A stretch of 25,730 nucleotides of DNA, from the IMG/VR virus record IMGVR_UViG_3300032268_000661, positions 1 to 25,730 of that record; one strand, written 5' to 3'. This document shows, in pieces, positions 1 through 25,730 of this stretch. Position numbers and translations under genes: made by a program. Below the pieces are notes generated by a model. The model was not told the origin of the DNA. It worked only from the letters and a program-made list of their open reading frames with translations, and did no database searches. Every line of letters starts with the position of its first letter. The stretch's first letter is position 1. The DNA comes from a virus.

Positions 1-1
1 C

Positions 2-376
2 AAGGGCAAGGAAAAGGCCGACAAGGAAGCTGCCAAGATTGCTGCGAAGGCTGACGCTGAGAAGACGAAGGAAGCCAGCAAGATGCCCGAGCAGAACGGC
101 GTCCGGCGTCCGAAGCCCGACACCCTGTGTGGCAAGGCCTGGGCCATCTTTGACCAAGTCTCTGCCAAGAACCAGGCGACCGCGTCCATTGGTGAATCCA
201 TGGAAGCTGCACGCACCCAGGGCCTGAACGAAGCGAACGTCCGTGCTGAATACGCCCGGTGGCGCAAGTTCTACGGTGTGACAGGCCGTGTTGCTGCGCC
301 GAAGCAGGCTGAAGTTCCGCCCGCTCCGCCTGCTCCGGAAGTTTCTACAACCCCGGAAACCGTTCCCGCCGAATAG
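2..376 (+). CDS. Hypothetical phage protein, 5' end outside window
   Basis: The reading frame is open from base 2 to the TAG at 374-376, so the true start probably lies upstream of the window; an internal ATG at 83 would give 97 aa. The visible protein has three parts. The first is a Lys/Ala/Glu-rich, probably helical stretch. The second is a compact middle part with DTLCGKAWAIFDQVSAKN and a C-terminal AEYARWRKFYGV, which looks like a small helical or winged-helix type fold seen in short phage hypothetical proteins. The third is a Pro/Ala-rich tail (PPAPPAPEV). I do not recognise a function. It lies upstream of the deazaguanine operon, separated by a strong hairpin, so it may belong to a different transcription unit. 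Confidence 0.7.
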   Translation, partial: KGKEKADKEAAKIAAKADAEKTKEASKMPEQNGVRRPKPDTLCGKAWAIFDQVSAKNQATASIGESMEAARTQGLNEANVRAEYARWRKFYGVTGRVAAPKQAEVPPAPPAPEVSTTPETVPAE

Positions 377-403
377 GCTGGAACAACTATCCCCCGCAAC
401 CTC

Positions 404-429
404 CTAAGGGTGCAACCCTGCACCCTTAG
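404..429 (+). promoter_or_regulatory. Perfect 11-bp hairpin ahead of queE
   Basis: CTAAGGGTGCA (404-414) pairs perfectly with TGCACCCTTAG (419-429) around a 4-nt loop, ACCC. There is no T run after it, so it is not a classical intrinsic terminator. It sits 8 nt upstream of the queE ribosome binding site GGAGGG (438-443), which itself lies in the palindrome CCTCCGGAGG (433-442). It could terminate or protect the upstream transcript, or affect queE translation. I see no preQ1 riboswitch consensus here. Confidence 0.6.
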
Positions 430-446
430 AAACCTCCGGAGGGCTC

Positions 447-1169
447 ATGCAGCTCAACAAACAACCAATCGAAAAACGTATCTCCCGGGCTGATGGTTGC
501 CTGGAAGTGCATAGCAGCTTCTACACCATCCAAGGTGAAGGCCCGTTCTGCGGAACCCCTTCCATGTTCGTGCGCCTTGCGGGCTGCAACCTCCAGTGTC
601 CGTTCTGTGACACGGAATACAGCGACAAGCGGACCCTGCTTGCACCCGAAGAAATACTGGCGCACATTATTGACACGATGCCCGTGGCAATTTCCGGCCT
701 TGTGGTTATCACCGGCGGTGAACCTTTCCGCCAGAACCTGACCCCGCTGTTGGAGCTACTAACGGCCCGGGGTTACTACGTCCAGATCGAAACGAATGGG
801 ACGTTGGAACCATCCACCTTCATTTATTCTTGGGACATCAGCAAGAGGCAGGGTGCCTACATTGTTTGCAGCCCCAAGACAGGCAAGGTTCATCCGTTTG
901 TCTGGGCCCAAGCGTGCTGCGCCAAGTATGTGATGGCCGCTGAAGATGTAGTCAGCGACGGTCTGCCTGTCACCGCACTGGGCCACACCGCGAACCCGCG
1001 CCTTGCCCGACCGCCTATCCTGTGGCCCAACCACATGATCTATTTGCAGCCCATGGACGCGCAGGACTACGAAGAGAACCAGCGCAACATCCAAGCGGTC
1101 CGCGAGTCGTGCATGGAGCACGGCTACATCCTGCAACTGCAAATCCACAAGCTGATTGGAGTAGAATGA
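447..1169 (+). CDS. queE: 7-carboxy-7-deazaguanine synthase (QueE)
   Basis: Radical SAM enzyme that converts 6-carboxy-tetrahydropterin to 7-carboxy-7-deazaguanine (CDG), third step of the preQ0 pathway. The 240-aa protein has the family hallmarks in order: FYTIQGEGPFCGTPSMFVRL (substrate and SAM region, about 25-44), the CX3CX2C iron-sulfur motif GCNLQCPFCDT (C47, C51, C54), and the SAM-binding ITGGEP (88-93) followed by a QIETNGT strand. The ATG at 447 is preceded by GGAGGG at 438-443. It is the first gene of the operon, and its TGA overlaps the queC ATG. The stretch after the ETNGT strand (SPKTGKVHPFVW, CCAKYVM) fits the usual QueE C-terminal half. Family assignment is firm. In phages this gene normally supplies a DNA-modification precursor rather than tRNA queuosine. 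Confidence 0.95.
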   Translation: MQLNKQPIEKRISRADGCLEVHSSFYTIQGEGPFCGTPSMFVRLAGCNLQCPFCDTEYSDKRTLLAPEEILAHIIDTMPVAISGLVVITGGEPFRQNLTPLLELLTARGYYVQIETNGTLEPSTFIYSWDISKRQGAYIVCSPKTGKVHPFVWAQACCAKYVMAAEDVVSDGLPVTALGHTANPRLARPPILWPNHMIYLQPMDAQDYEENQRNIQAVRESCMEHGYILQLQIHKLIGVE

Positions 1170-1957
1170 TGAAGAAAGCACTTGTCGTCCTTTCGGGCGG
1201 GCAGGACTCAACGACCTGTCTTTTCTGGGCGTTGCAGTTCTATGACGAGGTCCATGCGATCACGTTCGACTACGGGCAGCGGCATCGAATTGAGGTCCAG
1301 GCTGCAATGCAGGTCGCGCAGATGGCTGGCGTTATGGACCGGCACGAAATCTGCAAGGTAGGCGACCTGCTTGACAGCACCAGCCCGCTGACCAGTGGGA
1401 ACGAGCTGGAGCAATACACCGACCCGGAACAGATGGAAGCGGTGATTGGCGACCGGCGCGAGAAGACGTTTGTCCCCATGCGTAACGCTCTGTTCCTGAC
1501 GCTCGCCGCCAACCGCGCTGAGGCGCATGGAATCACGGACATCATTACTGGCGTCTGTCAGATGGACAATGCGAATTACGACGACTGCCGGGAGGTGTTT
1601 ATCCGGGCGACCGAAGCCTACATCAACACGGCGCTCGGGCATGACCACAGAGGCACGCCGCCTATCCGGATTGTGACCCCGCTGATGCACGCGACCAAGG
1701 AACAGACGGTTCACATCGCGTTTGCGAATCCGAAGTGCTGGGAAGCGTTGGCCTACAGCCACACCAGCTACGACGGCAAGTATCCGCCCACCGACATGAA
1801 CCATGCCAACGTCCTGCGGGCCGATGGGTTCGCAAAGGCCGGGAGGCCCGACCCGCTTGTGGTGCGGGCTTGGCGGGATGGTTTGATGGAGCTTCCGTCG
1901 ACCGACAACTACAGCCGGGAGTCCATGGTTGACGCCGGGTTCGGTTGGGCGGAGTAA
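1166..1957 (+). CDS. queC: QueC-like 7-cyano-7-deazaguanine synthase, zinc-site Cys replaced
   Basis: ATP-dependent enzyme of the adenine nucleotide alpha-hydrolase fold that turns CDG first into the amide (ADG) and then the nitrile preQ0. The 263-aa protein has the PP-loop SGGQDSTT (10-17), TFDYGQRH (33-40), the FVPMRNALFL segment and TGVCQMDNANYDDCR. In the C-terminal zinc site of known QueC proteins (TCYNG...CGxCxxC-LR), the aligned residues here are TSYDG (S201) and TDMNHAN (T209, N212, N215) followed by VLRADGF. All four zinc-ligand Cys are therefore replaced by Ser, Thr, Asn and Asn, although the surrounding fold and the spacing are kept. The start is ATG 1166 (ATGA overlap with queE) or ATG 1169, both behind GGAG at 1158-1161. 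The enzyme may be active without zinc, may stop at the amide, or may use another acceptor. Confidence 0.88.
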   Translation: MMKKALVVLSGGQDSTTCLFWALQFYDEVHAITFDYGQRHRIEVQAAMQVAQMAGVMDRHEICKVGDLLDSTSPLTSGNELEQYTDPEQMEAVIGDRREKTFVPMRNALFLTLAANRAEAHGITDIITGVCQMDNANYDDCREVFIRATEAYINTALGHDHRGTPPIRIVTPLMHATKEQTVHIAFANPKCWEALAYSHTSYDGKYPPTDMNHANVLRADGFAKAGRPDPLVVRAWRDGLMELPSTDNYSRESMVDAGFGWAE

Positions 1958-1960
1958 CCC

Positions 1961-2968
1961 ATGGAACAAGGTGCAGGCAACCAGTTGACGGACGCAGCCG
2001 GTGTGAAATGGATGGACATGCTGAGCGGGATATTGAACTGCTCGCTCGGGCATGGTTCTTCCGTTGTGTCAGAAGCACTTCGCGAGGTCGCAAATAGCGG
2101 CCTCGTTAACAGCTATGACAAGACAACCCTTAACGCGCAAGCGTTGATGTCCCTTCTTGGGGAATACGACAACCGATACACCTGGAAGCTACTGAATACG
2201 GGCGCTGAAGCGGTTGAGCGGGCGGTGCAACTGTGGGCAGCGGTGGTTGGCGGTCGCCCTGTAGTCGCGGTCCTCAAGGACAGCTTCCACGGGAAGAGCA
2301 TCACCATGTCCGGCATCCGGTATGACGTTCCATGGGGCAACCCGTTTGACGTTCTTACCATTGACCCGGATGGGGTCGTGCCCCATTTCGACATGCTGTT
2401 CTTTGAACCCGTCAAAGGGTGGAACGGTGAGCGTCCAGACGAAGAGAAGCTTCTGGCGTTGTGCAACGAGCGGTCCGCCATACTGGTAGCGGACGAGATG
2501 ATTACCGGCTTCGGGCGGTGTGGTCAACGCTTCCTGAGTAAGCACGCAGACATGATTATTTCCGGGAAGGGTCTGGCACAAGGGGTTCCGCTTGCGGTCC
2601 TAGGTGCACGACACGCAATCAGCCCAGCGAAGTTTGCCATCGGGTGGAACACAACCTGTGGCGGGAACAACCTGTCAGCGACGGTGGGCCTGCATGTCCT
2701 GCGCCACCTGATGCAGCACGAAGGGGAGTTGCGGAACAAGGCGGGATGGATAGAAGACCGCCTTGTGAGCATGGGGTTCAGCGCAATGGGGGCGCTGGGC
2801 TTTAAGACCATGAAGCGTCCGCATTCAGAAATGCGACCCGTGTTCGAACAGAACCGTGTAATCGCATCCTGGCATGACCCGTTCCTGCGGGTCGGCCCCT
2901 CCTTTGCAACCGTAAAGCGGGACATGGACCACCTGGAAGCTGTTCTCAGACTGGCGGAGATGCGATGA
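1961..2968 (+). CDS. Class III PLP-dependent aminotransferase-like protein
   Basis: Fold type I PLP enzyme related to glutamate-1-semialdehyde aminomutase and omega-aminotransferases. Class III motifs appear in order: SLGHGSS (28-34), LLNTGAEAVERAVQ (77-90), DSFHGK (107-112), LVADEMITGFGRCG with the PLP-ring aspartate D178, SGKGLAQG with the Schiff-base lysine K203, and NTTCGGNNLSA. The key catalytic residues are present, so it should be active. At 335 aa it is short against the usual ~430, lacking much of the N-terminal region and part of the C-terminal domain. It starts 4 nt after queC with GGAG at 1951-1954, and its stop overlaps the next ATG. It is not part of the known preQ0 pathway. Its place in the operon suggests that it makes or processes an amine used to decorate the deazaguanine. 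The substrate is unknown. Confidence 0.85.
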   Translation: MEQGAGNQLTDAAGVKWMDMLSGILNCSLGHGSSVVSEALREVANSGLVNSYDKTTLNAQALMSLLGEYDNRYTWKLLNTGAEAVERAVQLWAAVVGGRPVVAVLKDSFHGKSITMSGIRYDVPWGNPFDVLTIDPDGVVPHFDMLFFEPVKGWNGERPDEEKLLALCNERSAILVADEMITGFGRCGQRFLSKHADMIISGKGLAQGVPLAVLGARHAISPAKFAIGWNTTCGGNNLSATVGLHVLRHLMQHEGELRNKAGWIEDRLVSMGFSAMGALGFKTMKRPHSEMRPVFEQNRVIASWHDPFLRVGPSFATVKRDMDHLEAVLRLAEMR

Positions 2969-3975
2969 TGGCTGTTATCGGAATTGACATTGACGGCACC
3001 CTGTCCAAGGGCGGGGAGTGGCAGGGCGGTGACTATATCCCTGCACCGGATGCGCGGATGGCAGCACTGGTGGCGGAGCTTGCGGCACGGGGTCACCGCT
3101 TGTTCGCGTGGACCTGCCGCGCTGACTACGTTGTGTCCAAGTGGCTGGCGGAGCACAACCTCATCCAGTATTTCGAAGGGGTGAACTACTCGCCCTATCC
3201 CACCGAGAGTGGCAAGGCGAGCTTTGACTTCTACATCGGGGACGAGGCAATTCGCTGGGACGAAAACCCGAAGCGCATCCTGGAGCTGATCCACATTAAC
3301 TCTGTTGGCAAAGGCCCCGCTGACTTTGACCGGGACCATTTCTTCAGCAGCCACAACCCGAGACCATACCTCGCAGGGGTGGGCGTTGCGTATGTGGACC
3401 AGTTTGAAGAGCACTGGAAAACAGCATGGACTAGGCACCAGCAGAGCGGGAAGACTATCGCGTTCCTGACCATCTGTTCCCATGCGAAACCCTACAGCAA
3501 GTCCTTCATCCACACGTCTATCCGGGCAGCGCTGTTCCGGGAAGGCTACCTTGGGGCGTGCGACTACATCCACATCTCCAACGCGGGAATCATCCCTGCG
3601 AGTGCGGAAATGGACTACCCTTTCAACGCCTACGATTGGAACGGTGACCTCTGCACCCCGGAGGTGAAGCAATACCACATCGAAGCAATCAAGCGCCGCT
3701 TCACTGAGTGGCTGCGGATGAAAGATTGCAGCTACGACCGCATCGTCATTTATCTGCGCGAGGGTGGCAACACCATCGGAGCAGTCCGGGCAGCTCTACA
3801 GGAGTTTGAGTCCGGCGCGAGTCACCGCCCGTGGTCGACCAAAGTGACGGTCGTTGCTGCATCCGCAGAAGAAGAACATTATCCGCAGTTTGTCCAGACC
3901 CGTGACCCGGACGACTGTCTCACCAGTGCAGGCAACCTGCATCATCTTACTGTTGCAATCGGAGGACACAAATGA
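2965..3975 (+). CDS. HAD-like domain fused to ArcS-like (DUF5591-type) domain
   Basis: Two-domain protein of 336 aa. The N-terminal part (about 1-115) is HAD-superfamily-like: motif I GIDIDGTL with D8 and D10, FAWTCR (47-52), a lysine at K84 and FYIGDEAIRWDE (89-100). It resembles small HAD phosphatases. The C-terminal part carries FLTICSHAKPYSKSFIH (167-183), which fits the archaeosine synthase ArcS signature C-X3-KPY-X2-S-X2-H exactly (C171, K175-Y177, S180, H183). It is followed by ISNAGIIPASAEMDYPFNAY, matching the ArcS segment with the SPlGlVPrElE...YPa..YD pattern. ArcS attaches lysine to preQ0 in archaeal tRNA. Here the likely target is preQ0 in DNA or the free base. No PUA RNA-binding domain is visible. 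The gene is coupled to both neighbours by ATGA overlaps. The ArcS-like call rests on the motif; the substrate is inferred. Confidence 0.75.
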   Translation: MMAVIGIDIDGTLSKGGEWQGGDYIPAPDARMAALVAELAARGHRLFAWTCRADYVVSKWLAEHNLIQYFEGVNYSPYPTESGKASFDFYIGDEAIRWDENPKRILELIHINSVGKGPADFDRDHFFSSHNPRPYLAGVGVAYVDQFEEHWKTAWTRHQQSGKTIAFLTICSHAKPYSKSFIHTSIRAALFREGYLGACDYIHISNAGIIPASAEMDYPFNAYDWNGDLCTPEVKQYHIEAIKRRFTEWLRMKDCSYDRIVIYLREGGNTIGAVRAALQEFESGASHRPWSTKVTVVAASAEEEHYPQFVQTRDPDDCLTSAGNLHHLTVAIGGHK

Positions 3976-4445
3976 CATACCGTTCCAGCAAGACCTACGG
4001 CCACGAGATTGGTCTCTCGTGTTGCTTTCGTCAGTGGCGGGCCCAGAGCCATTGCCGCTTCCTGCATGGATACGCGCTGTCCGTGCATGTTGAGTTCGAA
4101 GCTACCGAGCTCGACCACCAGAATTGGGTTGTCGACTTTGGTTCGCTGAAGTCTTTCAAGGGCACCCTGGAGGACACGTTTGACCACAAGACGCTCGTCG
4201 CCGAGGATGACCCCAAGCTCCAGTGCTTCGTTGCATTGGAAGAGATTGGCCTGGCCGACATTGTGATCGTGGAGGCGGTAGGCTGCGAAGCCTTTGCGAA
4301 GCTAATCTACGACTACACCGAGGTCTGGCTGAAGGACAACGGATACGCACCCCGCGTCCGCTGCCACCACATCACGGTCCGTGAGCATGGGGCCAACAGC
4401 GCCAGCTTCTACGCACCCCTGAGCGTGGAGAACATCGCGCAATGA
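3972..4445 (+). CDS. queD: QueD-like 6-carboxytetrahydropterin synthase family protein
   Basis: Member of the PTPS/QueD family, expected to convert dihydroneopterin triphosphate to 6-carboxy-tetrahydropterin. The 157-aa protein has HCRFLHGYALSV (C28 as the catalytic Cys, H32 as a zinc ligand), WVVDFGSLK (52-60), FDHKTL (70-75, catalytic His) and VREHGANSA near the end. Compared with standard QueD, the first zinc His (AAH) is replaced by the FRQWR region and the second His of HGH is Tyr (Y34). Only one of the three canonical ligands is clearly kept. I recall this FRQWR/HGY form from alphaproteobacterial QueD-like proteins, so it looks like a subfamily rather than a broken gene. A CDG decarboxylase role (DpdL-like) is an alternative. 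ATGA overlaps join it to both neighbours. Confidence 0.85.
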   Translation: MTYRSSKTYGHEIGLSCCFRQWRAQSHCRFLHGYALSVHVEFEATELDHQNWVVDFGSLKSFKGTLEDTFDHKTLVAEDDPKLQCFVALEEIGLADIVIVEAVGCEAFAKLIYDYTEVWLKDNGYAPRVRCHHITVREHGANSASFYAPLSVENIAQ

Positions 4446-5044
4446 CCCAGGGCTTCAAGAGTGCAGCGCACATTGCCCGCCGGGAGCGGATGTCCAAAAG
4501 CATCCGCGAGCTGTTACTGGACATTGAAGACGTCCACATCCATGACGATCTGCGGGGTGGCTTGGTTGAAACCCCGGACAGGGTTGCCAAGGCATGGGAG
4601 TTCTGGACCAGTGGCTATGACATGGACCCAGCCGAGACCTTGAAGACGTTCGAAGATGGTGCGGAGGGTGTGGACGAGATGGTCGTGGTGAAAGACATCC
4701 CTGTCTATTCACACTGCGAGCACCACATGGCAGCAATCTTCGGGATCGCCACCATCGGCTATCTGCCCGACAAGCGCATCGTGGGGCTGAGCAAGCTGTC
4801 ACGTCTGGTAAACGTCTATGCTCGGCGGTTGCAGGTGCAGGAGCGCATGACCTGCCAGATTGCGGATGCTATGATGCAGCACCTTGCCCCGCTGGGCTGC
4901 GGTGTGGTCATCAAGGCGCGGCATATGTGCATGGAGTCGCGGGGCGTCTGCCAGCAGGGGCATCACACTGTGACCAGCGCCTTGCGAGGTATGTTCAAAG
5001 AAGACCCCATCGTTCGAGCTGAATTTTTGCAGCTTGCACGGTAG
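4442..5044 (+). CDS. folE: GTP cyclohydrolase I
   Basis: Converts GTP to 7,8-dihydroneopterin triphosphate, the first committed step of pterin and 7-deazaguanine synthesis. The 200-aa length is normal for bacterial FolE. Visible motifs are ETPDRVAKAW (43-52), VYSHCEHHMAAIFG with zinc ligands C92 and H95, GLSKLSRLVNVYARRLQVQE, and ARHMCMESRGV with the third zinc ligand C163, then HTVTSALRG. All catalytic and metal residues are present. The start ATG overlaps the queD stop (ATGA). It is the last gene of the deazaguanine operon and is followed by an intrinsic terminator at 5066-5092. A phage-borne FolE would raise precursor supply above the host level when the phage must modify many DNA guanines. 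Confidence 0.96.
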   Translation: MTQGFKSAAHIARRERMSKSIRELLLDIEDVHIHDDLRGGLVETPDRVAKAWEFWTSGYDMDPAETLKTFEDGAEGVDEMVVVKDIPVYSHCEHHMAAIFGIATIGYLPDKRIVGLSKLSRLVNVYARRLQVQERMTCQIADAMMQHLAPLGCGVVIKARHMCMESRGVCQQGHHTVTSALRGMFKEDPIVRAEFLQLAR

Positions 5045-5062
5045 CTCGCCACCTGCTATACT
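5034..5062 (+). promoter_or_regulatory. Sigma70-type extended -10 promoter for the dpdA operon
   Basis: TTGCAC at 5034-5039 (-35, two mismatches to TTGACA), a 17-nt spacer, and TATACT at 5057-5062 preceded by TG at 5054-5055 (extended -10, TGnTATACT). The -35 overlaps the end of folE. The predicted transcript start, about 7 nt downstream of the -10, falls inside the terminator stem at 5066-5087. It would drive dpdA, the clamp-like gene and the polymerase. Confidence 0.6.
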
Positions 5063-5065
5063 ACA

Positions 5066-5092
5066 GGGAGCGTCTTCGGACGCTTCCTTTTT
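5066..5092 (+). terminator. Intrinsic terminator with UUCG tetraloop after folE
   Basis: GGGAGCGTC (5066-5074) pairs with GACGCTTCC (5079-5087) as a 9-bp stem with one G-U pair, closed by a C(UUCG)G tetraloop and followed by five Ts (5088-5092). It ends the queE-folE operon. It lies just downstream of the predicted promoter, so it would also be the very 5' end of the dpdA transcript. Confidence 0.85.
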
Positions 5093-5104
5093 CGAGGGGG
5101 ACTA

Positions 5105-6064
5105 ATGGACATCTATATGGCAGCGGTCTATTCAAACAGCTACATGCCTGGAATGAACCGATACGTGAAGCTGACAGAACGCGAACGAGATGTTGTGGCC
5201 ACACTGCCCAACATTCTAGAGTCCTGGCACTACGTCGGGAAGCAAAGCTTCGTGGACCATATGAGGAAGAACCAAGCGCGCATATTCCTTGACAGCGGTG
5301 CCTTCTCCGCCTACTCCCTGGGCGTTGAGTTGTCCGTGAGCGAATACTGTGATTATATTGTTCGGAACCAAGACATCCTAAGGGTGGAAGGGGATGACAT
5401 TATGGCGTCGGTGTTGGACGGTATTGGTGACCCGTTGCAGACGTGGCGCAACCAGAACGAAATGGAAATGCGGTTCAAGGCGGACTACGGTTTGAACCTG
5501 AGGCCCCTGCCCTGCTTCCACGCGGGTGAGGACGAACGGTATCTGGAGCACTACGTTGCCAACTACGAATACATCACACTTGGCGGGATGGTGGGCAGCT
5601 CCACGAAGCAGTTGATGGTCTGGTTGGACCGCATCTGGGACCGCTTCCTGACCGACGGTGCAGGGAACCCGAAGCTGAAGGTGCATGGGTTCGGGATTAC
5701 CTCGGTTCCCATTATGAACGAATATCCGTGGTATAGCTGCGACTCATCCTCCTGGATCCAGTCGGCAGCATTCGGGTCCGTTATTATGCCCGGGGTGAGC
5801 GCCAATGCACCCGCGTGGCCCATTAACGTGTCCGAAAAGTCCCCAAGCAGACACGACGCCAACCAGCACATGACAACCCTGTCCCCGGTTGAGGTGGACT
5901 ACCTGTTCCAAGTGCTGGAAAAGAATGGATTTACCTACGAGCGCCTGTCCTCCGTCTACGAGTCCCGCGCCGCCTACAACCTGTGGGCGTTCGGCGTAGT
6001 CAACGCAATGATCAACGCGTCCGGAAATGAACGGTTCAAGGCGCAAGTTAGGGAGCTGTTCTAA
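5105..6064 (+). CDS. dpdA: DpdA-type DNA deazaguanine transglycosylase
   Basis: TGT-like enzyme that exchanges guanine in DNA for a 7-deazaguanine base. The 319-aa protein shows the phage DpdA pattern: ARIFLDSGAFSAYS (58-71; D63 corresponds to the DSGG aspartate of TGT), LDGIGDP (104-110), ITLGGMVGSS (157-166, base-binding loop), VHGFGITS (193-200) and SCDSSSW (211-217) with the likely nucleophile D213. There is no TGT zinc-site or PUA domain, as expected for DNA-directed members. The start at 5105 follows GAGGGGG (5094-5100). It is the first gene of the second operon, and its TAA overlaps the next ATG (TAATG). Its presence shows that the adjacent preQ0 genes serve DNA modification rather than tRNA. 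I cannot assign the DpdA subgroup by eye. Confidence 0.9.
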   Translation: MDIYMAAVYSNSYMPGMNRYVKLTERERDVVATLPNILESWHYVGKQSFVDHMRKNQARIFLDSGAFSAYSLGVELSVSEYCDYIVRNQDILRVEGDDIMASVLDGIGDPLQTWRNQNEMEMRFKADYGLNLRPLPCFHAGEDERYLEHYVANYEYITLGGMVGSSTKQLMVWLDRIWDRFLTDGAGNPKLKVHGFGITSVPIMNEYPWYSCDSSSWIQSAAFGSVIMPGVSANAPAWPINVSEKSPSRHDANQHMTTLSPVEVDYLFQVLEKNGFTYERLSSVYESRAAYNLWAFGVVNAMINASGNERFKAQVRELF

Positions 6065-7020
6065 TGCTGAAGGAGTTGAAGTTTGTTCAGGGTGCGATTG
6101 CCAAGCGGGATCTAATGCCTGCGATGACGCACTTCCGCATAGAGGGCGGATTCGTGCGGTCCTATAACGGGGTTTTGGCGTTATGTAGCCCCATTGACTG
6201 TGACATTGACTGCATCCCCAAGGCCGACAAGTTGGTGAAGGCGATTGCCCGGTGCAAGGATGTTATGACGATGACGTTATGCGATAACGGCAAGCTGGAG
6301 ATTTCCAGCGGTCCGTTCCACGTCTTTGTGGACTGCATTGACGGGGAGACATACCATGTTAAACCAGCTGGAGAGCGAGTAGGTTTTGATGGGGAAGCTC
6401 TTCTGAAAGCCCTAAAGGTGATTGCACCCTTTATCGGAGATGACGCATCCAGACCCTGGACGAATGGGGTTCTGTTGAAAGGACAATCAGCGTTCGCTAC
6501 GAACAACGTCTGCCTGATAGAGTATTGGCTGGCAACCGACTTCCCCGTTGTGGTAAACATTCCGGAGGTTGCGATTGACGAAATGCTGCGGATTAACGAA
6601 CCTCCGACGCATGGGCAGATAGACAGCAACTCTATGACGTTCCACTACAGCAACGGGCGCTGGATCAGGACGCAACTGTTGGAAGTTACGTGGCCCGAGC
6701 TGACCCGTATTCTAAACGTGACGTCCAACCCTATACCCATTGACCCGCGCCTGTTTGAGGCGCTCACCAGTCTGGAAGGCTTTACCGACAAGATGGGCAG
6801 GGTGTATATCCGAAACGGGGTGCTGCGGACAGAGGACGATGACTCCATGAGCGGTGCGGGCTATGTGGTGGACGGGCTTGGGATTGAAGGTGCCTACCAG
6901 ATTAAGATGCTAAGGCTTCTGAACGGCATTGCAACTCATGCGGACTTCACCCGCTTTCCGGAAGCGACAATGTTCTTTGGGGAACGGTTGCGCGGCGCCA
7001 TTCTTGGGATGCGTATATAA
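6064..7020 (+). CDS. Sliding clamp-like protein (DNA polymerase III beta-like)
   Basis: Likely ring-forming processivity factor for the adjacent polymerase. The 318-aa protein has a weak but ordered resemblance to the beta clamp: an N-terminal LKFVQGAIAKRD with MTHFRIEGGFVRSYNG, a middle RPWTNGVLLKGQSAFATNN (beta-clamp pattern R..l.GVl......l.ATd), NIPEVAIDEMLRI, and TQLLEVTWPELTRIL (pattern of the l..rLieg.yPd segment). The length is somewhat below bacterial beta (about 366 aa). It is coupled by TAATG junctions to dpdA upstream and to the polymerase downstream, which supports a replication role and suggests that modification and replication are made together. The family call is moderate; a structure prediction showing the pseudo-sixfold clamp fold would settle it. 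Confidence 0.68.
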   Translation: MLKELKFVQGAIAKRDLMPAMTHFRIEGGFVRSYNGVLALCSPIDCDIDCIPKADKLVKAIARCKDVMTMTLCDNGKLEISSGPFHVFVDCIDGETYHVKPAGERVGFDGEALLKALKVIAPFIGDDASRPWTNGVLLKGQSAFATNNVCLIEYWLATDFPVVVNIPEVAIDEMLRINEPPTHGQIDSNSMTFHYSNGRWIRTQLLEVTWPELTRILNVTSNPIPIDPRLFEALTSLEGFTDKMGRVYIRNGVLRTEDDDSMSGAGYVVDGLGIEGAYQIKMLRLLNGIATHADFTRFPEATMFFGERLRGAILGMRI

Positions 7021-9272
7021 TGGCGCGGAACGATATGGTCGGACTGTTTTGGGACGACACCCCGCCTCCCAAGGCAGAGAAAACTGAGAAGCAGAAGAGG
7101 CAACCGCCCAACCCCATATGGCTGGACCCGTCCTACCTGCCCGGGTTGGAAGAAGCAAGGCAGTTCCCCATCAAACGGATGACAATTGGTGAGGTGAGCG
7201 ACGCTATTGCACGGCGCGAGCACTTCCTCTTTGACGTGGAGTCTTACCCAAATTACTTCCTTGTCGTGTTCACCCATACCGTGACAGGTGCAGTCTTCTA
7301 CCTAGAAGAGATTGCAGGCGTCGTTTCGCTGGACTGCCAGCTACTGGCTTGGATGCTGAAGTCTGCCACGCTCGTAGGGTTTAACTCCATCAACTATGAC
7401 ATGCCAATCTGCCAGTTAGCTGCCCACGGCTGGGGCCCTGCGAAGCTATGGGAAGCGACCCACAACATTATCGTCAACGGGTTCCGCGGTTCCGACATTA
7501 TGAAGGAAGCCAAGGCTAAGGCTATCACGTGTGACCACATTGACTTGATTGAGGTCGCTCCGCTGATGGCATCGCTGAAGACGTATGCGGGGCGGTTGCA
7601 CGCCTATCGGATGCAGGACCTGCCCTTTGCGCCCGGGATCGTGCTAACACCGGACCAGATTACAATCACTCGATGGTATTGCGTAAACGACACACAGAAC
7701 ACCGAACTCCTGCGGTCGTGTCTGGAAGAGCACATTGACCTCCGCTACACCCTGTCCAACGAATACAAGGTGGATCTGCGTAGCAAGTCCGACGCACAAA
7801 TTGCCGAGGCGGTGATTGGAAACGAATACCGGCGTATCACAGGGGTTCGGGCGCAGCGGCCAAGTATTGATATCGGGACCGTCTACCGTTACAACGTGCC
7901 ACACTTTATCCAATTCCAATCCCCCTTACTACAGTGGGCGCTTGATACTGTTCGCATGGCGCTGTTCATTGTCGACGAGAGCGGGTCGGTTGGAATGCCA
8001 GAGGAGGTAAAGGCGCTCAAGCTACAGATAAACGGCTCCACCTATCGAATGGGAATTGGCGGGTTGCATAGCTCCGAGCAGACCGCTGCTCACTATACCG
8101 ATGCCTACAACATTCTATTTGACAAGGACGTCACCAGTTACTATCCGTTTATCATTCTAAACCAGGCTCTATCCCCTAAGCACTTAGGCGAACCTTTCTT
8201 GCGGGTCTATCGTGGTATTGTGGAACGACGCATTGCAGCGAAGCGGGCTAAGAACAAGGTTATCGCAGACTCCCTGAAGATTGTTATCAACGGAAGCTTC
8301 GGTAAGCTGGGCAGCAAGTATTCTATCCTCTACGCCCCTGACCTGTTAATCCAAGTGACCGTGACCGGCCAACTGTCTCTGCTGATGCTGATTGAGAGGT
8401 TGGAGCTAGCGGGCATCCCTGTGGTCAGCGCAAACACCGACGGGATTGTGATTAAGTGCCCGCGCCACATGCAAGACGTCATGAACGCGGTTGTCGCGAA
8501 ATGGGAAGTTGATACAGGGTTCAGCACCGAGGAAAGCAGATACATGGGTGTCTTCTCCCGTGATGTTAACAACTACATCGCGGTGAAGCAGAAGTTTGAC
8601 GAAGAGAAGAAGGTATGGGTTGAGGTTCCCGATGGGGCTAAAGGCAAGGGCGCCTACAACAACCCGTGGGCATCTACCAAGAACACCGCAGAGAAGCTGC
8701 ACAAGAATCCGACTGCAACCATTTGCGTCGAAGCTGTTGCAGCGTTCTTGACTAAGGGGACACCCATTGTGGCCACAGTACGTGGCTGTCAGGACATCAC
8801 TAAGTTTGTCGCGGTTCGCAGTGTTAAGGGTGGTGCGGTGAAGGTATGGGACCGACTCCCGCCCCCACCGCACGAGACCGAAGAAGACCTTATCCGCATG
8901 GCAGGGTTCACAGAGATTAACCCGGGTGCATGGGTTGCTGAGGGTGAGACCATTCGCAAGGCGAAGTATGCTAAGGAGGCCTACAGGATTGCAGTGGACC
9001 AGTTGAGCCCACCTGGGCGCACTGACTATGTCGGCAAGACAGTGCGATGGTATTACGCCAGGGACGTCGTTGGGGAACTGGTCTATGCTAAGAACGGGAA
9101 CAAGGTGCCCCGCTCGGATGGTGCGAAACCCGTTATGGTGTTCGAAGCAGGGCTTCCTGATGATGTGGACTTTGAATGGTATGAGGCCGAAGCCTATCGC
9201 ATCCTGGAAGACATTGGCGTCATCCCGCCCAGCCTACTGGGTCACAATGGTGGACCAGAGCTTGAAAACTGA
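7020..9272 (+). CDS. Family B DNA polymerase with 3'-5' exonuclease
   Basis: Replicative DNA polymerase of 750 aa. The exonuclease domain shows ExoI FLFDVESYPN (D72, E74), ExoII LVGFNSINYDMP (N122, D127) and ExoIII WYCVNDTQNTELL (D224). The polymerase domain shows motif A FDKDVTSYYP (D370), motif B KIVINGSFGKLG (420-431) and motif C VSANTDGIVIK (469-479). In motif C the usual first Asp of DTD is Asn (N472) and only D474 remains, a variant seen in some phage polymerases. A basic, Pro/Lys-rich N-terminal stretch (about 15-33) precedes the exonuclease. The N-terminal ATG overlaps the clamp-like gene stop (TAATG). The last codon enters the left arm of the palindrome at 9271-9370. The product copies phage DNA; DpdA would act after it. 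Confidence 0.93.
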   Translation: MARNDMVGLFWDDTPPPKAEKTEKQKRQPPNPIWLDPSYLPGLEEARQFPIKRMTIGEVSDAIARREHFLFDVESYPNYFLVVFTHTVTGAVFYLEEIAGVVSLDCQLLAWMLKSATLVGFNSINYDMPICQLAAHGWGPAKLWEATHNIIVNGFRGSDIMKEAKAKAITCDHIDLIEVAPLMASLKTYAGRLHAYRMQDLPFAPGIVLTPDQITITRWYCVNDTQNTELLRSCLEEHIDLRYTLSNEYKVDLRSKSDAQIAEAVIGNEYRRITGVRAQRPSIDIGTVYRYNVPHFIQFQSPLLQWALDTVRMALFIVDESGSVGMPEEVKALKLQINGSTYRMGIGGLHSSEQTAAHYTDAYNILFDKDVTSYYPFIILNQALSPKHLGEPFLRVYRGIVERRIAAKRAKNKVIADSLKIVINGSFGKLGSKYSILYAPDLLIQVTVTGQLSLLMLIERLELAGIPVVSANTDGIVIKCPRHMQDVMNAVVAKWEVDTGFSTEESRYMGVFSRDVNNYIAVKQKFDEEKKVWVEVPDGAKGKGAYNNPWASTKNTAEKLHKNPTATICVEAVAAFLTKGTPIVATVRGCQDITKFVAVRSVKGGAVKVWDRLPPPPHETEEDLIRMAGFTEINPGAWVAEGETIRKAKYAKEAYRIAVDQLSPPGRTDYVGKTVRWYYARDVVGELVYAKNGNKVPRSDGAKPVMVFEAGLPDDVDFEWYEAEAYRILEDIGVIPPSLLGHNGGPELEN

Positions 9273-9370
9273 ACCCCTGTTTTTTGCCGCTACAGCCGCG
9301 CAACACTGCGCCGCCAGGGTAGCCGCGGCCTGCACCATAGCTGGCGCGCTGCGGCAAAAAAGCGGGGTTC
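9271..9370. repeat. 100-nt imperfect palindrome between convergent operons
   Basis: The 20-nt arms at 9271-9290 and 9351-9370 are inverted repeats with only two mismatches (GAACCCC-TG or GC-TTTTTTGCCGC). The 60-nt interior holds a second, bulged stem, with CGCCAG at 9312-9317 pairing with CTGGCG at 9341-9346 and GCG at 9308-9310 pairing with CGC at 9347-9349. It lies exactly where the rightward and leftward transcripts meet. A bidirectional terminator is the simplest reading. However, the T6 run is in the 5' arm of each transcript rather than after the stem, so it is not a standard intrinsic terminator. Confidence 0.7.
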
Positions 9371-9431
9371 TAGCGTGCATCACAACGTAATCATGGTTAA
9401 GGGTTTAACGGTTAACATATTGCAGCTTAGT

Positions 9432-11612
9432 TTACGGGATCTGAATTTCAATATACTGCCTTTGGAAACTTTCTAGACCATTTCTAACTGAGAATAACTC
9501 CACAAACAATTTGTCATTTCGTGCTCCAATAATAGCACTAGTTATAGTAAACGTAGACGTAGTGATGCCAGTTGTGGTGTGAAACAAAGTTCCAGTTTTA
9601 TCAAACAAACGAATAGTGACGGTCGCACCAGCTTCCGGTGTCAATGGGCCATCCACAAAGCCAACCAAAGTTCCGCCAGTCTGTAGCAATCTATTCCGCT
9701 CAGCCCATGTTACAACGATAGGCGCTGACAGGTCATTTGCAGGGTAACTTACACCATTGAATTCAATACGACCGGGAGGGAAAGGTCTTGCAGCGCGCCC
9801 AACGACGTTAACAGTCATCGGTGTTGCGCCCGCTAAATCTGAAATACCGGACCCGTTAACTGTGGTTATTTTGGCAGCAACCACGTCGGAGCTAACATAC
9901 TCTGTTGGATCACTTGCTGGGAACTCGCTCCAGAACATCACGGTTGCTCCTGCCAAATGCAGTCGCGGAACAGTGTCCAAAACGCCCCTTTTCACTGTGA
10001 CCACACTGCCTGAGATTCCGGTCACTGCCATTAGTTCATTGTCTACCTGAAGCCAACTGTTTAGGGCAACTTGGCCAAGCCCAACTCCTGCTGAAATGTT
10101 AAGAGTTGTTCCTGTAAGGCTAATATCAAATGCCAAGACTCCTGATGGTGAAAAGTTTAGAATGCTAGCTTGTTCATAGCCACTCCCATCATCCGTATAA
10201 AGAAGCCCGTTAATAGCAGGAACAACAGATGATGAAGCAGCGCCAGCAACGTAACCGACAAAAGTGTTTGCTACAATCCCTGAATCAACAGCAGCCTGTC
10301 CCATAACACGAACAAGGCTGTAATATGGAAGTTCAAACGCTATTTGATACAACGGATTACCCGGAGGACTTACAGGGTTGGCCCATCCGCTTGGAGGTGT
10401 TGCAATGTAAGCACTTGAAGGATAGCCAAAAACGTCTTGAATACACTGAATACGAACGCGGCGTGTCTTGCCGTTACCATACGCCATCCCTGTAACTCTC
10501 ATTACAAGTTCGCTCAACTGGTAGTCGGGCCAAGTGAGCTTAAAGACATCTCCTACTTTTAGGTTTCGGGCTAGCTTGTTGGCGTAAATGGTGCAGGAAG
10601 CAAGAGGCGTAGACAATGAAATAAGATCGCGTTGCCCAACCCGGGAAGCTGTCTCCGAATCTACGAAACCTTCGTAAGTGACGGTCGTTGAGTTTTCACC
10701 CCCTTGCTCAAGCAGTAACGCAATATCTTGCACTGTAAGTGAAGCAGGAAGATTGTCTGGAAGATTCCAATAATTGACAGTGACAGAATTGTTGAGCTCA
10801 CCAAAAACCGAACGCTTGAAATCATCCACCCTATCAATGTTAGATGGGTCAAGTGTAAGAAGAGAGACGGGAAAGTAATCGTTTCGAATAAGCTTCAAAA
10901 CAAACTGTCCACTTCTCCTGTCAACATAAATGACCGCATCAATATGCTGGCAGATAATTTTTAGAAAGTCTTCAATGCTCTTTTGAGTATCCCACAAAAG
11001 ACAGATCCCCATCTTTTCAGCTTTGAGGGTAGTAGCAGCGGAGGTGAATGACGCGTCGTTAATGTCAGATGAATTGTAACCCATACCCCACAACTTATTC
11101 GTTAAGCATTCACGAATGATATGAGCAGGATTCATTGCCGCTGCGGTTGTAGCTGCGCCTGTGCTGTCATAGACTGTCACGTCAATTTGGGAATTTGCGT
11201 CGTTCCATTGCGGTTCACCATCTTGCTGAACATGAATGCGCTGCACCTGAAAGTTCCAGGTCTTAAGGTAAGGGTTCATTCCAAGATACATTTGCCTTAG
11301 AACAATTGAGGCAACACCCCTGAACGCTGAAACCAGCCCCCCAAGCCTACTGAACAGGTAGGAGTTCCTTGCTTGCGTCAGCCCACCGGGCATGAAGTCG
11401 AACGTTCCTGAAACGCCGCCTTCCCGTGTATCCCCACCAAACAATTCACGTTTATCTACAGTGATCGATCCGCCTGTGCTAGCACCTGCCCACAGCAGCC
11501 TGTCGTCAACCGTCACGCGGTTTATACGGTCAATTGGACCGTGGCAGAGAACCATATGAACTCCCGCGTAATAGCGGTATCCAACTGTCTGCTCACTTGA
11601 ACCTCCGGTCAT
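9432..11612 (-). CDS. J-like tail hub / host-recognition protein, main part
   Basis: Central tail-tip protein at the end of the leftward operon. The start chosen is the ATG at 11612, which overlaps the upstream TAA (TAATG) and gives 726 aa; an in-frame ATG 14 codons earlier lies inside the neighbour. It begins with EQTVGYRYYAGVHMVLCHGP, typical of the body of phage and GTA J-like hubs. DGEPQWNDANSQIDV and RVDDFKRSVFGELNNSVTVN match the phage-tail_3-like baseplate region. The C-terminal half has beta-rich repeats and a fibronectin-like end (PFPPGRIEFNGV to FQRQYIEIQIP) that may touch the host. The hub N-terminal piece is encoded separately at 11892-12113. The gene is AT-richer than the head genes. 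Confidence 0.85.
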   Translation of the reverse strand: MTGGSSEQTVGYRYYAGVHMVLCHGPIDRINRVTVDDRLLWAGASTGGSITVDKRELFGGDTREGGVSGTFDFMPGGLTQARNSYLFSRLGGLVSAFRGVASIVLRQMYLGMNPYLKTWNFQVQRIHVQQDGEPQWNDANSQIDVTVYDSTGAATTAAAMNPAHIIRECLTNKLWGMGYNSSDINDASFTSAATTLKAEKMGICLLWDTQKSIEDFLKIICQHIDAVIYVDRRSGQFVLKLIRNDYFPVSLLTLDPSNIDRVDDFKRSVFGELNNSVTVNYWNLPDNLPASLTVQDIALLLEQGGENSTTVTYEGFVDSETASRVGQRDLISLSTPLASCTIYANKLARNLKVGDVFKLTWPDYQLSELVMRVTGMAYGNGKTRRVRIQCIQDVFGYPSSAYIATPPSGWANPVSPPGNPLYQIAFELPYYSLVRVMGQAAVDSGIVANTFVGYVAGAASSSVVPAINGLLYTDDGSGYEQASILNFSPSGVLAFDISLTGTTLNISAGVGLGQVALNSWLQVDNELMAVTGISGSVVTVKRGVLDTVPRLHLAGATVMFWSEFPASDPTEYVSSDVVAAKITTVNGSGISDLAGATPMTVNVVGRAARPFPPGRIEFNGVSYPANDLSAPIVVTWAERNRLLQTGGTLVGFVDGPLTPEAGATVTIRLFDKTGTLFHTTTGITTSTFTITSAIIGARNDKLFVELFSVRNGLESFQRQYIEIQIP

Positions 11613-11833
11613 TACTGATCCCCTGTTGCATAGTATAAACGGGCAGCAGCACAAACTTGCCTGGCCATATCACAGTCAATGGCCTCCAGCTCTTCAATGG
11701 GATAACCATCGGTAATGAACTTGTCATAGTCCAAATTGCGCAGGCGGAACCATCCTTGCGTCCCCCGCCCGCACATAAGAGCTCGCCTGATATCTGGCAT
11801 TCGGATGATAATACCTGGCGAACCTGTGGTCAT
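11612..11833 (-). CDS. Small conserved tail-tip region protein
   Basis: A 73-aa protein with ATGA coupling to the upstream micro-ORF and TAATG coupling to the hub gene. It reads IRRALMCGRGTQGWF, then LRNLDYDKFITDGYPIEELEAIDCDMARQVCAAAR. I recognise this pattern (MC..G...WF...LDY..F...G......L...D.m...v...A) from short proteins encoded next to tail hubs in many phages and prophages, but no function is known to me. It is hydrophilic and mixed helical, with four Cys and no signal peptide. Its position between two parts of a J-like hub suggests a role in hub assembly or as a small chaperone. Confidence 0.75.
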   Translation of the reverse strand: MTTGSPGIIIRMPDIRRALMCGRGTQGWFRLRNLDYDKFITDGYPIEELEAIDCDMARQVCAAARLYYATGDQ

Positions 11834-11895
11834 TTCTTTTTCCCGCCTTTGGTAGCAGGAGCAGGCTTACTCGGTTTCGGATACGGCTTCTTCAT
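11830..11895 (-). CDS. 21-aa Lys/Pro-rich micro-ORF in the hub operon
   Basis: This short frame starts with ATG at 11895-11893, overlapping the TGA of the upstream 73-aa gene (ATGA). It ends with TGA at 11832-11830, overlapping the ATG of the next gene (ATGA again). It has a near-perfect Shine-Dalgarno AAAGGAGGT ending 5 nt before its start. The peptide begins MKKPYPKPSKPAPATK and ends GGKKK. Its Gly/Lys end resembles the KKGGKK end of the upstream protein. Double coupling and the strong ribosome binding site argue that it is translated. It may instead act mainly to pass ribosomes to the next gene, or be a relic of the linker of an originally continuous hub protein. Confidence 0.6.
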   Translation of the reverse strand: MKKPYPKPSKPAPATKGGKKK

Positions 11896-12113
11896 TTTTT
11901 ACCTCCTTTCTTTCTCACAGCTTCGGTTTTGATGTCACCATACCAGACAACATTCGTCTGTTTAATCCAACGTGTCCCAAACAAGACAGGGATCGGACGA
12001 CCTGCTTCCGCGGTTGGTGATCGTACAGTGCCCAACTCGGGAGCAGTGGGCTTGGGCATTGTTGCATAGGCAATTGCAAATGCAACAACAAAAACAACAA
12101 AAAACCAGAACAT
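11892..12113 (-). CDS. Separately encoded N-terminal piece of J-like tail hub
   Basis: The 73-aa protein has one N-terminal hydrophobic segment (FWFFVVFVVAFAIAYA, about 2-17), then EAGRPIPVLFGTRWIKQTNV and VWYGDIKTEAV, ending in a basic Gly/Lys tail. The PIPV.FGTR...NVVWYGD pattern is the N-terminal signature of phage and GTA J-like hub proteins, whose next part (VGYRYYAGVHMVLCHGP) is found here in the gene at 9432-11612. It is therefore probably a split-off domain of the hub. The ATG at 12113 follows AGGAG with a 6-nt gap. A function on its own, for example a membrane-inserting tail-tip component, is possible given the hydrophobic segment. Confidence 0.75.
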   Translation of the reverse strand: MFWFFVVFVVAFAIAYATMPKPTAPELGTVRSPTAEAGRPIPVLFGTRWIKQTNVVWYGDIKTEAVRKKGGKK

Positions 12114-12122
12114 TTTGTTCTC

Positions 12123-12941
12123 CTAAACGATTGATGTTCCGTCAAACGGATTCTTTTTTGGCATGAAGGGAAACCCTCCGTGGTTTAAGATGTTGTTGAA
12201 TTTACTATTGCAAGTCCCAGCTGATCGATCACATCCTGGAAAAATTCGACATGTAAGTCCGCTGTAACCTAATTGTGAGACACGAGCAATAAGATCATTC
12301 ATTGGTCGGATAAGTGTAAGCTGGTTTCCGACATGAGCTGTGATAAAACGAAGCGTGCCGTTCATGTCTTCAAAAATCCCTGACGTAAAATAACCTGAGG
12401 CGTAACCTGATGCGACAGGCATCGTTATAACATTGTTGACCACAAGGGTGACAGGGCCGCTCACAGCCCACTGTTCTTTATTCAGGTTGCAGCCTTTGGA
12501 GTAAAGTGCATGAGGGCACGTGATCTGATACAACTGCCTCAAGCCTATACGTCGCATGGATGTGAACACACTTTCAAAAATAAAGTCAAACTGGTTCTTT
12601 TTTGGGGACACGGAAGACAAGCGCCCTTTCCATTCAATCTCTACGCCATCAGAGATTGACTTGCTGAAGATGGTAACAGTAAGGGGGAAGTCAACGGATG
12701 AAGCAAACCAACGGCGGGCGACCGGGTTATCAATTGGAAAACTAAGCGTCAAATTTTGCTTAGTCATTTCCCCTTTACCTTGCACCTCGTCACGACCGAT
12801 AGCCAAAGGTATATAATTTTCGTTTCCAAAACCTGCATTGTAGGCTTCAGCCCGATCGGAGCTGGTGACAGTGTAGATAAATGTTCCATTGTTTTCAACG
12901 AAACGATAGAGTTCTTTAACAGCGTCTCTGCCAGTTGTCAT
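12123..12941 (-). CDS. DUF2163/BR0599-type tail tip protein with Cys cluster
   Basis: Tail-tip or hub protein of 272 aa. The N-terminal part holds a beta-rich domain (FVENNGTFIYTVTSSD to WKGRLSSV). The C-terminal part has five Cys: TCPHALYSKGCNL (C142, C151) and TCRIFPGCDRSAGTCNSKFN (C231, C237, C244). The sequence ends with LNHGGFPFMPKKNPFDG, a strongly conserved ending in this family. In lambda gpL and the RcGTA hub protein, a comparable set of Cys binds an iron-sulfur cluster, so C142, C151, C237 and C244 are the likely ligands here (inferred). Its ATG overlaps the stop of the upstream distal tail gene (ATGA), and it is followed directly by the split hub. This is the usual order for GTA-like tails. 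Confidence 0.82.
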   Translation of the reverse strand: MTTGRDAVKELYRFVENNGTFIYTVTSSDRAEAYNAGFGNENYIPLAIGRDEVQGKGEMTKQNLTLSFPIDNPVARRWFASSVDFPLTVTIFSKSISDGVEIEWKGRLSSVSPKKNQFDFIFESVFTSMRRIGLRQLYQITCPHALYSKGCNLNKEQWAVSGPVTLVVNNVITMPVASGYASGYFTSGIFEDMNGTLRFITAHVGNQLTLIRPMNDLIARVSQLGYSGLTCRIFPGCDRSAGTCNSKFNNILNHGGFPFMPKKNPFDGTSIV

Positions 12942-15748
12942 TTGTCAATCTCCACCATGTTGATTGACATGGTGACGGCACGGTTACCTATCCACTGCAT
13001 TTCAATCCGATCGGTTTCAAACCTGCTTAAACCCATATAACTGATCTGGCGGACTTCCGCTAGCCCTTTCCGCAAGGCGTGAGCAAAGGTTATCAGCCAC
13101 CCTCCAAACAAATCTGCTGAAATTGATACAATGCGATTTCCTTGCCAAATCCCATCAGAAAATTCAATAACAACATCAACTCTGTCTGCATTAAAACTTC
13201 GAATGTCTAAATTAGGAACATTGATTTGAGTTCGGTTAGCGCTGATGGCGTATGCAGGCAAATCGTGTTGGAAAGTTGGCATATAGAAAAGACGCGCTGC
13301 ACCTTGCCTACGATAAAGAAAGTGCCTAATGGCAACAGATTCTTCTCCACTTTCGAACAAAAATTGATGGTTTGATTTTATTCGTGACTGGTTCCAAGGG
13401 CTTCTACTTACATAAGGCGCAAGTTCAGTGTCATAAATATCCTGACGCTGCGTGATCGCTTTAGAAAACTGACTGTTAGAATTAGGGTGTAATGTAAGAA
13501 TTTCGTATCCATTAAAATAATAACCAATTTCTTGCGCAAGAGCGCTAGCAAATCTGTCAGACATTGCAAATGGCGTAACGCTATTCACATTCGAGTAAAT
13601 GCCTTCACTGGCATTGTCAACTTTTATAAATTGAGCTGTACTACTAATGCCCATTCCGATAGCATAAATATCAACAGCCCTGCAACCATCGTATGGAGGA
13701 AGACCTGTAATCAAGTTGAATGCAGTGGTACGGGAACTGTCTAAGTTTGTTTCTGTAGCAGCGGAGAAAAACATAATGTTTTTTCGCTCATTACGGTTGC
13801 GAAAAGGTGTTCCAAAAAAGGTCACGGCTCGCGTAAATGCCCTGTAGGAATCAGTTCCGCCAAGAGAACCAATTGAAACAACCGCAGCAATAGCGGTGTC
13901 AATGTTAGCAGTAGTTGCATCAAAATAAGTCAATACGCTTTCAATTGAACCCCAAAAAGATAAACACAAGTCCAAACGAACACCGGAATTGACTACAGCG
14001 CCCCGAAGGTCTTGTAGTGCTCGCGTTAGATCTGACTTAAGAGCTGTTAACTTTGCGCTATCGCCTGCCACTGTTGATGATACTTCACAAGCAAACAAAA
14101 CAGCTAGTCTGGTGGGGTATATTTTTGGTTTAATGATATTTGCATCGAAGTTAAAATTTGAACTAAAACTTCCAATTTCAAAATCAATATCACCACGAAG
14201 TTGTGCAGCGTTAACAGGAACAATATGAGCATAGGGCCTTGCGTCAAAAGGGCTTTCAAGTGTAATACTTTTCGCACCAATAGCACTCACTCCCGACATG
14301 TTAGCAATACTGCCTACGGTTAAATTTCCCGTGTTAATTGGAACCAGTGGTGCGCCGTCAATTGGCGCTGCGTCAGGTATACTTGAAATTATTACGGTCG
14401 CTCCGCTTGTCGTTGCTGAATAATCCGGGTCTGACACAAAGCTGTTAATTGCAGCGGCAACTTGAGTTGCTGTCGTAGAATTGTTTCCCGTGTGGGAAAC
14501 AGTATACCCCATAACGGGCAGCCCGTCAATTTCAATGTTCTTGATAGTACCGCCAGGTGCAAATTCTCTAATACGACCGGTATCGCCCGTTACCAGATAA
14601 AATTGCGTTCCATCAGGCTTCCATGTAAAGCCAAATTCGTAAAAACTGAAAGACCTGCTGTATGCGTCCGCCGTGGCACCAGACAAGCTCCATGGTGTGG
14701 GAAGATTTAAGCTGAAAAATGTTCCAGGGTTGGCGCCCTTAACGACAAACAGTTTTGTTCCATCTGATTTGAACTCAAATGATGTTGGTTCTTGACTAAT
14801 TCCGCCTAGGGAGGACAGGTCCAGCGTCACACCGTTGGCAGTTGGTGTCAGCGCAGTATAGGGGGTGGTTAGAGTGTATTCCCTGATAAGATTACCCTGA
14901 CCGACAAACAATTTTGTCCCGTCAGCATTGAAGTCTATTCCAAAACCAGACCCTAAGTTCGGAAACTGAAACGAACCATTTTGATTTGCATTACCAGTCG
15001 TCCAAGGCGCAACAGGGATATATTGGTACAGAATGCAAGTCGAAGACTGTTGCGAAAGTAGAAAGAACTTACTCCCGTCAGGAATCCATGCCTGACCGAC
15101 ATAATTCTGGGAATACTGAAATGTCTGAAGTGAATCCGTCACTGCTGTTGCAGGGTTCCATGGTGTTGTCAAGGTATGTGAGATCGCATAATTCCCGGAA
15201 GCAAGAATCATTCTTGTACCATCAGGACTAAATTTAATAGTTCGCCCGAAGCTGTAGTCCGGAAAGAAAGTGACTCCAGTCGGGAAGAGTTCCTGTAGCC
15301 CCCACGGTACGGATATTGTCCCGCCTGTAATTGTAAAGGACCCTATTGCTGGAACTGAAGCAATTTTTCGAATTTGCCAATCGTCGTTATTAACAAAAGC
15401 TAGAGCAAGACTTCCAGCTCTAAAGTCTGATAAATAAGGATCCACAGGAAGATTTACTGTCGCGGTCAACGGGGTAAGGGTTTGAACGTCTGACCACATG
15501 GGCACAGCCCAATTACCACGGATATTCTGTTCGCCCAAGTTAAACGGAAACTGCCTGTTGAACAAGTTTGCGTCAACACCATAAGACAAAGTGTGCCTGG
15601 CTATTGTTCGACCAATACTTCTGCTTTCGGATCCGTCCTGTGAAGTAACGATATCCGTATAGAACTCAAACGCTTCCCGCATTTTTTCAGTCGGGGGCAA
15701 GTGTAAGAATGCAAACGACTCAAACCCCGCAATGTTATTAAGCTTCAT
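12938..15748 (-). CDS. Chimeric distal tail protein with beta-propeller and VWA-like segments
   Basis: The 936-aa protein sits between tape measure and DUF2163 protein, the usual slot of a distal tail protein of a few hundred residues. The ends (about 1-130 and 755-936, e.g. MKLNNIAGFESFAFLHLPP and RFETDRIEMQWIGNRAVTMS) look like that base protein. Inserted between them are several parts. At about 160-395 there are five blade-like repeats about 50 aa apart (FSPDGTRMIL, WIPDGSKFFL, FNADGTKLFV, FKSDGTKLFV, WKPDGTQFYL). At about 401-475 there is a phage beta-sandwich module (IEIDGLPVMGYTV). At about 543-750 there is a VWA-like fold (LAVLFACEVSSTV, GGTDSYRAFTRAV, NIMFFSAATETN) whose first MIDAS Asp is Glu. 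The insertions probably decorate the tail tip and bind host surface. ATGA overlaps join both neighbours. Base composition is AT-rich. Confidence 0.78.
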   Translation of the reverse strand: MKLNNIAGFESFAFLHLPPTEKMREAFEFYTDIVTSQDGSESRSIGRTIARHTLSYGVDANLFNRQFPFNLGEQNIRGNWAVPMWSDVQTLTPLTATVNLPVDPYLSDFRAGSLALAFVNNDDWQIRKIASVPAIGSFTITGGTISVPWGLQELFPTGVTFFPDYSFGRTIKFSPDGTRMILASGNYAISHTLTTPWNPATAVTDSLQTFQYSQNYVGQAWIPDGSKFFLLSQQSSTCILYQYIPVAPWTTGNANQNGSFQFPNLGSGFGIDFNADGTKLFVGQGNLIREYTLTTPYTALTPTANGVTLDLSSLGGISQEPTSFEFKSDGTKLFVVKGANPGTFFSLNLPTPWSLSGATADAYSRSFSFYEFGFTWKPDGTQFYLVTGDTGRIREFAPGGTIKNIEIDGLPVMGYTVSHTGNNSTTATQVAAAINSFVSDPDYSATTSGATVIISSIPDAAPIDGAPLVPINTGNLTVGSIANMSGVSAIGAKSITLESPFDARPYAHIVPVNAAQLRGDIDFEIGSFSSNFNFDANIIKPKIYPTRLAVLFACEVSSTVAGDSAKLTALKSDLTRALQDLRGAVVNSGVRLDLCLSFWGSIESVLTYFDATTANIDTAIAAVVSIGSLGGTDSYRAFTRAVTFFGTPFRNRNERKNIMFFSAATETNLDSSRTTAFNLITGLPPYDGCRAVDIYAIGMGISSTAQFIKVDNASEGIYSNVNSVTPFAMSDRFASALAQEIGYYFNGYEILTLHPNSNSQFSKAITQRQDIYDTELAPYVSRSPWNQSRIKSNHQFLFESGEESVAIRHFLYRRQGAARLFYMPTFQHDLPAYAISANRTQINVPNLDIRSFNADRVDVVIEFSDGIWQGNRIVSISADLFGGWLITFAHALRKGLAEVRQISYMGLSRFETDRIEMQWIGNRAVTMSINMVEIDK

Positions 15749-18700
15749 CTTCCCATTGCCCTAAGCTGATCACCGTTCTTGCGAATGACGTTCATAAGGA
15801 GTTGCTCACCTTCCGCGGTTGCAAGATAATCCCCCATTAGCTCGGGATCAATTACGTTAATGATCCGCGTGTTAACTTGTGGCGGTGCAGCACCCTGGCT
15901 ATCGCCAGCACCAGCAGCAACACTGCCGTGGCGCACTTGTGTTGGCGTTTGCACGGTCACCCGCTCACCAGGGCTTGCACGCAACGCGACGACCTGTGAA
16001 TCTACTCCACCCATTCCGCCAGGCATCGTAAATGAACCACCTGTTGCGAAGTTAGTATTTGTCGACAGAATAGACGCGACGTTGGCTGCCGTGGTCACTC
16101 CGATAGCCGCGGCCATTGCGTAGTTCATTGGAGGGGGTTGGCTTGCAAGCGCCTTCTGGATTGCAAGATAACCATCTATTGTTGCTTGCGTAACAGCAGC
16201 CGCCTTTCCAATAGCGCCTAGCACACGGTTTCCATTGGATGACAACTTGGCAAGCTCTTTGAACAAATCACTCTGACCTTGCAAACGAAATTCGCGGTAT
16301 TGTGCATCAACATTGGCTTTTGCCATTGCTGCACTTTGCTCGCTGATAATATCAGCCTGGCGGAGCATATCAATTTGTTCATACATGAGGCGGAACTTTT
16401 CCACCTGAGCGTCCAGGGCTTCCTGGGTTCCAGCAAACAACTCCGCCCCAATATCTGATGACAGTGCTTCAAATGCGTCCGATTTTGTGTATCCGCTAGC
16501 AGCATCAGCAAGCAGGGCATTTACCTCATTCAGTTTGGTTGTGAACTCCTCTCTGCGTCCAATGGCCCGCTCAATAAGAGAGTTTTGCAATTCCATTGAT
16601 TCACTAATTTTAGGAGTTCCGCCACCAGCGGATCCGCCCGATTCACCGGAAGCAGGGGCATTTGCAAGTCGCTCACGCTCAGCAGCCACAGCTTGAAGTT
16701 CAGTGATCTCTTGAGCTTGGTCGACGCCCCGCAAACGAGCTGCCCGTTCTAACCACACAACGCCGCGTTCAAAAATGTTTCCGGCTGCCATCTCACGCGC
16801 ATTCATTTCAGTATTGATTTCATGCTTTGTTGCTGCAATGCGAGCTTCCGCAATGGTGGATCCTGCTCTAAGCGCGTTGATTTCCACCTGTCTGGATGCG
16901 TTTGCAATAACAGTTCCACCCAAGCTGGACAAGGCGGACATGATACCGTTAATCCGCACGGCCACACCTGCCATCGCGCTAGACCATGCGTTAGTGGCAT
17001 TGATAGTGCGATTCGTTGCGTCATAAGACGCCAATATTTGTGCCTTGATATTTGCAGCAACCGGAAGCTGATCTACCTGGGCTTGTAGAACTGCCCGCTC
17101 AGCAGCTTGCCTGGCTTGTGCAACTTGGACGCTGTCTTCCCCATATTGGGCAATCAACTGGAGCATTCGGTTCTGCTCATTATAAGTCTGAATCATTGCA
17201 TTAGCTTCAGACAGTGCAGCGTTGCTTGCAGTTCGGCTCTGAGCGTATTGCTGCATCGCAAGGGTAAGGTTCCGCTGGCGGGCCGAAGCAATCTTTTCTT
17301 CCGTTGATAAAATTGTTCCGCCTTGCCGAGCAACTTCACCTGCGGCGATTGCCATGTTTTGAAACGCAACCGGAACAGCGGACGCGGAACCATAGATTGT
17401 TATTAGAATCTGGTTAAATCGCTCAGACGCTGCAATTGCCTCTGTGGGTGTAGCTGCGAGCGACATAGCTTCAAGTGCAAGAGTCAGCTGAGCGGCTGAT
17501 TTGTCGGTGAGGTCAAACTCTTCTCTAAGATCGGAGTAGGTTGCTTCAATCTCTTTCATTATGCCACCAGAGGTTGAAACTAACGCAGTTCTACTAAACC
17601 CCCCAAACTCTTCGGACAAAGCACTAATACTAGACTTCATTTCATCAATGGCTTTTGTTTGCAGGAAATCAGAAAGAAGCTGTGAGGTGCGACCAATTTG
17701 TTCCCCAGCTGAACCGAATTGGTTACGAAGCTCGGAAGTTGTCGCAGATGCAATAGTTGCTACATCAACGTAGTTGGAAACAGCAGTAGCCATTTTCTCA
17801 AGTCTTTGTTCAAGAGTTAAAGTCTCAGGAATGAGCTTCATAATCCACTGGAATGCAGCGGCGCCAAACGCAATGATACCAATCGTCAGAAGTGTGATCG
17901 GATTTATTAACGACATGAAGCCTGCTGCCAGGGCGCTGAACATTCCACGAAGCCCACCGCCCGCAACCGAGATCATCGTCAGCACTTGACTGATCTGCGT
18001 GCCCTGTTGCAGTGCAAGCTGAATGGGGTTCTGCCCCGCTGCCAGCATGACACCAATGTCGTTGAACTGGGCAAACAAGTTCGCGCTGTTCGCGGACGCA
18101 ACCCCAAGGCCCTTGCCCATCGCGCCTGCTTGGTTCCCGGTCATAAGCATCTGCTGGCCCAAGTTCTCCAGCATAGAGTCATATTGCGCTGCAGATATAA
18201 TGCCTGCCCGCTGAGCTTGATTCAGTGTTTCAAGTGCAGCCTCATACCGCTTGGACGAAGCAAAAAGCGGGTCATAAGACGCCCGCAGTGCATCAACTTT
18301 TGTCGTCAGAGCGGCGTTCGTTGCAGCAAGCTCTCGAGCCGCTGCATCCGCCCCGTTGTAATCCCTGATGAGCAACTCGAGCGTCTTGCTGTATTGCTCG
18401 GTCTTGATTGCACCACTTGCCAGGGCGCTTTCCAGCAGGTCAAAGGCGCTGTTGAACCTCATCTGCGCTCCGTAGGCAGGGTCCAGCGAAGCACGCAATG
18501 CGTCGACGTTGTCCCGTGCAGTCAGTATCTCCCGGAAGGCCGATGCGCTGTCACGGGCGGACTTCATCAGGTTGCCACTAACACCAGTCACAGTCTGGAT
18601 GAGGCGCTGCATCTCGGTAAGCGCCGGATTGACTTGCCGGATGCTTGTGGTCATCGTGCCAAGCGCCATCTTGACAGCATCAATGCCCTTGGACGCGGTT

Positions 18701-18792
18701 GTGCCAGCAGCACCCATGGACTCCAGGTTCCGCTTGACCACAAGGGCGCCGTCTTCCCGAACAGTGATTACAACTGCTTCATTAACTGCCAT
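15745..18792 (-). CDS. Tail length tape measure protein
   Basis: The 1015-aa protein sets tail length. At about 241-271 it has AQFNDIGVMLAAGQNPIQL and QGTQISQVL, the signature of the prophage tape measure (TMP_2) family. This is followed by a hydrophobic stretch at about 276-320 (FMSLINPITLLTIGIIAFGA) expected to insert in membrane. Long Ala/Gln-rich coiled-coil regions follow, and then the typical C-terminal segment FATGGSFTMPGGMGGVDS with SPGERVTVQTP. Two similar ~50-aa units occur near the N-terminus (VDALRASLDPAYG at about 96 and VDALRASYDPLFA at about 166). The start overlaps the upstream stop by 11 nt. GC content drops within the gene near 17.9 kb, about codon 297, suggesting a recombination joint. 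Confidence 0.93.
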   Translation of the reverse strand: MAVNEAVVITVREDGALVVKRNLESMGAAGTTASKGIDAVKMALGTMTTSIRQVNPALTEMQRLIQTVTGVSGNLMKSARDSASAFREILTARDNVDALRASLDPAYGAQMRFNSAFDLLESALASGAIKTEQYSKTLELLIRDYNGADAAARELAATNAALTTKVDALRASYDPLFASSKRYEAALETLNQAQRAGIISAAQYDSMLENLGQQMLMTGNQAGAMGKGLGVASANSANLFAQFNDIGVMLAAGQNPIQLALQQGTQISQVLTMISVAGGGLRGMFSALAAGFMSLINPITLLTIGIIAFGAAAFQWIMKLIPETLTLEQRLEKMATAVSNYVDVATIASATTSELRNQFGSAGEQIGRTSQLLSDFLQTKAIDEMKSSISALSEEFGGFSRTALVSTSGGIMKEIEATYSDLREEFDLTDKSAAQLTLALEAMSLAATPTEAIAASERFNQILITIYGSASAVPVAFQNMAIAAGEVARQGGTILSTEEKIASARQRNLTLAMQQYAQSRTASNAALSEANAMIQTYNEQNRMLQLIAQYGEDSVQVAQARQAAERAVLQAQVDQLPVAANIKAQILASYDATNRTINATNAWSSAMAGVAVRINGIMSALSSLGGTVIANASRQVEINALRAGSTIAEARIAATKHEINTEMNAREMAAGNIFERGVVWLERAARLRGVDQAQEITELQAVAAERERLANAPASGESGGSAGGGTPKISESMELQNSLIERAIGRREEFTTKLNEVNALLADAASGYTKSDAFEALSSDIGAELFAGTQEALDAQVEKFRLMYEQIDMLRQADIISEQSAAMAKANVDAQYREFRLQGQSDLFKELAKLSSNGNRVLGAIGKAAAVTQATIDGYLAIQKALASQPPPMNYAMAAAIGVTTAANVASILSTNTNFATGGSFTMPGGMGGVDSQVVALRASPGERVTVQTPTQVRHGSVAAGAGDSQGAAPPQVNTRIINVIDPELMGDYLATAEGEQLLMNVIRKNGDQLRAMGR

Positions 18793-19252
18793 CGTCGGTA
18801 TAGCTCCCCGTTATGATGGGCGCGGCGCTTTTGACATAAGCGGAGCCTGCCAAGACCGCACTCTCAACGAACCCTGCAGGCGCTTGCGTGGACGAGCCTG
18901 CGTTCAGGCGGTCGATATAAGGCGCAGTGTTCTTGAGGTAAATGATTTCGCCCCGGGCGACAAAGAACCCCGGAATGACAGCGCGGGCGTTCTGGAGCAT
19001 TGCGCGAGCGTTAGCTTGCCCCGTGCTGCCTTTTGTTCCAGGGAAGTAAGGGGGAAGTCTGGTTGTGGGCGCACCTGACAAGCTGACCTGCCAGTTGGAC
19101 ACCGCTTCACCAGTATCCTTAGGCGTGGCCACAGCAAGGCGGTTGATGATTGCCCGCGTCGTGTTCCGGGTCAGGACGCTGAGGTTTTTCATCAGGGCAT
19201 CGACATGGGCAGTGATACGAACCTCCAAGTCTCCAATGTCGATGCCCGCCAT
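18782..19252 (-). CDS. HK97 gp10-like tail completion/neck protein
   Basis: A 156-aa protein with the pattern of the HK97 gp10-like family: VATPKDTGEAVSNWQVSL (about 41-58; the usual TPvDTG...NW), RGEIIYLKNTAPYIDRLNAG and SSTQAPAGFVESAV. Such proteins normally act at the head-tail junction or in tail completion and are encoded next to the tail terminator. Here the gene lies instead between the tail assembly chaperone and the tape measure gene. It is linked to the chaperone T frame by TAATG and overlaps the tape measure start. It has 156 aa, a normal size for the family, no signal peptide and a Ser/Gly-rich end. The family call is good, the exact role less so. Confidence 0.8.
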   Translation of the reverse strand: MAGIDIGDLEVRITAHVDALMKNLSVLTRNTTRAIINRLAVATPKDTGEAVSNWQVSLSGAPTTRLPPYFPGTKGSTGQANARAMLQNARAVIPGFFVARGEIIYLKNTAPYIDRLNAGSSTQAPAGFVESAVLAGSAYVKSAAPIITGSYTDDGS

Positions 19253-19617
19253 TACCTCTTTCCTCGCTTCGGTGGGGGCTTGTTTGCCGCCGCCAGTTTC
19301 TTTGTCTTATAGTTCAGGTAGGCGTTATCCATTTGTCCAACTAGATACAAAAGGTCGTCTTCCTGTTCCTCGTCCAACTCATACTTCTCAGCCCACCGGA
19401 CCGTGTCTTTCCAACCGATTGGACCTTCTGTCCCGTAACCCGCTGTCCTGCACGATGTCAGGTCAAGGAAGGCGCGGTAATAAAGCACTAGACCCAAAAG
19501 CAATTCTGGAGCGTTTTGGATCTTGTCGGGCAGGGGCATCCCCGCCCGATAGCATTGTTCAAGGATTGCCTTCTCTACCGGACCTTGTTCAAGCAGGTAA
19601 AGAAGACACTCGGTTAG
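19252..19617 (-). CDS. Tail assembly chaperone, T frame (made as G-T fusion by -1 frameshift)
   Basis: This frame is entered by a -1 shift at GGGAAAC (19623-19617). The base at 19617 is read twice and reading continues LTECLLYLLEQGPVEKAILE, then MPLPDKIQNAPELLLGL and so on for 121 codons, giving a 260-aa fusion with the upstream chaperone. Without a shift, an internal ATG at 19539 would give 95 aa, but the conserved-looking coding frame upstream of it argues for the fusion. The extension is acidic and helical (DEEQEDDLLYLVGQMDNAY) with a basic end (KPPPKRGKR). In lambda the G and G-T products bind the tape measure and the tube protein during tail assembly. The gene order here, between tail tube and tape measure, matches. 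Confidence 0.85.
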   Translation of the reverse strand, partial: LTECLLYLLEQGPVEKAILEQCYRAGMPLPDKIQNAPELLLGLVLYYRAFLDLTSCRTAGYGTEGPIGWKDTVRWAEKYELDEEQEDDLLYLVGQMDNAYLNYKTKKLAAANKPPPKRGKR

Positions 19618-19623
19618 TTTCCC
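19614..19623 (-). promoter_or_regulatory. Programmed -1 ribosomal frameshift site GGGAAAC + stop
   Basis: On the minus strand the end of the chaperone gene reads GCG GGA AAC TAA. The heptamer G GGA AAC (19623-19617) has the ideal X XXY YYZ form and is followed at once by the zero-frame stop TAA (19616-19614). Lambda uses GGGAAAG at the same place. The -1 frame is open through 19252. Confidence 0.9.
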
Positions 19624-20033
19624 GCAGCGATGTCCAGGTTGGCCTGGCGGAACAACGTGGCCTTGCGGGCCTGCTCCTGGATGTCGCTGAACAGGTCGGG
19701 CAGATCCACGAACAGCTGAATGCAGTTGTCGACGCTGAACGAAATGTCCTTGCCATCTTTGCTCTGCACGTTCTCCCAGCCAAGCACAACAGTCTCGGCG
19801 TAAACGCGGCGCATGATGGTTTCGATCTGGGCCGCGTCCACAATGTCGTTCTGGAGCTGCCGGCGGATGGGCTTGGTGAGCGCCTCCAGGCGCTTGTCGA
19901 ATTGTTTGTTGGAACCACCTGCCCGGGCAATGCGGATGCAGATTGGCTTCCCCTCGGCGGTCGTGCCATATTCCAACAGGATGCCGGTCTTTTCCAGCTT
20001 CTCGTTGGTTTCGAATTGTTTGAACAGCGACAT
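19614..20033 (-). CDS. Tail assembly chaperone (G-like)
   Basis: A 139-aa protein in the lambda gpG position, between the tail tube and tape measure genes. It begins MSLFKQFETNEKLEKTGILL and contains a charged middle (CIRIARAGGSNKQFDKRLEA, ALTKPIRRQLQNDIVD) and an amphipathic end (DLPDLFSDIQEQARKATLF). This pattern, with the early EKxGI..eyG segment, is common in phage tail assembly chaperones. The ATG at 20033 is preceded by GGAG with a 7-nt gap. Most ribosomes stop at the TAA at 19614-19616. A minority should shift at GGGAAAC and make the longer G-T protein. It is not expected in the virion. Confidence 0.85.
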   Translation of the reverse strand: MSLFKQFETNEKLEKTGILLEYGTTAEGKPICIRIARAGGSNKQFDKRLEALTKPIRRQLQNDIVDAAQIETIMRRVYAETVVLGWENVQSKDGKDISFSVDNCIQLFVDLPDLFSDIQEQARKATLFRQANLDIAAGN

Positions 20034-20052
20034 GCGTTAACTCCAGGTTGCG

Positions 20053-20077
20053 AGCGCGGGACGTTGTGCCCCGCGCT
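20053..20077 (-). promoter_or_regulatory. GC-rich hairpin after the tail tube gene
   Basis: An 8-bp perfect stem (20053-20060 with 20070-20077; AGCGCGGG/CCCGCGCT) with a 9-nt loop lies 15 nt past the tail tube stop codon. There is no T run, so it is more likely an mRNA stabiliser, processing point or partial terminator than a full terminator. The chaperone start is only about 20 nt further on. Confidence 0.5.
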
Positions 20078-20091
20078 GCCTTAGCATACCC

Positions 20092-21996
20092 TTAGCCAGC
20101 GAGATCAGGCAAGTAGGAAAAGCTGGAGAATTGCATGGTATGGCCATACGAACTTTCCGCCGCGGAGGTCTCAAGAGGCATCGTGATCGGCTGGTTCTGC
20201 TCCACCGCCAACCGTCCGTCGCCCAGTGCGATCAGCGGGATGTCAAAGATCATCCCTTGATTCTTTTTCACCAGAGCAAAGTCCAGAGTGATGTCGTCGT
20301 TGTTCCGAACCGCCCGTGTGGCCACAAGGTCCGCGAAGTATGCGGTCATGGACCCACCCACTTCGAAGCTGCCCACCGAGATGTCGAATCCACCAAGAAC
20401 GCCGATCGCCTTGTTCGGGCTTGCGTTGTTGTTGATGGTGATGGACATTTCCGTTGCGAACGCGAACAACGCGGTCACCGCGGAGTTGGTGGCGCTGACC
20501 GCAGACAGCTTGATTCGCGAGAAATCGGAACTGGTGTTGAACGCGTCCCCTGCTGCCAGTGCCGGGCGGTTCCCCGCCTTGACACCCTGCAACCCGTCAC
20601 GCTGTTCGTTGTCCATTGCAATGAAGGCCATATCCACAGTCACTTTGTCCGCCATGGAGACGTTCAGGGTGAACTCGTTGCAGACTGCGCCCACAAGGTA
20701 TTCGGACATGACACCATTGGCATCGCTGCCCAGCGTCCGTTCGATTTGGTAGGTCCGGCGCTTGATCAGGTTCGCACTGGATTCGTTCCTAATCATGTCC
20801 CCAAAGAACAACCGGATAGTCTTGCCTGTTCCGGTTTCCGCTTGCGGGGTCCAGCTCGTCTTGTCCAGGGTGATGGCTGTTGCGGTGATTGCCATCACCC
20901 GTGCGAACCCCGAGTTGTTGTTGAAGCGGTTTCCGATAGCGTCTCCGCCAAGGAAGATCCACTCACCGGGGATAAGGCCGAGCGTTGTGAAGTCGAATAC
21001 GCCGCTTGCACGGGTCAGCACCGGCAGCAAACCGGACATCACAACGTTCAGTGTGGCGGAAGTAAATTCATACCCGACAGCATCAAGGAACGCGGTTGCA
21101 GGCGGAGTTTCAGACACAAGCCCGTCACCGACCGTCAGAACGGTTGCGGTGGAAGCGGATGCCGCAACCTTCAGACCGTTGTTGGCCGGATCAGTGAACC
21201 CCGAAGCAAACACCAGTTGGTTAGCAAGGAAGCCCAGCATCCCCGAACCTGCCGTATAAGTATCCGCGGCGGCGTTGGTGGCGGTGATCGGAATCTGCGC
21301 CGTGTTCAGGGGCTTGGTCGTTTTCTTCTCCCGAATGTCCGCGAACAGAAAACCCTGCATCAGGCGCGTAGTGTTTTCGAACGTCAGGTCCTGGTTAAAG
21401 CCACCTGATGCGTCCAGGTCGGTGATCACGCCCTTCTTGCGCTGGCGCGTCGGGTTGATCGGGTTCCGCGCAATGGTGCTGATGGAACCGCCGAAGTCCG
21501 CATAACTGTTCGGCTCAAGTGGCCACCAGTTGTTGGCAATGCCAACCGCATCAGCACCGCCAAGCAGTGTCGCAGCAGCAAAAGTTCCAGCAGTCATGGT
21601 CTCGGTTGTTGCGATTGCGTTACCCGCTGCACCAGGCGTTAGTGCTGTCACCGTAACAACCGAACCAATAGCTGACGCGGATACTTGAGTATTGGCGGTC
21701 GTGCTTGAACCATAGATCGTTCCTGAACCTGCGCCAAGCATCACAGCCGCTATAAGGTTCGCCGCTGACGCGGCTGCTGTGGCACCAATCAGAATTTCGT
21801 TTGCGGTCGCCCCAATGGTAGCTCGCCAGGTGTAGGTACGGGCACCGATGGTGATCGTTTCTGCAGCAACTGGCAGACCGCCGATGGTGAGCGTGCCTGT
21901 TGCTGCCACTGCGAGGGTAAAAGATGCAAGGGTCCGGAGCGCGGATTCTTCCGTGAAGCGCAGACCTGTGACGTCTGAATCAATCTTATCGGGCAT
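20092..21996 (-). CDS. Major tail tube protein with inserted decoration domain
   Basis: The 634-aa protein forms the tail tube. The body shows SYADFGGSISTIARNPINP (about 164-182), KKGVITDLDASGGFNQDLTF, RTYQIERTLG, VTVDMAFIAMDNEQRDG and AYFADLVATRAVRNNDDITL, a pattern typical of long siphovirus tube proteins. Between RFTEESALRTL (13-23) and WWPLEPNSYADFGG lies an inserted ~120-aa beta module (about 25-148) with GTLTIGGLPVAAETITIGAR, EILIGATAAASAANLIAA and AGNAIATTETMTAGT, of a type found in many unrelated phage structural proteins. It probably projects from the tube surface. A second beta-rich stretch (about 260-330) may be a further insertion. The SD lies in the end of the upstream gene. A hairpin follows the stop. 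Confidence 0.85.
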   Translation of the reverse strand: MPDKIDSDVTGLRFTEESALRTLASFTLAVAATGTLTIGGLPVAAETITIGARTYTWRATIGATANEILIGATAAASAANLIAAVMLGAGSGTIYGSSTTANTQVSASAIGSVVTVTALTPGAAGNAIATTETMTAGTFAAATLLGGADAVGIANNWWPLEPNSYADFGGSISTIARNPINPTRQRKKGVITDLDASGGFNQDLTFENTTRLMQGFLFADIREKKTTKPLNTAQIPITATNAAADTYTAGSGMLGFLANQLVFASGFTDPANNGLKVAASASTATVLTVGDGLVSETPPATAFLDAVGYEFTSATLNVVMSGLLPVLTRASGVFDFTTLGLIPGEWIFLGGDAIGNRFNNNSGFARVMAITATAITLDKTSWTPQAETGTGKTIRLFFGDMIRNESSANLIKRRTYQIERTLGSDANGVMSEYLVGAVCNEFTLNVSMADKVTVDMAFIAMDNEQRDGLQGVKAGNRPALAAGDAFNTSSDFSRIKLSAVSATNSAVTALFAFATEMSITINNNASPNKAIGVLGGFDISVGSFEVGGSMTAYFADLVATRAVRNNDDITLDFALVKKNQGMIFDIPLIALGDGRLAVEQNQPITMPLETSAAESSYGHTMQFSSFSYLPDLAG

Positions 21997-22001
21997 GTTG
22001 T

Positions 22002-22412
22002 TTATCTCACCTCATCGTAGGAGAATGTTGCTGTGACGTTGATCTGACGGAATGCTCCGCTTGTGCCAATCTCGTTGAGCTGCACATTGCGGAACCATAG
22101 TTCACCGTCGCGTGCATCCCGATACGCATCTCGCACAAGCTTCGCAAGCCGGTAACACGCCGTTGAGCCATCTCCTACGGGCGTGAAGACTTGAACAAAT
22201 AGAGTTCCAGTTTCGGTAAACCGTTTCGTCCCAGACGACCCGGCAAGACTTGACTGTTGCCCCGTTGCGTGCTGGATGGTAGCACGAGCCCACGGGACAT
22301 CGCTAGTGGGAATTTCACCTGTTTTGTCATCGTAAAACGCGGGGTGGCCTGTCGTGTCCCAAGCGGCTTTGAAGATAGCCAGGATTTCATCGACTGCATC
22401 TTCCGTTATCAT
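22002..22412 (-). CDS. Tail terminator-like protein
   Basis: A 136-aa protein between the head-tail connector genes and the tail tube gene, the standard slot of the tail terminator. Visible segments are EDAVDEILAIFKAAWD, VPWARATIQHATGQQSSL, FTETGTLFVQVFTPVGDGS (central beta strands), YRLAKLVRDAYRDARDGELW (helix) and the final NVTATFSYDEVR strand. This alpha-beta order and length match the lambda gpU-like / DUF4128-type terminator family. The role is inferred from this and gene order: it caps the tube and joins the tail to the head. Its ATG overlaps the upstream stop (ATGA). Confidence 0.72.
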   Translation of the reverse strand: MITEDAVDEILAIFKAAWDTTGHPAFYDDKTGEIPTSDVPWARATIQHATGQQSSLAGSSGTKRFTETGTLFVQVFTPVGDGSTACYRLAKLVRDAYRDARDGELWFRNVQLNEIGTSGAFRQINVTATFSYDEVR

Positions 22413-22831
22413 CTGACCAGCCCCAAGGCATAGACAATCGCGGTGTTCCCCGGAACTAGGGATTTGCGGGCATGGATACGCCAGCGGCTGCCGTCGGTGT
22501 CAATCATGATGTTGGCAAGCGCGAACGTCTTGTTCGGGTCAAACACGGGTTGCGCTACAAGGACAATTAGCTCGGACATCATAAACAGGTCGTCCGTCTT
22601 ACCCATAGCACCGAACCCGCTGCCACCAATCAGGCCAAGGGTCATGTCCGGAAGCTGGGCAATGTCACAGGTGAAGGTGTCTTCCAGATCTTCCGTGGAA
22701 CCGGAACCCTTCCAAGGCTTCTCCGGGTCTGCAGCACGCTTTGAAATCCGGCCAAGCGTAACGGTCCGACCAGCGTCGCTGATCAGCTCGTGTGCCAGTG
22801 TGCGAAAGTCCAGGTCGTCTGCAAGAGCCAT
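22409..22831 (-). CDS. Head completion / head-tail joining protein
   Basis: A 140-aa protein in the connector gene block. It starts MALADDLDFRTLAHELISDA, with a Thr/Arg-rich turn (GRTVTLGRISKRA), and contains DTFTCDIAQLPDMTLGLIGG, a Gly-rich loop (GGSGFGAMGKTDDLFM), LIVLVAQPVFDPNKTF and MIDTDGSRWRIHARKSLVPG. The mostly beta make-up, ending in a strand that reads out a parameter-like DGSRWRI, resembles head closure proteins (stopper or gp16-like), but the sequence is too diverged for a firm family name. Coupled by TAATG upstream and ATGA downstream. Confidence 0.6.
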   Translation of the reverse strand: MALADDLDFRTLAHELISDAGRTVTLGRISKRAADPEKPWKGSGSTEDLEDTFTCDIAQLPDMTLGLIGGSGFGAMGKTDDLFMMSELIVLVAQPVFDPNKTFALANIMIDTDGSRWRIHARKSLVPGNTAIVYALGLVR

Positions 22832-23325
22832 TAGCGATACGTCCTTCCGCTAGCAGGGTTGAGCAGTGTGGTCAGCAGCATGTCCGCCGCAGGGTAGCTC
22901 CGAAGCAGGGGCGCAGTTGAATCCGCGTTGCCAACCGCCTCGAACTTTTTTTCGAGCGGCCCCAGTTTTTTCGCTGTGACCACAATGGTCATCCCATTCT
23001 CATCCACAACGGGATCGGGTGCGAGCGGTGCGGACAACGCCCGCAAGGCGTATTCGCACTGAGCACGCTTCAGGAGGACTGGGATGGTTCCGTTGAAGGT
23101 GTAGAGCTTGTCCGTTTCAACCCCGTCTTCCCCAACAGGAATCCAGCGAGCACCGAAGCGGGAATGGATGTAATCGGTCGCCTTGATGAGCGCAACCTGC
23201 TTGACTGATAGCACCCCTGCCCAGGCAGTGATCCCGCGCTCGGAGAAGTAGTTGTCAGCAAAGGCAACATCAATCCAGGAGTTGGCGTTCTGAACACCTG
23301 CACCAGTCTCCACGGTGAACGGCAT
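22831..23325 (-). CDS. Head-tail connector, DnaT-like domain family
   Basis: The 164-aa protein begins VETGAGVQNANSWIDVAFAD, then NYFSERGITAW and VALIKATDYIHSRFGARWIP, the pattern of the phage DnaT-like (DnaT_2) family: GtG...aNSyv....a..y...rG...W. Despite the database name these proteins sit in the neck region as adaptor/connector proteins, and the gene order here supports that. The helical bundle is followed by LLKRAQCEYALRAL and a C-terminal arm ending LNPASGRTYR. The ATG overlaps the upstream stop (TAATG). Confidence in family is good, in the exact neck position moderate. Confidence 0.75.
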   Translation of the reverse strand: MPFTVETGAGVQNANSWIDVAFADNYFSERGITAWAGVLSVKQVALIKATDYIHSRFGARWIPVGEDGVETDKLYTFNGTIPVLLKRAQCEYALRALSAPLAPDPVVDENGMTIVVTAKKLGPLEKKFEAVGNADSTAPLLRSYPAADMLLTTLLNPASGRTYR

Positions 23326-23645
23326 TACGCACCTCCAACCTTTGCGACCTTGCCCAGGCCCATGTCAATCAGAATGTCAAACCCTGCGGACGGGGTTAGC
23401 GCAACGCCGCGTTCAACGAAGCCAACCAACATCGCTCCGCCAGCTGCGAGCACAGGCGTCTTGATGGTGCGCCCGCGGAAAGTGCAGGCGGTAGTCCCAG
23501 CGGCGCAACCGGAAACACTCCTAGCATAAACGGTTGCGTTCGCAGGGAATACAAAGACGCCAACTGCGGGCGTCGTGATCAGCAAAGCGAAAGCCTTTCG
23601 GTCCCGCTTCGCGTTGTTGCTTTTCTTGGTGCCCAGTGTTTGCAC
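23325..23645 (-). CDS. Small hypothetical structural-region protein (GTG start)
   Basis: A 106-aa protein with no earlier in-frame start; it begins with GTG at 23645-23643, one base after the upstream TAA. It has a basic N-terminus (GTKKSNNAKRDRKAF), then mostly beta, Ala/Gly/Val-rich sequence (LITTPAVGVFVFPANATVYA, RTIKTPVLAAGGAMLVGFVE) and two Cys in GCAAGTTAC. I do not recognise the family. Its place between the capsid genes and the neck genes suggests a minor head or neck component. The ribosome binding site is weak, so it may depend on translation of the upstream gene. Confidence 0.6.
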   Translation of the reverse strand: MQTLGTKKSNNAKRDRKAFALLITTPAVGVFVFPANATVYARSVSGCAAGTTACTFRGRTIKTPVLAAGGAMLVGFVERGVALTPSAGFDILIDMGLGKVAKVGGA

Positions 23646-23646
23646 C

Positions 23647-24357
23647 TTAGGTCACCGTCGGCCGTTTCGTTCCGCGGGAAGTGCGACGCGACATTGCGGT
23701 ATCAATCGGTGCGGACAACGAACGGCTCAGTTCCTTGAGGTCCAACCCGCTTTCGACCAGGATACGCCGATGCCCAGCACGAGCAGCCGCCGCGGCGTCA
23801 ACGCTGGCGAAGTAGTCCTGAACCGCAAGCGCATTCGAGTTGGCAGGTTGTGCCTCCTCATACTTGAGCCGCACGGCATCAGCGTGAGCAACACGAGTGT
23901 TCAGCTCGTCGGTCACCTTCACCATAATTGCACGGACCTCTTCAACCCGCGCATCTGCCTCTTCCAGCTCCTCGGCCAGCGTTTGGACTTCATTGGCTGG
24001 ATCTCCAGCGAGTTCGCCCACCTCGGGCTGTTCGGCGACCTGCGGTGAAAAGGTTGCGCCACTGTCACCCTCACCCTGCCCCGTAGCCTCGGGCGCTGCC
24101 GGGGTGTCAGTTGCGGGGGCGGTTGCGCCCACCGGCGCAGCGTTGCTGGCTTGCTGGGCCTGCGCTGCGGGCGGGGTGTAGGTGGCAGCGGTCACACGGG
24201 TGAACCCGGGCGCAGCAGCATCAACGAGCTCCCGCGTGATCGCGGGGTTGCCCGCCAACATCTTGACCGTGTCGAGGCGAGGTTGGCCGTCAGCGGTCCA
24301 ATGGTTGTCGTTTGCGACATCCATCTTCCGCAAGACCTCAAGGATCTTTTCTTCCAT
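23647..24357 (-). CDS. Coiled-coil protein of the head region
   Basis: The 236-aa protein has three parts. The N-terminal ~55 residues (KILEVLRKMDVANDNHWTAD, QPRLDTVKMLAG) form a compact domain with the HWT-DG-PRLD pattern that I have seen in other short phage head-region proteins. A long Pro/Ala/Gln-rich linker follows (about 57-120). Next is a charged helical segment likely to be a coiled coil (VQTLAEELEEADARVEEVRA) and a basic C-terminus (SRRTSRGTKRPTV). It is encoded downstream of the capsid and decoration-like genes. It could be a scaffold-like or minor head protein, but nothing in the sequence proves this. The start follows GGGAG. Confidence 0.6.
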   Translation of the reverse strand: MEEKILEVLRKMDVANDNHWTADGQPRLDTVKMLAGNPAITRELVDAAAPGFTRVTAATYTPPAAQAQQASNAAPVGATAPATDTPAAPEATGQGEGDSGATFSPQVAEQPEVGELAGDPANEVQTLAEELEEADARVEEVRAIMVKVTDELNTRVAHADAVRLKYEEAQPANSNALAVQDYFASVDAAAAARAGHRRILVESGLDLKELSRSLSAPIDTAMSRRTSRGTKRPTVT

Positions 24358-24382
24358 ATCAGACTCCCGTCAGGGTTGAGGG

Positions 24383-24904
24383 TTAGTCGTCTCCGAGGAC
24401 GATGTAGGACAATTGCACCGTGCCGTTGATGACCATGTCCGCGGTCCCGGAGATCGACGCGTCGTCAATCAAAAGGTTCACGTTCAGGTTCAGCGTGTTG
24501 TCGGTGTTGTCAAAGATGACACCGGTTGAGGCAGAAGCGGAAACGCCCCGCGTGTTCGGCGACGTCCGGGCGGTGGCAGCAGCAAGCGTCGTCTGCGGTA
24601 TGATGTCCACCTCAGCACCCGCAAGGGTGGAGTCAGCGGTGATCGCAGTGCCAATAGAAAAGGCCCCGGTCCAGGTTGCAATCACATCCGCGTCAGCGGT
24701 CGGGGAGCTGACTTGCAGGTAGGCGACACCGCCCAGGAACAGGACGTTGCCCGGGGGCAGGCCACCGACAATAACACCTGCGAAACCGATACCAGTGGCG
24801 CCAACCACCGCAATCGGAACGTTCCGCAGGACATAGGTTTCTTTGATGATCGGGGCCTGGAACTGGTCCCCGCGTCCGATGGATCTTGCAAGACCCTTGG
24901 TCAT
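24383..24904 (-). CDS. Head decoration-like structural protein
   Basis: A 173-aa protein immediately downstream of the capsid gene, the usual place for a decoration or head fibre protein. It is beta-rich and low in charge: VLRNVPIAVVGATGIGFAGV, GVAYLQVSSPTADADVIATW, TWTGAFSIGTAITADSTLAG, EVDIIPQTTLAAATA and a C-terminal NLNLNVNLLIDDASISGTAD that ends in an ILGDD-like turn (IVLGDD). The C-terminal LLIDDASISG...GT..L.Y...GDD pattern is familiar from phage head structural proteins of unknown detail. SD AAGGAG lies 7 nt before the ATG. High expression is expected, as for the capsid gene. Confidence 0.65.
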   Translation of the reverse strand: MTKGLARSIGRGDQFQAPIIKETYVLRNVPIAVVGATGIGFAGVIVGGLPPGNVLFLGGVAYLQVSSPTADADVIATWTGAFSIGTAITADSTLAGAEVDIIPQTTLAAATARTSPNTRGVSASASTGVIFDNTDNTLNLNVNLLIDDASISGTADMVINGTVQLSYIVLGDD

Positions 24905-24942
24905 GGCGGTTCTCCTTCAGGAGATTGAATGGGAGGGAAGGA

Positions 24943-24962
24943 CGGGGCGCTTTCACGCCCCG
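24943..24962 (-). promoter_or_regulatory. GC-rich hairpin after the capsid gene
   Basis: A 7-bp stem, CGGGGCG/CGCCCCG (24943-24949 with 24956-24962), with a 6-nt loop begins just past the capsid stop codon. It has no T run on the minus strand. It probably acts as a partial terminator or mRNA stabiliser separating high capsid expression from downstream genes, like the hairpin after the tail tube gene. Confidence 0.5.
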
Positions 24963-24968
24963 CCATAA

Positions 24969-25730
24969 TCAGAATTCGCGGGTGATGAGACGCGCGATGC
25001 GGATTTGCTTCCGCTCCGGGTAGACCCGCGACCAGGACGCGGCAGCGGCCAGGTTGTTCGCGGTGGCAGCGTTCGACGGACCGCCAGCGGCAGCGGTGCC
25101 GATGTAGGAGCAGCCGACGGGGTGCATTGCCCATTCAACGCGGTTGTAGAGGATGTCCTGACCCGAACCGTTACCGGCCGACGGAGACCGCCAAACTTCG
25201 GTCGGGGTCTTGGGGGAACCGGCGCCCATGCGAACAGCGCCTGCACCGAACAGCCAGGTGTTGAACACACCGCCGGTCCGCGGAACACCATCGTCAACAA
25301 TCACTTCCCGGCCCAGGAAAGTCGGAATGTTGACCGCCATGCCGTTGGAGCTGTCAACAATGAAGTCGATCAGGTTGTTCTTCTGCATCCGGGCATAGAC
25401 CAGCGAGTGGACCATGACCATTGTCAGCTCGCCCATCGAGTCACCCATCGTCGCGGTTGCGTCAATGAACGCTTCTGCGCTGAAGTTGGTGACCCCATCC
25501 ACGAAGCCTGCGCCAGAGATGTCCCGCGTCATGTCGTTGGTAGTGTGGGTGTCCGAACCCGACGGAGCGGCAGCGTTGTCAGCGAACACGCCGTTCAGGG
25601 TTGCAACGAACACGAGCTGCATCCGGCGAACCCAATAGTCCGCAACGCGGGTCGAGATCGCTTGCAGCGGGTCAGCCCCAGCCAGGTCGCCTGTCAGGTC
25701 CATGCTCGACCAGGAGTTGTTCCGTGAAAG
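24969..25730 (-). CDS. Major capsid protein, C-terminal part (5' end outside window)
   Basis: The frame is open to the window edge, so the 253 visible codons are the C-terminal part. The ATG at 25703 is internal rather than a start. The segment RMQLVFVATLNGVFADN is followed by TNFSAEAFIDATATMGDSMG, LTMVMVHSLVYARMQKNNLI, NIPTFLGREVIVDDGVP, TWLFGAGAVRMG, EWAMHPVGCSYIGT and a basic end (YPERKQIRIARLITREF). This matches the gp13-like / HK97-fold major capsid family, with the typical A-domain loop reading IPTFLGR.VIVDD. The gene is followed by a GC-rich hairpin and a decoration-like gene. It is the first visible gene of the leftward structural operon, so its promoter lies outside this window. Confidence 0.85.
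   Translation of the reverse strand, partial: LSRNNSWSSMDLTGDLAGADPLQAISTRVADYWVRRMQLVFVATLNGVFADNAAAPSGSDTHTTNDMTRDISGAGFVDGVTNFSAEAFIDATATMGDSMGELTMVMVHSLVYARMQKNNLIDFIVDSSNGMAVNIPTFLGREVIVDDGVPRTGGVFNTWLFGAGAVRMGAGSPKTPTEVWRSPSAGNGSGQDILYNRVEWAMHPVGCSYIGTAAAGGPSNAATANNLAAAASWSRVYPERKQIRIARLITREF

Follow-up and report, generated by a model that had tools for sequence, protein, structure and literature searches.

What does a QueC protein make once all four of the cysteines that hold its zinc have been replaced? The locus described here raises this question because the literature treats QueC as a zinc enzyme, defined via a C(x)8CxxCxxC motif, and states that zinc is required for its function (PMC13329287).

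The locus and its missing zinc ligands

The window, by which we mean the whole stretch of DNA analysed, a 25.7 kb virus record, contains a one-strand run of genes (447-6064, + strand) in the order queE, queC, aminotransferase, HAD-ArcS fusion, queD, folE and dpdA, followed downstream by a clamp gene and then a DNA polymerase gene. QueE, the radical SAM CDG synthase, is encoded at 447..1169 (phrog_2076, E 6e-57; Radical_SAM) and the QueC-type 7-cyano-7-deazaguanine synthase without zinc cysteines, of 262 aa, at 1169..1957 (PF06508, E 8e-48; TIGR00364, 158.4 bits). Then come a class-III aminotransferase, nearest to the acetylornithine/LysJ group (1961..2968; PF00202, E 1e-29; argD, E 1e-28), in which alignment located the PLP lysine motif GKGLAQG, and a protein with an HAD-like N-terminal domain (DIDGTL) fused to the ArcS core domain DUF5591 (2965..3975; PF17884, E 3e-9; ArcS NF040592, E 3.5e-7, below the cut-off). 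The run is completed by a QueD of the HGYAL type (3972..4445; PF01242, E 1e-18; phrog_2389), by FolE, GTP cyclohydrolase I (4442..5044; PF01227, E 1e-65), which retains its zinc ligands SHCEHH and HMC, and by DpdA, the DNA-guanine transglycosylase (5105..6064; phrog_887, E 1.5e-86; NF041059 DpdA, E 6e-4). Both canonical QueC neighbours, queD and queE, accompany the window QueC, and the run also includes folE and dpdA.

Counting from the ATG at 1169, the zinc positions of the window QueC are occupied by S200 (1766-1768), T208 (1790-1792), N211 (1799-1801) and N214 (1808-1810), and the C(x)8CxxCxxC motif of the canonical enzyme is absent. Residue numbers in the preliminary description were one higher because they were counted from a second in-frame ATG at 1166, which gives a protein of 263 aa. 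The former zinc loop (residues 197-218, SHTSYDGKYPPTDMNHANVLRA; 1757..1822) was delimited from alignments, from the censuses and from the coupling of positions 211 and 214 described below. The C-terminal loop of the window protein is SHTSYDGKYPPTDMNHANVLRADGF, and its cysteine-bearing counterpart in sister phages is HTCYAGEYPPCGKCHACVLRA; the loop of these sisters, HTCYAGxxPPCGKCHACVLRA, is identical in length to that of the window, so the placement of S200, T208, N211 and N214 is unambiguous. No alternative cysteines filling the zinc site of the window QueC were found in the alignments. The preliminary description had stated that all four zinc ligands were replaced in a protein whose SGGQDS pyrophosphate loop was perfect; both statements were confirmed, the latter by sequence and alignment (residues 9-14, 1193..1210), and no other cysteine had moved into the site.

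The protein passed the TIGR00364 equivalog cut-off of 150.3 bits. Judged from its sequence, it is a QueC variant and falls outside the canonical members, since the zinc motif, one of their hallmarks, is absent. The main text of a 2026 survey of the family does not describe a Cys-less QueC form (PMC13329287).

Occurrence and descent of the Cys-less form

QueC genes were taken from viral contigs, one-per-species genomes and named phages, and near-copies were removed to leave 188 sequences. All four zinc cysteines were present in 117 of these and none in 71, with no sequence carrying one to three, a pattern far beyond chance. Every cellular QueC had all four (77/77), these being drawn from the best 80 matches of a genome scan, so that rare Cys-less cellular forms could exist. 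The Cys-less loops were of two kinds: 60 followed the pattern S/A - T/V/I - N/D - N/S/T, which is the window's kind, and 11, which are short-tailed, the pattern D - x - N - S/T. Among named phages, the window's kind was found in MMDA13, HD01, RHEph06, Iggy, R5C, Pan1, ART, ply2008005c, Me-ZS1, ZHS, Erebus and 83AMN, and the cysteines were retained in CAjan, 9g, HVTV-1, nt-1, CRB2 and TA17A. The second, short-tailed Cys-less group, whose loops are of the form TDYNG...WGYGxxDNPAS (L098, L104, L105, L106, L109, L114, L116, L117 and L118), apparently represents an independent loss. Vibrio phage GR7B (L204, 3977-5567) has two adjoining QueC-family genes, the second of which departs from the first in its Cys pattern and may serve another function.

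The preliminary description held that the loop had diverged under selection and had not decayed. This was borne out by the all-or-none pattern and by comparison of the window with its nearest relative, L016, for which the QueC gene gave a dN of 0.145 and a dS of 1.16, and the 22 codons of the loop showed eight synonymous and no amino-acid differences. Across the 60 sequences of the window's kind, similarity in the loop was 0.74 as against 0.56 for the remainder of the protein.

A core tree of QueC was then built without the loop and the tail. Cys and Cys-less sequences interleaved on it, with 6 to 8 changes of state in 90% of bootstrap trees, a number that is rough, as the tree is weakly resolved in places (33/79 inner branches open). 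A single origin of the Cys-less form was rejected on this tree (p-AU 0.0002). Core identity was equal within and between Cys states (0.53, 0.56, 0.53) and the C-terminal module was distinct. This looks like one enzyme with an exchangeable cassette, or like repeated loss in the same form. The C-terminal tail with its LPxTxNY motif (1823..1954 in the window, from the alignment census) was present in 56/60 Cys-less sequences of the window's kind, in 1/40 phage Cys forms and in 0/77 cellular forms (among the best 80 genome matches). The sole Cys form with this tail, L018, may be an intermediate.

Product of the variant enzyme and the fate of the zinc site

The S, G, G, D and S of the SGGxDS loop were invariant in 188/188 QueC, and the substrate motifs of the window protein are Y35 Q37 H39 E42, VPMRN (102-106), Y137 D139 C140 and the loop tyrosine Y201. 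In E. coli QueC, Y35, R99, Y131 and Y189 are essential (PMC13329287); their window counterparts, Y35, R105, Y137 and Y201, are kept, and across the 71 Cys-less sequences these positions were retained with at most one exception each. The tyrosine and aspartate that recognise the deazaguanine in Cap9 and in B. subtilis QueC (PMC13279940) are also retained in the window protein (Y137 and D139).

A QueF homologue with nitrile-reductase motifs was found in 12/57 Cys-less and 5/21 Cys phage loci, although truncated loci could hide further ones, and in R5C and Pan1 it lies two genes from QueC; no link between QueF and Cys loss was seen (Fisher p 0.77). QueF is the preQ0 reductase and acts on the nitrile of preQ0. 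The DNA of phage Iggy, whose QueC has a Cys-less loop (STNN), is reported as containing dPreQ0 (Olsen 2023, cited by PMC11008142 and PMC11945000). Phage hosts usually encode their own QueC, so the preQ0 in Iggy DNA, or that used by QueF, could be host-supplied. We know of no Cys-less QueC that has been assayed singly, and PMC6884629 states that phage QueC proteins had not been tested one by one. Because the catalytic set is intact, the tree is interleaved, QueF keeps company with the variant and Iggy DNA is reported to carry dPreQ0, we infer that preQ0 is the output of Cys-less QueC. We consider it quite likely that the protein is a zinc-free variant that still produces preQ0 and in which a polar helix cap, together with a tail, has taken the place of the zinc knuckle. 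Cys-less QueC would convert CDG to preQ0 using two ATPs and ammonia, the preQ0 would feed DpdA, DpdA would swap the base into phage DNA and the modified base would shield that DNA against restriction.

The preliminary description had instead suggested a different output, either a stop at the amide or the passing of an activated CDG to an amine, and neither was borne out by the retained catalytic residues, the equal frequency of QueF in the two states and the dPreQ0 reported for Iggy. If Cys-less QueC halted at the amide, DpdA would insert ADG in DNA; dADG is known from phage DNA (PMC8306585, PMC6884629), and without its metal site QueC might be disabled in its second step, the dehydration. However, this is unlikely given that an intact QueF accompanies Cys-less QueC in those 12 loci, that ArcS-type domains, a family which uses the nitrile, occur in the window, L014, L016 and L015, that the Iggy report names dPreQ0 and that the catalytic set is unchanged.

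The AF2 model of the window QueC (pLDDT 96.8; VIA Z 22.5 to B. subtilis QueC, 3bl5) contains a helix at 212-223, with position 211 at its N-cap and 214 as its third residue. These two positions were fully coupled in the 60 Cys-less sequences of the window's kind (N-N 32, D-S/T 28, mixed 0; Fisher p 1e-17, with kinship among the sequences ignored). Helix caps are typically formed by N, D, S and T, and in the model the coupling fits a helix-cap pair. A polar cap would have replaced, in one piece, the zinc knuckle at the start of this C-terminal helix, with N211 (or D) at the N-cap, N214 (or S/T) three residues further and the added LPxTxNY tail accompanying it. The cap and tail would have assumed the structural holding role of zinc, and the Cys-less loop would bind no metal. 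It might instead hold a cation through the oxygens of Ser, Thr, Asn and Asp in place of thiolates, given that Asp often occupies 211 and that Mg or Ca could be bound by oxygen ligands; this seems, if anything, less likely still than a stop at the amide, since position 200 is occupied by Ala in 19/60 of these sequences and position 208 by Val, Ile or Leu in 16/60, residues with no possible side-chain ligand.

Zinc saving across the whole pathway was also considered and rejected, as FolE keeps its zinc ligands and the type of QueD is independent of the state of QueC. The QueD type SCCFRQWRAQSHCRFLHGYAL, which is without two of the three usual zinc histidines and is that of the window (3972-4445) and of many loci, accompanies a Cys-less QueC in 36 loci and a Cys QueC in 6, and does not track the Cys state. 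In L003, L006, L010 and L015, FolE is fused to an N-terminal phosphoribosyltransferase-like domain (AVPRGGIP...DDLIDSG).

The aminotransferase and HAD-ArcS genes form a rare pair, lying within or close to phage deazaguanine clusters. The window shares it with L014, L016 and two Synechococcus phages; in wider searches of viral contigs, only L014 and L016 had the pair besides the window. Its coordinates are 1961-3975 in the window, 7747-9707 in L014, 7789-9770 in L016 and 9976-11990 in L040. The DUF5591 core of the HAD-ArcS protein passed the Pfam gathering score (37.3 vs 26 bits) and failed the full-length ArcS equivalog (29.2 vs 440 bits), being a core only. It is homologous to the ArcS-like VPFG_00169 of Vibrio phage nt-1, its C171 lies within CSHAKPYSKS, and the CxxxxPYSxS motif of the core is common to L015 and L108. 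Stand-alone ArcS cores lie at 7773-8489 in L015, directly behind a Cys-less QueC, and at 3655-4308 in L108. The AF2 model of the fusion was poor (pLDDT 65.5) and its fold matches were weak, so that no more than a HAD-like N-terminal domain is read from it. The ArcS family acts on preQ0: the T. kodakarensis enzyme attaches lysine to preQ0 nucleotides (PMC11298593), after which a radical SAM partner yields archaeosine. In L016, whose 60.6 kb contig may be incomplete, queE was the sole radical SAM gene found. It is a fair guess that the pair decorates preQ0 further, to give an amine-conjugated base in DNA. The combined proposition, that zinc in QueC is structural and not needed, its knuckle having repeatedly been exchanged for cap and tail, and that the pair makes an undescribed amine-conjugated 7-deazaguanine in DNA, is tentative, and we regard it as possible rather than probable.

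A dependence of Cys loss on these neighbours, as would be seen in a Cys-less clade tied to ArcS-like or aminotransferase genes, was not observed: the Cys-less sequences are not one clade (AU p 0.0002) and most of their loci lack both genes. The pair accompanies a four-Cys QueC in Synechococcus phage Yong-L2-223, whose host is Synechococcus sp. PCC 7002, and is therefore separate from the zinc question. Similarly, it is very unlikely that Cys-less QueC is a ligase that hands activated CDG to an amine or a protein in the manner of Cap9 or QatC. The fold is the same as that of Cap9 (VIA Z 21.2) and an aminotransferase adjoins the window QueC, but that gene is absent from most Cys-less loci and is paired with a four-Cys QueC in Synechococcus phage L040, and Cap9 and QatC themselves retain the zinc cysteines, so that loss of zinc is not a mark of such a role (PMC13279940, PMC13329287). 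Least likely of all is a degenerate QueC gene with preQ0 supplied by the host, where QueC is common, in view of the strong purifying selection on the gene, with its unaltered loop, and the retention of nearly every catalytic residue in 71 sequences.

Comparison with known systems

A natural, widespread, all-or-none zinc-free form whose other catalytic residues are all intact permits a direct test of what zinc does in QueC, for which the close sisters L018 (Cys) and L011 (Cys-less) provide a pair. Many phage preQ0 synthases would be overlooked or misinterpreted if the zinc motif guided their annotation.

Cap9 of type IV CBASS and QatC, which the preliminary description had offered as parallels, share the QueC fold and the ATP loop with the window protein. 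They act on protein N-termini and keep their zinc cysteines, whereas the window QueC has none, and as parallels for Cys loss they fail (PMC13279940, PMC13329287). Since both have new roles and yet keep the cysteines, loss of zinc is no sign of such a role. The hallmarks of Cap9, a CE(x)6CxxCxxCxD motif and a CD-NTase neighbour, are absent; the window loop has no Cys and its neighbours are queuosine genes. In QatC, the zinc cysteines are C334, C354, C357 and C360, and the Tyr-Asp pair is changed to two Thr (PMC13279940). The window protein has Y137 and D139 in place of these threonines, is 262 aa long with no long N- or C-terminal extensions, and has neighbours other than qat genes. It likewise gave no match to the N-terminal GATase (glutamine amidotransferase) domain expected for Gat-QueC, and its QueC domain begins at residue 3. 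The Gat-QueC of phage 9g did not restore queuosine to E. coli delta-queC, yet it supports formation of the base in delta-queC cells (PMC6884629).

ArcS and the ArcS-like protein of nt-1 share the DUF5591 core and the CxxxxPYSxS motif with the neighbouring gene of the window, which differs from ArcS in its HAD-like fusion and in having the core only. The C-minus forms of ribosomal proteins L31 and L36 offer a precedent, having lost a structural zinc knuckle in concert while keeping their function. Those, however, are paralogues induced by zinc shortage, whereas here FolE keeps its zinc ligands and zinc saving is not evident.

Pseudomonas phage Iggy and Sphingomonas phage MMDA13 have QueC proteins with the same Cys-less STNN loop as the window protein, in a similar gene cluster. 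Unlike the window, neither phage has the aminotransferase and HAD-ArcS pair, and Iggy QueC (L039, 7001-8062) has an additional C-terminal domain of ~90 residues that the window QueC lacks. With canonical QueC (PF06508 cluster 1, TIGR00364; 3BL5, 2PG3) the window protein shares the fold, SGGxDS, YxQxHxxE, VPxRN, YxDC, K177, the loop Tyr and the queE-queC-queD-folE cluster; it differs in having S-T-N-N for C(x)8CxxCxxC and an extra C-terminal tail of ~40 residues. The Cys-less form is real, under selection and widespread, a zinc-free variant of an enzyme already known, and its output is most likely unchanged.

Follow-up and report, generated by a model that had tools for sequence, protein, structure and literature searches.

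The tail-tip locus of the 25,730-base virus record analysed here (the window) is an ordinary, well-conserved split cassette with a private bridging micro-ORF. Taken as a whole, it is very probably best explained as a cassette of the Chi/YuA/RcTitan type with the plug as a chain of its own and the micro-ORF as a coupling relay. On the minus strand, a 73-aa plug is followed by a 21-aa micro-ORF, a 73-aa phrog_1196 protein and a 726-aa hub (Table 1). The initial annotation had placed the hub signature and the hub body on separate genes joined by ATGA, ATGA and TAATG, and its coordinates and translations are all correct. It had also regarded the split as a peculiarity of this phage and the 73-aa middle gene as an interrupter of the hub; neither view holds, as the split is how most of the plug-bearing loci examined are arranged (159 of 162 junctions) and the middle gene belongs to a conserved family.

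Table 1. Features of the tail-tip cassette, with coordinates in the window.
Feature	Coordinates	Strand	Evidence
gpL-like tail hub protein, 272 aa, upstream of plug	12123..12941	-	phrog_15205 2.5e-69, phrog_778 6.5e-62; PF09356 8.4e-14
Predicted tail-tip plug / insertion protein, 73 aa, detached from hub	11892..12113	-	phrog_1180 4.3e-28; phrog_1101 positions 1-72 3.3e-10; Chi 8vjh_U 6e-7
GGAGGT, Shine-Dalgarno-like, within plug Gly-Gly codons, 5 nt before micro-ORF ATG	11901..11906	-	sequence
ATGA overlap, plug stop / micro-ORF start	11892..11895	-	sequence
21-codon micro-ORF bridging plug and phrog_1196	11830..11895	-	ORF call
ATGA overlap, micro-ORF stop / phrog_1196 start	11830..11833	-	sequence
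phrog_1196 family protein, 73 aa, five predicted helices	11612..11833	-	phrog_1196 9.7e-22; model pLDDT 89.8
TAATG, phrog_1196 stop / hub start, one base in common	11610..11614	-	sequence
Hub (J-like) body, 726 aa, without plug domain	9432..11612	-	phrog_1101 8.2e-284; PF13550; Chi 8vjh_A 2e-100; 8rk3_o 1e-86

By homology, the first gene product is the predicted tail-tip plug, or "insertion protein", of Chi/YuA-type siphophages. Residues 1–73 match the phrog_1180 profile over its full length (positions 3–78 of 78), and the plug also matches the start of the hub profile phrog_1101, its own family giving the better score. The protein consists of a hydrophobic helix at residues 2–18, a PKP neck, the IPVLFGT...NVVWYGD motif and a GGKK tail, with VRKKGGKK directly before the stop. 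The match to Chi chain 8vjh_U, already found with the single sequence, reaches 1.2e-14 with a 23-row profile. The next distinct molecule in the PDB profile search by hmmsearch was 9e7m, "Tail tip assembly protein I", a weak match to the same motif (E=0.28) in which the aligned letters are those of lambda gpI; hhalign assigns the plug–gpI comparison a probability of 8%. The plug thus weakly resembles lambda gpI, a lead and not proof. When the plug is modelled alone, the helix at residues 2–18 is the one confident element and the remainder is extended with low confidence (mostly pLDDT <70), as would be the case for a chain that needs its partner in order to fold. The hydrophobic N-terminus described initially is borne out, with a mean Kyte-Doolittle value of 2.48 over the first 17 residues, and a mean of at least 1.6 is reached by 96.7% of 153 plug relatives. 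That this helix may insert in a membrane is a reasonable idea, already proposed for relatives, since the same role has been suggested for lambda gpI and for the iris/penetration domain of RcGTA.

The plug gene sits between the gpL gene and the phrog_1196–hub pair, an order also found in RcTitan, YuA and R960, with the overlap here made to the micro-ORF instead. In YuA the plug, gp74, is annotated as a phage particle protein, whereas the phrog_1196 protein, gp75, is not. Rhodobacter phage RcTitan (Titanvirus) carries the same overlap-coupled series in gp23–gp26, comprising gpL, a 73-aa plug with a KKGGKK tail, a 67-aa phrog_1196 protein and the hub, but has no micro-ORF, the phrog_1196 start lying directly on the plug stop. 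The tip structure 8VJH, which a figure legend in PMC11945409 identifies as Chi, likewise contains a separate 76-aa plug-like chain U ("Tail assembly protein 1") and a hub chain A, although its plug lacks the GGKK tail (it ends KAKQAKK) and its hub is 1296 aa long. Lambda gpI resembles the window plug in its gene position between L and J, in its hydrophobic segment followed by PK and a PVLYG motif, and in forming a trimeric plug of the lumen. It differs in its length of 223 aa with an unresolved N-terminal domain, in the intervening gene K and in a sequence match that is not significant; the hydrophobic helix of the window plug begins at residue 2, with no long N-terminal domain ahead of it.

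Structural papers on these relatives outline how such a plug works. Three copies of gpI in the lambda tip build a tripod in the lumen below the tape measure and contact gpJ through beta-augmentation; their resolved N-terminal portion is hydrophobic and may touch the outer membrane (PMC10721106). The same paper states that phages differ in which proteins carry the tip domains. In the open state, the lambda plugs loosen and two predicted membrane helices are no longer visible (PMC11101478). The plug of T5 is part of pb3 (PMC10038345), and residues 1–46 of the RcGTA megatron form an iris that may turn into a pore (PMC7296036). The RcGTA megatron, T5 pb3 and the hubs of KL1, Ab26 and Pan1 share with the window a plug or iris domain of the same role in the closed tip, but carry it within the hub chain.

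The JBD30-like Casadabanvirus R960 (L244, 2920–3374) provides a further case, with the plug as gp51, which matches Chi 8vjh_U at 8e-19, and the phrog_1196 protein as gp52. A term search of the main text of the JBD30 paper found neither gp51 nor gp52 named. We infer that the numbering in JBD30 equals that in R960, and the plug may be missing from the JBD30 model. For JBD30-like phages, the layout predicts that the genes without an assignment that separate hub and upper baseplate gene encode the plug and phrog_1196.

Comparison with unsplit hubs supports the description of the hub as split. The window hub matches positions 76–798 of the 1405-position phrog_1101 profile and the plug covers positions 1–72 of the same profile, yet the two lie in separate ORFs with stops between them and are not an unsplit plug–hub protein. 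In KL1, Ab26 and Pan1, a single hub directly follows the gpL gene and starts with a hydrophobic helix, a PKP neck and a WYGD-like motif; "split hub" is therefore right, because these phages hold plug and hub in one protein. The fused lengths of 803 aa (KL1), 813 aa (Ab26) and 814 aa (Pan1) stand beside 73 + 726 = 799 residues in the window, and a genome-wide gene order is common to KL1, Ab26 and RcTitan. The plug and hub profiles fall within one ORF at 22 of 24 fused-plug loci (21 distinct sequences); the other two are a KL1 copy outside the hub scan (L245) and L195, in which the hub is too divergent for the profile and the ORF runs on for 642 aa past the plug. Syntenic phages with the plug fused to the hub offer a natural experiment in which tethered plugs can be compared with free ones.

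The order plug / phrog_1196 / hub is strongly conserved. From 239 loci, 162 distinct junctions were retained after dropping 73 duplicates, 2 that were too short and 2 that ran off the contig. phrog_1196 adjoins the plug at 159 of these, with its start codon on the plug stop in 149 of the 159; the three junctions without an adjacent phrog_1196 are L195 (fused), L232 and L239. At the 24 fused loci, several with short flanks, a 151-member phrog_1196 profile found nothing above 6.9 bits in a search that covered KL1 and Ab26 over their entire genomes and 7 kb of Pan1, while the same profile scores 85 bits in RcTitan and 78 bits in R960. phrog_1196 thus lies between plug and hub at 159 of 162 plug junctions, and the fused loci yielded no copy of it. 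A tentative reading, which we consider somewhat doubtful, makes it an assembly factor dedicated to detached plugs. It would hold the separate, unfolded plug chain or guide it into the hub trimer, and fusion, by tethering the plug, would make it unnecessary. In a hub tree of 79 rows that left out L195, the fused rows form one side of one branch, such that the association between fusion and absence of phrog_1196 rests on essentially one event; use of the fused clade as repeated evidence about phrog_1196 was rejected, the tree needing one change only.

The phrog_1196 model is confident and contains five helices. A Cys and a Gly are invariant in an alignment of 51 members, corresponding to C21 and G43 in the window, and C21 lies in a GxCxxGxRxWF motif. 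Solved relatives were not found, Foldseek against the PDB returning one match at E=8.5 and a second search none with Z of at least 2; fold relatives in BFVD occur among phages only. The top PDB profile matches are weak and fall on arsenate reductase-like proteins (E=0.077 and 0.43), and a Pfam search of the 51 members gave nothing convincing. In L220, the ORF after the plug encodes phrog_1196 as a tandem two-domain protein, and this form may be the reason for the 128-position length of the PHROG profile. Tail assembly chaperones are a G/GT-type gene pair between the major tail protein and the tape measure, and the RcTitan genes so labelled (gp18 and gp19) sit before the tape measure. The PHROG label "tail assembly chaperone" for phrog_1180 and phrog_1196 is not supported by their position after the tape measure and beside the hub. 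The present assignments account for a layout that carries the label "hypothetical" or "tail assembly chaperone" in many phages, its first gene being the predicted tip plug, and none of these findings overturns known biology.

The plug and the micro-ORF do end in similar Gly/Lys tails (KKGGKK and KGGKKK), as described initially. The accompanying suggestion, that a Gly-rich linker had been cut and copied, fares differently for the two. It fails for the plug, because the family usually ends this way: GGK, GGKK or GGKKK, optionally followed by a final Gly, closes 116 of the 145 distinct plug tails. As such, the first piece simply ends normally. It has some merit for the micro-ORF, the tail of which resembles a second copy of the junction. 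The window holds two junction copies, GGAGGT-A6-TGA and GGCGGG-AAAAAGAAA-TGA, and since the second (the KGGKKK end of the micro-ORF plus ATGACC) is like the single junction of RcTitan, the junction seems to be present twice. The Gly-Gly codons of the plug often also supply the overlapping gene with a Shine-Dalgarno site. At the first tail Gly, GGA is used in 45 of 116 cases versus 66 of the 634 other Gly codons of the plug gene, an enrichment with a Fisher value of 9.5e-13 (45/115, one ambiguous codon left out) that is no true probability for related sequences. A Shine-Dalgarno site as the sole origin of the Gly-Gly tail was rejected: the 4-nt core is found in only 59 of 145 plug tails, and the Gly-Gly tail is thus also kept as protein.

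The micro-ORF opens with an ATG on the plug stop and ends on the phrog_1196 ATG, the two ATGs being 62 nt apart. Its translation, MKKPYPKPSKPAPATKGGKKK (21 aa before the stop, 9 Lys and 5 Pro), has no phrog or Pfam match. The length and ends of the micro-ORF are not conserved in relatives, which was the outcome named initially as telling against it. The closest relative, one contig (L005/L009/L090) with a plug 89% and a hub 72% identical, has neither insert nor micro-ORF, and RcTitan also lacks it. On these sequences, the micro-ORF looks like a private insertion without counterpart in the relatives examined.

A functional small tail-tip protein is very unlikely, even with the GGAGGT Shine-Dalgarno-like site at good spacing and ATGA coupling at both ends: homologues were found neither by tblastn in 50,697 phage records (a short query, with the low-complexity filter on), nor by an exact degenerate DNA pattern in viral contigs, nor at the 158 other plug junctions.

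Bridging ORFs with both overlaps and more than 2 codons occur at two other junctions of the 159, in L017 (43 codons) and L228 (8 codons); the phrog_1196 start lies on their stop and their sequence is unrelated to that of the window micro-ORF. A third case, L240, has 2 codons. A bridging ORF arose in 1339 of 4000 same-length shuffles of the window filler and in 764 of 4000 random-length fillers. Since shuffles often bridge, the micro-ORF needs no selection to be explained and, given a short insert, lies within what chance can produce; these shuffles speak to the ease of bridging and not to whether the micro-ORF is used. Selection to keep the coupling has perhaps preserved it. The most likely role of the micro-ORF is to keep translation coupled across the 62-nt insert and not to supply a protein that the phage needs, and its peptide is probably without function of its own. 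Against this, the micro-ORF has the better Shine-Dalgarno-like site of the two ATGA junctions and a plug-like tail, which would fit a real peptide.

Two further origins of the micro-ORF were weighed. The stretch between the two junction copies resembles proline-rich plug necks, and the best matches of the micro-peptide among the fetched loci fall in such necks (PKPPKPASAT, 8 of 10 identical), with neck and tail colinear with the L216 plug across one long gap. A remnant of a second plug gene that kept the neck (PKPxKPxPA) and KGGKK tail in order and lost about 42 middle residues would account for this, but is unlikely: the peptide is of low complexity, the neck score is equalled by 33 of 500 composition-matched shuffles and the gapped score by 72 of 500, so that the stretch is without clear source, and its DNA is no more like the plug of the window than shuffles are (48 of 500 as good). 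On that same best local match, recent duplication of window plug DNA was rejected as the source of the micro-ORF.

It is also improbable that the micro-ORF belongs to a neighbouring gene, prolonging either the C-terminus of the plug or the N-terminus of phrog_1196 through -1 slippage in an A-run or through a single-base assembly error there. Each successive ORF does lie in the -1 frame of the preceding one with A-runs just before both stops, and in-frame N-terminal phrog_1196 extensions of 27–69 nt exist at 8 junctions (L013, L024, L057, L123, L165, L179, L015 and L230), that is, at 8 of the 12 where the phrog_1196 core begins at least 27 nt past the plug stop. However, the plugs of the two nearest relatives are also 73 aa long and end in the same tail, each junction looks canonical on its own, and no classical slippery heptamer was seen by eye in the right frame. 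A separate observation concerns a perfect, REP-like palindrome, CCCCCTTCYCGARGAAGGGGG, which lies within the plug/phrog_1196 insert of L013 (3238), L024 (3256), L057 (3166), L165 (830) and L017 (3235), and also in L118, from the same contig as L017; the in-frame cases translate it as APFPRKG.

Homology, gene order, overlaps and fused counterparts come from the present analysis, and the action of a plug-type tip is taken from the solved relatives. On that model, three plug chains would thread through the hub trimer, with their N-terminal helices closing the channel below the tape measure protein, and on receptor binding the plugs would drop out and possibly insert in the outer membrane. Stop–start overlap would allow all four genes to be translated as a chain. 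The coupling relay may have arisen through an insertion of about 62 nt between plug and phrog_1196, which brought or copied a second junction of Gly-Gly codons, an A-rich stretch and ATGA. By reading the resulting micro-ORF, the ribosome would pass from the plug to phrog_1196 and keep the coupling found in relatives. The micro-ORF illustrates how a short insert at an overlap junction could be read through by means of a bridging ORF.

Two neighbouring regions of the window were also noted. On the minus strand, 12938–15748 encodes a 936-aa distal-tail-type protein that is about 360 aa longer than RcTitan gp22 (575 aa). phrog_1082 best matches its C-terminal part (742–935), and the extra part contains, by eye, repeated SPDGTK-like stretches and a von Willebrand-like stretch. 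Before the replication genes, 447–5044 on the plus strand resembles by eye a 7-deazaguanine DNA modification cluster, with QueE-, QueC-, QueD- and GTP cyclohydrolase I-like ORFs.
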